NCBI RefSeq assembly: GCF_015230015.1
Contig: NZ_JAAKZC010000002.1
Coordinates: 1-64,000 of the forward strand
Direction: 5' to 3'
Length of the DNA stretch: 64,000 nt
Source: Campylobacter concisus
GTDB taxonomy: Bacteria; Campylobacterota; Campylobacteria; Campylobacterales; Campylobacteraceae
Part shown: piece after piece, positions 1 through 64,000 of the stretch
Layout: each line of letters opens with the position of its first letter
Numbering within the stretch: the stretch's first letter is position 1
Translations under genes and position numbers: made by a program
Notes under the pieces: model-generated
The model's input: only the letters and a program-made list of their open reading frames with translations
What the model was told of the DNA's origin: nothing
Databases searched by the model: none

Positions 1-90
1 CCAGATAAGACGATATTACATTTCATAATTAACCTTAAAGAAAAATTTGCAAAATTATAACTAAAAATAAGGTTTGAAACAGAATAAACA

Positions 91-2460
91 ATGGAGAGAA
101 ACATTTTTTTTACGTCAAATTCGTCACTTATCGTAAGACAAAAACAAATTTTCTATGCCGTTATAGCTCTTTTTATATTTTCTCAGTTTGCCGGCATTTT
201 AAACTATAAAATTTTTGAAAATTTGTTGATATTTTTTGGCTTTGGTCTTGTAGTTCTTGGTATCTACATCTCTATGAACAGATCAAAGCTTAAAGCTATG
301 CACTGGCTTGCTGCATGCTTTGGAGTCTTTATCTGGACTATTATTGACGCCATTAGAAGTGTCAATGAAGACTTTCTTTTAAGAAGCAAAGAGCAAATTT
401 CTTATCTTCATTTTTTCGATCTACTCCCTATGTTTTTACTCCTAGCTGCTGTAGGCATATTTTTTGTAGTCAAATTTATAGCTAGCGATAAAAAGATCCT
501 AGTTCTAGCCGATAGCTTTAACGTTCTTTTGTTAGTTTTCACGCTTGCTTATTGTATTGTTGGAGATATGGGCGATTTTAATATATTGATCCATCCTAAA
601 AGCCCTAGCGAGCTTGCTGCTAGCATTGCTATTTTTGTAAATTTATCTATTTTATTCATTGCTCTTAGTGAAATTTTTAATAGCAACCATCTTTATATTA
701 GACATAGCGGCTTTTTCTTGATAATCGCAAGTGCGATTTTTACGCTATTAAATTTATATGTTTTTTATAATGAGCTTATAAATAAAGGGCATGATTTTAC
801 TCTGCACTCTATCTACCTTGTGCCATTTTTTCTCTTAATGCTCGGGGCTTTTTACTTAAGGGGCGACAACAAGCGTATAAGCGCAGCAGATGTTGGCATA
901 AAAACAACATCTAAGCTCGTGCCTATCATCTCAGCTGCACTAATACTAATAAAAGCTGACCTCTCATCTTATGTTGATCTGCTTATAATTTTTGTTGTTG
1001 TAGTTGGAGCGGTTATTAGCTATTTTGTGAAGGTGCTTGATCAAAGCGAAGAGATATATAACGCAGAGCAAAATTTACATGATGCTAAAAACAAAGAGAA
1101 ACACCTAAAGACAAACGAACTTGAGATGATAAATTTAAGCTTAGAGGGCGTATCTGAAAAAGACTATCTAACCTCTCTTGGCAACAGAGACTCTTTGCTA
1201 AATGAGCTAAAAGGTATGTGTAGTGTTTTGGGCGAGAAGCAAGAGATCGCAGTTTATTATATAAATATAAGTCGCTTTAAAAATATAAATACCTCTTATG
1301 GACATGAGGTTGGCGATAAAATTTTAAAAGCGATAGCAAAGCGCATACGTGAAGCGTGCAACAGACAAGAGGTCACCGCAAGGATCGGCGCTGATGAGTT
1401 CATCGTGCTTTCAAAAATGGAAGAAAATAGCCACACTAAACGCATGAAACTTGGTATGGAGCTAAGAGATACGATAGAAAAACCTTTGCAAATAGATAAG
1501 TATCACTTTGCGATCAAGAGTGTCGTTGGTATCCACGTTGTCACAAGAGATAACATCAGTGATCCTAGAAATATCATCAAAAAAGCTGATATGGCGATGT
1601 ATTATGCTAAGCAAAATCCAGCCAAAAACCCGATGGTTTATAATAATGAGATAGATAGCGAAATACAACAAAGCTCAAACATAGAAATAGCTCTTAAAAA
1701 AGCAAATTTACAAGAGGATTTTGAGGTATATTTTCAGCCGATCTATGACATTAAAAATTTAAAGATCATCTGCGTAGAAGCGCTACTTAGATGGCAGTCA
1801 AAAGAGTATGGACAAAAAGAAGCTGGCGAGTTTATGGATATAGCTAGCTTAAATAGCGACATCTTAAACGACATCTGCACGCTTTCTGTCTCAAAAACAG
1901 TAGAACAAGCCGTAAGATGGCAAAACAAAAAGCTAAAAATGCCAAAAATAAGCATAAACATAGCGCAAATTCAAAGCACATCTGAAAAATTTGTAAATGA
2001 ATTTATGCTAACTTTAAACTCGCACCACCTAAATCCAAAGCAGTTTGAGCTTGAATTTAGCGAAGATATATGGAAAAACGACCAAGAGACGCTCGATAAA
2101 ATTTTCTCACTTTTGGAGAAAAATAGCATAGATGTTTGTATAGATGACTTTGGATCTGGATATACGTCATTTGTCTATATCAGAAAGTATAAGATCGACC
2201 GCATAAAGATAGCAAATGACTTTGTCGCTCAGTCAGTGATCAACAAAAAAGATATGCAAGTAGTCGCTGCTATCATAAATATAGCAAAATCAATGAAGCT
2301 AAAAGTGACAGCAAAAGGCGTGGAAAGTCACGAGATAAAAGAGCTTTTAAAAGAGCTTAATTGTAATGAAATGCAAGGATATTTCTTATCTCGTCCGATG
2401 AGTGCGGAGGAGTTTGAGAATTCTTTAAGGCAGAATTCTCACATGGTGGCTGATATTTAA
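91..2460 (+). CDS. Polytopic membrane GGDEF/EAL cyclic-di-GMP signalling protein
   Basis: 789 residues. About the first 330 are hydrophobic and suggest eight or so membrane segments acting as a sensor. A GGDEF domain follows (about 355-515) with G-A-D-E-F near residue 433 in place of GGDEF, then an EAL domain (about 535-780) with an intact EAL near 562 and DDFGSG near 684. The usual A-E-G-V-E motif reads A-K-G-V-E, so the first Glu, which in RocR-type phosphodiesterases acts as general base, is Lys742. The family makes, breaks or senses cyclic-di-GMP. From these residues I infer weak or no phosphodiesterase activity and possibly a receptor role. The ATG at 91 is preceded only by a weak AAGG-type ribosome site. 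The gene overlaps the convergent zinc-ribbon gene by 4 bases. Confidence 0.9.
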   Translation: MERNIFFTSNSSLIVRQKQIFYAVIALFIFSQFAGILNYKIFENLLIFFGFGLVVLGIYISMNRSKLKAMHWLAACFGVFIWTIIDAIRSVNEDFLLRSKEQISYLHFFDLLPMFLLLAAVGIFFVVKFIASDKKILVLADSFNVLLLVFTLAYCIVGDMGDFNILIHPKSPSELAASIAIFVNLSILFIALSEIFNSNHLYIRHSGFFLIIASAIFTLLNLYVFYNELINKGHDFTLHSIYLVPFFLLMLGAFYLRGDNKRISAADVGIKTTSKLVPIISAALILIKADLSSYVDLLIIFVVVVGAVISYFVKVLDQSEEIYNAEQNLHDAKNKEKHLKTNELEMINLSLEGVSEKDYLTSLGNRDSLLNELKGMCSVLGEKQEIAVYYINISRFKNINTSYGHEVGDKILKAIAKRIREACNRQEVTARIGADEFIVLSKMEENSHTKRMKLGMELRDTIEKPLQIDKYHFAIKSVVGIHVVTRDNISDPRNIIKKADMAMYYAKQNPAKNPMVYNNEIDSEIQQSSNIEIALKKANLQEDFEVYFQPIYDIKNLKIICVEALLRWQSKEYGQKEAGEFMDIASLNSDILNDICTLSVSKTVEQAVRWQNKKLKMPKISINIAQIQSTSEKFVNEFMLTLNSHHLNPKQFELEFSEDIWKNDQETLDKIFSLLEKNSIDVCIDDFGSGYTSFVYIRKYKIDRIKIANDFVAQSVINKKDMQVVAAIINIAKSMKLKVTAKGVESHEIKELLKELNCNEMQGYFLSRPMSAEEFENSLRQNSHMVADI

Positions 2461-2645
2461 ATTTCAGCCTTTATCTCTTCGTTTGATTTTACGACCATGC
2501 CTGAGCCATGTATCACGCTTGGGATACAGCTTGTGCAGATATCAACCTCTTCGCCGTTTTTGTGAGCGTGGATGAAAACCGCATTTTTGTCATCGCTGCT
2601 TTTTAGTCCGCAAACGTTGCAAACTACTAGATCTTTCTCTCTCAT
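2457..2645 (-). CDS. Small zinc-ribbon-like protein of unknown function
   Basis: 62 residues with two Cys-x2-Cys knuckles (C9/C12 and C37/C40), which should bind one zinc ion. A strong AAAGGAG ribosome site lies just upstream of the ATG. The protein is soluble, with no signal peptide. The gene is monocistronic and converges on the GGDEF/EAL gene with a 4-base overlap. I do not recognise a named family; a regulator or a nucleic-acid or protein contact module is possible, but function is unknown. Confidence 0.75.
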   Translation of the reverse strand: MREKDLVVCNVCGLKSSDDKNAVFIHAHKNGEEVDICTSCIPSVIHGSGMVVKSNEEIKAEI

Positions 2646-2743
2646 CTTTTCTCCTTTGAAATTTTGGGTGATTTTACATCTTGTAAGCTTGCATTAAGAT
2701 GATTTGGGTCAAGCTTGTCGCTTAAGCATTAATTGTTTTTTGT

Positions 2744-2749
2744 TATAAT
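2744..2749 (+). promoter_or_regulatory. Putative sigma70 -10 box for dut
   Basis: A perfect TATAAT lies 26 bases upstream of the dut start, preceded by a T-rich tract as is usual for Campylobacter vegetative promoters, which often lack a clear -35 box. The ribosome site AAAAGG follows at about 2762. Confidence 0.6.
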
Positions 2750-2774
2750 CATTTAAAATTTAAAAGGTTTAAAA

Positions 2775-3470
2775 ATGGATGAAAGAACTATTGTTTTAGA
2801 GATGTTAAAGATGCAACAAAGCCTAAATGACGAGACAAACGGGCTTGGTTGGGAAAATGGCTATACAAATAAAAATAAACTCATAAGCTGGAGGCGCTGC
2901 ATATATATGGAGTGCGCTGAGCTTATCGACAGCTTTGCTTGGAAGCACTGGAAGAGCATAGATGCTAAGACTGATGAACAAAATTTACGCATAGAGGTTG
3001 TCGATATCTGGCACTTTATAATGAGCCTAGCGCTACAAATTTACAAGGCAAAACAGCTTGGCGATGTTGAGACATTAGCTGATGATATCTGCCAGTCAAG
3101 TGGCTTTAGCGACTATTGCAAAGAGCCATTAAAGGTCGAAGATGAGAGCATTTATGAGATCATGAACGATGTTGAGATGCTCATACATGAGTGCAGCGGT
3201 TTTGACTATGACATCTTTGATATCTTTAAAATTTATTTCTCAATGTCTTTAAAATGTGGCGTAAATTTATACTCGCTTTATGAGTGCTACATCGCTAAAA
3301 ACGTGCTAAATCGCTTCCGCCAAAATAATGGCTACAAAGAGGGTAGCTATAAGAAAATTTGGAACGGACGCGAAGATAACGAGGTTATGAGTGAAATTTT
3401 ATCAAATGGCGTTAGTAAGATTGATGAAATTTACGCCGCACTTGAGCGTGAGTACAAAAAGGTAAAATGA
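2775..3470 (+). CDS. dut: Dimeric dUTPase (MazG-like all-alpha NTP pyrophosphatase)
   Basis: 231 residues, the usual size for the dimeric dUTPase of Campylobacter, which hydrolyses dUTP to dUMP and pyrophosphate to keep uracil out of DNA and feed dTMP synthesis. The family signatures are visible: M-E-C-A-E-L-I-D-S near residue 46, W-K-H-W-K just after it, and E-V-V-D-I-W-H-F near residue 76. These acidic residues bind the magnesium ions. The gene overlaps the next by 4 bases (ATGA), so the two are probably translated together. It has its own promoter upstream. Confidence 0.9.
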   Translation: MDERTIVLEMLKMQQSLNDETNGLGWENGYTNKNKLISWRRCIYMECAELIDSFAWKHWKSIDAKTDEQNLRIEVVDIWHFIMSLALQIYKAKQLGDVETLADDICQSSGFSDYCKEPLKVEDESIYEIMNDVEMLIHECSGFDYDIFDIFKIYFSMSLKCGVNLYSLYECYIAKNVLNRFRQNNGYKEGSYKKIWNGREDNEVMSEILSNGVSKIDEIYAALEREYKKVK

Positions 3471-4207
3471 TAAATCTTCTTCACCTTGGCTTTAAAGACT
3501 TTTTTACAGTCAAATTTATAACACTATCGATCTTGCCACTTTGTCTTAGCATACTTTGCCTAGCTTGGCTAAGCATCTGGGGAGGTGGCGAGATATTTGA
3601 TCTTTTAAGTGACGGCGCTAAAAACGAAAATTTCGCTTTTTTAGAGTCAAACTCGACGCTATCTTTTATAGCTATTAAAATTTTAAGCTTTAGCGCTACA
3701 AAGTGGATAGTTAGCATACTTTTTTACGTCTTAAGCACATTTTTAACGATCATCATTAGCATCGTGATAGCTCTAATCGTAGCTGGCTTTTTAACGCCAG
3801 TTGTGGCCAAAGAGATAAACAAAAGGCACTACAACTACGTGCTTAAAAGCGAGGCTAGCACGGCTAGAGTGCTAAAGGTGATGATGGTTGAGATCATGAA
3901 ATTTCTTGGGATCTTACTCGTTTGCTTGCCACTTTTGTTTGTGCCATTTGTAAATTTCTTCATCATCAACGTGCCGTTTTTTTACATCTACTATAAGCTT
4001 TTACTAATAGACGTCGGCTCAAACACACTTGATAGCGATAAATTTGAGCTAGCATTGCTTGAGGGTGGCGGGGTTAAATTTGTAGTTTTTACACTTTTGT
4101 TTTACGTTATCTCGCTTGTACCGCTTGTGGGATTATTTTTTCAGCTTTATTTTGTGATAGTCTTGTCGCACCTCTTTTATCAAAGAGAGGCGCTGGTTAA
4201 AATTTAG
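3467..4207 (+). CDS. EI24-domain (CysZ-like) inner-membrane protein
   Basis: 246 residues with about four to five long hydrophobic segments and the layout of the EI24/CysZ superfamily. Known CysZ proteins move sulfate, but many EI24 members have no assigned substrate, so I give no specific function. The start overlaps the dut stop (ATGA), making a two-gene operon that ends at the hairpin over its stop codon. Confidence 0.65.
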   Translation: MINLLHLGFKDFFTVKFITLSILPLCLSILCLAWLSIWGGGEIFDLLSDGAKNENFAFLESNSTLSFIAIKILSFSATKWIVSILFYVLSTFLTIIISIVIALIVAGFLTPVVAKEINKRHYNYVLKSEASTARVLKVMMVEIMKFLGILLVCLPLLFVPFVNFFIINVPFFYIYYKLLLIDVGSNTLDSDKFELALLEGGGVKFVVFTLLFYVISLVPLVGLFFQLYFVIVLSHLFYQREALVKI

Positions 4208-4226
4208 AGCCAAAAAGCTCTAAATT
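4201..4226. terminator. Bidirectional terminator between convergent genes
   Basis: Perfect 10-bp stem AATTTAGAGC / GCTCTAAATT around a 6-base loop, spanning the stop codon of the EI24 gene and reaching the stop of the opposing gene at 4226. Confidence 0.7.
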
Positions 4227-4747
4227 TATGCGTAGTAAGATACTTTTTTGCTCTCATCAAGCAATGTGTCAAATAGCCTTTTTGTCGCACTTAGTAGATT
4301 TTTATTAGCATCATTTTTAGCTAAAAGTTCGTCAAACATCTTTAGCATATTATCATTTATGAAATTTTTATGATCCATATCTTTTGCGTCAGGCAACATC
4401 TGCTTGATCTTGTTTGAAAGCTCACTTATGCTTTGGCTACTACCTGCGATCTTGTCGCCCTCTTTGACATTTTTCATAAACTCATCAACCTGTGGGCGAA
4501 TTTGCTTCATCGCCTCTTCGATCTCTTTCATATCTTGCTCGTCTATGCCGTTGCCTTTATAGGCAAACTCATAGCCGTATTCGTGCGTGAGAGTTAGACT
4601 TTTTTGGCTTGAAGTGCCATTTTTCTGGCTAGAAAACTCTAAGTTTTTGTTGTCATACATAGAAAAGCTTATCTCATCGCCTGAGCTAGTCTTCATCGAA
4701 AAGCTCATATTGTTGTAGCTTCCTTGAGAGTAAAAATTTGTTTGCAT
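4226..4747 (-). CDS. Hypothetical cytoplasmic protein
   Basis: 173 residues, hydrophilic, no signal peptide or membrane segment. The N-terminal half is Ser/Asn/Gln-rich and beta-like (repeated S-F-S-M), and the C-terminal half is helical and charged. The ribosome site AAGGAT sits about 6 bases before the ATG. No family recognised. It is divergent from the DUF1294 gene. Confidence 0.7.
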   Translation of the reverse strand: MQTNFYSQGSYNNMSFSMKTSSGDEISFSMYDNKNLEFSSQKNGTSSQKSLTLTHEYGYEFAYKGNGIDEQDMKEIEEAMKQIRPQVDEFMKNVKEGDKIAGSSQSISELSNKIKQMLPDAKDMDHKNFINDNMLKMFDELLAKNDANKNLLSATKRLFDTLLDESKKVSYYA

Positions 4748-4831
4748 TTTTAAATCCTTTTGAGGCTAAATCGGCAAAATTTTAATTTCATAAAGCAAAA
4801 TTTTGTAAAATGCGTCAAAAAAGGACGGGCG

Positions 4832-5200
4832 ATGTGTTGTTTTGGGACTAGGGTTTTTTTGCTGATGCTTATAACTGTTTTAAGCTTTGTTTTTGCTAGG
4901 CTTTGGCCTGTTTTGCCAGTCGTTGGCTACTACTTGATACTTGCAAATTTACTTGCCATTTTAATGTTTTCACTATTTTTTAAAGGGCTTTTGCCAAGCT
5001 TCGTAAAGGTAAATGCTATCCACTATTTTTCGCTCATTGGTGGCTTTTTTGGGGCGTTTTTAACAATGCTTGCTTTTAAAAAGGTTGCAAAAGATAAATT
5101 TACTCTAATAGAGCTCATTATTTTTACGCTTTGGGTGCTTATAATCACCATAGTCATCTTTAAATTTCAAACCATTCTTGGCATTTTTAGGGGAATTTAG
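4832..5200 (+). CDS. DUF1294 small membrane protein
   Basis: 122 residues from the ATG at 4832, which has an AAGGA ribosome site at 4820-4824. A longer frame from 4760 exists but has no ribosome site and adds an unlikely charged leader. About four membrane segments fill the protein. The pattern Y-L-I-L-A-N-L-L followed by G-G-F-F-G-A and a Lys-rich turn resembles DUF1294. Function unknown. The stop is directly followed by the ATG of the next gene, so the two are co-transcribed. Confidence 0.7.
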   Translation: MCCFGTRVFLLMLITVLSFVFARLWPVLPVVGYYLILANLLAILMFSLFFKGLLPSFVKVNAIHYFSLIGGFFGAFLTMLAFKKVAKDKFTLIELIIFTLWVLIITIVIFKFQTILGIFRGI

Positions 5201-5608
5201 ATGGATGAGAGGATAGTTAAATTTTTAAAAAAGATGCACCTTGCAAGTGTCTGCGCCATTGATGATGAGGGTCAGCCTTACGCTTTTAGCGCATTTTACG
5301 CCTTTGATGAGCTAAATTTTTGCCTTTTACTAGCTAGCTCTGATGAGAGCTCACATGTTAAATTCTTAAAAAACTCAAAGCTCGTTGCTGGCACCATCGC
5401 TCTTGATACGAAGATTGTTGGCAAGATAGAGGGCGTGCAGTTTCAAGGGGTGATGAGAGAGGCTAGCGCAAGCGAGCGAGAAATTTACTTTAAAAGATTT
5501 TTTTATGCAAAAGCGATGGATCCAAAAATTTGGTCTATAAGCCTTGAAAAGGTTAAATTTACGAGCAATACTCTAGGCTTTGGCAAGAAAATTCTTTGGC
5601 AAAAGTAG
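5201..5608 (+). CDS. YhbP-like protein of the PNPOx split-barrel family
   Basis: 135 residues. The pattern of a short N-terminal helix, then F-Y-A-F-D, S-S-H-V-K-F, V-A-G-T-I and I-E-G-V-Q-F-Q-G matches the UPF0306/YhbP group of flavin-binding split-barrel proteins. No catalytic function is established for the group. Its ATG directly abuts the preceding TAG, indicating translational coupling. Confidence 0.7.
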   Translation: MDERIVKFLKKMHLASVCAIDDEGQPYAFSAFYAFDELNFCLLLASSDESSHVKFLKNSKLVAGTIALDTKIVGKIEGVQFQGVMREASASEREIYFKRFFYAKAMDPKIWSISLEKVKFTSNTLGFGKKILWQK

Positions 5609-5691
5609 CTAAAAATCGCATAATATTTTCGTGTTAGCTTAAAAGATGCTCTTTCTTAAGGCATTCAGAATAACGCTTTTATGAAACGAAA

Positions 5692-5703
5692 GGTACATGT
5701 ACC
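5692..5703. promoter_or_regulatory. Perfect 12-bp palindrome, possible operator upstream of the adhesin gene
   Basis: GGTACATGTACC is a perfect palindrome in the 294-bp non-coding leader of the adhesin gene. The same leader holds an A/T-rich run (5708-5730) and two copies of TTACACAAAA. No regulator is assigned. Confidence 0.3.
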
Positions 5704-5867
5704 ATATAAAATTTTTTTAAAAAATTTTTTACACAAAAGTTACACAAAATGCCTTTTTTAGGGGGAATTTTAAAAATATTAAAGTGTGATAAAAGAGTAT
5801 TAAATAACTAAAAATAAACTTAAATTTACCCAAATTTTACTTAATATCCCCAGCCTCACTCTTATTA

Positions 5868-5873
5868 TATAAT
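5868..5873 (+). promoter_or_regulatory. Putative -10 box for the giant adhesin gene
   Basis: Perfect TATAAT 30 bases upstream of the adhesin ATG. The strong ribosome site AAGGAG at 5891-5896 leaves a 5' leader of only about 20 bases. Confidence 0.6.
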
Positions 5874-5902
5874 CGCCGAAAAAATTATATAAGGAGAGTT
5901 TT

Positions 5903-8900
5903 ATGGCTAAAGAAGCGGGTGTAGTAAAATCGCTAAGTGGCAAGGCGGTCGCAGTTGATCAAAACGGAAACGAGAGAGAGCTAAAAGTTGGTGACATCGT
6001 TTATATGGGCGAGATTGTCAAAACTAGCGATGCAGCCGACAAAGTAACTATTGTTGCAAATAACGGCAAAGAGCTAACTGTACTAGGAAGTGACACGCTT
6101 TCTTTAAATTCAAATACGATAGGCGCTGAGGGCTTAGCTGATATAAGCGCTTTACAAAATGCTATTTTAAATGGTGGCGATCTAACAAAACTTGAAGAGA
6201 CTGCTGCTGGTGGTAATGCTGCTGCTGGTGGTGGAGATGGCGTTAGCCTTGGCGAAGCTAGATTTGCTGAGGGTGGTCACTACTCAAACATCAATGAAAA
6301 TTATAGAAATTTAACTGATACAAATAGAGCTTTTGCTTCATACGATAGCCCAATAGGCGGCTATAATGATGGAAATGGTGACTCTGATAGAGAGGATGGT
6401 AGTATAGTTACCCCAGTTACCCCAACAACCCCAGTAACCCCAGTTACCCCAACAACCCCAGTAACTCCGGTTACTCCAAATAATCCTGCAATAATCCCTG
6501 GTGCACCTACTGTTAAATTTATAAATGATATAAATGGCAACCACACTTTAAGCAGAGTAGAGCATGGAAATGATACAAATATAAATACATCTAAAGTTCT
6601 TATCACAGTACCAAATGACGGTACAGTAAGAGCTGGTGATATACTAAAAGTCACTGTAACTGATCCAAATGATAATGAAACTACAACAAACATAACCATC
6701 ACTCCAGCTATCATAACTAATGGCTATCCTATAGACGCACCTGTAGAGCCAGGTAAAAACTCAAAAGTAGAAGCAAGTGTTACAAATTTCCAAGGTAACA
6801 CTGGTGGTAGTAGTGAAGATCACGTAACTCCTACAAAATCAAGCGTAAGCGTTGAATTTACAGAAGATAGAAATAACGATAAATTTTTAACTTATACAGA
6901 AAATAAAGATGACAATAAGCAAAATGAGTCGCCAGTACTTATAAAAGTAAGTGATGTTATCCCTGGAGATAAACTTCACATTACTCTAACAAAACCAGAT
7001 GGCACTACTGAAAATAGAGAAGTTGCTATCGATCAAAATATAATCAATAATGGCTACAAGATAGACAATATGCCAGTTGCTGAGGGTAAAGTTTCAAAAG
7101 TAGATGCTTATGTTACTGATAGCACAAACTCTAGCACTTGGAAGAGCGATGTAGCAACCGATGATGTTACTCCAGATGTAAGACCAACTTTAACATTTAC
7201 TGAAGACCACGATAATGATGGCGGTATAGATGACTGGGAAAATAGCAAAGATGGAAACTTTAGAAGCACAACAGTTGAAGTAACACTTCCAAAAGATGTT
7301 GTAGCAGGCGATAAAGTTGTCATAACTTACACTGATCCACTAACTAAACAAAATACAACAACAGAAGTGCCTCTTACACAAGCAGACGTTGATAACCATA
7401 AGGTAAATACATCTTTACCAGTTTTCCCTGACGTATGGAACTATGCAAGTGCTCATGTCGTAGCTGCAGATGGCACACCAAAGAGTGCAGAGTCTAATAA
7501 AGATAATGTAATACCTATCGGTAGAAACATGGATATAAAATTTATAGAGCAAGACACTCTTCATGAAATTTCAAGACAAGAGAGTATGGACGAGCATGAG
7601 GTAAATAAAACAACAGCTCTTATAAGACTTCCAAACAAAATAGACAATGGTGATACACTCACACTTCATATAAATGAGCCTGGAAAAGCACCATATGATA
7701 GAAATTTCACTATACATATGAATGATAAAGGTGAGGTAACTGGTATAACTGAGATCGGCAATGGCGGACAAAATTTCCCATTTACAAAAGAGGACTTTAA
7801 TCAATACTCATTTGAAGTACCAGGCTTTGATCTAAGGCACGGACAAGATACCACTATCAAAGCTAGCATCACAAACATGAAACCAGGCAGACATGATACA
7901 TATATAAATGAGCCAGAAGTTTCAGCTAGCTTAGAGCATGTAAAAGCACCTGAGGTTATCTTTGATGAGGCGCATAACTCAAAAACTATGAGCAGAAAAG
8001 ATTCAGCTAGCGACCATGATGAATTTAACACAACTGCAACTATCAAGATCCCTAAAAATGCAGTAGATGGCGATAGGATCGAAGTTAAGATCACTGAGCC
8101 ACAACTTGATGGTACAACTAAAGATAGAACGCTTAAATTTAATGTCCATAAAGATGCTTCAGGCGTTAAGATAACAGACGAGCATGTCAATGATGTAGCA
8201 GTAAGCGACAACGGCTTTAAAATTTCTCATGTTGGTACATTAACAGGAGCTGAGACTAAAATTTCAGCTACTATCATCGATAAAGATGATGTTCAAAGTG
8301 CTACTGGAACAAATAGTGTAAGCGTAACAGAGCTTGATGACTCTGGAATTTTCTTTGGCGAAGATATTGATGCTAATACATCTATCACAAGAGATGAGAG
8401 CATGAAAGATAGAGATCTTCATAAGACTGATCTAAAAGTAAAAGTGCCAAATAATGTGATAACTGGCGACAAGATGATACTTGAGGTTAAAGCTGATGGC
8501 ACCAAAACTTTACAAAAAGAATTTACTATCACAAGAAATGGCAATAGCATTACTCTAACAGATGGCACTGATACTATAACAGCTGATAGTGATAATAAAA
8601 TCACAGTCCCAGGCATAGTAATAGGTGAAGGTAAAAATACTGAGGCTCAAGCAACATTTACAGATGCCAAAGATCATGCAAAAACCATAGTAACAAACCA
8701 CGCTACCCTTGAAAAGCTTCATGATGATATGAGTGTTATATTTAAAGAGGATACAGACTTTAATGGAATTTTAAATGGAAACGAAGCAAGTTCAGATGGT
8801 GTTTTAGATAAAACCACAGCTATCATAAAACTACCAAGCAACGTTGTAGATGGTGACGTGTTAAAGATAACTACAAGCATAGAAAATAGAGCAGAAACTC

Positions 8901-11005
8901 CTAAAACTTATACTATCCACAAAGACGCTCATGGCAACATAACAGTAGATGGTCTAAATGTGGTTGGCAATAAAGCTGTTGAGTATACAGTACCGTTACA
9001 AGAAGATAAAACAAGTAAGATAAGTGCAACAGTTAGCGATGCAACAGGCGTTGATAAGGTAGAAGCTGGTAGCGATATCTTACTTGATGCTGCTGGTGAT
9101 GGTGGTACAAATTTCTATGTACTTATCGATGAAGACAAAGATAGAAATGGCAAACTAAGTAGAGACGAGGCAAACTCAGATGGTAAGGTTAAAGAGACAT
9201 CTGCAACCGTATCTCTACCAAGTGGTAACCTACATGCAGGTGATACATTTACTGTAAAAGTAAATGGCGTGCCAACTACATATGAAGTAACTAGCAACAA
9301 TAGCCACATACTAACGATAAAAGATGCAGCTGGAAACAATGTGTCTTTAGCACCAGGCAACCTACTAAAGATACCTCATATCGCTGTAAGCGTTACAAAT
9401 CCTGCTAAGGTTGAAGTAGAGATACCTAATATCGCACCTAAATCAGCAGAGGCGATACTAGAGCCTATAGACAATAACGAGCTAAGCGTAATTTTCAACG
9501 AAGATAATGCTAATAGAAACAATGAACTAAGTAGAGATGAGGCTATATCAGATAACAACCTAAAAACTACAACAGTAAGCGTAAAAGTGCCTTACAATGT
9601 TGTAACAGGCGATCACGTAAAAGTTGATTATGTTGATCCAAATACTGGCACCCAAGGAAGTAGAGAATTTAAAATAACTAAAACAGCAGATGGTAAAATC
9701 ACTGCTACTGATATAATAAATGGTGGAACACCACAAGATATCACAAAAACTAACACCATACAAGTAGATAATGTCCCTATGAAGCCAGGCGAGAAAACAA
9801 AGGTAGATGCGACTATAACTACTCAAGATGATCAAACAGCACATGCTGACGCAGAGGCAAAGCTAGCACAGCTAAGCAGCAAAGGCCTAAGTGTAAGCAT
9901 AGCAGCTGATGCAAACGACAATGGCACTATCACAAGAGATGAGACAAGTAGTAATACTTCAAAAGTAAGCGTATCTCTCCCTGGTAGCGTAATAGCTGGC
10001 GATAGTATAAAAGTTGAGATCACAAATGCTGGCAGTACAACGCCTGTGACTAAAGAATTTAAAGTTCTTAGCAAAGACCCACTTGGCAATATCAAATTGC
10101 AAGATCAACAAGATCTCGCACACCCTTTCACTCTTGAAAATGGCAAACCACTTGAGCTTGATGCAGCTATCGCAGTAGGACAAGAGACAAAAGCAAAAGT
10201 CTCTCTATCTGATGGAACAACTACTGTAAGCGCAGAAGATCATGCAAAAGTTGAGATGGATGCTATAAGAGGTATGCAGTTTAGCGAAGATGGCAATAGA
10301 GATGGACATCTATATGGCAACGAAAATTTTGGCGGTAATAATAAAACTCAAGATACAACGCCAGTTAAAATTTATGTTAGCGATGATGCAAGAGTAGGTG
10401 ATACAGTTGAGATCAAATATACTGATCCAGACAATCACGCTCAAACAAAAACAGTAAATCATGTACTAACAGCTGATGATATGAGTAAAGGTGTATTTGA
10501 TCAGTTACTAGACATCAACGCAAGATCAGCTTATGATCTAAAAGTAGATGCTACGCTTAAAACTCCAGGCGGTCTTGTAAATAAAACTCATAGCGATACA
10601 CTTCGCATAGAGCTTGAAGACTTTAGGATGGATTATGATCCAAGCAAAGTGATGAAAGGTGGAGAGGGTACATCTGATACGATCGTCTTTAGAGATACTT
10701 CTTACGTAGATCTTAGCGGCGTTACTGACCTTAACACAAAAGTTGAGAGCATCGAAAGGATCGAGCTAAAAGGCAACTCTGAGATCAAATTTGACGCAAA
10801 AGATATCTTTGCTATGACTGATAACATCAACACTATCCTTAAGATAAGAGGCGATAGCACTAGCAAGGTAGATATAAAAGATAAGTGGCATGAAGACTCA
10901 TCAGTACATGCTGACTTTGGCTCAAAAGGCTACACAAGCAACGATACTATAAATGGTCAGACAGTACATATTATCATTGAAGATAAGATCCAAACAGACC
11001 TATAA
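5903..11005 (+). CDS. Giant LapA-like adhesin: retention module plus about 11 Ig-like repeats
   Basis: 1700 residues with no cysteine that I can see. Residues 1-95 match the retention module of type I-secreted adhesins. T-A-A-G at residues 100-103, after G-G-D-L-T-K-L-E-E, matches the LapG di-alanine cleavage site of LapA-type proteins. A Pro/Thr linker (about 167-197) is encoded by tandem DNA repeats. About 11 repeats of 120-135 residues follow; each opens with an acidic, EF-hand-like D-x-N-x-D/N-G-x-L-S-R-D-E stretch, suggesting calcium binding, then L-P-x-x-V-x-x-G-D. The last 130 residues look like a type I secretion target region. No secretion genes or LapG are in the window. Surface attachment or biofilm is the inferred role. 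Confidence 0.8.
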   Translation: MAKEAGVVKSLSGKAVAVDQNGNERELKVGDIVYMGEIVKTSDAADKVTIVANNGKELTVLGSDTLSLNSNTIGAEGLADISALQNAILNGGDLTKLEETAAGGNAAAGGGDGVSLGEARFAEGGHYSNINENYRNLTDTNRAFASYDSPIGGYNDGNGDSDREDGSIVTPVTPTTPVTPVTPTTPVTPVTPNNPAIIPGAPTVKFINDINGNHTLSRVEHGNDTNINTSKVLITVPNDGTVRAGDILKVTVTDPNDNETTTNITITPAIITNGYPIDAPVEPGKNSKVEASVTNFQGNTGGSSEDHVTPTKSSVSVEFTEDRNNDKFLTYTENKDDNKQNESPVLIKVSDVIPGDKLHITLTKPDGTTENREVAIDQNIINNGYKIDNMPVAEGKVSKVDAYVTDSTNSSTWKSDVATDDVTPDVRPTLTFTEDHDNDGGIDDWENSKDGNFRSTTVEVTLPKDVVAGDKVVITYTDPLTKQNTTTEVPLTQADVDNHKVNTSLPVFPDVWNYASAHVVAADGTPKSAESNKDNVIPIGRNMDIKFIEQDTLHEISRQESMDEHEVNKTTALIRLPNKIDNGDTLTLHINEPGKAPYDRNFTIHMNDKGEVTGITEIGNGGQNFPFTKEDFNQYSFEVPGFDLRHGQDTTIKASITNMKPGRHDTYINEPEVSASLEHVKAPEVIFDEAHNSKTMSRKDSASDHDEFNTTATIKIPKNAVDGDRIEVKITEPQLDGTTKDRTLKFNVHKDASGVKITDEHVNDVAVSDNGFKISHVGTLTGAETKISATIIDKDDVQSATGTNSVSVTELDDSGIFFGEDIDANTSITRDESMKDRDLHKTDLKVKVPNNVITGDKMILEVKADGTKTLQKEFTITRNGNSITLTDGTDTITADSDNKITVPGIVIGEGKNTEAQATFTDAKDHAKTIVTNHATLEKLHDDMSVIFKEDTDFNGILNGNEASSDGVLDKTTAIIKLPSNVVDGDVLKITTSIENRAETPKTYTIHKDAHGNITVDGLNVVGNKAVEYTVPLQEDKTSKISATVSDATGVDKVEAGSDILLDAAGDGGTNFYVLIDEDKDRNGKLSRDEANSDGKVKETSATVSLPSGNLHAGDTFTVKVNGVPTTYEVTSNNSHILTIKDAAGNNVSLAPGNLLKIPHIAVSVTNPAKVEVEIPNIAPKSAEAILEPIDNNELSVIFNEDNANRNNELSRDEAISDNNLKTTTVSVKVPYNVVTGDHVKVDYVDPNTGTQGSREFKITKTADGKITATDIINGGTPQDITKTNTIQVDNVPMKPGEKTKVDATITTQDDQTAHADAEAKLAQLSSKGLSVSIAADANDNGTITRDETSSNTSKVSVSLPGSVIAGDSIKVEITNAGSTTPVTKEFKVLSKDPLGNIKLQDQQDLAHPFTLENGKPLELDAAIAVGQETKAKVSLSDGTTTVSAEDHAKVEMDAIRGMQFSEDGNRDGHLYGNENFGGNNKTQDTTPVKIYVSDDARVGDTVEIKYTDPDNHAQTKTVNHVLTADDMSKGVFDQLLDINARSAYDLKVDATLKTPGGLVNKTHSDTLRIELEDFRMDYDPSKVMKGGEGTSDTIVFRDTSYVDLSGVTDLNTKVESIERIELKGNSEIKFDAKDIFAMTDNINTILKIRGDSTSKVDIKDKWHEDSSVHADFGSKGYTSNDTINGQTVHIIIEDKIQTDL
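6411..6464 (+). repeat. Two perfect 27-bp tandem repeats in the adhesin Pro/Thr linker
   Basis: Two identical 27-bp units run head to tail at 6411-6437 and 6438-6464, followed by a decayed third copy. Each encodes P-V-T-P-T-T-P-V-T. The length is a multiple of three, so copy-number change would lengthen the linker without shifting the frame. Confidence 0.85.
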
Positions 11006-11013
11006 TCCCCAAA

Positions 11014-11040
11014 AAGTGAGTGCCATTTAAGCACTCACTT
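11014..11040 (+). terminator. Hairpin after the adhesin gene
   Basis: Perfect 10-bp stem AAGTGAGTGC / GCACTCACTT with a 7-base loop, 8 bases after the adhesin stop codon. It lacks a clean T-tract, so it may terminate transcription or protect the 3' end. Confidence 0.55.
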
Positions 11041-11115
11041 CACTTACCTAACTTCAAATTCACATCATTTTTTAAGCCTTATTTTACTAATATCACCCCT
11101 TTTAAAGGAGAAGAC

Positions 11116-11709
11116 ATGAAAAATTTAATAGCCATAGTTGTGGTCATAGCAGCACTTGTTTTTGGCGCTTTCAAATACGCAAATTCATTTGTCGTGCTTG
11201 ATGAAAACACCAACGAGAAGTGGTCTCAGGTGCTAAATCAATACAAAAGAAGAGCCGATCTAGTACCAAATTTAGTTGAGACTGTAAAAGGCTACGCAGC
11301 CCACGAGCAAAAGGTCTTTGAAGACGTGTCAAACGCAAGAAGCAAGAGCATGCAAGTAAGCATCGACGCAAGCAGCCTTAGTGACGAGGCAAAAGTTAAA
11401 GAATTTATGGCAGCTCAAGGTCAGCTAGGCTCCGCACTTGGCAGGCTAATGGCGGTTAGCGAGAGCTACCCAGAGCTAAAAGCAAACCAAAATTTCCTCT
11501 CACTCCAAAGCCAGCTTGAAGGCACAGAAAACCGCATAAGCGTAGCAAGGCGCGACTACATCGAAGCCGTAAAAGAGTATAACGTAGCTCTTAGAAGCTT
11601 TCCTGGTAAATTTATAGCCAGCATTTTTCATCCAGAGATGAAGCCAAAACAAGGCATCGAGGTTAGCAGCGAAGATATGAAAAACCCAAAAGTTTCGTTT
11701 GAGAAATAA
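11116..11709 (+). CDS. lemA: LemA family membrane-anchored protein
   Basis: 197 residues from the ATG at 11116, which follows AAAGGAG at 11104-11110. An upstream in-frame ATG at 11020 would lie within the adhesin terminator hairpin and is rejected. One N-terminal membrane helix (about 4-22) precedes a long helical domain with N-E-K-W-S-Q-V, Y-K-R-R-A-D-L-V-P-N-L-V and V-F-E-D-V-S-N-A-R, typical of LemA. Function is unclear in the family. It overlaps the TPM-domain gene by one base (TAATG); this pairing is common. Confidence 0.9.
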   Translation: MKNLIAIVVVIAALVFGAFKYANSFVVLDENTNEKWSQVLNQYKRRADLVPNLVETVKGYAAHEQKVFEDVSNARSKSMQVSIDASSLSDEAKVKEFMAAQGQLGSALGRLMAVSESYPELKANQNFLSLQSQLEGTENRISVARRDYIEAVKEYNVALRSFPGKFIASIFHPEMKPKQGIEVSSEDMKNPKVSFEK

Positions 11710-12563
11710 TGAAAAAAATCATTAGCCTTTTGCTCTTTGCGCTTTGTTTTTGTTTTGCTCTAAATTTCAATGAGCAGATCAATGATGAGGCTCATATCTT
11801 TTCACAAAATGAAAGAGATGAGCTTTTAAGCTTAGTGCAAAATTTCGAGCAAAATAGCACCACGCAAATCGCCATAGTGACGTTAAATTCGCTTGAAAAT
11901 AAGAGTATCGAAGAGCTATCGCTAGAGATAGCTAGAGACTACAAACTAGGTCAAAAAGAAGATAACAACGGCGTGCTTTTAGTGGTAGCTCCAAATGAGA
12001 AAAAGGTCCGCATCGAGGTTGGATACGGGCTTGAAGGGGTGCTAACTGACGCCATCTCAAGCCAGATCATAAACGGCGTGATGATACCTCAGTTTAAAAA
12101 TGGCAATATGAGCGAAGGCGTGAAAGATGGCGTTTTAGCGATCATAAAAGTGGCTAGCGGCGAGGAATTTAGTAGTAAATCCGGCCTTAGCGACTTGCCT
12201 TTTGGCGTATTTGCCTTTTTTGCTGGCATGCTCTCTTGTTTTGCCTCTGTGATCTTTGGCAAATTTTTTATGCGAACTGGCTTTAGCACGTGCTTTGCTG
12301 GACTTGTATCAACCGCACTTGAGCAGGGATTTGGCGTGCAAAACTACCTTATCATCTTTGGCGTTTTTGCCTTTATATTTGCGGTATTTTTCTTTATTTT
12401 AAAAGACGCTTTTAAGAAAAATAACGGCGGTGCAAGCCCGCTTGGTGGCTTTAGTCGTGGTAGATCAGACTCGAATGGAGGTGGTGGTCGTTCAAGTGGC
12501 GGAAGAGGCTTTGGCGGCGGAGGTGGTGGTTTTGGCGGAGGCGGAGCCAGCGGTAGTTGGTAA
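11709..12563 (+). CDS. TPM-domain (YgcG-like) membrane protein
   Basis: 284 residues. A signal peptide (about 1-18) leads into a TPM domain (about 25-150) with N-N-G-V-L-L-V-V-A and V-G-Y-G-L-E-G. Two hydrophobic segments follow (about 158-180 and 210-232), then a Gly/Ser/Arg-rich tail that is probably disordered. The TPM domain faces the periplasm. LemA plus TPM pairs are widespread but have no firm role. Translation is probably coupled to lemA. Confidence 0.85.
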   Translation: MKKIISLLLFALCFCFALNFNEQINDEAHIFSQNERDELLSLVQNFEQNSTTQIAIVTLNSLENKSIEELSLEIARDYKLGQKEDNNGVLLVVAPNEKKVRIEVGYGLEGVLTDAISSQIINGVMIPQFKNGNMSEGVKDGVLAIIKVASGEEFSSKSGLSDLPFGVFAFFAGMLSCFASVIFGKFFMRTGFSTCFAGLVSTALEQGFGVQNYLIIFGVFAFIFAVFFFILKDAFKKNNGGASPLGGFSRGRSDSNGGGGRSSGGRGFGGGGGGFGGGGASGSW

Positions 12564-12992
12564 AATTTGCCTGCTTTAGAAGTAAATTTATTATTTTGCA
12601 AATTTTAAAATTTGCTAGAGTTTTAGATTGCGTGCGGCGCAAAGCGCTATCGCATGCCACTTCTAACGTTGTAGGGGTTAGGGGATTGTTAAGGGGGAAG
12701 GGAGCGACTTCGTAATTCAAGCCTCTTCCCCCTTAACAAAGAAGCAAACATTTAAATTTGATTAGATTGCTTTGCAAATTTTAAAATTCCATTCACTCGC
12801 AAGAATTGACTACTAAAATTTGGCTTCGCTTACCGCTTAGCTCAAATTTTAGAGCCGAAATTACTCGTTCATGAAATTTTAAAATTTGACATTTTTCTTT
12901 GTAGAACAAAGGATTATTTTGTGCATTTTATACTCGGCATTTGCATATAAAAGCTAAATTTCTTAAAATATGCCAAAAAATTAGGAGCAAAA
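12564..12992. other. Hairpin-rich intergenic region with no gene
   Basis: 429 bp without a convincing gene. It holds an 18-bp perfect A/T palindrome at 12598-12615, a GGCGC-AAA-GCGCT hairpin near 12640, and a 15-bp perfect inverted repeat (TTGTTAAGGGGGAAG at 12686-12700 and its complement at 12725-12739, 24-base loop). A 10-bp inverted repeat CTAAAATTTG / CAAATTTTAG lies at 12813-12822 and 12843-12852. The first elements may end the lemA operon. The G-rich hairpin looks like a dispersed repeat or a structured RNA. Confidence 0.5.
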
Positions 12993-13676
12993 ATGCTATC
13001 AGGCGAGCTACTTAAAAGCCATTTTGCTAAATTTGATCTAGTGGCGATGCTTAGCGAGTTTTTAAAGCAATGTTCTTTTGATAAAGAAAAATTTCAAGCA
13101 CTTAGGCGAGATAGCTTTAAAAGTTTAGATAAGAGCCAAAGAGAGGAGCTTCTTAAAATAGCGGGCTTTAAAGCGTATCTTGACACGAAATTTCAGAAAT
13201 TTTTGCGTGAGCTGATGCAAAGCAAGATCTTCGTTGTAAGCGGTGTGGAGTATAAATTTAGCGAGCTTGAAATTTACACCTGCTTTGATGCTAACACCTA
13301 CAAAAGATCGTGCGAGGCGGGCGAAATTTACTTTCACAACTTTGGTTTTGACATCTCTTTTAAGAGCGAGCCAGCGCTTTATGGTGGCATCTTGGTAAGG
13401 AGCTTGAAACCATTAAAAGAGCGAAATTTCATCTTTGGACCAAGAAAATGTGCCTTGCATATCTTAAATAGCAAAATAAGTAATTTAAATTTTGATCTCA
13501 AAGATGCTGATTTTAGAAATGATGAGGTCGCTTTTACGCCAAGGATTAGGTCGTTTAAAGATGAGACTGAGCTTCAAAATGACGCTTTAAGGGCGGTTAG
13601 TGGCGAGTTTAGTAAGGCCCTTGAAAGTGCAAAAGAGTATAGAAAAAGAGTTGAAAATGCATATAAAAAGGGGTGA
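12993..13676 (+). CDS. Hypothetical protein
   Basis: 227 residues, soluble, lysine-rich, with no signal peptide. An AGGAG ribosome site lies about 7 bases upstream of the ATG. The N-terminal third is helical; the middle has an aromatic-rich stretch (G-E-I-Y-F-H-N-F-G-F, Y-G-G-I-L-V-R-S-L). I recognise no family and no catalytic motif. It is a single gene, convergent with the pectate lyase. Confidence 0.65.
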   Translation: MLSGELLKSHFAKFDLVAMLSEFLKQCSFDKEKFQALRRDSFKSLDKSQREELLKIAGFKAYLDTKFQKFLRELMQSKIFVVSGVEYKFSELEIYTCFDANTYKRSCEAGEIYFHNFGFDISFKSEPALYGGILVRSLKPLKERNFIFGPRKCALHILNSKISNLNFDLKDADFRNDEVAFTPRIRSFKDETELQNDALRAVSGEFSKALESAKEYRKRVENAYKKG

Positions 13677-13713
13677 AATTTATCTTTTTATCGGCTTTGA
13701 GGCTGAGAAATTT

Positions 13714-13742
13714 AGCCCCGAGCGTTTAGCTAGCTCGGGGCT
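13714..13742. terminator. Bidirectional terminator between the hypothetical gene and the pectate lyase gene
   Basis: Perfect 10-bp G/C-rich stem AGCCCCGAGC / GCTCGGGGCT with a 9-base loop, followed by a T-rich stretch on the plus strand. It lies between two convergent stop codons. Confidence 0.8.
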
Positions 13743-13748
13743 TTGGTT

Positions 13749-14999
13749 TTATTTTATAACGGCTAGTTTACCAGTGCCTGCGTTTTTATTTACCTCGTTT
13801 TGGACGTTTGAGGCTTTTATTGGCTCAAATTTATATGGTGGCTCAAATGGTGGCTTAGTTAGCTTTTTACAAGTGTTGCCTTTTTTAGAAAGGTCTATGT
13901 TACCACTTTGAAAAATAGCGCCATTGCTACATTTGTAGCTTATATTTACACCTTTTGCAAAGTAGTTGTTTTGGGCGTATATCAGCGAGCCAAAACGCAC
14001 ACCAATAGCGTATTTTTGGTCATAAAAGCCATCTTTTGCATCATAAAAGTTGTTATAGGCATGCACCTTTGAGTTGCGTGCCATAGGTAGGCGTTGAGCA
14101 CAGTTATAAAAAAGGTTGTGAGCGAGTGTTATCGTCCTTGTTTCGCTACTGCCATCTGAGTCTTTTGAGCCTATTAGCATCGTTTTATCGTGATTTTCAA
14201 AGATGTTGTGTGATATCGTGATAGCTTTACTATCTCCTTTAATGTCGCATAGTCCGTCGTAGGCTTGCCATTTAGTAAGCTCTCCGCCTGCTAAATGCAC
14301 ATGGCTAGGATCTACTGTGTCCTTAAAATGGCAGCGATCTATCCAGATATTTTTGCTTGACTCTATGCTTATACCATCGTATTGCGCGTTAAAGCCATCA
14401 TTTTTTTCTATATCTGGAAATGGGTCAAAAGCATCTTCAATCTTCATATTGCGGATCGCGATATTTTGGACATTTTTTAGTAAAAATGAGCCGCCTTTTA
14501 TGCCTGAGTTTTCGCCTAGTCCGATTATCGTGGTGTTGCTAGCTACTGGCACTACTATGAGCTTTTTATACTCATTGGCTAAATTTTTGCGAAGCGCTGC
14601 TAGTTTTGGATCTTGCGATCCATCTAAATTTGCAAGGCATGAAGCACCGTAAGCCTGCATAAACTGGGCATAAGAGCTAAACTCATCACCACTGATCTTT
14701 CTTATAAATTTATCTAGCTCTTCGCTCTCACCATTTTGCGGGATCTTGCCTTCGCTAAGATCTATGAGGCCATCCACATAGATGACGTAGCCACCCATTT
14801 TGGCGTATTTTATCAAGCTTTGTCTATTTTTTATAGTGACTTCTTTACTCTGCTTGCCAACATATCCGCCAAAATTTGGCGCTGCACCAATGCTGGCGTA
14901 ACCAAAAGGCTGGTCGCTTGCTTTTATCTCGATCATCTGCGTCTCAGCCCCACATGCAAATAACGCACCAATGGCGAGCAGAAGTATCTTTTTAAGCAC
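13749..14999 (-). CDS. Secreted pectate lyase (polysaccharide lyase family 1)
   Basis: 416 residues with an N-terminal signal peptide (about 1-18). The PL1 right-handed beta-helix signatures are clear: N-I-W-I-D-R-C-H-F near residue 215, Y-D-G-L-C-D-I-K-G-D-S-K-A-I-T-I-S-H-N near 250, the H-D-K-T-M-L-I-G-S-K-D-S-D calcium/active-site stretch, and R-L-P-M-A-R near 305, which supplies the catalytic Arg pair. Such enzymes cleave polygalacturonate by beta-elimination. The start is GTG with a strong AGGAGG site. It lies 72 bp downstream of cinA on the same strand. It is unusual in an animal-associated genus, so the true substrate is open. Confidence 0.85.
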   Translation of the reverse strand: MLKKILLLAIGALFACGAETQMIEIKASDQPFGYASIGAAPNFGGYVGKQSKEVTIKNRQSLIKYAKMGGYVIYVDGLIDLSEGKIPQNGESEELDKFIRKISGDEFSSYAQFMQAYGASCLANLDGSQDPKLAALRKNLANEYKKLIVVPVASNTTIIGLGENSGIKGGSFLLKNVQNIAIRNMKIEDAFDPFPDIEKNDGFNAQYDGISIESSKNIWIDRCHFKDTVDPSHVHLAGGELTKWQAYDGLCDIKGDSKAITISHNIFENHDKTMLIGSKDSDGSSETRTITLAHNLFYNCAQRLPMARNSKVHAYNNFYDAKDGFYDQKYAIGVRFGSLIYAQNNYFAKGVNISYKCSNGAIFQSGNIDLSKKGNTCKKLTKPPFEPPYKFEPIKASNVQNEVNKNAGTGKLAVIK

Positions 15000-15071
15000 T
15001 TATTGCCTCCTAAATTTGGCTTTTTGTTTTTAGATTATTAAATTTGGCAAAAGGGTCTAAAAAAACAAAAT

Positions 15072-16169
15072 TTATGCGAAAAATATCTCACTTTTTAGGC
15101 GAAGTAGGCATAGATACGCACTTAGCACGCTTTGCTCTCTTACGTAGTTGCGCTCCCCTTTTAAAAGAAGCCTCTCAACCTCAATGTTACCGTTTCTATC
15201 GCCAGCTGCGACATATACTGTGCCAACTGGCTTGCTAGCTGTGCCCCCGCCAGGTCCTGCGATACCGCTAATAGCAAGCGCAAAGTCCGCATTTGTCGTG
15301 CTTAGCGTGCCTTTTACCATCGCTTTTACGCAAGGCTCGCTCACGGCTCCGTAAGTATCTAAAATTTCATCCTCAACGCCCAGCCACTCATGTTTTATGT
15401 GATTTGCGTAGGTTACTAGCGAGCCATCAAAGCTAGCCGAGACACCTCCATATCTTGCAAATTTAGCCGCAGCAAGCCCAGCCGTGCAAGACTCGGCAAA
15501 TGAAATTTTAAGCCCCTTTTGCATGAGCTTTTTTGCTACAAATTTGATCACATCTTTTTGTGGGATAAATTTTTGTGAAAATAGCGTTTTTACGCCTTGT
15601 AAAAAGCTCTCAATCTGGCCAAATTTATTGCTTTTTGCTCTTACTAGTATCAAATTTGGCAGGATCTGCGCAAGGGTGATATCGACCTCATAAGTTTTAG
15701 CAAGTGGCAGCATAAGGATCTTAGCGCTATCTGCGTCGATGTCTATTAGATGAAAGTAGCTAAAATCAGGCTCGTACTCGGTGAGAAACTCACCTAGCTC
15801 TTCATTTGGATTAGCTTTTATGAGATTTATCTGAGCGTTATTTAGGCTAGCTAAAAAGCTATTTTTAGAGTAGTCTAAGCTATCTTTAAGTGCAAGTGTC
15901 GTGCTATCTTTTAGCTCGAGCGAGCCCCCAGTTAGCGTCGCCACGATCTTTGCGGCGATGGCAAAATTTTCATCTGAGCCAAAAATGCTTACAAAGTCGT
16001 AATCTTTTGATAAATTTTCGATGATAAAAGGTAGCTCTTTGCTATTTTTTGGAGCAAAACTGACCTCTCCAAGCTCGCCAAAATGATCCTCGTAGCTCTG
16101 AAAAATGTAGTTTAGAAATTCTCTATTTATCTCAAGATCTTCGCCTATTATCAAGATACTTTGTCTCAT
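15072..16169 (-). CDS. cinA: CinA-family protein (C-terminal PncC-like amidase domain)
   Basis: 365 residues. The last 160 form the CinA C-terminal domain with A-E-S-C-T-A-G near residue 220 and G-I-A-G-P-G-G-G-T-A-S-K-P-V-G-T-V-Y, typical of NMN deamidases that recycle pyridine nucleotides. The N-terminal half is divergent and only loosely like the MoCF-type domain of full CinA. It is co-directional with the pectate lyase and divergent from ileS. Confidence 0.8.
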   Translation of the reverse strand: MRQSILIIGEDLEINREFLNYIFQSYEDHFGELGEVSFAPKNSKELPFIIENLSKDYDFVSIFGSDENFAIAAKIVATLTGGSLELKDSTTLALKDSLDYSKNSFLASLNNAQINLIKANPNEELGEFLTEYEPDFSYFHLIDIDADSAKILMLPLAKTYEVDITLAQILPNLILVRAKSNKFGQIESFLQGVKTLFSQKFIPQKDVIKFVAKKLMQKGLKISFAESCTAGLAAAKFARYGGVSASFDGSLVTYANHIKHEWLGVEDEILDTYGAVSEPCVKAMVKGTLSTTNADFALAISGIAGPGGGTASKPVGTVYVAAGDRNGNIEVERLLLKGERNYVREQSVLSAYLCLLRLKSEIFFA

Positions 16170-16192
16170 TTTTAAGCTCCTTTTTTTGCCTC

Positions 16193-16198
16193 ATTATA
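16193..16198 (-). promoter_or_regulatory. Putative -10 box for cinA
   Basis: Perfect TATAAT on the minus strand, 23 bases upstream of the cinA ATG, in the divergent region shared with ileS. Confidence 0.5.
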
Positions 16199-16264
16199 CT
16201 ATTTTTCAGTGTGATTTAACCAGCACAGGTGTAAAATTAGCAAATTTTAAAATCAAGGTAAAAA

Positions 16265-19021
16265 ATGGACTACAAAGAGACGCTTTTACTCCCAGAGACA
16301 AATTTCCCGATGCGCGGAAATCTCCCACAAAATGAACCACAAAGACTAAAATCATGGTACGAAGACCGCAAGGTTTACGAAAAAATGAAGAAAAACCGCC
16401 AAAATGCGGCTAAAAGCTTCAACATCCACGACGGCCCTCCGTATGCAAACGGACACCTTCACATCGGCCATGCGCTAAATAAAATTTTAAAAGATATCAT
16501 CACAAAAACGCACTATTTTTACGGCGAAAACGTCCGCTACGTGCCAGGCTGGGACTGCCACGGCTTGCCGATCGAGCAGCAAGTAGAAGTTAAGCTTGGC
16601 GATAAGAAAAAAGAGCTTAGCAAGGTCGAGATCAGGGAGCTTTGCAGGCAGCACGCGAGAGAATTTATAGACATTCAAAGAAATGAATTTAAAAGCCTTG
16701 GCATCATCGGCGACTTTGAAAATCCATACATGACGATGAAATTTGAGTTTGAGGCTGACATCTACAAAGCGCTTTGCGAGATCGCTAAAAAGGGGCTTTT
16801 AGTAGAGAGAAGCAAGCCAGTTTATTGGAGCTGGGCGGCTAGATCGGCACTGGCTGAAGCTGAGGTCGAGTACGAGGAGAAAGAGGACTACTCTATTTAC
16901 GTAGCATTTGAGCTTGATAGCGACGCGCTAGAAAAGCTTGGCGTAAAAGAAGCAAGCGCTGTCATCTGGACGACTACGCCTTGGACGCTTCCAGCAAATC
17001 AAGCTATAAGCCTAAATCCAGATGAAATTTACGTCCTAACAGCTGAAAATTTGATCTTTGCAAAGCCGCTACTTGAAAGCGTTGTGCAGAGTGGTCTAAG
17101 CAAGGGCGAGGTCAAAAAAGAGTTTAAATCAAGTCTGCTTGAAAACGCTCACGCGATAAATCCGCTAAATGGCAGAAAGTCTAAATTTTTGCTAGGCGAT
17201 CACGTAATGATGGACGGCGGTACTGGACTTGTTCACACAGCGCCAGGTCACGGCGAGGACGACTACTACGTATGTTTGAAATATGGCTTTAGTGAAATTT
17301 TGATGCCAGTTGATGATGGCGGCTGCTACGATGAGAGCTTGAAGCACCACGGACTATTTAGAAGTGATGTGGTAGATGAGTTTGTCGGTATGCACATCTT
17401 TAAAGCAAATGAGAAAATTTTAGAGCTACTTGGCAAAAGCTTGCTTAGCGTCTCTAAATTTAGACACTCTTATCCATTTTGCTGGAGAACGCATAAGCCT
17501 GTCATTTATAGAGCCACAAAGCAGTGGTTTATAGCTATGGACGAGGCTAAACTAGACGGCAAAACACTTAGACAAACAGCGCTAAAAGAGCTTGAAAAGG
17601 TTAAATTCTACCCAAGCGTAGGCATAAAAAGAATAGGCTCTATGATAGAAAATCGCCCAGACTGGTGCATCTCTCGTCAGCGTGACTGGGGCGTGCCGAT
17701 CGCGTTTTTCAGAGATAAAGCGACAAAAGAAGTTATATTTGATAGTGAAATTTTAGACCACATCGTGGCTATCTTTAAAGAAAAAGGCGCTGATGCGTGG
17801 TGGGCGTTAAGTATAGACGAGCTTTTACCAAAAGGCACAAAATACAAGGCTGAAAATTTAGAAAAAGTGATGGACATCCTTGACGTTTGGTTTGATAGCG
17901 GCTCGACTTGGCATGCGGTCTTACAAAGCGACAACTACGACGCTGGCAAATACCCTGCAAGCATGTATCTTGAGGGCTCAGATCAGCACCGCGGCTGGTT
18001 TCAAAGCTCGCTTCTAGTAAGCACAGCTATAAATTCTCACGCACCTTACGAGAGCATCCTAACTCACGGCTTTACTGTCGATGCCAAGGGTGAAAAGATG
18101 AGCAAAAGTAAGGGTAACGTCATCGCTCCACAAGACGTGGCCAAGACTCACGGCGTGGAAATTTTACGCCTTTGGGTTGGCATGAGTGATTATTCAAGTG
18201 ATTTAAAAATAAGCGAAGATATATTAAAACAAATAAGCGAGCAGTACCGCAAAATACGCAACACTATACGCTTTTTACTAGCAAACGTAAATGATCTTGA
18301 GAGCCTAAATACAGAGTTTAACATCCTTGATAAGTGGATACTAGCACGCGCTAAAAAGGTCTTTGACGATGCGAGCGCTTGCTTTAAAAACTACGACTTT
18401 TCAAAGGGTTTTAACATCCTTTTAAATTTCCTCTCAGCCGATCTTAGCGGCGTATATCTTGACGTTTGCAAAGATAGACTCTACTGCGACGCAAAAGACG
18501 CCCCAAGAAGAAGATCAGCTCAAAGTGCGATGGCAATCATCACAAAGGCACTTTTGCCACTCATCGCTCCAACGCTTACTTACACCGTTGATGAGGTGAT
18601 GGACTACGCTCCAAAGATCATCAAAGGCGAGGCAAAAGACGCGTTTGACCTAGTCTATGAGCCAATCAAATTTGATCTTAGCTTTGAAGATGAGCTACTT
18701 TTTGCCAGCAGAGAGAAATTTAACGAGATCGTGGATGTTCTTAAGAAGGACAAAAAGATAAAATCAACTCTAGAGCTAAGCCTAGAGACCACAAACCACA
18801 ACATCACAGGCTACGATGAGCGCGAGGTGGCTGATCTTTACATGGTAAGCTCGGTTAGAGCTTATGATGATAGCGAGCCACTAGCTGAGTTTGAGCTAGA
18901 GGGCGATAAATTTAAGATCATAGCAAGCAACCTTCACAAATGCCCAAGATGCTGGAAATTTAACGCTAGCAAAGAAGACGCGCTATGCCCAAGATGCGAA
19001 GAGGTCATAAGTGCTAAGTGA
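16265..19021 (+). CDS. ileS: Isoleucyl-tRNA synthetase
   Basis: 918 residues, the usual length. It charges tRNA-Ile in the cytoplasm. Visible motifs are [12 protein letters not shown] (HIGH) near residue 58, the editing-domain [14 protein letters not shown] near 615, and a C-terminal Cys4 zinc finger (C-P-R-C and C-P-R-C). It heads a co-directional run ileS - small ORF - gatA - guaB - metX - xseB. The stop overlaps the following 34-residue ORF by 11 bases. Confidence 0.98.
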
Positions 19022-19115
19022 GCCAGTAAGCGCAACTATCATAGTCGCAACGATCGCTGCGGTGGTCGTTGTTAGCTTGTTTGGCATATTTTTGGTTAAT
19101 AAATTTAAAGGATAA
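19011..19115 (+). CDS. 34-residue single-span membrane protein between ileS and gatA
   Basis: GTG start at 19011, stop TAA at 19113-19115. The protein begins M-L-S-E-P-V-S-A-T, has one very hydrophobic helix (about residues 9-29, rich in Val/Ile/Ala) and ends N-K-F-K-G, a positive-inside tail. It overlaps the ileS stop by 11 bases, so its translation is probably coupled. I recall a comparable tiny membrane ORF at the same place in C. jejuni, which supports it as real. Function unknown; it may be a membrane microprotein. Confidence 0.65.
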
Positions 19116-19120
19116 AAATA

Positions 19121-21931
<2,811 letters not shown>

Positions 21932-21932
<1 letters not shown>

Positions 21933-23038
21933 TGTTAGACCTGCAAACTAGAACTATTAAATTTAACGAGCCACTCTATCTTGAGAGTGGCCGTATGCTA
22001 TCAAATTTCAAGCTTATTTATGAGACTTACGGCACGCTAAATGCTGATAAAAGCAACGTTATCGTGATCTGCCACGCACTAACTGGCTCGCACCACGCTG
22101 CTGGCACATACGCAGGAGATGAGAAAGCTGGCTGGTGGGACGGGCTAATAGGCAGCAAAAAGGCGGTCGATACCGATAAATTTTACGTTATTTGCGTAAA
22201 TATCCTAGGCTCGTGCTTTGGCTCGACTTCGCCGTTAAGCGTTGATAGAAGTAGTGGCAAAGAGTATAGGCTAAATTTCCCAGTCCTTGCCATAAGTGAC
22301 GTGGTAAAGGCGCAGATGAGGCTATTTAGCGAGCTTGGCATCACGAGGGCAAGAGCCGTGATAGGTGGCAGTCTTGGCGGTATGCAGGCACTTTGCTACG
22401 CTATCGAGTTTCCAGAATTTGCGCAGGATATCGTCATGCTTGCAAGCACCTATCAGACTAAGCCTTGGGCGATAGCCTTTAATAAAATCGCTATCGAGGC
22501 CATTTTGCACGATGAAAATTTCAAAAACGGCGAATACGATGTGGAATTTATAAGAAAAAATGGTCTAAAAGGTATGGCTTATGGCAGGATGGCAGGGCAC
22601 ATCAGCTTTTTAAGCCCTGATAGCATGGATAAGAAATTTGGACGAAACTACGTCGAAACTGACGGCCTTTACGATCTTTTTGGGCATTTTCAGGTCGATC
22701 GCTACATGGAGTATAACGGCTACAACTTCCCAAAGAGGTTTGACCCGCTAAGCTACCTATACATCGTAAAGATGATGAATATCTTTGACTGCACAAGGCA
22801 CTATGATAGCTTAAAAGATGCCCTTGCGCCGATCAAAGCAAATTTGCATCTCATCGCTTTTAAAGGCGATCTGCTCTTTCCGCCAAGCTGCATGAGAGAA
22901 ATTTATGACGCACTTTGCGAGATGGGCAGAGGCGCAAAGACAAATTTTGTAGAGATAGATAGCAACTACGGCCACGACGCCTTTTTGGTCGAGATAGAAA
23001 AATTTGATGGATATATAAAAAATATATTAAAAGGATAG
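21932..23038 (+). CDS. metX: Homoserine O-acetyltransferase
   Basis: 368 residues, alpha/beta hydrolase fold. It acetylates homoserine with acetyl-CoA for methionine synthesis. Visible are C-H-A-L-T-G-S near residue 46, the nucleophile elbow G-G-S-L-G-G-M-Q near 143, and the C-terminal Y-G-H-D-A-F-L carrying the catalytic His. The start is GTG overlapping the guaB TAG, so translation is coupled. Homoserine O-succinyltransferase activity cannot be excluded from sequence alone, but MetX-type proteins are mostly acetyltransferases. Confidence 0.93.
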
Positions 23039-23041
23039 AAA

Positions 23042-23233
23042 ATGGAGCAAAAAGAGCAAAGTTTTGAAGAGAAATTGGCCCTTGCGGATAAAATTTTAAA
23101 CGATCTAAATAAAGATGATGTGAGCTTAGAAAAGAGCATAAAGCTGCATGAGCAGGGCAAAAAGCTCTTAAACGAGGCAAGAGAAATTTTAGAAAACGCA
23201 AAACTTAGCATAAAGCAGGTGGATGATGAGTAA
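23042..23233 (+). CDS. xseB: Exodeoxyribonuclease VII small subunit
   Basis: 63 residues, all-helical and acidic, with F-E-E-K-L-A-L-A-D-K-I-L near the N-terminus and L-E-K-S-I-K-L-H-E-Q-G-K-K-L in the centre, the XseB pattern. It binds XseA to degrade single-stranded DNA. xseA is not in the window. It lies 3 bases after metX and overlaps the following gene by 11 bases. Confidence 0.88.
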   Translation: MEQKEQSFEEKLALADKILNDLNKDDVSLEKSIKLHEQGKKLLNEAREILENAKLSIKQVDDE

Positions 23234-24020
23234 AATTTGCGCCCTTCAGCTACCAACGCAGCCCTTAAGCGAGGCAAGGCTTGATTATTACCTTAAAATT
23301 TGCGCGGATGAAAACGTAAGGCTGGTTGTCCTTGGCGAATACGTGCTAAATAGCTTTTTTAAAGAGCTTGCCAGCATGCCAAAAAGCCTCATAAAAGAGC
23401 AGAGCGAGCGCAAAAAAGAGGCGCTATTTGCGATGGCAAAAAAGTATGATCTAAACATCATCGCACCTATCATAAATTTAAAAGGCAAGGAAATTTTTAA
23501 GAGCCTAGCTAAATTTAGCCCAACCCAAGTAAAACTCTACGATCAGCAAATTCTTATGCCTTATGCGCACTGGAACGAGGCGAAGTTTTTTAGCAATGCA
23601 AGCGAGGAGCTAAATTTACCTATCTTTACCTATGAGAAATTTAAGGTTGGCGTCATGTTTGGCTTCGAGGCGCATTTTGACGTGTGCTGGGCGTATATGA
23701 GCGCTAAAAAGGTCGATATCGTGCTTGTGCCAACGGCTTGCACGTTTTTCTCGCAGGCGCGCTGGGAGGAGCTTTTAAAGGTTAGAGCCTTCACAAACAA
23801 CCTCTATGTGCTTCGCGTAAACCGCGTGGGAAGCCACAAGGGTGAGGACGAGCAGTGGAGTTTTTACGGCGACTCGATGCTTATTAGCCCATTTGGCGAG
23901 GTCAAAAACAGACTTGGCAAAAATGAAGAGATGATGATCGATGAGCTTAGTAAAAAGGAGCTTAGCGAGGCTAGAAGCATCTGGGGCTTTATGCAGATCG
24001 AGGCGAAATTTAGGAAGTAG
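23223..24020 (+). CDS. Nitrilase-fold (carbon-nitrogen hydrolase) protein lacking catalytic Lys and Cys
   Basis: 265 residues with the nitrilase-superfamily order of motifs. The Glu is kept (G-E-Y near residue 39). The expected Lys in Y-x-K-x-x-L-x-P is Gln108 (Y-D-Q-Q-I-L-M-P), and the expected Cys in G-x-x-x-C-Y-E is Gly147 (G-V-M-F-G-F-E). Known enzymes of this family need the Glu-Lys-Cys triad, so I infer it is not an amidase. It may be a pseudoenzyme with a binding role. It overlaps xseB by 11 bases and precedes tag. Confidence 0.75.
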   Translation: MMSKICALQLPTQPLSEARLDYYLKICADENVRLVVLGEYVLNSFFKELASMPKSLIKEQSERKKEALFAMAKKYDLNIIAPIINLKGKEIFKSLAKFSPTQVKLYDQQILMPYAHWNEAKFFSNASEELNLPIFTYEKFKVGVMFGFEAHFDVCWAYMSAKKVDIVLVPTACTFFSQARWEELLKVRAFTNNLYVLRVNRVGSHKGEDEQWSFYGDSMLISPFGEVKNRLGKNEEMMIDELSKKELSEARSIWGFMQIEAKFRK

Positions 24021-24023
24021 GAA

Positions 24024-24581
24024 GTGAAACGCTACACCTGGGCGGAAAAGAGTGAATTTAGCAGGAGCTATCAGGGCTGCGAGTGGGGCAGGGTGGTCAA
24101 AGATGATAAGAAATTCTTTGAAATGCTCATTTTAGAGGGCTTTCAAGCAGGTCTTAGCTGGGACTATGTGCTACGAAAAAGAGCTGGGCTTGCTCAAATT
24201 TTAGACGGCTTTGATGCAAAAAAGATCGCACTTTATGATGAAAAGAAGCTTCAAAGCCTTTTAAGCTATGATAGAGCTATCAAAAACCGCCTTAAATTTA
24301 TTCACTGCCAAAAACGCCAAGGCTTTTTAGAGCTTTGCGCCGAGTTTGGCTCATTTCATAGCTATATCTATAAATTTACAGATAGCAAGCGCGCGATAAA
24401 CGACATAAAAATCGCCAAGTATATGCCAGTAAGCGGTGAGCTTTTATAGCCCATCTCAAAAGATATGAAAAAGCGTGACTTTAAATTTGTAGGCGCTGTG
24501 ATCATCTACTCGTTTTTACAGGGCGTTGGCGTCATCGATGATCACGAAAATGAGTGCTTTTGTAAAGGAATTTCGGAGTGA
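24024..24581 (+). pseudogene. tag: 3-methyladenine DNA glycosylase I gene with an in-frame amber stop
   Basis: GTG start at 24024. The frame runs 141 codons with the Tag pattern (E-W-G, F-E-M-L-I-L-E-G-F-Q-A-G-L-S-W), then meets TAG at 24447-24449. Translation of the same frame beyond it gives the missing Tag C-terminus (S-K-D-M-K-K-R-D-F-K-F-V-G-A and D-D-H-E-N-E-C-F-C) and a TGA at 24579-24581. A full product would be 185 residues, close to the family norm. The N-terminal zinc ligands of E. coli Tag (Cys4, His17) appear as Tyr and Gln. Either a nonsense mutation or a sequencing error; a stable truncated enzyme is unlikely. Confidence 0.85.
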
Positions 24582-24584
24582 AAT

Positions 24585-24938
24585 TTGAAACGAAGTGACG
24601 TTGAAAAATATATAAAAGAGAAATTTGACATTTTAGGTGAGCAAATTTTCCCAAAATATCCAAAATTTAGCGTCTTTCGTCACAAGAAAAATAAGAAGTG
24701 GTTTGCGCTACTTATGCAGCTAAGTGCAAGCAAGCTTGGTCTTGAAAGTGACGAGATGATAGAGGTTTTAAATCTAAAATGTAGCCCAGATCTAGCCATG
24801 GTGCTAGTTGATGAGCGGCAAATTTTTAAAGCATATCACATGAATAAAAAGCACTGGATAAGCGTAAATTTAAACTCCAAAATCTCACAAAAAACCATTT
24901 TTGACCTGATAGATGAAAGCTTTAGCTTAAGCAAATAA
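24585..24938 (+). CDS. MmcQ/YjbR family protein
   Basis: 117 residues, CyaY-like fold family, with F-R-H-K-K-N-K-K-W-F-A near the middle and the C-terminal H-M-N-K-K-H-W-I-S-V-N pattern typical of YjbR. Family members are thought to bind DNA, but their role is unclear. The start is TTG with a CGGAG site overlapping the tag C-terminal remnant. This is the last chromosomal gene before the integrated virus. Confidence 0.8.
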   Translation: MKRSDVEKYIKEKFDILGEQIFPKYPKFSVFRHKKNKKWFALLMQLSASKLGLESDEMIEVLNLKCSPDLAMVLVDERQIFKAYHMNKKHWISVNLNSKISQKTIFDLIDESFSLSK

Positions 24939-24950
24939 AAGCCATTTTCA

Positions 24951-24962
24951 GCCTTAGATTTT
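24951..24962 (+). repeat. Left 12-bp inverted repeat of the virus
   Basis: GCCTTAGATTTT, found as its exact reverse complement at 35396-35407. It lies 21 bases outside the endolysin stop codon. It could be a terminal or subterminal repeat bound by the recombinase. IS1111-group members of the IS110 family have subterminal inverted repeats of this size. Confidence 0.5.
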
Positions 24963-24982
24963 AAGATAAATGTCAAGAATAT

Positions 24983-25321
24983 TTAACAATTTCTTTCAAA
25001 ATGTGGCGTATCAAGAAAAGAAGTAAAATTGCCACCCCAGCGATTAAGACTATTTAGGCTCGTCCAGTAATTACCTATTTCTTGCAAGTCTTGCTTAGAT
25101 TGAAGCCATACGCCATTTTTAAAAATATGAAGATCAATAGCACAACGTTTTAAGTGATTTGACTGCATTGTTTTGCTTTTACCAGTATTGTAATAAATTT
25201 CTTGCTGGGCTTGCGTCCTTTCAAGCTCGCCACCCCTTACAGAATAACCATTTGTATGAAGATAAATCAAAAGCTTTTCAACGTCACGCATGAACGCTTC
25301 TTGATTTTCGCCAAGTGTCAT
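24983..25321 (-). CDS. M15-family peptidase, probable phage endolysin
   Basis: 112 residues from the ATG at 25321, preceded by AAAAGGAG. A longer frame from 25363 is rejected because it would read through that ribosome site. The zinc-peptidase pattern is visible: S-N-H-L-K-R-C-A-I-D-L near the centre and D-T-P-H-F-E at the end, giving His, Asp and His ligands as in L-alanyl-D-glutamate or D-Ala-D-Ala peptidases. It should cut the peptide stem of peptidoglycan. It follows the holin directly and is the last gene of the virus, before the left inverted repeat. Confidence 0.85.
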   Translation of the reverse strand: MTLGENQEAFMRDVEKLLIYLHTNGYSVRGGELERTQAQQEIYYNTGKSKTMQSNHLKRCAIDLHIFKNGVWLQSKQDLQEIGNYWTSLNSLNRWGGNFTSFLDTPHFERNC

Positions 25322-25325
25322 ATTA

Positions 25326-25625
25326 TTACTCCTTTTCAAGTTTTTTATTAATTGCTCTATCAATTATTGAATTTATCCACTCAGTGCCACGCCAAGAAAC
25401 GAAGCCACTAAGAGCAAGAGAAACTTTAAGATTATTTAAGAAGTAAAAAAATATCTCATAGCTTATCCAACAAAGAAACATAGAACTAAGAGAACTCAAA
25501 AGAAAGGAAAGAATTTTATACTTTGCCCTTTTATAATCAACGTGATCAAAATTTAAGATAGAAGCGATAAAGCCTATAATAAAAACAACGATTAAATAAT
25601 CATCATCTTTATTAAAATTATCCAT
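25326..25625 (-). CDS. Holin-like membrane protein
   Basis: 99 residues with about three hydrophobic segments (about 9-25, 38-52, 54-70) and a charged C-terminus ending K-K-L-E-K-E. The C-terminal F-V-S-W-R-G-T-E-W-I-N resembles phage holins that place a short amphipathic motif after the last helix. The start lies inside the end of the o-spanin gene, with AAAAGG as ribosome site. Position between the spanins and the endolysin supports the holin call. Confidence 0.7.
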   Translation of the reverse strand: MDNFNKDDDYLIVVFIIGFIASILNFDHVDYKRAKYKILSFLLSSLSSMFLCWISYEIFFYFLNNLKVSLALSGFVSWRGTEWINSIIDRAINKKLEKE

Positions 25626-25857
25626 TTATGCATCCTTTTAATAAATTTTCTATCTGAATATAATAGATTATAAGCCCCTTTAAACTATCTGGATCAGCTG
25701 GATTAAACAAAGGCTTTTTAGGAAGTTTTACATCACACTTTATGGGGATATAGACCTTTTGGATAGTAGTTTGCGGAGCTTTAGCAGAACAGCCAACAAA
25801 TAACACAATATAAGAAAGAAAGATAAAAAAGTAAATTTTATTTCTTATAGTAGTCAT
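25618..25857 (-). CDS. Rz1-like outer-membrane lipoprotein (o-spanin)
   Basis: 79 residues from the ATG at 25857 with a GGAG site; an upstream ATG at 25884 has no such site. A signal peptide ends in the lipobox-like L-F-V-G-C-S, so the Cys would be lipidated. The mature part is short and proline-bearing (K-L-P-K-K-P, N-P-A-D-P-D), as in Rz1 proteins. It overlaps the end of the i-spanin gene by about 20 bases, as in many Rz/Rz1 pairs. Its role would be fusion of inner and outer membranes at lysis. Confidence 0.75.
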   Translation of the reverse strand: MTTIRNKIYFFIFLSYIVLFVGCSAKAPQTTIQKVYIPIKCDVKLPKKPLFNPADPDSLKGLIIYYIQIENLLKGCING

Positions 25858-26224
25858 TGTTGAACTCCAAAAGCAAATTATCATAAAACTTTAGTTTTTC
25901 GCAATAATCACTATTGTTAGGTATTTTAATCTCACCAAAGCGTTTATTTAATTCTTGACTTAGCGAGCTATTATTTAAAGAAAGTTTTTCACTATCAATT
26001 TTTAATTGCTCGATTTTAGAATTTTGATAATCAATGATTAAAAAAGCGTTTTGAGTAGCTAGCTTTTCAACAGCTAGATCAGCTTTTAATTTAGTTGCTT
26101 CAGCTTCAAGATCGTTAATGCTATTTTTAAGAAAAAATATATATAAGACTAGAGTTGAATAAGCAAGGATATGAATAACTAGCCCCCTACTAAGTAGAGA
26201 GCTAAATTTTAAAAAAGAAAACAT
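25838..26224 (-). CDS. Rz-like inner-membrane spanin (i-spanin)
   Basis: 128 residues: one N-terminal membrane helix (about 14-33), then a long heptad-type coiled coil (about 36-105) and a C-terminal region with one Cys. This is the classic i-spanin layout. The ATG overlaps the stop of the upstream 112-residue gene (TAATG). Confidence 0.75.
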   Translation of the reverse strand: MFSFLKFSSLLSRGLVIHILAYSTLVLYIFFLKNSINDLEAEATKLKADLAVEKLATQNAFLIIDYQNSKIEQLKIDSEKLSLNNSSLSQELNKRFGEIKIPNNSDYCEKLKFYDNLLLEFNNDYYKK

Positions 26225-26562
26225 TATTTAACAGTTCTTGCACTTATGATATAAATATCATCAAATTTAACGCCGTTAAATGTTTTACCAGCGAGAGCCG
26301 TTTTTACTTGAGCTTCGTCAATACTAGGTTTTGAATAAAAGCTAAATGTAGCCTTATGACCTGCTTGACTTTTGCCAGTAATAGTGTATTCAATAACGCT
26401 AGGCTCGTTTGAATTGCCTTGCTCAGCGTCCCTATAAAGAATGTGATAAGTGCCTTCAAGAGCATTAGCGCAAAACGTTTGCGCTTCTGCACCAGAGCAA
26501 GGAAGAGAAAAATGATAAGTTCTACCATTTATCGTATTTTTAATTAAAACTTTTTCAGCCAT
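26224..26562 (-). CDS. Small unknown virus protein, possible structural protein
   Basis: 112 residues, soluble, Ser/Thr/Gly-rich and predicted mostly beta. A very strong AAGGAG ribosome site points to high expression. It contains two Cys near residues 22 and 31. It lies between the 115-residue protein and the lysis genes. The strong ribosome site, small size and beta content fit an abundant virion protein, but there is no recognised family. Confidence 0.6.
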   Translation of the reverse strand: MAEKVLIKNTINGRTYHFSLPCSGAEAQTFCANALEGTYHILYRDAEQGNSNEPSVIEYTITGKSQAGHKATFSFYSKPSIDEAQVKTALAGKTFNGVKFDDIYIISARTVK

Positions 26563-26572
26563 TTTTTACTCC

Positions 26573-26920
26573 TTATAGCCTATCAAATTTCAAAGTAACG
26601 TAATCGCATTTAGTCGTATCATCAAAACTAGCATTAAGATTATTTTTAAAATCTGCTACAAAATTTTGATACATATAGCTTTGCTTAACGTGTGGAATGG
26701 TTATCATGGTTGAAACCCTACCTGTCGGAGTTTTAGCACCAACAATAACACTTTTACGATTTAGTGGGTCTGGCGTAGCTGTAACGGCTGTGCCACCTTC
26801 TTGAAAAGAGGAATAAGTTTCGATCTTGCCAGCAAGAAGTGGGATCAAAGCGCTTTCGTCGCTACCAGTTGAAAAAACAAGGCTTTTCGAATAAAGTCCG
26901 TCAATTTGTTGTCTTAACAT
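26573..26920 (-). CDS. Small unknown virus protein, possible structural protein
   Basis: 115 residues, soluble, beta-rich, with a T-P-D-P-L-N-R-K-S-V-I-V-G-A stretch near the middle and N-F-V-A-D-F-K-N-N-L further on. The ribosome site is AAAGGAT. It is the first gene after the hairpin-rich region and probably starts a late transcript with the next gene and the lysis cassette. A coat or capsid-associated role is only inference. Confidence 0.6.
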   Translation of the reverse strand: MLRQQIDGLYSKSLVFSTGSDESALIPLLAGKIETYSSFQEGGTAVTATPDPLNRKSVIVGAKTPTGRVSTMITIPHVKQSYMYQNFVADFKNNLNASFDDTTKCDYVTLKFDRL

Positions 26921-27325
26921 TTTTTTTTATATCCTTTCTCGTCATTTAGACTTTTTTGATTTGTTTTTTTTTGTTAAAACGTTTTAAACGAGATAATATT
27001 AAGCAAAAAAGAAAAAGTTAAATAATTAAGAATATATTAAGCGGACGCTTCAGCGACGCTCAAACCGCTAGCGGTTTTCGTCCGCGATGTGTTTGCGTGG
27101 CGTTAGCTAGCAAAAAAACACTATAAATTTTAATTTCTTTTAAGTCATTAGCAGAAAACTAACGCCACAACGCAAACGAAATCAATTAAGCAGGGGGAAG
27201 GATCGGTAAAGGGTAAAGACTGAAAGAGAAAAAACAGACTTAAGGGGAAGAAAGAGAAAACACGGCACACACCGCAGAGCGGTGGTGATGCCGTGTTTGA
27301 AGAGAAGACAGAAACGAGAATAAGA
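26921..27325. other. Structured intergenic region of the virus, candidate replication origin/packaging signal
   Basis: 405 bp without a gene. From left to right: a 14-bp perfect palindrome TTAAAACGTTTTAA (26974-26987); GCGGACG (27041-27047) pairing with CGTCCGC (27079-27085) and enclosing the 16-bp palindrome AAACCGCTAGCGGTTT (27062-27077). Then a long inverted repeat, 27091-27106 with 27159-27177 (7 bp plus 9 bp around a 3-base bulge, about 52-base spacer). Last, a 10-bp stem AAACACGGCA / TGCCGTGTTT (27258-27267, 27289-27298) with an inner CACCGC-AGA-GCGGTG hairpin. This resembles the origin/packaging regions of small ssDNA phages. Confidence 0.6.
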
Positions 27326-27727
27326 TTATCTTAGTAAGGTGCAAGCTGGTCGGTTATACTGATTATAACGTTTAGTCTTTTGTAAAGAACCATTAGAATT
27401 GTAAAATTTAGCTATAAGAGTAGCTTTAGAAAAAAGAAAAGCTCTTAAAAAATCTACCGAGCAAAACTGCTTATCAAGATAAGTTTCAGCTTCATGCAAA
27501 GCATTAGCATCATTAAACAACACATATTCGACAACACAATTATCATTATCGACCAAAGGTGGATAACCATTGCAAGAAACTGTTTCAAGATAAGAATAAT
27601 TGCGACAAAGAACAAAAGCGGCTTCAGAAGAACTTATATCCATAAAAGCCTTTTTAAAATTATCAAATCTTGAACTAGAAAAAGAAAGACTAAAAAACAA
27701 ACATAATAAAAAAAATTTATTAAGCAT
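27326..27727 (-). CDS. Exported small virus protein
   Basis: 133 residues with a signal peptide (about 1-18, L-L-C-L-F-F-S-L-S-F-S-S-S) and about five Cys in the mature part, which could form disulfides in the periplasm. The ribosome site is AAAGGAC. No family recognised. It could act in superinfection exclusion, assembly or as a spike; none is supported by motif. Confidence 0.6.
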   Translation of the reverse strand: MLNKFFLLCLFFSLSFSSSRFDNFKKAFMDISSSEAAFVLCRNYSYLETVSCNGYPPLVDNDNCVVEYVLFNDANALHEAETYLDKQFCSVDFLRAFLFSKATLIAKFYNSNGSLQKTKRYNQYNRPACTLLR

Positions 27728-27787
27728 AATAGTCCTTTCTTTCTAAAAAATAGAATTAATGTAATTATAGATAAGCAAGATTAATTT

Positions 27788-28147
27788 TTACTTATCCATA
27801 AATAAAGAACAAGAAACCCCTTTAACAGCTAAACCGCCAACTTCAAGATGCGTTTTAATAAGCGTAGATAATTCATTTTCATTTTTAGTTTTCTTAACAT
27901 TATGAAGTAAAATTTGCTTACACATACGATTTTTATTAGATACAAAAGCTTTAAATTGCTTATTGTAATTAAAGTCATCAGGGGGGAAAGTTGTTTTTTG
28001 AGTTTCAAACTCAACTTTATAAATATATTTTATTTCAGCAGTCGAAACAGCAGTAAGAAAAGCAACAAGATCAGGCACGCTCTTCGCTTCAAGCGTAGAA
28101 GTGATCACTCGATTACCTTGTTGTTGAGTTATTTTGTATATAGGCAT
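27788..28147 (-). CDS. Unknown virus protein
   Basis: 119 residues, soluble and lysine-rich. The ribosome site is AAGGAT before the ATG. It overlaps the end of the 270-residue gene by 35 bases. No signal peptide, membrane helix or recognised motif. Confidence 0.6.
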   Translation of the reverse strand: MPIYKITQQQGNRVITSTLEAKSVPDLVAFLTAVSTAEIKYIYKVEFETQKTTFPPDDFNYNKQFKAFVSNKNRMCKQILLHNVKKTKNENELSTLIKTHLEVGGLAVKGVSCSLFMDK

Positions 28148-28925
28148 AATAATCCTTTTTTAAAAATTTAAAAACAGAAAAACAAGATTTATGATATTTG
28201 CAAGCCATAACATCATCATAAAATTTTTGATAAGAAGATAAAAAACCCTGCTTAAATAAAGGGAAAAAATCCGGAAAATCATAAACAAAACCAGAACTAC
28301 AAAGATTAAAAAAAGCAGAATGAAAGGGGAGACGAACAACAAAATCAGGGGAAGAACCATAACGATTAAAAACACTAGAAACACCGGGAACAAAGAAAAA
28401 AGGACTTGAAGAGCCATAACAATGGGGGTCATAAAAATCAAGCTCACTTTTACACTTACCAAAATCAAGAACGCAAGAAGTAAAAAAATAAAAAAAATCA
28501 GAAGTAGGATTATCAAAAAGCAACTCAGGAACCAAATAAGAAGACATATCAGAAGCACTAGGCAACTCAACCATTGTATCATTGCCAAAAGGGGTCAAAA
28601 AATCAGCACCCAAAGCATAGCGGAAATCATCTTCGTTGTCAGGATCAGGGAAAAACATATGTAAAGGGGCATTAGCTTGCTCCCAATAATAATCATGATA
28701 ATTAGCCATATAAAACAGCGTTTTAAAAAGATCAACATCATCTTTTAAAGAAAAATCATATCTAGAAGCATTGAGACGAGCCATAAGCTGAGTTTGTTTA
28801 TTCTCATTTTTTCTATACCAACGATAAGTCATAGGATTAATCTCAAAAAAACAACGAAAAACACGAGTAACATTAAGTGAAGTAATAGGCTTCTCAGCAC
28901 AACACCCACATAAAAGAGATACCAC
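28113..28925 (-). CDS. Unknown Phe/Tyr/Cys-rich virus protein
   Basis: 270 residues, GTG start overlapping the preceding TAG (TAGTG), so translation is coupled. It is very rich in aromatic residues and carries a C-G-C-C cluster at residues 6-9 and several other Cys. It has no long membrane helix. Its size and aromatic content could fit a virion component such as a spike or capsid protein; this is inference. Confidence 0.6.
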   Translation of the reverse strand: MVSLLCGCCAEKPITSLNVTRVFRCFFEINPMTYRWYRKNENKQTQLMARLNASRYDFSLKDDVDLFKTLFYMANYHDYYWEQANAPLHMFFPDPDNEDDFRYALGADFLTPFGNDTMVELPSASDMSSYLVPELLFDNPTSDFFYFFTSCVLDFGKCKSELDFYDPHCYGSSSPFFFVPGVSSVFNRYGSSPDFVVRLPFHSAFFNLCSSGFVYDFPDFFPLFKQGFLSSYQKFYDDVMACKYHKSCFSVFKFLKKDYYAYIQNNSTTR

Positions 28926-29122
28926 TATTCTTTACCTACAAGATCTTGACAAAGAATTTTAAGAAGACGATTTGTCTCTTCAAGAGAGCCAATATCCTTT
29001 TTCTCTTCAGGCTTATTAACAATATGATCGTTTAAAATTTTCTCAATACGAGCAAGAATAGCCCCAAGAGTATCAAACTTTTTCATCTCTTCAGCAAATG
29101 CACTTTCACAATCAAGAGCCAC
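28925..29122 (-). CDS. Small unknown virus protein
   Basis: 65 residues from the GTG at 29122, chosen because GGAAAGGAT lies 8 bases upstream. A GTG at 29140 would add six residues but reads through that ribosome site. Acidic and helical, probably coiled-coil. It overlaps both neighbours. Confidence 0.5.
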   Translation of the reverse strand: MALDCESAFAEEMKKFDTLGAILARIEKILNDHIVNKPEEKKDIGSLEETNRLLKILCQDLVGKE

Positions 29123-29876
29123 GATTTTTATCCTTTCCACTAAAATAACCCAAGCCGTTCATCATAGTAATAAACATCTCACTAAGACCCAAAACATTAC
29201 CACTATCATCAGTAACAAACATAAAATCAGCAACGTGATTTAAAGCATCGATATCGATCTTATCACTTCCAGTTATACGCCTTAAAACTTCTTTATCTTG
29301 TGGAGTGAAACGAGAGCTAAAAAGCTTAAAAAGCAAAGTTTGATTTATATTATCAACCTTAGCCTTTGCATATTGAAATTCTTGATTTTTAGTTTCTAAA
29401 ATATGCTGACGCTGCCCAACAATAACATTTGCATTTTGTAAAGCGGAGCTATTAGAATTATTAGTATTAATGATTTGGTTACCACAATTAACAAGAACTT
29501 GAGCAACACCAACACGATCAGAAAAATTACCAGTTAAAAAGCCAATCATGCGATTAAGCTTTGCTCCTTTAATCTTTCCAAGCTTATTTTTAGCATACCG
29601 ACCAAGCGGAGAGAGTAAAGCGATAACACCAGCATAAACAATAGACATTATTTTGCTAACTACATTTTCTTGAATTTGGATATATTTCATCAAAGCGGCG
29701 CTAAACATAATCGTAATACCGCTATTAATAGCATCCTTTAAAATGCCGTCATCCATACCACTATTTTTTAAACGTTTTAAAACTTGATCGTAAGCAACAT
29801 TATAAGTAAGGTCTTCAAACATCTCATCAATACCAAGTTTTAAAATTCTACCTGCTTCAGATTGTTTCTCAGCCAT
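29112..29876 (-). CDS. Membrane-associated unknown virus protein
   Basis: 254 residues with one or two hydrophobic stretches (about 48-65 and 70-90) followed by a basic segment (K-N-K-L-G-K-I-K-G-A-K) and a Gln/Asn-rich helical part. No Walker A. Its ATG overlaps the stop of the 413-residue gene (TAATG). Candidate for an internal-membrane or assembly protein. Confidence 0.6.
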   Translation of the reverse strand: MAEKQSEAGRILKLGIDEMFEDLTYNVAYDQVLKRLKNSGMDDGILKDAINSGITIMFSAALMKYIQIQENVVSKIMSIVYAGVIALLSPLGRYAKNKLGKIKGAKLNRMIGFLTGNFSDRVGVAQVLVNCGNQIINTNNSNSSALQNANVIVGQRQHILETKNQEFQYAKAKVDNINQTLLFKLFSSRFTPQDKEVLRRITGSDKIDIDALNHVADFMFVTDDSGNVLGLSEMFITMMNGLGYFSGKDKNRGS

Positions 29877-31117
29877 TATTTAACATCCTTAAGTAATGTT
29901 TTACTAGGTAATTCAGTATCAAAAAGATCTTTAAAATTTGGCATAGGCAAATCAAAAAGATCAAGAGCTTCATTATCTAGCTCAAAATTATTTTCATCGG
30001 TATAAGTGCGAGCTTGAACGGCTTGACGAGATAAAGCTATCTCACGCGGCGAAGCCTTTGCGATAGTGTTGCCGTCAAGGTCTTTAATAGCAACTGAAGT
30101 TTTATCATACTCCGCCTTTTCTTTATAAATTTCAAGTGTTTTGGTAGAGTTTTCACTAAGTATTTTTTGATTTTCAGCATAAGAAGCTGGCAAAGAAATT
30201 TCAACAGGACGGTCAAGGCTCAAAGAAGCATCAACACGATTCTTAACATCAACTTTTGCATCAAGTTTTACACCTGCCAAGCCTTCTTTTATAGCCTGCG
30301 AATAACCCTTTGTGCTATCAACAAGCTTAGCAGAGTTTTCAGCGACTTTAATTAAATTTTGATTATAAATTTTTTGATTTTCACCGATAGTTGATATATA
30401 TTTAGAAATTTCGCTATTAATATTTGCTTGAGATTTTAGAACTTCTTTAAAATTTACATCAGCCGAAACAACCGAACCACTACCAACATTTGTATTTGTA
30501 TGAGTTTCAGTTTTAAAAGAAGTTAAATCATTTTCAAAAATACGATCACCATTTATAGGGTTATAAAACTTTTGAGTGATAGGATCAAGCCAAAAACCAT
30601 TACTGTCTTTTATAACACGTCCTTTAATGGTAAAAGGCTGACTATATAAATTTTCACGCCTAACGATAGCTTCTTGATTTGCTTCAGCCTTGCTCTTATC
30701 ATTTGGATTTACATTTTTGTTTTCTTCTACGGATTGAGAAGCAGATAAAGAAGAAGAAAGTAACCCAGAACAAAGAATTTGCAAAATTTGATTTTGATTA
30801 GCGAGAATATTAAGTAAATTTGTATTAGGCAAAAAATTACCCAACTTAGAAGCATCAGCAGGAGCAGGCTTCTCACTTTCAGTTTTAATAGATGAAACAA
30901 CTTCACTATTTTTAGTAACAATATTGCCTAAAACTTCATCTGAAGAACTGCTATTTTGCAACTGCTTTTCAACATATTTACTGAGACCAAACAAAGCAGC
31001 ACCAGCAACGATACCACCAGCCCCAGCAGTAACATCAGCTGAATTAATTGTTATAGGCTTGAAATCATTTGAATTTTTTGGAGCAGACCAAAAATTAGAA
31101 TTAATACGAGCTGGCAT
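29876..31117 (-). CDS. Large unknown virus protein with glycine-rich hydrophobic N-terminus
   Basis: 413 residues. A Gly/Ala-rich hydrophobic stretch (about 30-48) is followed by Ser/Asn-rich and long helical regions (about 230-350) that look like coiled coil, and an acidic C-terminus. This layout recalls DNA-pilot or minor virion proteins of small phages, such as microvirus VP2/H, but I cannot show homology. Start and stop overlap both neighbours, so it is part of one translation-coupled block. Confidence 0.6.
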   Translation of the reverse strand: MPARINSNFWSAPKNSNDFKPITINSADVTAGAGGIVAGAALFGLSKYVEKQLQNSSSSDEVLGNIVTKNSEVVSSIKTESEKPAPADASKLGNFLPNTNLLNILANQNQILQILCSGLLSSSLSASQSVEENKNVNPNDKSKAEANQEAIVRRENLYSQPFTIKGRVIKDSNGFWLDPITQKFYNPINGDRIFENDLTSFKTETHTNTNVGSGSVVSADVNFKEVLKSQANINSEISKYISTIGENQKIYNQNLIKVAENSAKLVDSTKGYSQAIKEGLAGVKLDAKVDVKNRVDASLSLDRPVEISLPASYAENQKILSENSTKTLEIYKEKAEYDKTSVAIKDLDGNTIAKASPREIALSRQAVQARTYTDENNFELDNEALDLFDLPMPNFKDLFDTELPSKTLLKDVK

Positions 31118-31905
31118 TATAAAGTATCCATATGTGGAGTATCAAGAACATTAGCAATACCAATTTTAAAATCAACGCCTTCTTCTTCTTGATAACCAGT
31201 TACTTCTTCAAAATTATTACCACCAAAAATATAACGAAGTAAAACAGCCTCTTTATATTGTTTTGCATCATCTAAATTTGCACGATCAAGTAAAGAAGCA
31301 GGACAAAAAAGACGTTGCAAAAATATTTCATTTAATTTCGAAGAAGCAAAATTAATACTCCAAAGCTCATAAAAAACAATAATTTTAAAAGAACTCAAAT
31401 GTAAAGAATAAGCCTTATTAACAAGAAACAAATTAGTAAAACCACTTACAGCAACAAGAGAACCGGGAGCTAAAGAAGCGAAAGGATTACCATTATTATT
31501 TAAATTTAAAGATAAATCTTTAAAAGAAGGTCTATCGCCATCTACAAAAGTTGCTTTCAAAGAGTCAAGCTCAGCTTTTAAAGCAGAAGATGCCGTGCCA
31601 TAATCAACTTCAGGATAAAGCCCACTAACATAATAATCAAAAGAAGGCTTAAAACCAAAACCACGAAAAAGCATACGATCACAACTAAAAAATTCATTAT
31701 TACCATTATAAAGCGGAAAAGAAAAATCTTTAATCATCAAAGTATTAGTATCAGTATTTTTATAAAATTGAATGCTAGAAGTTTCATAGAAATAAGGTCG
31801 ATCAGATACATGATGAAAAACAAAACTAATCCGCCCCTTAGCAGTAGAAGCATAATAATGAGGCAATTCAGCACCACGAACAACATCAGAAAACTGAAGT
31901 GACAT
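31117..31905 (-). CDS. Unknown virus protein, weak candidate for major capsid protein
   Basis: 262 residues, aromatic and beta-rich in the first half (F-V-F-H-H-V, D-F-S-F-P-L-Y-N-G) and more helical in the last third. A strong AAGGAG site indicates high expression. Length is close to that of small double-jelly-roll capsid proteins (PM2 P2 is about 270 residues). No motif allows a firm call; structure prediction would decide. Confidence 0.55.
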   Translation of the reverse strand: MSLQFSDVVRGAELPHYYASTAKGRISFVFHHVSDRPYFYETSSIQFYKNTDTNTLMIKDFSFPLYNGNNEFFSCDRMLFRGFGFKPSFDYYVSGLYPEVDYGTASSALKAELDSLKATFVDGDRPSFKDLSLNLNNNGNPFASLAPGSLVAVSGFTNLFLVNKAYSLHLSSFKIIVFYELWSINFASSKLNEIFLQRLFCPASLLDRANLDDAKQYKEAVLLRYIFGGNNFEEVTGYQEEEGVDFKIGIANVLDTPHMDTL

Positions 31906-31914
31906 AAAAACTCC

Positions 31915-32214
31915 TTAAAATAAATCTAATTTAAATTGTTTAATAGCAAATATATATTTACGACCATTTCGAAGCGAATAGCCGTGATCTTCTAAAAGCT
32001 TTTTTAAATTTGTCTGCTTAAAAAGCTCGTTTAATTCGTCAAAAGCAGAATACAAAGATCGACGGCTACCAACAACAATATCAGCCCAAACAAAGCCCAA
32101 CTTTTTAGCATAAAGCCTTTTAATAAAGGGGCTTTTAATATCAATACAATAAATTTCATCACCACCACGCAAAAGATCACTTATTAAGCTACCATAAGCA
32201 TTTAACTTCTTCAT
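31915..32214 (-). CDS. Small unknown virus protein next to Rep
   Basis: 99 residues, basic, with no membrane helix. The ATG overlaps the Rep stop (ATGA), so it is translated with Rep. It may help replication or regulation. No family recognised. Confidence 0.6.
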   Translation of the reverse strand: MKKLNAYGSLISDLLRGGDEIYCIDIKSPFIKRLYAKKLGFVWADIVVGSRRSLYSAFDELNELFKQTNLKKLLEDHGYSLRNGRKYIFAIKQFKLDLF

Positions 32215-33632
32215 TTAATAGCCTTTAAAGCCGTTTCAATAGGACGCTTGTAATCATTATTTCTTATTTGAGAAATTGCAACAAAAAAATCACTTAAAGA
32301 AGCAGTAAAAACATCAAAAAGCGGGTTATCAACATCTAAATTTTGATTTTTTATAGTCTTTTCATTTTTTAAAAAATTACCTGCAAGCTTTGATAAACCA
32401 TATTCGTGAAGACTTAAGCCGTCCTTTTCAAGGTCTTTTAAGGTTTCGGTGAAAACATAAATAAAATTTTCACCGCTAACACCTAAATTTGTATAAACCG
32501 CACTAACAAAAGCCTTTAAAGCCATTTTTGCTTTTTTGATATCTCTTGACTGAATAAGATCATGCATAGTAAGAGCTTTAAATTTATCATCGCCCCAAGT
32601 AGATATAAAATCCCAAAATTTAAGCCGATTAGTATCAAGATCACATCTTTGGTAAATTTTACGCACGCTTTCAGACTGAATAGCCCCAGCAGTTAAACGA
32701 TTGACTTCATCATCAGTTAGATCATACCATTTACAAATGCTAAGCCCCTGCGACCAAAATGCCCCTAAATGGCTGAAAATATAGTTTATCTCGTTTTCTT
32801 CATTGATAGGAATTAGCCTTTTAATTGCCAAACGTCCAAATTCTGCTTCGTGTCTGAAAACAAAAAGATCGATTTTTGGATTAAATCCGTTAATCTCCCA
32901 TTTCGTAAAAATTAGAGTAGATATATTTTTGCTTTGAACTTGTTTTATCTTGTCATAAACCCTAAACATGTGTGGATTTTTGCCAAAGCTTACACCTTCA
33001 AAACGCGTAAAACGCATAAAATTATTTACATTTATTTCGGCGATATCGCTAAAAATAGCCGAATTTTCATCAATTATTAAATCGTCATCATCTTTTTTAT
33101 ATTGATCGGAGTAATTAGAAATTCTCTTTAAACTTCTAAATTTTAAAAAGTCTTGTGGAGTATATTTTATCCCAGTTACATCAGTAGCTAGATCAAGCCT
33201 TAGCACGCTTACACGGAAATTTACCCCAAATATATCATTTAAAAATTTATTTACAAACTCATAAGCCCTAATATGCCCATATTTAAGCAAAAATACACTT
33301 CTAAACTGAATTTTTAAATGATATAGCCCCTTTGGCTTAAATTTTGTGTCCGAAATAGTGCAAAAAATATCATCATTTGCAAAATAACCAAAATATTGCC
33401 CCAAACCCTTACTTGATACTTTGAAATTACCATATTCAAAGCCCAAATCATCAAGCACATACTTTTCGCCAAACGTGCGAAGATTTTGCGCCTGCTGTTT
33501 AAGCATAGCAATTTTACGAATAAAAGCCGAAAATTTAGTATTAAAATATTTTTCATCGGTGCAATTAACCCCAATTACTAAAGTGTCGATACCTTGATGA
33601 AGTATTTTAAATCTATCGTCTTTATAAATCAT
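32211..33632 (-). CDS. Rolling-circle replication initiator (Rep_trans/RstA-like)
   Basis: 473 residues. The pattern L-R-L-D-L-A-T-D-V near residue 145, F-R-V-Y-D-K-I-K near 230 and F-R-H-E-A-E-F near 260 matches replication initiation factors of the Rep_trans group, found in filamentous phages (RstA) and rolling-circle plasmids. Such proteins nick the double-strand origin through a Tyr and start displacement synthesis. About 200 further C-terminal residues are unassigned. Two hairpins lie just upstream of the start. I see no helicase Walker A. Confidence 0.75.
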   Translation of the reverse strand: MIYKDDRFKILHQGIDTLVIGVNCTDEKYFNTKFSAFIRKIAMLKQQAQNLRTFGEKYVLDDLGFEYGNFKVSSKGLGQYFGYFANDDIFCTISDTKFKPKGLYHLKIQFRSVFLLKYGHIRAYEFVNKFLNDIFGVNFRVSVLRLDLATDVTGIKYTPQDFLKFRSLKRISNYSDQYKKDDDDLIIDENSAIFSDIAEINVNNFMRFTRFEGVSFGKNPHMFRVYDKIKQVQSKNISTLIFTKWEINGFNPKIDLFVFRHEAEFGRLAIKRLIPINEENEINYIFSHLGAFWSQGLSICKWYDLTDDEVNRLTAGAIQSESVRKIYQRCDLDTNRLKFWDFISTWGDDKFKALTMHDLIQSRDIKKAKMALKAFVSAVYTNLGVSGENFIYVFTETLKDLEKDGLSLHEYGLSKLAGNFLKNEKTIKNQNLDVDNPLFDVFTASLSDFFVAISQIRNNDYKRPIETALKAIK

Positions 33633-33665
33633 TTTCTTTAACCTTAAGTAAAGTTTAGCTTGTCC

Positions 33666-33712
33666 CGCCTAACCTTGCTGATAGTCTAGGCGTGGGGCTA
33701 AGTTCTAGCCCC
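33666..33712 (-). other. Twin hairpins upstream of rep, alternative nick/origin site
   Basis: CGCCTA (33666-33671) pairs with TAGGCG (33687-33692), and directly beside it GGGGCTA (33694-33700) pairs with TAGCCCC (33706-33712). They fill the 86-base gap between the ssDNA-binding-like gene and rep. A double-strand origin next to rep is common in rolling-circle replicons; a translational control element is the alternative. Confidence 0.4.
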
Positions 33713-33718
33713 TATTTT

Positions 33719-34171
33719 TCAAGCATTTGAGCCGTTTTTTATACTCTCCATTTTTAGCATTGCCGTGACAAAGCTATCAATGGCAGGGACAAATTTATTA
33801 AAAACAACAACGGGGGTTGAGTTATAAGCATCCTTGTAAAGTCTATATTCAATCTTGCCACTAGCAATATATACTTCATCTTCTTTTAAGTCTAAATATT
33901 GCTCTTGCGTTATTCTCGTCGTATGCTCGCCACCGCTGTTAAGCGCAACGAAAGTGACAACATAGCTATCATCCCACTTCTCAAACTCGCCAAACTCATT
34001 TACAACTGGATTATTGTCCTTGTCAAATTTTTGTTTGCCTTCAATCTTCTTAACTTTTAGAACCTTTATCTTTTGTTCGAAATAATCAGCGTTTTGATTA
34101 AGCGACTGGTAAATTTCGCGATAAAGTGTTTCGTTTGTGCTATCCATTAATGGAGCTGTGCTTTTTGCCAT
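33719..34171 (-). CDS. Probable ssDNA-binding protein of the virus
   Basis: 150 residues with an OB-fold-like alternation of beta segments and aromatic residues (Y-V-V-T-F-V-A-L-N, V-Y-I-A-S-G-K-I-E-Y-R-L-Y, P-V-V-V-F-N-K-F). Its size and place directly before Rep match phage ssDNA-binding proteins. The ribosome site is AAGGAT. It overlaps the HTH gene by 32 bases. The call rests on context more than on motifs. Confidence 0.55.
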   Translation of the reverse strand: MAKSTAPLMDSTNETLYREIYQSLNQNADYFEQKIKVLKVKKIEGKQKFDKDNNPVVNEFGEFEKWDDSYVVTFVALNSGGEHTTRITQEQYLDLKEDEVYIASGKIEYRLYKDAYNSTPVVVFNKFVPAIDSFVTAMLKMESIKNGSNA

Positions 34172-34346
34172 TGTTTATCCTTTTTGAAAAAATTTGATTT
34201 TTAAGTAAATATCTATTGCCAATAATCTGCGAAAGATAAGCCTTGCTAATCTTTAAATGATCGCAAAGATCAGCCCTTGTTAAAGTTGTTTTAGTTGATA
34301 AAATTTCAAGGACTGAAAGAATAAGCTTGTAATGTATCTTTCGCAC
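34140..34346 (-). CDS. Small helix-turn-helix protein
   Basis: 68 residues with a helix-turn-helix pattern (T-R-A-D-L-C-D-H-L-K-I-S-K-A-Y-L-S-Q-I-I, about residues 23-42). GTG start overlapping the TAG of the recombinase gene (TAGTG). It probably regulates the virus operon. Confidence 0.7.
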   Translation of the reverse strand: MRKIHYKLILSVLEILSTKTTLTRADLCDHLKISKAYLSQIIGNRYLLKNQIFSKRINNGKKHSSING

Positions 34347-35302
34347 TAAATAGCCTTTATCTCAGCATGAAATGGAAACAAGCTTTTTAAATAGCGAACT
34401 ATCGCGCACATAACAGCAACAATAGCAACCATTTTCTTTTTACCATTAGCGATTAAACGATCATAACGTGCTTTAAATTTCTCATTAAAACGAACGGCGC
34501 ACAAAGCGGACATAAATAAAATACGTCTTATGTTGGAGCTACCCATTTTATTTATCTTTTGGCTTTTATACACGCTTGATCCACTTTGAAAAATTCTAGG
34601 GCTAAGACCGAGAAAACTAATGAACTGCTTTTCAGACTTATCACGATTAAAATGCAGTTGTGGGAATAAATTTAAAGCTAGATCGATGCCAAAGCCTTTA
34701 TTACTTTTAATAATTTCTTCGGTTTCAGGAATAGTTTTTTTAACAAGATCGAAAGCCAACTTTTGAAGCATAGATTGAAGCTTTGCGATCTCTTTTATAA
34801 GATTTTCTATAACGTCATCAATAACGCTATTATTTACATTTTTTTGAGATTGTTTAAAATTTTTAAGTTGAGTGTTAAGCTTTTGAAGTAAATTTAAAGT
34901 CGAATTGTAACTTTTAATTTGTAAATATTCGGCGTTATATTTATCAGGCAGGATTTCGCTTTTAAAGGTCCTAGCATAAACAGCCAAACCATAACTATCA
35001 CTTACATCAGTTTTTATAGTGCTAAGATGCTTTAAAAACAAAGAAGTCTTATATGGATTTGTAACGTTATATCTAATATTTAAATCAGATAGAGCCTTTT
35101 GAAGTGCTAAATGATAATTTGAAGTTGCTTCAAAAACAACTAAAATTTCATCATTTTTAAAACTATTAAAATAAACTTTAATAAGTTCATAATTGTTAGG
35201 CAGGGTTTCAAACTTAGCTTTTTCACTTGCGATAGAAGTTAAAAAACAAACGTCGATTTTATCTTTAGAAACATCAACACCGCAAAAAAACGCTTTTTTC
35301 AT
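34346..35302 (-). CDS. IS110-family (Piv/MooV-like) DEDD recombinase
   Basis: 318 residues, normal for the family. The N-terminal RuvC-like domain shows G-V-D-V-S-K-D-K-I-D-V (Asp near 9), V-F-E-A-T-S-N-Y-H (Glu near 59) and K-T-D-V-S-D-S-Y-G (Asp pair near 100). The C-terminal Transposase_20 domain shows F-L-G-L-S-P, a Q-S-G-S-S nucleophile-serine region, and G-S-S-N-I-R-R-I-L-F. Its stop overlaps the start of the HTH gene, so it is part of the virus operon rather than a stray insertion. IS110 enzymes act with bridge RNAs; Piv relatives integrate Neisseria filamentous phages. Confidence 0.9.
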   Translation of the reverse strand: MKKAFFCGVDVSKDKIDVCFLTSIASEKAKFETLPNNYELIKVYFNSFKNDEILVVFEATSNYHLALQKALSDLNIRYNVTNPYKTSLFLKHLSTIKTDVSDSYGLAVYARTFKSEILPDKYNAEYLQIKSYNSTLNLLQKLNTQLKNFKQSQKNVNNSVIDDVIENLIKEIAKLQSMLQKLAFDLVKKTIPETEEIIKSNKGFGIDLALNLFPQLHFNRDKSEKQFISFLGLSPRIFQSGSSVYKSQKINKMGSSNIRRILFMSALCAVRFNEKFKARYDRLIANGKKKMVAIVAVMCAIVRYLKSLFPFHAEIKAI

Positions 35303-35407
35303 TTTGATACTCCGAAATAAAATTTAGGTTATGTTTCTTTCTTGTATTCAGTGTTAAACACTAAGATTTTTAACCGAAACATTAACCATAAGCCCAAAAT
35401 CTAAGGC
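35303..35407 (-). promoter_or_regulatory. Leader of the virus operon; candidate promoter, operator and bridge-RNA region
   Basis: About 105 bases between the recombinase start and the right inverted repeat. A CGGAG ribosome site precedes the recombinase ATG. AGTGTTAAACACT (35350-35362) is a near-perfect palindrome suited to an operator, and TTAACC occurs twice (35380-35400 area). In the IS110 group the bridge RNA is made from the end upstream of the recombinase; in the IS1111 group it lies downstream. I cannot tell which applies. Confidence 0.4.
35396..35407 (-). repeat. Right 12-bp inverted repeat of the virus
   Basis: AAAATCTAAGGC, the exact reverse complement of the left copy at 24951-24962. 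Similarity beyond the 12 bases is weak. Confidence 0.5.
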
Positions 35408-35455
35408 ACAGCGTAAAACCGCTTAATTTAGTAGCAGGGACTTATGGAAAATTTT

Positions 35456-35511
35456 ATAAAATCAAAAGAGAAAAAGACGAAACGAGATGTATAAATTCTC
35501 TTTGATTTTAT
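35456..35511 (+). other. Long A/T hairpin upstream of murC
   Basis: ATAAAATCAAAAGAGAA pairs with TTCTCTTTGATTTTAT with one bulged base, around a spacer of about 24 bases. It lies outside the right inverted repeat, between the virus and murC. It could be an old terminator of the interrupted operon, part of the recombinase target, or a leader element of murC. Confidence 0.4.
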
Positions 35512-35572
35512 GGAAGTATCATACAAAATTTAGTAGTTTTTGTTAAAATCACGAAAAACTTAAGGATAAAAT

Positions 35573-36901
35573 TTGCAAGAGCTAAACAATGAGATCAGAA
35601 AAGTCCATTTCATAGGCATCGGCGGCATCGGCATCTCAGCCATCGCTAGGTTTTTACACGAAAAAGGCCACAAGATAAGCGGCAGCGACATCAAAGAGAG
35701 TAAGACGACGCTGGAGCTTCAAAATGAAGGCATCGAGGTCATCACGCCACACTGCAAAGAGGCGATAAAAGACCAAGACTTCGTGGTCTATTCAGCTGCG
35801 ATAAAAGAGGATAATATCGAGCTAGTGGAGGCCAGAAATAAGGGCATAAAGTGCTTTTCAAGAAAAGAAATTTTGCCTTATGTGCTTGAAGATAAGTGCG
35901 TTTTCGCAGTTGCTGGCGCGCACGGCAAAAGCACGACTTCAGCGATGCTAGCAAGCCTTATTGAGGGCTCAGTGATCATCGGCGCCATATCAAAGCAGTT
36001 TGGCTCAAATATGCGCTACGCCAAAAGCGACAACGTCGTATTTGAGGCTGATGAGAGCGATTCTAGCTTTCTAAACTCAAACCCATATCTAGCCATCGTC
36101 ACCAACGCAGAGCCAGAACATATGGAGCACTACGACTACGATCTAGCTAAATTTTACGCAGCCTACAAGGGCTTTTTGGAGCGCGCGAAAGTTAGGGTGA
36201 TAAACGCTGAGGACGAGTTTTTAAGCACTCTTAAGCTTGATGCGATCAGACTTTATCCAAGCACCGATATCACCGAGCTAACGATGGTTGTAAGAGACTA
36301 TCAGCCATACACTAGCTTTAACCTTAAAAATTTAGGCAAATTTGAAGCCTTTGGCATGGGCGAGCACATCGCTATAGACGCATCTTTGGCAATTCTAGCT
36401 GCGATGCACGAGACGCCGCTTAAAGACATAAGAGAAAATTTATTAAATTTTAAAGGTATCAAAAAGCGTTTTGACATCCTTAGTGCAAACAAAAATTTCG
36501 TCCTAATAGACGACTACGCGCACCATCCAACCGAGATAAAAGCGACGCTAAAATCAGTCTTTGAATACGCCAAAATTTTAGGTATAAAGAGCGTCACAGC
36601 GATATTTCAGCCACACCGCTACACAAGACTTAGCACAAATTTACCTGGCTTTAAAGAGTGCTTTAAAGGCGTTGATGAGCTTGTTATCTTGCCAGTTTAT
36701 GCAGCCGGAGAAAATCCGATCGAAGTTGATATGAAGAGCGAATTTAGCGAGTATAACCCGATCTTTACCGATAAGGTCGAGAGGGTTGAAGAGGGGATAG
36801 AATTTACAGATGAATTTGGCGTGAAAAACCGCCTAAGTGACGGCATCGTAGTTGGCTTTGGAGCGGGCGATATCAGCGTGCAGCTAAGAGGCGGATATTA
36901 A
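35573..36901 (+). CDS. murC: UDP-N-acetylmuramate--L-alanine ligase
   Basis: 442 residues, cytoplasmic Mur ligase adding L-Ala to UDP-MurNAc with ATP. N-terminal G-I-G-G-I-G-I-S, the P-loop A-G-A-H-G-K-S-T-T-S near residue 118, E-A-D-E-S-D and D-D-Y-A-H-H-P-T-E are visible. The start is TTG with an AAGGAT site. It overlaps the next gene by one base (TAATG). The virus now separates it from the genes that would normally lie upstream. Confidence 0.97.
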   Translation: MQELNNEIRKVHFIGIGGIGISAIARFLHEKGHKISGSDIKESKTTLELQNEGIEVITPHCKEAIKDQDFVVYSAAIKEDNIELVEARNKGIKCFSRKEILPYVLEDKCVFAVAGAHGKSTTSAMLASLIEGSVIIGAISKQFGSNMRYAKSDNVVFEADESDSSFLNSNPYLAIVTNAEPEHMEHYDYDLAKFYAAYKGFLERAKVRVINAEDEFLSTLKLDAIRLYPSTDITELTMVVRDYQPYTSFNLKNLGKFEAFGMGEHIAIDASLAILAAMHETPLKDIRENLLNFKGIKKRFDILSANKNFVLIDDYAHHPTEIKATLKSVFEYAKILGIKSVTAIFQPHRYTRLSTNLPGFKECFKGVDELVILPVYAAGENPIEVDMKSEFSEYNPIFTDKVERVEEGIEFTDEFGVKNRLSDGIVVGFGAGDISVQLRGGY

Positions 36902-37218
36902 TGGATCTAAGTAGTTTCAAGCCTCAAGATGAAAATGAAATTTTAAAAGAGATAAAAGAAAAAGAGCTAAGCGAGGATAAAATTTCTAGCCTTATAAATT
37001 TAGGCAAAAAAGATATTTTGATCGCGCTTGCAAGGTCACAAAAGCTAAATAGCGCTCAGATAAAAGATATGCTGCCAAATGCCCCATATCTAGCCGTTTG
37101 CCTGCTAGTTGAAAAGCAAGACATTAGCGAAGTGAAAGCAGAAATTTTAGAAAAGATCAAGCCTCATCCTGAGCTTTACAAGGAGCTCATCGCAAAATAT
37201 AAAGGCGTAAAATGGTAA
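36901..37218 (+). CDS. Hypothetical protein downstream of murC
   Basis: 105 residues, helical and charged, HEAT-like in appearance, without a signal peptide. It is translated in overlap with murC (TAATG) and overlaps the following membrane gene by 7 bases. No family recognised. Confidence 0.75.
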   Translation: MDLSSFKPQDENEILKEIKEKELSEDKISSLINLGKKDILIALARSQKLNSAQIKDMLPNAPYLAVCLLVEKQDISEVKAEILEKIKPHPELYKELIAKYKGVKW

Positions 37219-37556
37219 GAAATTTGATAATAATCGCCGGCGTGATACTGCTTTTTGGAGCGATCTGGGCGATAAAAGATGAAAAGATCAGCAAAAGCAT
37301 AAAAGCACTCGTTAGCGCGGTGCTTGTAGTGATCCTTGTTTGCGTCTATTTTTACGAGGAGAATTTATCAAAAAACGAGGACGCCATCTCAAAGCTAGTG
37401 ACCGACTTTAAGCAGGGTAAAACACTAAAATGTGGCGAATACAACGTGAGCGCTGAGAAATTTAACTACGAATTTGGCACGGCGTCATTTTTGCCAAAAC
37501 GAGAATTTAGTGATCTTGCAGGTCTCATCGTACCTATAAAAAGTTGCGAGCAATGA
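37212..37556 (+). CDS. Small membrane protein between murC and mutS2
   Basis: 114 residues with two hydrophobic segments (about 4-20 and 30-50) and a C-terminal soluble domain carrying two Cys. I recall a small integral membrane protein at this place in C. jejuni. Function unknown. Its TGA overlaps the mutS2 ATG. Confidence 0.75.
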   Translation: MVRNLIIIAGVILLFGAIWAIKDEKISKSIKALVSAVLVVILVCVYFYEENLSKNEDAISKLVTDFKQGKTLKCGEYNVSAEKFNYEFGTASFLPKREFSDLAGLIVPIKSCEQ

Positions 37557-39754
37557 ACGATATATTTGCAAAGCTCGATCTGGGCGAGTATCTGGATAAA
37601 TTTAACTCCTTTTTAGCAAGGCAAAAACCGCTATTTTTACAAGGCGACAGCAAAATTCACTTTGAAAACATCAGCGAGCTTTCAAAGTATGATTTTAAGG
37701 CACCTGACGAGATAAAAGAGCTTGATGACGCGCTTATGAGACTTAGTAAGCAAGCGGTGCTTCACATCAGTGAAATTTACGAGTTTGCAAAGATCATTAA
37801 GTATTTTTCATATCTAAAAAAGCAAAAATTTGAAGGCAGGCTTGGCGAGTGGATCGCAAAGGTCGAAATCCCTGAAGCGATGAGCCAGATGGCAAACAGC
37901 TTTGATGAAAACGGCGAGTTTAGCGACAGCGTGGATGAGAGATTTTACGCGATAAAGCAGGCTTTTAGCGAGAAAAAGCGCCAGATCGACGCCGAGCTTA
38001 AAAAGCTCATCTACTCAAAGCATATCACGCCATATCTAGTCGATACCCAGACGCACTACATCAACTCACAAGAGGCACTTTTGGTGCGTGGCGGCTTTAA
38101 TCACGCCCTAAAAGGCACCGTGATCGCTAGAAGCTCGGGCGGCTACTTCTACGTCGCACCTGCAAGCACTGAGCGCCTAAAAAAGGAGCAAAGCGAGCTA
38201 CTTGATAGAAAAGAGGAGATCATTTTTGAGCACTGCAAGAAATTTAGCCTGCAGATGAGCAAGAGCCTGCTTTTTTTGAAATTTATAAATAACGCTTTTG
38301 ATCAGTTTGACGCCTATCAAGCGCGCGTAAATTTGGCTAGGTCACGTGACTATGAGTTTGTTTTGCCAAACAGCTCGCACGTCATAAAGCTTGAGAAATT
38401 TGCCCACCCAGCGCTTAAAAATCCAAAGAGCGTGAGTGTGGATTTTAGTAAAAAGGTGCTTCTCATCACCGGCGTAAATGCTGGCGGTAAGTCGATGCTT
38501 TTAAAATCAATCATCTCAGCCACGCTGCTTGCAAAGTATCTGCTGCCTATGCGTATCGACGCAAACCGCTCAAGCATCGGCTCTTTTAAAGAATTTGACG
38601 CGATCATAGAAGATCCGCAAAGTGTGAAAAACGACATCTCGACCTTTGCTGGCAGGATGGTGCATTTTGCAAGGCTTTTTACTAAAAAATCGATCATCAT
38701 CGGTATCGACGAGATCGAGCTTGGCACCGACTTTGAGGAGGCTGCGAGCTTGTATGGCGTCATGATAGAGCGCCTCATCACTCAAGATATCAAAATGATC
38801 ATCACGACCCACCACAAGCGCCTTGCGATGTTGCTAGCTAAAAATCCAGAGGTTGAGCTAGTGGCGGCACTTTACGACGAGGCGGCCCAAAGGCCTAAAT
38901 TTGAGTTTTTAAAAGGTACGATCGGCAAGTCTTACGCCTTTGAAACGGCGGCAAGATACGGCATATCTCAAAATTTAGTGGCACAGGCAAAGAAAATTTA
39001 TGGCGAAGATAAAGAGAATTTAAACGAGATCATCACAAAGACGCTAAATTTACAAACAAAGCTTGACGAGGGGATAAAAGAGGTCACGGCAAAAGAGGAG
39101 CGGCTAGAGCGCTTGCTTGAGGAGCAAAAAGAGCTAAAAGAGAAAAATGAGATCAAGCTAAATGCGACTATTTCGCGCCTTGAAAAAGAGTATTTTGACG
39201 CGATAAATGCGGCAAAAGCTGTTATAAATTTCAAAGATATAAAAGACAAGCAAAGGGCGCTAAACGTGGCAAATGAGAAAAAAGCTGCCATCGTTAAGCC
39301 TAAAAAAACTGAGCGCGAGAGCCTAAAAGTAGGCGATAGAGTGAAGTATGAAAATATAAAAGGCACGGTTTTAAGCATCTCTAAAAATGACGCTATGATC
39401 GAGTCAAATGGTATAAATTTACGTGTGCCACTCGAGCTTTTAAGAAAAAATGGCAACGAAGTAGTCTTGCCTAAAAAAGGTGGCGTAAGTTTAAGTGTAG
39501 ATAAGCCAAAAACGGCCTCGCTCTCGCTTGATCTGCACGGTATGAGAGCTGACGAGGCGATAGCAAAGCTTGATAAATTTATCTCAGATAGTCTTGTTAT
39601 GGGATTTGACGAGGTTAGCGTATTTCACGGCATCGGTACTGGCAAGCTAGCCTTTGCAGTCAAAAATTTCTTAAAAGAGCATCCAAGCGTGAAAGAATTT
39701 CACGATGCACCGGCAAATCAAGGCGGATACGGTGCAAAGATCGTTAAGCTTTGA
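37553..39754 (+). CDS. mutS2: MutS2 family ATPase/Smr endonuclease
   Basis: 733 residues from the ATG at 37553, which overlaps the preceding TGA (ATGA); a TTG three codons upstream is less likely. Walker A is T-G-V-N-A-G-G-K-S-M near residue 307, Walker B is I-G-I-D-E-I-E-L-G-T-D-F, then a coiled coil (about 500-580). The C-terminal Smr domain has S-L-D-L-H-G-M-R and H-G-I-G-T-G-K-L. MutS2 suppresses homologous recombination or rescues collided ribosomes in other species, and is not part of mismatch repair. Confidence 0.95.
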   Translation: MNDIFAKLDLGEYLDKFNSFLARQKPLFLQGDSKIHFENISELSKYDFKAPDEIKELDDALMRLSKQAVLHISEIYEFAKIIKYFSYLKKQKFEGRLGEWIAKVEIPEAMSQMANSFDENGEFSDSVDERFYAIKQAFSEKKRQIDAELKKLIYSKHITPYLVDTQTHYINSQEALLVRGGFNHALKGTVIARSSGGYFYVAPASTERLKKEQSELLDRKEEIIFEHCKKFSLQMSKSLLFLKFINNAFDQFDAYQARVNLARSRDYEFVLPNSSHVIKLEKFAHPALKNPKSVSVDFSKKVLLITGVNAGGKSMLLKSIISATLLAKYLLPMRIDANRSSIGSFKEFDAIIEDPQSVKNDISTFAGRMVHFARLFTKKSIIIGIDEIELGTDFEEAASLYGVMIERLITQDIKMIITTHHKRLAMLLAKNPEVELVAALYDEAAQRPKFEFLKGTIGKSYAFETAARYGISQNLVAQAKKIYGEDKENLNEIITKTLNLQTKLDEGIKEVTAKEERLERLLEEQKELKEKNEIKLNATISRLEKEYFDAINAAKAVINFKDIKDKQRALNVANEKKAAIVKPKKTERESLKVGDRVKYENIKGTVLSISKNDAMIESNGINLRVPLELLRKNGNEVVLPKKGGVSLSVDKPKTASLSLDLHGMRADEAIAKLDKFISDSLVMGFDEVSVFHGIGTGKLAFAVKNFLKEHPSVKEFHDAPANQGGYGAKIVKL

Positions 39755-39802
39755 GCTAAATTTTTAATTAAAAAATGAAAGAAATTTTTTATTTAGCTTG
39801 GA

Positions 39803-39808
39803 TATAAT
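39803..39808 (+). promoter_or_regulatory. Putative -10 box for the LapD-like gene
   Basis: Perfect TATAAT 43 bases upstream of the ATG, in an A/T-rich region following mutS2. The ribosome site GAAAGGAAG lies at about 39832. Confidence 0.55.
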
Positions 39809-39850
39809 CCAGTAGAAAAATTTAAATTTAAGAAAGGAAGTTTAAACTTT

Positions 39851-41761
39851 ATGCCAGGTGACGAATCGCAAAAAAAGCACTTTAGTACGGTAAAAATAGT
39901 CGCTTTGGTCGTGGTTTTGCTTTTTGCATTTTTCTTAACTGAAAATTTAATCGTCTATTCGTATAAATACAACAACGCACTCTCTACAAACAACTTTGGC
40001 CTCAAAAAAAAGACCGAGTATCTAACATCTCAATATGTAAATTATCTTAAAAATATAAGTAAATTTAACATTATAGATTTTCAAAATTATATAACCGATA
40101 ACGCTTTTGGCGATGTCTTTTTACTAAAAGAAAATGGTAAAAATGGCTTTAAGATAGAGGCATCGTCAGACAAAAGCCTCGTAAATAAAGACTACGAAGA
40201 CAAGAGCTGTGGCGACATCTACTCGCATGATTTTCAAAAGAATTATTTTTGGGCTGAAATTTTGCCAGAAAATAGCGCCAAAGTATGTATGTTTGTTGCC
40301 GTGAACGACTATATTTTGGGCTTTAAAGCGCATATAGATCAAAGGATAACTGGCACTAGCGACCAATTTTATTTTCAGTGGCTGATGAAAAACATGACTC
40401 TTACTTTGATCTTAAGCTCGATCGGTCTATTTTTAGGGCTTGCGGTCTGTCTTTGGTTTGTATTTAAGTATCTAAACATCAAATTTGACTATCTAAAAGT
40501 AAAAGAAGAGAGCACTATTAAGATCGCTGAACTAAAAGAGAGGCTATACATCGATCCGATGACTGGACTTTTTAACAAGGCAGCACTCATAAAAGATGTG
40601 AGCGAGTATAAATATCCAAAAGTGATACTTATGGATATCGATGATTTTGGCAAGATGAACGACTACTACGGCAAATACGTGTGTGACCAGATACTAAAAC
40701 AGATGGCAAATCTCATCAAAGAATTTGCCAAAAATGAGAATATGAAGGCTTATTGTATCGAGGCGGACAGGTTTGCTTTGGTCGAAGATAATAACGACTT
40801 TATCGACAGATACGAGGAGCTAGCTGAAAATTTACTAGATATCTTTAAAGGCAGGATGCTTAGCATAAAAGATGAAAATGGCGTAGAGGTCGATGATATA
40901 GAAATTCACAACACCATAGGCTTTGCGCTTGATAGTGACCAGACTTTAAGAAAGGCAACCATCGCGCTAAAATCAGCTAAAACGCTTGATAAAGACTATG
41001 TTTGCTACTTTAAAGGGCTAAGTCAAAAGGATGAATACGCAAATCAGATCGAGCGCTCAAAACTGATCCAAAATGCGACTATAAACGACAACATCGTGCC
41101 GTATTTTCAGCCGATATTTGACGAGAAAAAGATCCCTATAAAATATGAATGCTTGATAAGAATTTTAGACCGCGACGATGTCATCTCACCAAGCGTATTT
41201 TTGGATATCTCAAAGCGTATCAAGCGTTACGCAGACCTTGAAAAACAACTCATTAAAAAGTGCTTTGAGCACCTCACTGAAGATCCAAATTTGGTTCTTT
41301 CTATAAATTTAAGCAGCCGAGATATGATAGATGGCGACGTTAGCGCACTTGTTTTAAATTTGCTAAACAAGCACAATGTCGCTGGCAGGATAGTTTTTGA
41401 GATAGTTGAAGACGAGGAGCTAAAGAGCGCTGAGCGCGTCTCAGTCTTTGTTGAGCGTGCAAAGAGCATGGGTGCTATGATAGCGATCGACGACTTTGGC
41501 TCTGGCTACTCAAATTTCTCTTACATCATAAAGATCAAGCCAGACTACGTGAAGATCGACGGCTCTATCATCAAAGATATCGATATCAATAAAGACTCAT
41601 ACGCCATCGCAAGCGCGATCGTGGCATTTGCAAAGGATCTTGGCATAAAAACGATCGCAGAGTATGTTCATTCTAAAGAAATCTTTAACGTCTGTAAGGA
41701 GATAGGCATCGACGAATTCCAGGGATTTTACTTGGGAATTCCTTCTAAAAAGGCGTTTTAG
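39851..41761 (+). CDS. Membrane GGDEF/EAL protein with LapD-like topology
   Basis: 636 residues: membrane helix (about 14-34), periplasmic domain (about 35-175) with a C-G/C-M Cys pair, second helix (about 178-200), then GGDEF and EAL domains. The GGDEF site is degenerate (E-A-D-R-F at 304-308), so no cyclase activity is expected. The EAL motif is E-C-L at 433-435, D-D-F-G-S-G is intact, and A-E-Y-V-H has His in place of the second Glu. A periplasmic domain with a degenerate cyclase suits a cyclic-di-GMP receptor such as LapD. The stop overlaps dapE (TAGTG). Confidence 0.88.
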
Positions 41762-42852
41762 TGGTAGTTAGCTTTTTAAAAGAGCTTTTAAGCTTTCGCT
41801 CTATCACGCCAGATGATGCAGGCAGCTTGGAGTTTATCGCTAAATTTTTGCCTGATTTTGAGGCTAAATTTATAGAAAAAAACGGCACAAAAAATATCAT
41901 ACTTTCTAAAATTTATGGAGACGGGGAGCATCTAGCCTTTGCAGGACACGTCGATGTCGTGCCTCCAGGAGATGGCTGGGAGAGCGAGCCATTTACCCCG
42001 CTAGAAAAAGATGGCTACATCTACGCAAGGGGCGCGCAGGATATGAAAAGTGGCGTGGCCGCCTTTGTTTGTGCTGCTAAAGATGTAAAATTTGATGGCA
42101 AGCTAAGTCTTATCTTAACAAGTGACGAAGAGGGCGATGGCACTTATGGCACGCCTTTGGCACTTGAATATCTGCGTGAGATAGGGGATCTGCCCAAATT
42201 TTGCGTCGTGGCTGAGCCAACTTGTGATAAGAAATTTGGCGATAGCATAAAAGTCGGCAGACGTGGCTCGATAAATGGTAAGATCGTGATAAAGGGCGTT
42301 CAAGGTCACGTGGCATACCCAGAAAAATGCGTAAATCCAGTAAATTTGATAGCTCCACTTTTAAGTAAGATAGCTGATCACGATATGGACGGAGGGAGCG
42401 AGTTTTTTAGCCCAAGCAAGATCGTGGTGACGGACATTCGTGGTGGCATGCAGGTTTGCAACGTCACGCCAAGCGAGCTTAGCATAATGTTTAACGTTAG
42501 AAACTCAAATTTAACCGATGTAAATGACGTTGAGAGATATCTTAGAAGCGTTTTAGATGGGCTTAGCTACGAGCTTAGCATAAAGCAAAGCTCGAAGAGA
42601 TTTTTAACGAACAAAGATAGCAAGATCGTAAGAAATTTAATGGCATCTGTCACAAAGATCACCGGTGCTGCGCCACTTTTAAACACAAAGGGTGGCACGA
42701 GCGATGCAAGGCACTTTGCTGAATTTGGCGTAGATGCGATAGAATTTGGCGTCATAAACGACCGCATACACGCCAAAAACGAAAGAGTTAGCGTTGATGA
42801 AGTAAATAAACTTTATGAAGTTTTTAAAGACCTGATAGAAAATTTTCATTAA
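41761..42852 (+). CDS. dapE: Succinyl-diaminopimelate desuccinylase
   Basis: 363 residues, M20 metallopeptidase family. It frees LL-diaminopimelate for lysine and peptidoglycan synthesis. Zinc ligands are visible in [28 protein letters not shown] and the C-terminal [15 protein letters not shown] start overlapping the TAG of the LapD-like gene, so translation is coupled. Confidence 0.95.
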
Positions 42853-42936
42853 TCTCTTTTATCATCAAATAGTTAAATTTAAACATCATCGCTGGTGTTG
42901 TTGGCTTATTTGCTGGCGTCTTTGTGGGACGAGCTT

Positions 42937-43240
42937 TTAAGAAAAATAGCTACATTTTGCCTGAGAGCAAAACTGCTTCACTATATAGACCACGCTTATT
43001 ACCGCAACCACCGCTAAAATGGTGATCGTTATTATTAGAAGCGTCTGTTTGTCAGGATTTAAGCCTAGAAAGTAGCCAACTCCAAGCAAAACAGCACACC
43101 AAACCCCAGCACTAAGCGGGATATGTAGGCAAAATCTAAAAATATTCATCCTGGCAAGTCCAGCTGGCATGCTGATGTACTACGAATTTCAGGGATAAGG
43201 CGTGAGTTATACCTGCAAATTTGCCGTATTTTAGATGATC
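42937..43240 (-). pseudogene. DedA-family membrane protein remnant
   Basis: Reading leftward in shifting frames gives K-Y-G-K-F-A, then R-L-I-P-E-I-R-S-T-S, then M-P-A-G-L-A-R-M-N-I-F-R-F and W-C-A-V-L-L-G-V-G-Y-F-L-G. This is the C-terminal half of a DedA protein with at least two frameshifts (near 43170 and 43210). The N-terminal half is missing. Not functional. Confidence 0.7.
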
Positions 43241-43286
43241 CCACGCCCAAAAAAGTAGCAAATACACTGCAAAGGCGATAGGGCTT

Positions 43287-43666
43287 TTGCCACCGATCAT
43301 CGCTATTTTGCTTTTACTAGCACTTATCTTTGGTCTAAAACTTGGCGAAAATAGCGCATTTATGCAAAGAAGTAAATTTTGCTCAGTGGGAGCTATCAGC
43401 AAAATTTTTGAGCGTGACTTTTCGATGTTTTATGGCATAGTCTCTATCGTCCTTTTTGCAAGCATCACAAATTTAGTGCTAAATCAATACAAATTTGGCT
43501 TTGAGGCTCGGCTCTTTTTGTTTTGGGCATGGGCGCAGGTGCTGCTATAAGTCATAACTTTGCGCTTGCAAGCTCAGGAGCTGGCATCACACCTTTTACT
43601 CCGTGTGCCGTAGTGCTTGGCTTTATTTGTGCTATCTATGTTGAATTTTTCACTAAAAAAGCTTAA
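43287..43666 (+). pseudogene. YedE/FdhT-type selenium- or sulfur-related membrane protein remnant
   Basis: The plus strand reads N-S-A-F-M-Q-R-S-K-F-C-S-V-G-A in one frame up to about 43520. It continues in another frame with G-M-G-A-G-A-A-I-S-H-N-F-A-L-A-S-S to the stop at 43664-43666. Both parts match the YedE family (FdhT, linked to selenium and formate dehydrogenase in Campylobacter). A frameshift and lost middle portions make it a pseudogene. A possible earlier piece (A-G-V-V-G-L-F-A-G-V-F) lies at about 42880. Confidence 0.6.
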
Positions 43667-43724
43667 TTAAATTTGGCTGCTTTTGCAGGTTTTTGCTTAT
43701 AAATTTTAAATTTAAATTTTAGAG

Positions 43725-43752
43725 AAATTTAGCCACCAAAGTGGCTAAATTT
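43725..43752. terminator. Terminator downstream of the SurA-like gene
   Basis: Perfect 12-bp stem AAATTTAGCCAC / GTGGCTAAATTT with a CAAA loop, ending 5 bases before the minus-strand stop codon at 43757. Confidence 0.8.
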
Positions 43753-43756
43753 GAAG

Positions 43757-44587
43757 TTATCTTAGGATTTGAATTTTTGCTTTTGCGCGGAGTTTTTCGA
43801 AGTAATCACTCATTAATTTTTCTTGCTCACCTTGGTAAAGCTCGTTTATAACGTTATCTTTTACATCAGCAAAGCTTGGTGTGTATGAGCCGATCTTCTC
43901 TTTTACTAAAAACATATCAAAGCTGTCAGGTCCTTGCAAAGGCTGTGTGTAGTCGCCGTTATTTGTGCTTGAGATGATCGCAGCAAGTCTTGGATCTATA
44001 CTTTGATAGTCCAAACTAACCTCTTGCGTTTGCACGCCGTCTAGTAGCTTCGGACTTGTCTTTTGAGCTTCAAGTAGATTGGGGTCTTTTGCTCTATAAA
44101 CTACGACTCTAGCGGTGCTAAAAACCTTAAATTTATCAGGATTAGCGTCAAAATATGCCTTTGCTTTTTGCTCGTTTATATTCTTGCCAGCCTCAGCAGC
44201 TATGCTTTTATAAAGTTTTTCTTGAAGCATCTTGTGCTCTAGGTTGTTTTTAAAGTCCAAAAAGTCCATGCCTTGAGCTTGGATAGAGCTTCTAAACTGA
44301 GAATTTGTCATGCCATTTTGCTTTGCGATCGCCTCGATCCTATCATTTAGCTCAAAAGGTGTCACGCTTAAATTTAAGTTTTTTATCTGAGCATCTTCAA
44401 GCCTATCTCTGATAAGTAAATTTAAAGCGTCCTGCTCTGTTGTCTTTAGCTGTTCCTTCAAGCTATAAACCTCGTAAAGCGTGATAGGCTCGTTCTCCAC
44501 GATAGCTGCGATGCCGTTTATCATCTGAGCTGAATATAAATTTAAGGCACTTAACACGCCAGCAGCCAAAAAGAGCAATTTTTTCAT
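43757..44587 (-). CDS. SurA-like periplasmic peptidyl-prolyl isomerase/chaperone
   Basis: 276 residues from the ATG at 44587 (AAAGG site); the frame extends 15 codons further but without a good start. A signal peptide (about 1-20) is followed by a SurA N-terminal domain (N-G-I-A-A-I-V-E-N-E-P-I-T) and a parvulin-like domain with substitutions. I recall the C. jejuni homologue as a SurA-like PPIase next to gltX. It should help fold outer-membrane proteins. Divergent from gltX. Confidence 0.85.
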   Translation of the reverse strand: MKKLLFLAAGVLSALNLYSAQMINGIAAIVENEPITLYEVYSLKEQLKTTEQDALNLLIRDRLEDAQIKNLNLSVTPFELNDRIEAIAKQNGMTNSQFRSSIQAQGMDFLDFKNNLEHKMLQEKLYKSIAAEAGKNINEQKAKAYFDANPDKFKVFSTARVVVYRAKDPNLLEAQKTSPKLLDGVQTQEVSLDYQSIDPRLAAIISSTNNGDYTQPLQGPDSFDMFLVKEKIGSYTPSFADVKDNVINELYQGEQEKLMSDYFEKLRAKAKIQILR

Positions 44588-44657
44588 AATGAAACCTTTA
44601 TTTAAGTATTTAGTAAATATAATTTTGGGCAATTATAACATAAAAATAAGGCACAAA

Positions 44658-46037
44658 ATGATAGTTACTAGATTTGCTCCGTCGCCTACTGGATACCTAC
44701 ATATAGGCGGACTTAGGACAGCTCTTTATAATTATTTATACGCAAGAGCTAACAATGGAAAATTTCTGCTCCGCATCGAAGATACTGACTTAAAACGAAA
44801 CTCAGAAGAAGCCACGCAAGCCATAAAAGAGGCATTTGCTTGGTGCAAGCTAGATCACGACGGCGAAGTGACCTATCAGTCAAAGAGGTTTGATCTTTAC
44901 AAAGAGTACGTTAAAAAGCTGCTTGATGAGGGCAAAGCCTACAAATGCTACATGAGCAAAGAGGAGCTTGAGGAGCTTAGAGCTAGCCAAGAGGCAAGAA
45001 AAGAGCGCCCAAAATATGATAATAGATATAGAGATTTTACTGGCACGCCTCCAGCTGGCATCGAGCCAGTCATCCGTATAAAAGCCCCACTTAGCGGCGA
45101 GATCGTCATACATGACGGCATAAAGGGCGAGGTTAAATTTAAGGTTGAAGATATCTTAGATGACTTCATCATCGCAAGAAGCGACGGCACACCGACATAT
45201 AACTTCACAGTCGTGATAGATGATGCGCTAATGGGCGTAACAGACGTTATTCGCGGCGATGACCACCTATCAAATACCCCAAAACAGATCGTTCTTTACG
45301 AGGCACTTGGCTTTAAGGTGCCAAAATTTTATCACGTCGCTATGATAAACGGCGAGGACGGCAAAAAGCTTAGCAAAAGACATGGCGCAACTGACGTTAT
45401 GGAGTATAAAAAGATGGGCTACTTGCCTGAAGCGCTCTTAAATTTTCTCGTTCGTCTTGGCTGGAGCCACGGCGATGATGAGATTTTTACTATCGAGGAT
45501 ATGCTTAAATACTTCAATCCAAACGATATCAACAAAAGTTCAAGCACCTATAACGCTCAAAAGCTTGACTGGTTAAATTCTCACTATATAAAAACTTTGC
45601 CTTACGAAAGGCTAGCGCACGATATGCTTGAATTTGGCGTGGATTTTAAGGCTTTGGTAAAGGGCGAGCTACTGCTAAATTCGCTCCGTGAGAGATCAAA
45701 GACACTAATTGAAATGGCAAATAGCGCAAATGCTATCATCAACGCTCCAAAAAGCTACGACGAGAAAGCATGGGCTAAATTTATAAATGAAAATAGCAAA
45801 GAAATTTTGGCGAAATTTGCTCAAATTTTAGACCGTGACCTTGATGCTAAAGGCTATGAGGAGCTAACTAATAAATTCTTAGAGCAAAATGGCTTAAAAC
45901 TAAAAGACCTAGCTCAGGCCCTAAGGATAGCGCTAACTGGCTCAAGCGTGAGCCCAAGTATATTCGAAGTGCTTGAAGTAGTAGGTAGCAACGAGATCAA
46001 AAACAGAATACAAAATTTATTAAAGGAAGAGAAATGA
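44658..46037 (+). CDS. gltX: Glutamyl-tRNA synthetase
   Basis: 459 residues from the ATG at 44658 (AAGG upstream). The longer frame from 44589 overlaps the divergent gene start and is rejected. [11 protein letters not shown] (HIGH) and K-K-L-S-K-R-H-G (KMSKS-like) are present. Campylobacter often has two GltX copies, one of which mischarges tRNA(Gln) for GatCAB; which copy this is cannot be decided here. It overlaps the malic enzyme gene by 4 bases. Confidence 0.97.
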
Positions 46038-47287
46038 CACATGTAACTAAAGAAGAGGCACTAAACTACCACATCGGCGGTAAGATCGAGATCAGGGTAA
46101 AGACACCTTGCGAGACTTCAAGAGACCTTTCAATGGCCTATACACCAGGCGTTGCTGAGCCATGCCGTGAGATAAATGCAGACACTGAACTAGCTTATAA
46201 ATATACAAATAAGGCAAATTTAGTAGCTGTCATCACCGATGGCACGGCTGTTCTTGGACTTGGCGACATCGGCGCTATTGCTGGTAAGCCAGTTATGGAG
46301 GGCAAGGCGGTGCTATTTAAGAAATTTGCAAACGTTGATGCCTTTGACATCGAGCTAGACGAGCATGATCCTGATAAGATCGTTGAGATTTGCAAGGCTC
46401 TAGCTCCGACATTTGGTGGTATAAATTTAGAAGATATCCGTGCTCCAAAATGCTTTGAGATCGAGCGAAAGCTTCAAGAAGCAGTCGATATCCCTGTAAT
46501 GCACGACGATCAGCACGGCACAGCGATGATAACAAGCGCTGGCATTATAAATGCGATGGAAATTTCTGGCAAAGATATATCTAAGATAAAGATCGTAGTT
46601 AGCGGCGCAGGTGCAGCCGGCATCGCTTGCGCAAAGATGTATAAAGCACTTGGCGCAAAACACATCGTGATGATAGATAGCAAAGGCGTTATCCACTCAA
46701 AAAGAACAGACCTAACTCCAGAGAAGGTTGAATTTGCGCTTGAGACCGAGGATAGGACTTTGGCTGATGCGATGAAAGGCGCTGATATGTTTTTAGGTCT
46801 TTCTAAGCCTGGCGTTGTGACAAAAGAGATGGTTGCGTCGATGAACAAAGAGCCTATCATCTTCGCTTTGGCAAACCCAGTGCCTGAAATCTTCCCAGAG
46901 GACGTCGTAGCTGTAAGAGATGACGTTATGATGGGTACAGGCAGAAGCGACTATCCTAACCAAGTAAATAACGTTTTGGGCTTTCCATTTATCTTTAGAG
47001 GAGCGCTTGATGTTAGGGCTAAAAAGATCACTGAAAATATGAAAATGGCTGCAGCTAAAGCACTTGCACAGCTTGCAAAAGAGCCAGTGCCAGCTGAAGT
47101 TTTAAAAGCAAGTGGCGTTAGCGAGCTAAAATTTGGCAAAGAGTACATCATCCCAAAACCATTTGACAAGCGCGTGCTAACGGCGGTCGCTCCAGCAGTT
47201 GCAAAAGCTGCAGTTGAAGATGGCGTAGCGAGAGTAAAAGATTTTGATGTTGAGGCTTACAAAGCCAAACTTGCAAAAGGTTTTTAA
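46034..47287 (+). CDS. Malic enzyme (NAD(P)-dependent, short form)
   Basis: 417 residues. It decarboxylates malate to pyruvate with reduction of NAD(P). Visible are Y-T-P-G-V-A-E-P-C near residue 36, the H-D-D-Q-H-G-T-A metal-site region near 157, and the Rossmann G-A-G-A-A-G-I-A near 196. It lacks the phosphotransacetylase domain of long MaeB forms. Translation is coupled to gltX (ATGA), and the gene ends in a strong terminator. Confidence 0.95.
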
Positions 47288-47290
47288 TCA

Positions 47291-47316
47291 AATTTAGCCC
47301 AAATTTGGGCTAAATT
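47291..47316. terminator. Terminator after the malic enzyme gene
   Basis: A 26-base perfect palindrome beginning 4 bases after the stop, with core TTAGCCC / GGGCTAA, followed by a pyrimidine-rich stretch. Confidence 0.75.
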
Positions 47317-47376
47317 CTTCTCTTGGCATTTTGTAAAAGACAAACCTTGTAAAAACAGTAAATTTAAGGACAAAAA

Positions 47377-48003
47377 ATGCAAAACGTGAAGCTCATCTCA
47401 CACCCATTGATCGAGCATAAATTAACAATCTTACGTGATAAAAACACCCAGCCTTTTCAGTTTCGTATGCTAGTTGATGAGATCAGCTACCTTATGATCT
47501 TTGAAGCGACTAGAAATTTAAAGGTAAAAGATGTCAAAGTCCAAACCCCAGTTGCGCTGGCAGACGCAAAAAGGCTCACTACAAAGGTGATGATATGCCC
47601 TATCTTAAGGGCTGCTCTTGGCATGCTTGATAGCGTCTTTACCATCATACCAGATGCGAGTGTGGGTTTTTTGGGCTTTCAGCGAAACGAAGAGACAGCG
47701 CAGGCTGAGTTTTTCTACGCAAAGCTTCCAAAAGACGCAAAAGAGCGCATGGCTATCATCATCGACCCTATGTTTGCGACTGGCGGCACGGCGATAGACG
47801 CGGTTAAATTCCTACGTGAAAAGGGCATTAAAGAGATCAAATTTATCTCTATCATTGCCGCACCTGAGGGGCTAAAGAGATTTAGCGAAATTTACCCAGA
47901 CGTCGAGGTCTATACGGCTTCTATCGATGAGAAACTAAATGAGAAAAACTACATTGTTCCAGGTCTTGGTGACGCTGGCGATAGAGTTTTTAACACTCTT
48001 TAA
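47377..48003 (+). CDS. upp: Uracil phosphoribosyltransferase
   Basis: 208 residues. It joins uracil and PRPP to UMP in pyrimidine salvage. The PRPP loop I-I-D-P-M-F-A-T-G-G-T-A is at about residue 130, and the C-terminal P-G-L-G-D-A-G-D-R-V-F uracil-binding motif is present. The ribosome site is AAGGAC. It starts the run upp - barnase - barstar - mqnA. Confidence 0.98.
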   Translation: MQNVKLISHPLIEHKLTILRDKNTQPFQFRMLVDEISYLMIFEATRNLKVKDVKVQTPVALADAKRLTTKVMICPILRAALGMLDSVFTIIPDASVGFLGFQRNEETAQAEFFYAKLPKDAKERMAIIIDPMFATGGTAIDAVKFLREKGIKEIKFISIIAAPEGLKRFSEIYPDVEVYTASIDEKLNEKNYIVPGLGDAGDRVFNTL

Positions 48004-48012
48004 GGGCTAAAT

Positions 48013-48519
48013 TTGAACAAAAGACTTTTGCCAGCTCTAGTCGCCTTTGTCATTGCTATCATCATCGGTACCTTCTTTTTTTCAAAAGATGGTGGCGAGG
48101 CAAATAAAAACGCTCAAATTTTACTTGAGCAGCTTAATAAAGAGGGGCAAAAGAGCCAGAGTCTTGCAGAAAATGGCTCATACACCTCAAAAGATGAGGT
48201 CGCACTTTATATCTATAAATTTAACAAGCTACCAAAGAATTTCATAACCAAAAAAGAGGCACTTGAACTTGGCTGGGACGCAAAAAGCGGAAATTTATGG
48301 CAGATAAGCGGCGGCAAAAGCATCGGCGGGGATAGATTTTCAAACCGAGAAAAGAGGCTGCCTGAGGCTGATGGTAGAAAGTGGTTTGAGTGCGATGTAA
48401 ATTATAATGGCGGCAGACGCGGCGCTGAGAGAATTTTATATTCAAATGACGGACTTATCTACTACACGCCTGATCACTACGAGCATTTTTACCTGCTTTA
48501 TGAGAAGAGGATGCAATGA
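48013..48519 (+). CDS. Barnase-type ribonuclease with N-terminal membrane/export segment
   Basis: 168 residues, TTG start. A hydrophobic segment (about 5-24) anchors or exports the protein. The rest matches barnase: V-A-L-Y-I-Y-K-F-N-K-L-P-K-N-F-I-T, G-N-L-W, K-S-I-G-G-D-R-F-S-N-R-E, W-F-E-C-D-V-N-Y (catalytic Glu), G-R-R-G-A-E-R-I-L-Y (Arg) and D-H-Y-E-H-F (His). It would degrade RNA and is paired with a barstar-like inhibitor 4 bases overlapped downstream. The pair sits between upp and mqnA, neighbours in C. jejuni as I recall. Confidence 0.88.
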   Translation: MNKRLLPALVAFVIAIIIGTFFFSKDGGEANKNAQILLEQLNKEGQKSQSLAENGSYTSKDEVALYIYKFNKLPKNFITKKEALELGWDAKSGNLWQISGGKSIGGDRFSNREKRLPEADGRKWFECDVNYNGGRRGAERILYSNDGLIYYTPDHYEHFYLLYEKRMQ

Positions 48520-48788
48520 AAATCGTGATCTTAGATGCTAAAAAAATGCTCGAAAAAGAGAAGATGCATGAGTATTTTGCAAAGAAATTTGACCTGCCAG
48601 AGTACTACGGCAAAAATTTAGACGCGCTCTTTGACTGTCTTTGCGAGATAAATGAGCCAACGCTTATAAAGCTAAAAAATGAAAATGCTTTGGATAGTGC
48701 CACAAAAGAGAGCTTAACTCAGCTATTTCGCGACGTTTGCAACGAAAATGAGCTGGTTAAATTTGAGCTTGTAAAAGATAAAAGATGA
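48516..48788 (+). CDS. Barstar-like ribonuclease inhibitor
   Basis: 90 residues. F-D-L-P-E-Y-Y-G-K-N-L-D-A-L-F-D-C-L is the barstar signature with the acidic residues that plug the RNase active site. ATGA overlap with the ribonuclease gene ensures matched synthesis. It also overlaps mqnA by 4 bases. Confidence 0.9.
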   Translation: MKIVILDAKKMLEKEKMHEYFAKKFDLPEYYGKNLDALFDCLCEINEPTLIKLKNENALDSATKESLTQLFRDVCNENELVKFELVKDKR

Positions 48789-49468
48789 TATTTGGAAAGA
48801 TTGATTATCTAAATTTACTCCCATTTCACGTATTTTTAAAATCAGCCCCACTAAACTCTCAGATAAAAAAGGCGATCGAGTTTAAAAAGGGCGTGCCAAG
48901 TAAGCTAAATAGAGCCCTAAATGCCAGAAAGATCGACGCTGCGGTGATCTCAAGCATAGCTAGCAAAAAGGCAAATTTAAAGAAGCTAAATTTTGGCATA
49001 GTCGCCAAAAAAGATGTCAAAAGCGTGCTTGTGCGCAAAAACTCCGCTATGAAATTTGACCCAGCTTCAGCTAGCTCAAACGCACTAGCAAATATACTTC
49101 ATCTAAAAGGCGAGGTGATCATAGGTGACCGTGCGCTAAGGGCATATTTAAGCGATGGCAAAGAGTACTTTTACGACCTTGGTCAAATTTGGCACGAAAA
49201 GACAAATTTACCCTTTGTTTTTGGTAGATTTTCTTACGTAAAAAATGGCTCGTTTTACAAAAGACTGGTCGCAAAATTTTTGCAAAAAAATGTAAAAATC
49301 CCAAACTATATCTTGGCTAGCTACGCCAAAAGTCGCGGCATAAGTGAGCAAGATATCAAGTGGTATCTTAAATTTATAAGCTACAAAATAGGCCCAAAAG
49401 AGCAAAAATCACTCCGCAAATTTTTTAAAGAGTATAGGTTTTTAAGAGAGGCAGTATCGCAAAACTAG
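48785..49468 (+). CDS. mqnA: Chorismate dehydratase of the futalosine menaquinone pathway
   Basis: 227 residues, periplasmic-binding-protein-like fold. MqnA converts chorismate to 3-enolpyruvylbenzoate. It starts I-D-Y-L-N-L-L-P-F and contains G-V-P-S-K-L-N-R-A-L and A-A-V-I-S-S-I, which fit MqnA of Campylobacterota. The ATG overlaps the barstar stop. Menaquinone is the main respiratory quinone of this group. Confidence 0.85.
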   Translation: MIFGKIDYLNLLPFHVFLKSAPLNSQIKKAIEFKKGVPSKLNRALNARKIDAAVISSIASKKANLKKLNFGIVAKKDVKSVLVRKNSAMKFDPASASSNALANILHLKGEVIIGDRALRAYLSDGKEYFYDLGQIWHEKTNLPFVFGRFSYVKNGSFYKRLVAKFLQKNVKIPNYILASYAKSRGISEQDIKWYLKFISYKIGPKEQKSLRKFFKEYRFLREAVSQN

Positions 49469-49612
49469 ATGAATTTAGAGTTTTATATAAATGTTTAAAG
49501 TTGTGATGCAAAAAATCCCTCTAAGATTAGGACTTTGCTTTATTTTTAACAAAATCACAAAAACATTTTAGAGGTAAAATTTCATCATATTTATGACCTA
49601 ATTTTAATAAGA

Positions 49613-49644
49613 TCTGCTCCGCCAAAGTGGCTTTTTGGAGCAGA
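49613..49644. terminator. Terminator between mqnA and the CooS-like gene
   Basis: TCTGCTCC / GGAGCAGA stem with an inner GCC-AAAGT-GGC hairpin and a T-run in the loop, in the gap between two convergent genes. A weaker CCTCTAA / TTAGAGG repeat lies at about 49519 and 49568. Confidence 0.55.
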
Positions 49645-49672
49645 CTAAAGTGCTAGAGCGTGTAAATTTATC

Positions 49673-51712
49673 TTACACTCCCCAGCCAAGTTTTTCTCGT
49701 TTTGTCTTCATATCAGCTACGATATTTTCAGCAAGTGCGACAGGATCAAGATTTACTACCATTTTTGAGCCAAGGATCGGCAATGTACCATTTGCCATAA
49801 ATTCTTCAACATTTTTTGAGCCTTGAACTGGGGCAAAGACGCAGTGGTAAGATGAAATTCCAAGTAGTCTAAAGCCAAGTGCGGCATCTATGCCCTTTTC
49901 ATTTGACCACTCAGGGCTTGAAAATGCGTATGGTAGGTCTTTGATGTTAGTGTCTAAGTTTTGACTAAGCGCATTAAACATTGCTGAAGCCCTAGCATTA
50001 TCCAAGCACTCGCCCATGTGCCAGATCGGTGGGATCTTATAAGGGGCTAAAAATTCTCTCAAGCTATCGCCGCAGTATTCAAGCGCATTTGCATTGCAAA
50101 GTCCTGTTTTTAGTAGTGGAAATGAGGCACAGCCGTTTGTCATGATTAAGACATTGTTTTTTAGAAGTGTTCTAGCTACGTTTACGACAGCTTTTTCATA
50201 AACTACGCGTGGATTTGAGCAGCCGACTAAATTTACAAGTCCAAGTATCTTGCCCTCTTTTATCGCATCAGCGATAACCTGCGTTGAGCCAAAAATTTTA
50301 TTTACATTTTCTAGTGAAAAGCCCATTTTAGCTTCGACTTCGTATTGCGGGATATGCACTGGTATGCCTTTTCTAGCTTCATGGCTCTCAAGCGCTCTAT
50401 ATAAAATTTTCTCTGCGATCTCGTGAATTTCACTCATATTTGAGTGATGATGATCAAAACCGATGTGCTCAGCTCCAGGAAGTCTTGCAGAGTCGCTTGT
50501 AGTGATAACTGTCGTTTTAAAGCACCTTGCTACCTCCATAACGGTAGGATAGACATCTTGCACGTCAGCTAGCCAAAGATCAAGCGCTCCTGTGCCAACG
50601 ACAAGCTCTGCGCCAACTGCATTTGAAAGTGGTATAACGCCGTCATAGCGATACATAGCCGAAAGTCCGTTGCAGCAAACACCATAAAACTGAATACCTA
50701 AAGCGCCCTTCTCTTTAGCTAAATTTTGAAATTTCTCGCTCTTGCCAAGCTTAACGACGACACTTACTAAAAGTGGAGAGTGTCCGTGAAGCGCGATATT
50801 TACGTAGCCTTTTTTGATAGCGCCTAAATTTATCTTAGAGTCATTTAGCTTTGGCAGACCAAATAGACAATCCATCGCAATAGACGTGCCAAGCGTGCTT
50901 GACCAAGCATAAGCTAGACCTGTGCGGAAAAACTGCTTCATGACATTTCGCCAGTCGCCATCTGTGCCTGTGCTTGTTCTATGAAGGCTCTCTGTAACCT
51001 CGTGATAGACGCCTATTGGCAAGATATCAAGCTTTTTCCACACCTCTTGACGCTCTTTTGGAGCAAAGGTCTTTATAGCTTTATGCTCTTGGGGCAATGT
51101 GCGAGATAGATCTTCAAGCAAGATATCAGCGATCTGCGAGGCAAGCTCGTTTATGCTTTTGCTCTCATCAAGTCCAAAAGCCTTTGCAACTGCACGCACT
51201 TTCTCTTCGCCTTCTATTGGGATATTTAGCTTGCCAGTTGCTGCGTTTTTAAGAGCTAGCATATTTTCTCTGCCTCTTGCGCCGTGAGCTGCAGCACCGC
51301 CAGCTACGTGACGGAGTAAATTTCTAGCCACGATGACGTCTGCATCGGCACCGCACACGCCACGAGTAGCCTTTGACGTGATCTTACATGGCCCCATAAA
51401 GCAGATCTTACAGCAAATTCCAGCCATGCCAAAGGTGCATTGTGGCTTTTGCTTGTCAAATCTATCAAAAACAGTCTCGATCCCCATATCTTGCATTTTT
51501 AGGAGCATTTCGCTAACGGCTGGATCAGGTGTCTCTTCGATTACTTTTTGTTTATTTGGAAAGGTTTTTTTATAAAGTGAGATAGCATTTGAGTAGTCTG
51601 TAAATTCTGCCTCGTCTTTGTAGTCATAAAAGCCTTTTTCATTTGGCTTAGCCTCTTTATCAAGTCTGTATTTCTGGATCTTGATGCCTAAAATTTCGTC
51701 GTTTGTTTGCAT
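49673..51712 (-). CDS. CooS-type (carbon monoxide dehydrogenase-like) protein with altered C-cluster
   Basis: 679 residues. The D/B-cluster Cys are present (C92, C100, C101, C104, C109, C120). C-cluster ligands seen are His311 (H-G-H), Cys346/347, and Cys in V-G-C-S-N, T-N-G-C-A and H-M-G-E-C. The remaining expected Cys (Cys333 of Carboxydothermus CODH-II, Y-Q-C) is Asp386 (V-Q-D, codon GAT). The Lys563 position seems to be Leu, and the proton-relay His series after His143 is lost. CO oxidation by the usual route is doubtful. No cooC or cooF is nearby. It is divergent from the ABC transporter genes. Confidence 0.85.
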   Translation of the reverse strand: MQTNDEILGIKIQKYRLDKEAKPNEKGFYDYKDEAEFTDYSNAISLYKKTFPNKQKVIEETPDPAVSEMLLKMQDMGIETVFDRFDKQKPQCTFGMAGICCKICFMGPCKITSKATRGVCGADADVIVARNLLRHVAGGAAAHGARGRENMLALKNAATGKLNIPIEGEEKVRAVAKAFGLDESKSINELASQIADILLEDLSRTLPQEHKAIKTFAPKERQEVWKKLDILPIGVYHEVTESLHRTSTGTDGDWRNVMKQFFRTGLAYAWSSTLGTSIAMDCLFGLPKLNDSKINLGAIKKGYVNIALHGHSPLLVSVVVKLGKSEKFQNLAKEKGALGIQFYGVCCNGLSAMYRYDGVIPLSNAVGAELVVGTGALDLWLADVQDVYPTVMEVARCFKTTVITTSDSARLPGAEHIGFDHHHSNMSEIHEIAEKILYRALESHEARKGIPVHIPQYEVEAKMGFSLENVNKIFGSTQVIADAIKEGKILGLVNLVGCSNPRVVYEKAVVNVARTLLKNNVLIMTNGCASFPLLKTGLCNANALEYCGDSLREFLAPYKIPPIWHMGECLDNARASAMFNALSQNLDTNIKDLPYAFSSPEWSNEKGIDAALGFRLLGISSYHCVFAPVQGSKNVEEFMANGTLPILGSKMVVNLDPVALAENIVADMKTKREKLGWGV

Positions 51713-51824
51713 TTTTGCTCCTTATGCAAGTAAATTTTATCTTTTGGATAAGTCTTGGATTATATCATCAAAAATTTTCACAGAGATTGATTTAGGATAA
51801 ATTTAGTGTAAATTTTAGATTTGG

Positions 51825-51841
51825 TTACTATAATTACACAC
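51825..51841 (+). promoter_or_regulatory. Promoter box of the ABC operon, shared with assT
   Basis: TTACTATAATTACACAC contains a perfect TATAAT (51829-51834) 32 bases upstream of the transporter ATG. The same 17-mer with one change lies upstream of assT (54315-54331). A TTTAGTGTAAATTT stretch lies 23 bases further upstream. Confidence 0.55.
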
Positions 51842-51865
51842 TTAAAATAAAATTCAGGAAAATTT

Positions 51866-52783
51866 ATGACCAGGCGTTATGCTTTACAAATTTTAGGTTC
51901 TTTCTTGGCTCTTAGTAGCCAAAAAGCTCTAGCAAGCACTCCAAAGATCGGCGTAAAAATAGGCTTTGTGCCGATAAGCGATCATCTATGCATCATCGCT
52001 TCAAAGCTCTATAAAAGTGAAAATTTCATGATAGTGCCCATTAAATTTGCTAGCTGGGTTGATCTAGCTGAGGCGCTCAGGGCAGGGGCGATTGACGGGG
52101 CTTTTATGCTAGCTCCACTAGGTCTTATGCTAAGAGCAAATGGCGCAAAGATAAAGACAGTGCTATCAGCTCACAAAAATGGCTCAGCTCTTGTGGCTAG
52201 AAGCGACGTGACCGGTCTTAAGCAGCTTGCTGGCAAAAAGATCGCTGTGCCTTCAAAATTTAGCATGCACTATTTTTTACTTGATACGATCTTAAAGCGT
52301 GAAAATATGAGCGCAGATATCATCGAGATGGCGCCACCTGAGATGCCTTTTGCGCTTCTTAGTCATCAAATAGACGCTTACATCGTGGCTGAGCCATTTG
52401 GGCAAATGGCGGTAAATTTTAAAGGCAGGGCGAAAAATTTACTCTTTTCAAAAGATATAAAGCCAAACCACATCTGCTGCACGCTAAATTTTCAAGAAGA
52501 AATTCTCTCAAAGCCTTATTTTAACGAGCTTTTAGAAGCTTTTAAGCAAGCAGCAAGCTTTATCACAAAAGATCACGAAACAAGCGCACTTTTAGGCAAT
52601 GAGATCTTAAGCCAAAATGCAAATTTATTAAAGTTAGTGCTTGATAAAGAGATCGTAAGCTACGATGATCTAAGCCTAAAAGCAGAAGAGCTAGAGGAGC
52701 TAAAAGAATTTTTAATCAGCAAAAATTTAGGCAATCAAAAACTAGCAAATTTAGAGATAAACTCATACTTGGAGCAAAGATGA
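51866..52783 (+). CDS. NitT/TauT-type ABC transporter substrate-binding protein
   Basis: 305 residues. The N-terminus M-T-R-R-Y-A-L-Q looks like a twin-arginine signal. The body follows NrtA/SsuA-type binding proteins (A-L-R-A-G-A-I-D-G-A-F, G-K-K-I-A-V-P-S, A-Y-I-V-A-E-P-F-G). The substrate may be a sulfonate, sulfate ester, nitrate or similar anion. ATGA overlap with the permease gene. Nearby AssT suggests sulfur compounds, as inference. Confidence 0.85.
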   Translation: MTRRYALQILGSFLALSSQKALASTPKIGVKIGFVPISDHLCIIASKLYKSENFMIVPIKFASWVDLAEALRAGAIDGAFMLAPLGLMLRANGAKIKTVLSAHKNGSALVARSDVTGLKQLAGKKIAVPSKFSMHYFLLDTILKRENMSADIIEMAPPEMPFALLSHQIDAYIVAEPFGQMAVNFKGRAKNLLFSKDIKPNHICCTLNFQEEILSKPYFNELLEAFKQAASFITKDHETSALLGNEILSQNANLLKLVLDKEIVSYDDLSLKAEELEELKEFLISKNLGNQKLANLEINSYLEQR

Positions 52784-53505
52784 AATACTTTTTTCAAATT
52801 CTCGTTTTAGCCCTAGCTTTGCTTATCTGGCAAGCTTTTAGTGGAGACTTGGTACCAAGCGTAAAAGAGGTGGTAGGTGCATTTTTCGAGCTTGCAAAAA
52901 GCGGCAAACTGCTTCTTGGCGTCACTGACTCACTCATTAGATACGTCATAGGACTTGCCATTGGCTCGCTTGTTGCGGTTTTGGTTGGACTTATATTTGG
53001 ACTTTTTCCAAAATTTGCAAATGCATTTGAACCGCTTATCGGACTTTTGCGTCCTATTTCGCCGATTGCGTGGATACCTTTGATAGTCCTTGCCTTTGGT
53101 ATCGGCGATAAACCGACCATTTTCATCATCGCTTATGCGATATTTTTCCCTATGCTGCTTCTTACTATAAGTGCCGTAAAAAGCGTGCCAAATGAGCTCG
53201 TTTTAGCGGCTCGTGGCTTTGGAGCTAGCAAAATGCAAATAATCACTGGCGTCATCATGCCAGCAAGTCTTTTTAGCATCATCTCAGGGCTAAAGCTAGC
53301 AGCGAGCCTTGCTTGGATAAATTTAGTAGTTGGTGAGATGGTTGGAGCTCAAAGCGGGCTAGGATATCTCATAATAGACGCTAGAAACCAGCTTAGGATA
53401 GATAGCGTAATGGCGGTGATTTTTGTGATCGGCGTGATAGGCATCGTGATAAATTTCATCTTTTCGCTCATTGAAAGATACGCAGGAGAAAGGCTTGGAC
53501 GATGA
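52780..53505 (+). CDS. NitT/TauT-type ABC transporter permease
   Basis: 241 residues with about six membrane helices and the permease coupling motif A-A-R-G-F-G-A-S-K-M near residue 147 (EAA-type loop), plus P-I-S-P-I-A-W-I-P-L-I near 92. It overlaps both neighbours by 4 bases, so the three proteins form one transporter operon. Confidence 0.9.
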   Translation: MKYFFQILVLALALLIWQAFSGDLVPSVKEVVGAFFELAKSGKLLLGVTDSLIRYVIGLAIGSLVAVLVGLIFGLFPKFANAFEPLIGLLRPISPIAWIPLIVLAFGIGDKPTIFIIAYAIFFPMLLLTISAVKSVPNELVLAARGFGASKMQIITGVIMPASLFSIISGLKLAASLAWINLVVGEMVGAQSGLGYLIIDARNQLRIDSVMAVIFVIGVIGIVINFIFSLIERYAGERLGR

Positions 53506-54245
53506 TAAAGATAAAAAATTTAACCAAATCTTTTGGGGACGCCAAAATTTTAAAAGGGATAAATTTAGAGATAAAGCAGAATGAATTTTGCGTTTTGCTT
53601 GGCGGCAGTGGCTCTGGCAAGACGACACTTTTAAACATCCTAAGTGGCACGAGCGAGCTTAGTAGCGGTGAAATTTCAATGCAAAATAAAATTTATACAA
53701 AGAAAATTTCACTAGACAAATCGCGCCAGATCATCACTCAGACCTACTCGCTAATGCCATGGCTAAGCGCAAAAGACAACATCAAATTTGCCCTAAAATG
53801 CTCTGGCATAAAGGATAAATTTGAACAAGAAAAGAGAGCTAGCAAATTTCTGGAGCTTGTTAGCCTTTCTCACAAGGCCGAGCTCTTCCCGCACTCGCTA
53901 AGTGGCGGTCAAAAGCAGCGTGTCGCCATCGCAAGGGCACTTAGCTTAAGCCCTGAGGTGCTCTTTTTAGACGAGCCATTTTCTGCGCTTGATCCAATAA
54001 CAAGGACAAATTTACAAAAAAGCTTAAAGCAGATGTCAAAGACTCAAACCACTATCTTTGTCACGCATGATATCGATGAGGCGCTATTTTTGGCTGATAA
54101 GATCGTGATCTTACACGATGGTGTGATCATAAAAGAGATAATCAATCCAAATTTTGGCGTGCATGATCTAAAGTATTTTGAGCTAAAAGCTAAGATTTTT
54201 GATCTCATAAATGGCGAAGATAACGAGGTTGAATACGCTATTTAA
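53502..54245 (+). CDS. NitT/TauT-type ABC transporter ATP-binding protein
   Basis: 247 residues. Walker A G-G-S-G-S-G-K-T-T near residue 38, signature L-S-G-G-Q-K-Q-R near 129, Walker B V-L-F-L-D-E-P near 152, and the His switch V-T-H-D near 185. It powers uptake with the two preceding proteins. Confidence 0.95.
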   Translation: MIKIKNLTKSFGDAKILKGINLEIKQNEFCVLLGGSGSGKTTLLNILSGTSELSSGEISMQNKIYTKKISLDKSRQIITQTYSLMPWLSAKDNIKFALKCSGIKDKFEQEKRASKFLELVSLSHKAELFPHSLSGGQKQRVAIARALSLSPEVLFLDEPFSALDPITRTNLQKSLKQMSKTQTTIFVTHDIDEALFLADKIVILHDGVIIKEIINPNFGVHDLKYFELKAKIFDLINGEDNEVEYAI

Positions 54246-54314
54246 TAAATTTTAAATATATTTTTAAATTTTAAGCTAGTATTAACTTTAGCGTGAAATT
54301 TATGTTATAAAGAT

Positions 54315-54331
54315 TTACTACAATTACACAC
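54315..54331 (+). promoter_or_regulatory. Promoter-like box upstream of assT, matching the ABC operon box
   Basis: TTACTACAATTACACAC differs from the box at 51825-51841 by one base. A TTTAGCGTGAAATTT stretch (54288-54302) resembles that upstream of the other copy. Transcription from here would meet the hairpin at 54368-54390 before assT. Confidence 0.5.
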
Positions 54332-54367
54332 AAAGCAAATCATTTTTGTTATTCCTTTTACTGATTG

Positions 54368-54390
54368 AAGCCTTGGTTTAGCCAAGGCTT
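54368..54390 (+). terminator. Intrinsic terminator in the assT leader
   Basis: AAGCCTTGG / CCAAGGCTT stem with a TTTAG loop, followed by TTTCT. It lies 123 bases after the ABC operon and 60 bases before the assT ATG. It may end the ABC transcript, act as an attenuator for assT, or end a short RNA of about 60 bases started at the box above. Confidence 0.7.
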
Positions 54391-54449
54391 TTTCTAAATT
54401 TTATAAGTTTTACGAGTAAGATTTATAAAATTTATCTAAAGGAGATGTT

Positions 54450-56285
54450 ATGAGAAAGACTTTGAGTTGTGTTGCATTAGCCTCTGTGCTTTGTTCGAGC
54501 GCTTTTGCGATAGGCGGTCCAAGCGGGGCTAAACTTGACTACGCTATCACTGGAGCTATCGGCGAAGTAGTGGTAAATCCATACGACACAGCGCCTCTTA
54601 CTGCAGTCATCAAAAATGGTGGCTATACACTAAGCAACGCTAAGGTCACTATCGTGCCAAAACAAGGTGGTCAAACTATAAGCTACAAAGTGGCTGACAA
54701 GCATCTTCGCACACATGGCGGCATCCCAGTTTTTGGTATGTACCCTGACTATCAAAACACCGTTGAGGTCGAGTACGACAAGAGCTACAAGGGCAAGACT
54801 GAGCATATAAAAGAGAGCTATAAAATTTATGCCCCAGCTATCTATCTAGAGAGCGCTGGCACGCCAAATCAAAAGGGCGCGCTATTTGACAAGATCGAGG
54901 TTACCAAGCCTGCGAGCGCTAAATTTGCAAACCGCCTCTACTATGTAAATAACTTTGTCAATAAAACAGGCAAGGGCACAAAAGTCGTTTGGAACAACCC
55001 AGCTGGCGGTGCGATCGAGTGGAACTACAGCCCAAATAACTTCATCCTTGATACAAAAGGCGAGGTTAGATGGTACCTTGAGCCAAGTAAAATTTACGAC
55101 CTAAAACAGCCATTTCACGCTGGCGTTATGATGGGCTTTAAGCAAAATGACGACGGCGCTATGACTTGGGGATATGGCCAAAGATACGCAAAATACGACA
55201 TCATGGGTAGAGAAATTTTCAACCGCGAGCTACCAGCTAGCTACAACGACTTCTCTCACTCAATGGACGTAGCACAAAACGGACACTACTTCTTGCGCGT
55301 AGCAAATGCCGACTATAAAAGGGCTGATGGCAAAAACGTAAGAACAGTGCGCGACGTCATTGTTGAGCTTGACCGCGACGGCAACGTAGTTGATGACTTT
55401 AGACTATATGAAATCCTAGATCCTTACCGCGACATCGTGCTAAAAACGCTCGATCAAGGCGCAGTTTGCTTAAACATAGACGCTAAAAAAGCAGGTCACA
55501 CAGCAAGCTCTGATGAACTTCAGTCTATGGATACGCACGATCAGTGGGGCGACATAGTTGGCGCTGGTCCCGGACGTAACTGGGCGCACGTAAATAGCGT
55601 GGATTATGACCCAAGCGATGATAGTATCATCATCTCAAGCCGCCACCAAGACGCAGTTATAAAGATCGGCCGTGACAAACAAGTAAAATGGATCATGGGC
55701 GCTCACAAGGGCTGGAGCGATAAATTTAAAGATAAGCTTCTTCAGCCAGTTGATAGCAAAGGCAACAAGATCGTCTGCGAAGATGAGTACTCAAAATGCC
55801 CAGGATACGATAGCGACAAAGGTGGCTTTGACTGGCAATGGACGCAACATACGGCATTTAGGATAGATAGCAAGTCTAAAAAAGGCGAAATTTATCTAAG
55901 TGTCTTTGACAACGGCGACACAAGAGGCATGGAGCAACCAGCCATCGCTGGCATGAAGTACTCTCGTGCGGTCGTTTATAAGATCGATGAGAACAAAAAG
56001 ACCATTGAGCAGATCTGGGAGTACGGCAAAGAGCGCGGTAAAGAGTGGTATAGCTCAGTTACAAGCCTTACGCAGTATCAAGATGACCTTGATAGTATTA
56101 TGGTCTACTCAGCCGTTGCTGGCATGCAGTTTGACATCGCAAAAGGTCGCCCAGTAGGACTTCCTAGCCCACACATCGATGAGTTTGAGTGGGGCGCAAA
56201 AGAGCCTAGCATCGAGATAAAGATGACAAATGCAATGGGCTATCAGGCATTTCCATTTAGCTTGCAAAAAGCTTTTGAAAAGTAA
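54450..56285 (+). CDS. assT: Periplasmic arylsulfate sulfotransferase
   Basis: 611 residues with a signal peptide (about 1-20, C-S-S-A-F-A cleavage). AssT enzymes move sulfate between phenolic compounds through a sulfated His. The family stretches H-D-Q-W-G-D-I-V-G, N-W-A-H-V-N-S-V-D-Y, S-S-R-H-Q-D-A and W-T-Q-H-T-A are present, and a Cys pair (C-E-D-E-Y-S-K-C) could form the known disulfide. AAGGAG ribosome site. No dsbL/dsbI partner genes are in view. Confidence 0.93.
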   Translation: MRKTLSCVALASVLCSSAFAIGGPSGAKLDYAITGAIGEVVVNPYDTAPLTAVIKNGGYTLSNAKVTIVPKQGGQTISYKVADKHLRTHGGIPVFGMYPDYQNTVEVEYDKSYKGKTEHIKESYKIYAPAIYLESAGTPNQKGALFDKIEVTKPASAKFANRLYYVNNFVNKTGKGTKVVWNNPAGGAIEWNYSPNNFILDTKGEVRWYLEPSKIYDLKQPFHAGVMMGFKQNDDGAMTWGYGQRYAKYDIMGREIFNRELPASYNDFSHSMDVAQNGHYFLRVANADYKRADGKNVRTVRDVIVELDRDGNVVDDFRLYEILDPYRDIVLKTLDQGAVCLNIDAKKAGHTASSDELQSMDTHDQWGDIVGAGPGRNWAHVNSVDYDPSDDSIIISSRHQDAVIKIGRDKQVKWIMGAHKGWSDKFKDKLLQPVDSKGNKIVCEDEYSKCPGYDSDKGGFDWQWTQHTAFRIDSKSKKGEIYLSVFDNGDTRGMEQPAIAGMKYSRAVVYKIDENKKTIEQIWEYGKERGKEWYSSVTSLTQYQDDLDSIMVYSAVAGMQFDIAKGRPVGLPSPHIDEFEWGAKEPSIEIKMTNAMGYQAFPFSLQKAFEK

Positions 56286-56292
56286 ATTTTAT

Positions 56293-56316
56293 CCTCCTTT
56301 GCTTCGGCAAGGGAGG
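56293..56316 (+). terminator. Terminator after assT
   Basis: CCTCCTTTGC / GCAAGGGAGG stem with one G-T wobble and a TTCG tetraloop, followed by CTTTTAGTTTT. Confidence 0.9.
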
Positions 56317-56342
56317 CTTTTAGTTTTGTTTGATTTTAAAAT

Positions 56343-56720
56343 TTAGTTGGTATTTTGCTCTCTTAAAACAACCTTTGCATTTTTCTCTCTTTTACAAAAC
56401 TCTAAAAAATTTAATCCATTTTTTGTATCGTCATTTAGTCCGATGCAGCCAAAACCTCTCTCATCATGTGGATAAAGCGCTAAATTTAGGCTTGGAAAGA
56501 TAAAAAAGCACCACTCGTTTAAGGAGTATGTATAAAGCATGAGTAGTTTAGCTAGATCTTTGATCTCATTGAATTTTAAAGCATCTATCCTAAGGCAGAT
56601 GGCAGGCAGCAAAATTTCACTATTTAAACCAAGATCAAAGTACTCATTTGGCTCTTGCAAGTTTAAATTTATCGTGAAAAGGTTTTACTTCAAGCGCTTC
56701 ATCGCTCAAGCTAGTATCAT
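56343..56720 (-). pseudogene. Hypothetical small protein gene, probably frameshifted at its 5' end
   Basis: The frame 56343-56660 gives 105 residues starting only at an internal Met. The upstream DNA in another frame encodes L-N-Y-D-D-T-S-L-S-D-E-A-L-E-V-K-P-F, which joins naturally to T-I-N-L-N-L-Q-E-P-N-E if one base near 56685 is removed. No good start or ribosome site is seen for either frame. I therefore suspect decay. Family unknown. Confidence 0.5.
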
Positions 56721-56830
56721 CGTAGTTTAAGGCACTTTAGAATGGCTAAAGGAGTTAAAAATTTATATCGCTAAGCTTTAGAGCATTATTTATTAAGCTT
56801 AAGAATTTAACGATCTGGTCTTTGCAAATC

Positions 56831-57619
56831 CTATAAACTCAAAGCCTCTCGCATAGAAGCTTCTATCCTTTTCTCATCAAGATTGCTGTTATAAAATAAA
56901 TTTAACGCTAAAACAGCTTGATATAATAGCATATCAGCTCCATCTTTGCATGCTAAATTTTGCCTTTTTGCCTCTTTTAAAAATGGCGTCTCTTTGCCGT
57001 ATATCACATCAAATGCAAATTTAGCGCTTTTTAAAATGCCATCTAAAATCTCTTTTGGTGCTGGTAAAAGATCGTCTTTTAGCCCTGCTGAGGTCGAATT
57101 TACCACTAGATCAAATTTGTGCTCTTTATAGTCATCCCAGCTAAAGCACTCGTATTGATCTTTAAATTTATCAAGTCTTGCCTTGCTTCTATTTAGTATG
57201 CAAACATCTATGTTTCGCGATTTAAGTGCATAGGCTAGGGCGTTTGCAGTGCCTCCAGCTCCAAGGATGATGGCGCTTTTTGCCTCTTTGAAATTTGATA
57301 TCGCTTTTAAAAAACCAGGTGCGTCAGTGTTATAAGCGTAAATTTTCTCATTTTTTAGCACCAAAGTGTTTGCAGAGCCTATTTTACGTGCTGCTTCTGA
57401 GGCCTCATCGGCTAAATTTAGAGCAAATTCTTTATGCGGGAGCGTGACATTTGCGCCGTTTAGTTTTAGGGATTTAAATTTATTGATTAGCTCATTGCCA
57501 TCTTTTAGCAAAACCCTAGTATATAGGGCATCAAGAGCTAGATCGGCAATGGCTTTGTTGTGTAGTCTTGGAGATACCGAGTGAGCTATCGGATCTCCAA
57601 AAACTGCGAAGATTTTCAT
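56831..57619 (-). CDS. aroE: Shikimate dehydrogenase
   Basis: 262 residues. It reduces 3-dehydroshikimate with NADPH in aromatic amino acid synthesis. N-terminal H-S-V-S-P-R-L-H-N binds shikimate, N-V-T-L-P-H-K carries the catalytic Lys, and the NADP loop is G-A-G-G-T-A-N-A-L. It overlaps the SPOR gene stop by 4 bases and is the last gene of the long operon. Confidence 0.97.
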   Translation of the reverse strand: MKIFAVFGDPIAHSVSPRLHNKAIADLALDALYTRVLLKDGNELINKFKSLKLNGANVTLPHKEFALNLADEASEAARKIGSANTLVLKNEKIYAYNTDAPGFLKAISNFKEAKSAIILGAGGTANALAYALKSRNIDVCILNRSKARLDKFKDQYECFSWDDYKEHKFDLVVNSTSAGLKDDLLPAPKEILDGILKSAKFAFDVIYGKETPFLKEAKRQNLACKDGADMLLYQAVLALNLFYNSNLDEKRIEASMREALSL

Positions 57620-58509
57620 TTTGCTCTAAAGACAAAAGCGTCTTTATTGACATCTTTTCTTATGTCATTTACAGCTTTTTGTAGCCCTTTTTCATCAAAT
57701 GGACCAACTAAAATTTTAGTTAGCTCGCCAGCTTTTATGGTCTTGTAGCTATATCCTTTGGCTGCTATTTTTTTCATATAGTCGGCATTTGGGTTAAATT
57801 TGCTAGTTGCAAATACTTGAACATAAGAGCCTTTTGCGATGCTCTCAGCTTTTGCAGGAGCTTCTACTTTTTTCTCGGCTTTTTCTGCTTTTGCAGGAGT
57901 TTCAGCTTTTTTCTCTACTTTTGTTTCAGGTTTTTTCTCAGCTTTTGCTTCAGCCTTTTTCTCAGCTTTTGCCTCAGTTTTAGCTGGCTTTGCTTCTACT
58001 TTTTTCTCGGCTTTTGCTTCGCTTTTTGTTTCAGCTTTTTTAGCTGGAGTTTCTACTTTTGTCTCAGCTTTTTTAGGTGCTTCAGCTGGATGCTCGACAG
58101 CTTTTACTACCTCTTTTGGCTCTTCAGTTTTAGGAGCTGATTTTGCACCTTCTTTATCTTTTAGCTTTTTGATCATATCTTCAAAATCATCTTGTTGCTT
58201 ATTTTCAGGCACGATAGGCACTTGCTCGAAAAGCTGAGTATCGCCTTTTTTAACATCTGAATTTGTATCTTGTGCAGGCACCTGTGTATCGACTGGCTGC
58301 TCTGCTGGCACTGGAGGCAGAACTAGTCTTGAGTCAGCTTCGTTTTGTGCTTGTGTTGAGTCGCCTGAGTTTATAAGCTTCATGGCTACGATGATGATTA
58401 AAAATAGTATAACAAGAGCTGCTATAAACATAAGAAGTTTCTTTAGTTTAGCACCCTTTGCCTCATCATCCTTTTCTAAAAGTATATCTTTTAACTCTTC
58501 GTTTTCCAT
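57616..58509 (-). CDS. SPOR-domain membrane protein
   Basis: 297 residues: cytoplasmic N-terminus, one membrane helix (about 24-44), a long low-complexity Lys/Ala/Glu/Pro linker (about 110-215, many E-A-K-A-E-K-K-style repeats), and a C-terminal SPOR domain (G-S-Y-V-Q-V-F-A-T near 223). SPOR domains bind denuded septal peptidoglycan, so a role in cell division is likely. It has the same neighbours as in C. jejuni, as I recall. Confidence 0.9.
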   Translation of the reverse strand: MENEELKDILLEKDDEAKGAKLKKLLMFIAALVILFLIIIVAMKLINSGDSTQAQNEADSRLVLPPVPAEQPVDTQVPAQDTNSDVKKGDTQLFEQVPIVPENKQQDDFEDMIKKLKDKEGAKSAPKTEEPKEVVKAVEHPAEAPKKAETKVETPAKKAETKSEAKAEKKVEAKPAKTEAKAEKKAEAKAEKKPETKVEKKAETPAKAEKAEKKVEAPAKAESIAKGSYVQVFATSKFNPNADYMKKIAAKGYSYKTIKAGELTKILVGPFDEKGLQKAVNDIRKDVNKDAFVFRAK

Positions 58510-58518
58510 TATCTCTCC

Positions 58519-59061
58519 TTACATATATTTTGACCAACTTGCCCCGCGCTCTTTTTGATAGAGGTTATATGGCAAAGTTAGGATGTTAAATTCTTTTGGC
58601 ATATCTTGATTTGGGAACATTCTCCACTCTTTGGCTAACTTTTGTGAAAGCTTTGCGCTTAGCATATTTGCAAGCGTGCAAGCTTCATTTAGCGTAGTGT
58701 GACCTTTATGCACATAAAGGTGCAAATGTCCTGGCGTCTTGGTCTCGTAGGCTGTGAAATTTATAAAGCCTTCTTCTCTTAAAAGAAGCTGCGCTCTATG
58801 CCAAAACCTATCTGGAGTTCTGCCATTGTAGTCAAAGACTATGTTTTCGACCTTGTCACTTGCATTGATTAGCGAGTGGGCGATTATAGCTTTGCCCTCT
58901 TCATGCTCTTTCATGACACTATAAGTTAGTGGTTCGTTGATCTTTTCAAATTTATCAAAGAAAATTTTGCCCTTGTACTCTATCTTATTGACGATCGTGT
59001 CACGTTTGATGTAGTAGTGGGTCGTTATTATCTTTATAAGAGATGTATCAATACTTTGCAT
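58519..59061 (-). CDS. DUF1882-family protein
   Basis: 180 residues from the ATG at 59061, which overlaps the glyA TGA (TGATG). It contains H-Y-Y-I-K-R, N-G-R-T-P-D-R-F-W-H-R-A and H-L-H-L-Y-V-H-K-G-H, a His-rich pattern typical of this Campylobacterota-specific family. No function known; soluble. Confidence 0.85.
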   Translation of the reverse strand: MQSIDTSLIKIITTHYYIKRDTIVNKIEYKGKIFFDKFEKINEPLTYSVMKEHEEGKAIIAHSLINASDKVENIVFDYNGRTPDRFWHRAQLLLREEGFINFTAYETKTPGHLHLYVHKGHTTLNEACTLANMLSAKLSQKLAKEWRMFPNQDMPKEFNILTLPYNLYQKERGASWSKYM

Positions 59062-60305
59062 CAAAATGTCGCTTTATCATAGATTATAAATTTATGAGCT
59101 AGCTCTTTTAACTCGCCCTTGATCTTCTCTTGCAAAGATGCGTTGTTGATGTCGCTTAGCACGTCAGCGATCTTGTTTGCTATTAGCTCAAATTCAGCCT
59201 CTTTCATACCACGAGCCGTAAGAGCTGGGCTACCTACACGTATGCCGCTTGTGATAAACGGACTTCTTGTCTCGCCTGGGACAGTATTTTTATTTACTGT
59301 TATGCCAGCATTTCCTAGTGCGATGTCAGCGTCTTTTCCGCTAAATTCGCGGTTTAGAAAGCTCATTAGGATTAGGTGGTTATCAGTGCCGCCACTTACT
59401 AGCTCAAAGCCTCTATTTATTAGCACTTCGCCAAGTTTTTTAGCGTTTGCTTTTACTTGTTTAGCATAAATTTTCCACTCAGGGCTAAGGTTGTGCTTAA
59501 AGCCAACTGCCTTTGCAGCGATGACATGAACTAGTGGTCCGCCCTGGATGCCTGGGAAGATAGAAGAGTTTATCTTTTTAGCGTACTCTTCGTTGTTTGT
59601 CATTATGATGCCGCCTCTTGGGCCTCTTAGAGTTTTATGCGTAGTTGAGCTTACGACATCGCAGTGTGGGAAAGGACTTTGATGTTCACCGGCTACTACA
59701 AGGCCAGCGATGTGAGCTACGTCTGCAAAGAGTATCGCACCAACTGCGTCAGCTATCTCTCTAAATTTCTTAAACTCGATCTCCCTTGTGTATGCGCTCG
59801 CACCACAAACGATCATTTTTGGTTTTACTATCTTTGCGATATCCATAACCCTATCGTAGTTTATGCGACCATCAAGCTCTACGCCATAAAAGAAGCTCTC
59901 ATACATCTTGCCAGAGCTGCTTACCTTTGCGCCGTGAGTTAGGTGTCCGCCATGGCTTAGATCCATGCCTAAAATTTTATCGCCCGGGTTAAGCAAAGCT
60001 CCGTAAACACCTTGGTTTGCCTGAGAGCCTGAGTTTGGCTGAACGTTTGCAAATTCACATCCAAAGAGCTCTTTACATCTATCGATAGCGATCTGCTCGA
60101 TCTCATCGACAAATTCGCAGCCACCATAATATCTCTTGCCAGGGTAGCCTTCGGCGTATTTGTTTGTTAGGATTGAGCCCATCACCTCCATGACTTCTGG
60201 ATATGTGAAATTTTCGCTAGCGATCATCTCAAGGTGATCACACTGGCGTTTTAACTCTAAATTTACTAGGTCGTAAATATCTTTATCGTAGCTTTGCAAA
60301 CTCAT
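59061..60305 (-). CDS. glyA: Serine hydroxymethyltransferase
   Basis: 414 residues, PLP enzyme making glycine and 5,10-methylene-THF from serine. S-E-N-F-T-Y-P near residue 30, [13 protein letters not shown], and the PLP lysine in [13 protein letters not shown] near 225. It overlaps lysS by 4 bases. Confidence 0.98.
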
Positions 60306-61813
60306 TTTTCGTTCTCCTTTGTCTCAGTTTTTAGTGGCCTCATCGCTGGGAAGAGGACAACGTCGCGTATTGATTTTTTATCTGTTAAAAGCATGACAAG
60401 TCTGTCGATGCCTATGCCTTCGCCTGCAACTGGTGGCATGCCGTATCCTAGGGCTTTTACATAGTCCTCGTCCATCTCATGTGCCTCATCATCGCCTGCG
60501 TTTTTAGCGTCGATTTGAGCCTTAAAGCGGTTGTATTGATCGATTGGATCATTTAGCTCGTTAAAGCCATTCGCTAGCTCTCTACCAGCGATAAATAGCT
60601 CAAATCTCTCTGCCACATCAGGATTTGTGTCACTTCTTCTTGAAAGCGGGCTAATAGAGATCGGATAGTCGATGACAAAAGTTGGATGGATGAGCTTACT
60701 CTCTACGTAGTTGTCAAAGAGTTCAGCCTGCAAGTGACCAAGGTCAAGTTTCTCGTTTGCCTCAAAGCCATCAGCTCTTAGTTTTGTTAAAATTTTAGCC
60801 TTGTCGCTTACGACATCTTCGGCAAGTCCGCCTATCTCAACTAAGGCTTTTTTATAGCTTATGCGTTTAAATGGCTTACTAAAATCAATCTCCATGCCGT
60901 CAAAATTTATCACTTTCTCCATGCCAAGTTTTTCTAAAATGACATTAAATAGATCCTCTGTGATACCCATTAGATCGTGGTAGTTGTGATATGCCCAGTA
61001 AAACTCGATACTTGTAAATTCAGGGTTGTGGGTTAGGTCCATACCCTCGTTTCTGAAGTTTCTATTCATCTCATAAACAGCCTCAAAGCCACCAACTACA
61101 AGACGTTTTAGATATAGCTCTGGAGCGATTCTTAGGTATCTCTCAACTCCAAGAGCGTTGTGAAATGTCACAAATGGTTTTGCATTTGCGCCGCCAGCTA
61201 TTGGGTGAAGCATCGGAGTTTCAACCTCTAAAAAGCCCTTTTCTTCAAAAAATCTTCTAATCGTGCTTATAATCACCGAGCGCTTTTTAAAGTCAGCCCT
61301 AACTTCAGGGTTCATTATCATATCAAGGTATCTTTGACGGTATCTTGTCTCAACATCAACTAGCCCATGGTACTTCTCTGGAAGCGGACTTATTGACTTT
61401 GTAGCTAAGCTAAGCTCATTTACATGCATTGAAAATTCGCCAGTTTTTGTTATAAAAGCGTAGCCTCTAACATAGACGATATCGCCTATTTCTACATATT
61501 TCTTAACGATTTTAAACCACTCTGGATCAAGCGTCTTATTGCTAAAGTAAATTTGTAAATTTCCATTTTCGTCTTCGATGTTTGCAAAGACCGCTTTACC
61601 AGCGTCACGGATCAGCTTTATCCTACCAGCAAGGCCTACTAACTGCCCCTCTGCTTTTTTCTCTTCTGTATCTTTTATATAGTTAAATTTAAGTCTAAAT
61701 TTAGAGATATTCATATCTCTTCTAAGAAAATGTGGATATGGATTTATGCCTAAATTTCTAAGCTCATCTATGCTTTCTAATCTTTGAATTTCATGTTGGT
61801 TGTCAAATATCAC
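60302..61813 (-). CDS. lysS: Lysyl-tRNA synthetase (class II)
   Basis: 503 residues. N-terminal OB-fold anticodon domain (about 50-150), then class II motifs: F-L-E-V-E-T-P-M-L near 195, R-N-F-R-N-E-G near 255, and G-E-G-I-G-I-D-R-L near 475. It starts one base after the fur stop codon and overlaps glyA. Confidence 0.98.
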
Positions 61814-61814
61814 C

Positions 61815-62282
61815 TTACTTTCCCTTTATATTATTTTTTGAACACTTTTCGCAAATTCCATAAAGCTGCATCATGTGACCAGTTAGTTTAAAGCCATGCT
61901 CTTTTGCGATGCTGATTTGCCTTTTTTCTATCATAGGATCTTCAAATTCTATGATAAGACCACACTTTCTACATATCATATGGTCATGGTGTGGCTTTGT
62001 GGCAAGCTCAAATTTCTTGCCTTGTGAACCAAAGCTGATTGATGTTACCATCTCTGATTCTTCTAGTAAATTTAGCGTTCTATAAACAGTTGCGATGCCG
62101 ATATTTAGCTCAGGGTAGGTCTCTTTTATAAAAAGATATAGCCTCTCTGGCGTAAAGTGTTCGTCGTTGTTATAAAGCGTTTTTAGCAAAATTTCACGCT
62201 GTTTTGTATATTTTAAACCATTGTCGCGAAGAACTCTTTTAAATTTCTCAAGTAAGGCATCATATTCTAAATTTTCTATCAT
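61815..62282 (-). CDS. fur: Ferric uptake regulator
   Basis: 155 residues. Winged-helix N-terminus ([11 protein letters not shown]), then [11 protein letters not shown] with the His cluster and the first zinc Cys pair, and a C-terminal C-E-K-C. It represses iron-uptake genes when loaded with Fe(II). It is set inside a co-directional operon (cvpA upstream, lysS downstream) with overlapping ends. Confidence 0.97.
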
Positions 62283-62899
62283 TTTTCTTCCCCTTTAGTG
62301 ACGTTTGTGTCGGTGTTTGTGCTTGCATTTGCATCCATTGATATGAATGCATCACTCTTGTTTGTATCCTTTGGTCTTACTACCATTTCGTCTAGTTCAT
62401 TTTTGATGTTTTTCACATCGATATTTGTTATCCATCTACCAGTTTCAAGTAGGAGCGGATAGACTTTGCTATTTGTGAAGTATGGCTCGATCATTTTATT
62501 TAGTGAAGTGCCTGCCATTACAGCGACGACTGCTGAAAATGTGAGGAAAATTTTGCCACTTCCCATGATAAATCCACCAAGCCTGTCTAAAAAGCCAAGT
62601 CCGCTTACTGAAACTATCTTTGATAAAAATTTGCCAACTAGCAGACAAATGAGCCAAAAAACTAGCCAAAGTCCGATAAATGCGACAAATTGTAAAAATG
62701 AAGCATTTTCAAATTTATATATATTTTTACTTATAAAACCCTCAGCCACATCTGAAAACCTACTAGCGACAACTAAACCGCCGATAAGTCCGATGAGCCC
62801 AAAAGTCTCTTTTATGAGGCCATTTATTATGCCCTTTACGCCCAGCATCAAGACAAGGGCGATAATGATAATGTCAAACCAAGTTACTAAATCCATCAT
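62279..62899 (-). CDS. cvpA: CvpA family membrane protein
   Basis: 206 residues with four membrane helices in the first 130 residues and [15 protein letters not shown], the CvpA signature. The tail is hydrophilic, Asp/Asn/Thr-rich. In other bacteria CvpA affects envelope stress resistance; the exact role is unknown. It overlaps fur and the PilT-like gene by 4 bases each. Confidence 0.9.
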
Positions 62900-64000
62900 A
62901 CAGTTCCTATTAAATTTTGAAGTTCTTGCTGGCTAGTCGAGTAGGCTAGCGCATTTTCTTTTGTGATCTTTTCCTCTTTTAGCGCTTTCATCAGGGCTTG
63001 AGTCTGCGTGCTCATGCCAGTTTGTTGCTGATTTAGTTGCATTTGAGAGTAAATTTGATGCACTTTGTTTTCGCGTATCAAGTTTGATATCGCCATATTA
63101 TTTATCAAAATTTCATGCACAGCGCACCTTCCGCCGCCTATTTTTGGTATCAGACTTTGTGAGATGACAGCAGTTAGCGAAACGCTAAGCATATTTCTTA
63201 CTTGAAGCTGCTCGCTTCCATCGAAGCTATCAACGATCCTATTTATAGTTTGTATGGCTGAGTTTGTGTGAAGAGTGCCAAAGACTAGGTGTCCAGTCTC
63301 AGCTGCTGTAATAGCCGTAGAGATCGTCTCTCTATCCCTCATCTCGCCCACAAGTATGATATCTGGGTCCTCACGAAGTGCAAATTTTAGCGCCTTTGAG
63401 TAAGAGTGTGTGTCGGTGCCGATATTTCTATGTGAAAATAGGGCTTTTTTGTTGTTATGCACAAACTCGACTGGGTCTTCAACGGTGATGATGTGCTTTC
63501 TATAATTTAAATTTATCTCATTAAGCATCGCAGCAAGCGTCGTTGATTTACCGCTACCTGTTGGTCCAGTAACCAGAATAAGGCCTTTTTCTCGTTTGAT
63601 GATATATTTGAAAATTTGTGGTGCATTTAGATCATCAAGCGAAGGGATGTCAATAGGTATGATACGAAAAGCTGCGGCTAGATCGCCATTCATCGTGTAG
63701 TAGTAGTTGCCGCGAAAGCGACCGATATTTGGAAGCTCTATGGCAAAGTCAAGCTCTTTATTGTTTTCAAGCTCGCTTTTTTGGGCATCTGTGATCAGAG
63801 CGTAGCATAAATTTTCTATATCTTTGCCGCTTAGCACGCCAAATTCAAGCGGTCTTAAAGTGCCATCTATCCTTATTTGAGGCTCAGACCTTGAGACTAG
63901 GTGAAGGTCACTGGCTTTATTAAAAACAACGGTTTTTAAAAGCGTTTGAATGTCGCCTGAGAGATTGCTCTCTGATGCTTTGGCTTGAGAGTCCGAGCTT
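62896..64000 (-). CDS. PilT-like type II secretion/type IV pilus ATPase (5' end beyond window)
   Basis: The frame stays open from the stop at 62896 to the end of the window at 64000, so the start is outside; an internal GTG at 63837 is not the real start. The upstream part encodes N-K-A-S-D-L-H-L and E-P-Q-I-R-I-D-G-T-L-R-P-L, typical of PilT N-termini. Walker A G-P-T-G-S-G-K-S-T-T, the Asp box E-D-P-V-E-F, Walker B L-V-G-E-M-R-D and the His box T-G-H-L-V-F-G-T-L-H-T are all present. PilT retracts pili; Campylobacter use may be in DNA uptake. Confidence 0.92.
   Translation of the reverse strand, partial: SSDSQAKASESNLSGDIQTLLKTVVFNKASDLHLVSRSEPQIRIDGTLRPLEFGVLSGKDIENLCYALITDAQKSELENNKELDFAIELPNIGRFRGNYYYTMNGDLAAAFRIIPIDIPSLDDLNAPQIFKYIIKREKGLILVTGPTGSGKSTTLAAMLNEINLNYRKHIITVEDPVEFVHNNKKALFSHRNIGTDTHSYSKALKFALREDPDIILVGEMRDRETISTAITAAETGHLVFGTLHTNSAIQTINRIVDSFDGSEQLQVRNMLSVSLTAVISQSLIPKIGGGRCAVHEILINNMAISNLIRENKVHQIYSQMQLNQQQTGMSTQTQALMKALKEEKITKENALAYSTSQQELQNLIGTV

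Follow-up and report, generated by a model that had tools for sequence, protein, structure and literature searches.

Group B-2 of clade B, within the Ni-CODH/CooS family of carbon monoxide dehydrogenase (CODH) catalytic subunits, is defined by a residue pattern in which the second C-cluster cysteine is an aspartate and by accompanying NitT/TauT transporters, for which a role in nickel import has been proposed (Inoue et al., 2019; PMC6344411). According to a human gut survey, clade B accounts for 493 of 1,380 gut cooS genes, and Campylobacter cooS occurs with COG0715-COG0600-COG1116 in 37 of 40 genomes (PMC11338639). Gut bacteria commonly carry CooS of clade B, yet the clade lacks a characterized member (PMC11338639; PMC13056359): a 2026 survey records that no member has been purified or characterized, that the function of the clade could not be deduced, and that a degenerate function is one possibility (PMC13056359). 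A different ligand exchange is known from CooS-V of Carboxydothermus hydrogenoformans (clade D-1; PDB 7B7Q), a hybrid-cluster protein that has the CODH fold and one C-cluster cysteine replaced by a carboxylate; it departs at Cys295, not at Cys333 (PMC9311411).

Here we analyze a cooS locus in a 64,000-nucleotide stretch of Campylobacter concisus (contig NZ_JAAKZC010000002.1, positions 1 to 64,000; hereafter, the window). A preliminary description of the window had reported the CooS-type protein and the loss of one cysteine ligand, but it did not include the ABC importer that adjoins the gene. The features discussed are as follows.

49673..51712, minus strand: cooS-type gene, a clade B (group B-2) Ni-CODH homologue of 679 aa, assigned from protein family models, tree and alignments
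50557-50555, minus strand: Asp386 (codon GAT) at the CODH-II Cys333 ligand position, from alignment and codon
51713..51865, no strand: divergent intergenic region of 153 bp between cooS and the importer genes, read from the sequence and the presumed site of both promoters
51866..52783, plus strand: solute-binding protein (SBP) of the NitT/TauT/SsuA family (NMT1_2), from Pfam, family scores and its match to 3UN6 (5.6e-28)
52780..53505, plus strand: ABC permease of the importer, from family matches and comparison of clade B loci
53502..54245, plus strand: ABC ATPase of the importer, from family matches and comparison of clade B loci

The cooS open reading frame is intact, and its product was confirmed as CooS-type by the NCBIfam model for the anaerobic CO dehydrogenase catalytic subunit (TIGR01702; 532 bits against a cut-off of 478) and by the Prismane/CODH Pfam family (PF03063; 468 bits). 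The closest solved chains are CODHs, led by that of Thermococcus AM4 (6T7J; 448 bits), with the CooS-V structure 7B7Q lower (309 bits). An AlphaFold model (mean pLDDT 83.6, pTM 0.86) superposes on CODHs over roughly 630 alignment columns at about 2 Å rmsd. The protein shares the fold, the D- and B-cluster ligands, most C-cluster ligands and the acid-base pair with 6T7J and with CODH-II and CODH-IV (clade F) of C. hydrogenoformans; all three differ from it in having Cys333, and identity in the structure match is 33–36%. A pseudogene or sequencing error is excluded, as orthologues 79–99% identical carry the same residue and dN/dS relative to the 79% identical orthologue is approximately 0.08.

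Residues were numbered by alignment with CODH-II among approximately 170 CooS proteins, an alignment that reproduces every published CODH-II ligand number. The D-cluster cysteines C39 and C47 of CODH-II correspond to C92 and C100, and the B-cluster cysteines C48, C51, C56 and C70 to C101, C104, C109 and C120; the spacing C92-X7-C100-C101 is that of a type II D-cluster (Cys-X7-13-Cys-Cys). Five of the six C-cluster ligands are likewise retained (H261, C295, C446, C476 and C526 as H311, C347, C498, C528 and C569), among them the nickel ligand Cys526 and the pendant-iron ligands His261 and Cys295. The sixth, Cys333, is Asp386, so that one of the five C-cluster cysteines by which a functional Ni,Fe-CODH is recognized is replaced. 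In CODH-II, Cys333 holds a cubane iron, not the nickel or the pendant iron.

This much agrees with the preliminary description, which had listed the retained cysteines and the aspartate correctly and had also noted that most proton-channel histidines are gone: H96, H99 and H102 are R146, E149 and L152, with H96 being histidine in 70 of 86 clade members. The acid-base residue His93 is nevertheless kept, as His143. The reported replacement of Lys563 by leucine, in contrast, was an alignment error, since the lysine is present as Lys606 in the motif SNEK; neither it nor the histidine varies among the 86 clade members compared. A nearby cysteine filling the vacated ligand position had been named as grounds for abandoning the finding; none compensates, and Asp386 stands. 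C397 (position C344 of CODH-II) and C539 were considered and rejected as stand-ins because both occur in relatives that still have Cys333. No solved structure in which Cys333 is substituted came up in the analysis. Residues 420–425 (DHHHSN) form a histidine-rich loop that hardly varies within the Asp-type clade and is missing from the two non-B Campylobacterota CooS proteins compared.

The locus matches the published definition of group B-2 (PMC6344411) in its aspartate at the second C-cluster cysteine, its type II D-cluster, its retained His/Lys pair, its adjoining NitT/TauT importer and the lack of a histidine-rich tail (there is no histidine in the 59 N-terminal residues or in the C-terminal tail). 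We found no departure from that definition; the importer genes are here divergent from cooS. The gene set is also that of the Campylobacter CooS group with an ABC transporter in the gut survey, whose available portion does not discuss the aspartate (PMC11338639). As Inoue et al. (2019) define the same pattern, the exchange was already described, and its detection in the window is a correct, independent rediscovery of a published variant.

Homologues were gathered from 298 genomes belonging to the phylum and from a collection of genomes at species level, of whose 253 loci 80 were retained. The clade B label was assigned by residue signature and importer, not by named clade B reference sequences. 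Among 86 aligned clade members, 85 have Asp at the Cys333 position and one has Glu, and the other cluster ligands and both acid-base residues are invariant; the Asp386 equivalent is present in both the 99% and the 79% identical orthologues. Phylogenetic placement, which the preliminary description had called for, puts the protein in the Asp-type clade B branch: in a 73-row maximum-likelihood CooS tree, the 30 Asp-type rows form one clade (100% SH-aLRT), whose sister consists of three rows that keep Cys333 and resemble published group B-4 (L204, L205 and L207). One Asp clade with a Cys-keeping sister is explained by a single ligand change, and from these sequences we conclude that the Cys333-to-Asp exchange was a single event at the clade's base and was retained thereafter. 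A cubane ligand exchanged a single time and then fixed, alongside surviving relatives that keep the cysteine, amounts to a clean natural experiment on what a C-cluster can do.

Clade B cooS is sparse in the genus (3 of 48 genomes), and the Campylobacterota members branch at several separate points of the tree, interspersed with Bacillota and others, a scatter that fits repeated lateral transfer. No second CooS scored above the family cut-off in 21 of 22 clade B genomes. Most Bacillota members have histidine-rich N-terminal tails in the clade alignment, and a clade B protein encoded in a different genus of the host's family (L027:8463-11183) has a 287-residue N-terminal extension containing 24 histidines.

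The importer (51866-54245) is of the NitT/TauT/Ssu type and is transcribed divergently from cooS. Of 89 clade B loci, 72 have a homologue of its SBP close to cooS; of 62 loci from the other CooS clades, none does. The 17 clade B loci in which it was not seen were judged within the flanking DNA examined, where some contigs end. The importer takes three placements relative to clade B cooS (downstream, upstream and divergent). It is present in the three Cys-keeping sister loci as well, and the link to the importer therefore predates the aspartate change. In the genome with the 79% identical orthologue (G031), cooS and importer form a conserved block at a different chromosomal site, and the 153-bp intergenic region is conserved with the near-identical locus L024 and partly with L025. 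The best solved relative of the SBP is 3UN6, and its best-scoring named families bind sulfonate and taurine, not nickel; the importer proteins reach the curated cut-off of none of the named NCBIfam transporter families listed. An arylsulfate sulfotransferase gene (54450-56285) directly follows the importer and is present in L024; it was rejected as a functional partner, as it is not next to the importer in L025.

No cooC, cooF, hydrogenase or acetyl-CoA synthase (ACS) gene lies beside cooS. The preliminary description had reported as much for cooC and cooF at the locus, and a genome-wide CooC query adds only P-loop matches of approximately 50 residues (best, 24.7 bits). Beyond matches of that kind, CooC was not found in 15 clade B genomes (the host and 14 others), so the absence of cooC fits a property of clade B as a whole. 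The host genome encodes HypB, and therefore handles nickel. Loss of the histidine tail shows no clear pattern against the presence of HypB; some HypB-bearing genomes keep the tail.

The earlier suggestion that the protein is a CODH relative with an altered metal cluster is supported as a statement about sequence, and a reaction differing from that of CODH is plausible. Its further suggestion, a logic closer to that of hybrid cluster proteins (HCPs), is not supported: the cysteine exchanged in clade B is one that HCPs retain, and the one exchanged in HCPs is retained in clade B. In a joint MAFFT alignment, eight HCPs, including the host's own single HCP, carry Cys at 333 and Glu both at 561 and in the 295 region and lack His at 93, and the hybrid-cluster-type CooS proteins with the CooS-V signature have Cys333, Glu295, Glu561 and Tyr93, whereas the 679-aa CooS has Asp333, Cys295, Asn561 and His93. 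On this alignment we rejected an HCP-type site. HCP, a hydroxylamine reductase, is a distant relative; the 679-aa CooS reaches 26.5 bits against a curated HCP model with a cut-off of 360.8. A CooS–HCP profile comparison (hhalign probability 97%) covered only the C-terminal part, and for this reason the pairing of positions 295 and 333 rests on the MAFFT alignment and Inoue et al. (2019). CooS-V keeps Cys333 and has Glu at Cys295, and D-1-type relatives also have Tyr93 and Glu561; clade B mirrors that case, with the other ligand exchanged on the same scaffold.

We consider it probable that the 679-aa protein is a clade B (B-2) Ni-CODH/CooS member with a CODH-type cluster that has one carboxylate ligand, and that it works with the importer on a small substrate. 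This reading draws on the residue mapping, the conservation across the clade, the single-branch origin, the absence of an HCP signature and dN/dS of about 0.08, together with the match between the AlphaFold model and CODHs, the SBP counts (72/89 versus 0/62), the conserved block in G031, the lack of another CooS in 21 of 22 genomes and of CooC in 15, and the pattern described by Inoue et al. (2019). The pocket would hold a CODH-type, probably nickel-containing Fe-S cluster with one carboxylate-ligated iron, which would not be an Fe/S/O hybrid cluster of the HCP type. Ligation by aspartate may make the bound iron more labile and shift the potential of the cluster. Electrons would come from a general donor of the cell and pass through the B/D relay, since no dedicated partner is encoded nearby. 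CooS and the importer would form one unit, in which the importer supplies either the substrate (a small anion or an organosulfur compound), the option that we favor, or the metal.

A conceivable but less likely alternative, proposed by Inoue et al. (2019), is a functional enzyme that oxidizes CO or reduces CO2 at a C-cluster with a carboxylate ligand and receives its nickel through the importer. The nickel ligand, the pendant-iron ligands and both acid-base residues are all kept, and the histidine-rich tails of most Bacillota members, HypB in the host and the tandem urease-type (nickel) genes that follow cooS in three Lachnoanaerobaculum species also speak for it. It is harder to reconcile with the 679-aa protein and its close kin, which lack the tail yet have the importer, with an SBP closest to sulfonate and taurine binders, and with a locus in which no gene for CooF, CooC, a hydrogenase or ACS adjoins cooS. 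Far less probable is an HCP-like reductase of hydroxylamine or NO with an Fe/S/O hybrid cluster, proposed by analogy with CooS-V. The exchange of one cluster cysteine for a carboxylate, as in CooS-V (PMC9311411), a Pfam family common to HCP and this protein, and the lack of CooC speak for such an enzyme, but the replaced position is the one that HCPs and CooS-V-type proteins keep, their Glu295 and Glu561 are here Cys and Asn while His93 is retained, and the genome already has an HCP of its own. That the protein is a degenerate CODH without catalytic function, as raised for clade B (PMC13056359), is about as improbable: one ligand is lost and maturation and electron-transfer genes are absent nearby, but dN/dS is close to 0.08, the remaining ligands and the acid-base residues do not vary among 86 members, Campylobacterota members have several separate placements in the tree, and the gene has been kept up with a linked importer.

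A weak lead comes from other genes near clade B cooS. In each of the three Cys-keeping sister loci, the gene immediately upstream of cooS belongs to the cysteine synthase family (L204:3583-4509, L205:6821-7780 and L207:6502-7476), and in L204 two cystathionine-family PLP genes follow downstream, after the importer. Cysteine synthase and cystathionine-family genes recur near Asp-type cooS also, and the available portion of the gut survey places cysteine synthase next to cooS in Megasphaera, the clade not being named there (PMC11338639). Cysteine/methionine genes are found near cooS in 14 of 89 clade B and 3 of 62 matched non-B loci (Fisher p ~0.04; p ~0.05 when the loci are reduced to 34 clusters at 85% identity). 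The enrichment was strong against genome-wide gene density but shrank against the matched loci, and on that account we treat the link as a hypothesis only. Speculatively, and at rather long odds, clade B CooS could be a low-potential reductase for the assimilation of sulfur (or of small anions): the importer would take up an organosulfur or C1-sulfur compound, sulfide would be released from it reductively at the Asp-modified cluster, and cysteine synthase and cystathionine-family enzymes would capture it. Such a function would give a textbook CO enzyme a nutrient-salvage branch.

Several other genes were observed around these loci. Two small proteins of approximately 100–130 aa each, which match no Pfam or NCBIfam family, adjoin cooS in about one third of clade B loci (L069:9957-10651 and about 30 others) and in none of the 62 control loci; none was seen in Campylobacter cooS loci. 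In L088, L089 and L094, from the three Lachnoanaerobaculum species, a urease-type operon, recognized from the starts of its sequences, follows clade B cooS in the same direction. A Band 7/SPFH gene lies between the neighboring gene and cooS in L024 (6372-7808) and is absent from the window. Within the window, adjoining genes encode a barnase-family ribonuclease (PF00545) and a barstar-family inhibitor (PF01337) at 48013-48788, the inhibitor being only 84% identical in L024, where most neighbors are 94–100% identical, and an IS110-family transposase gene (34346-35302) stands beside a run of minus-strand genes, two of them with no Pfam match.
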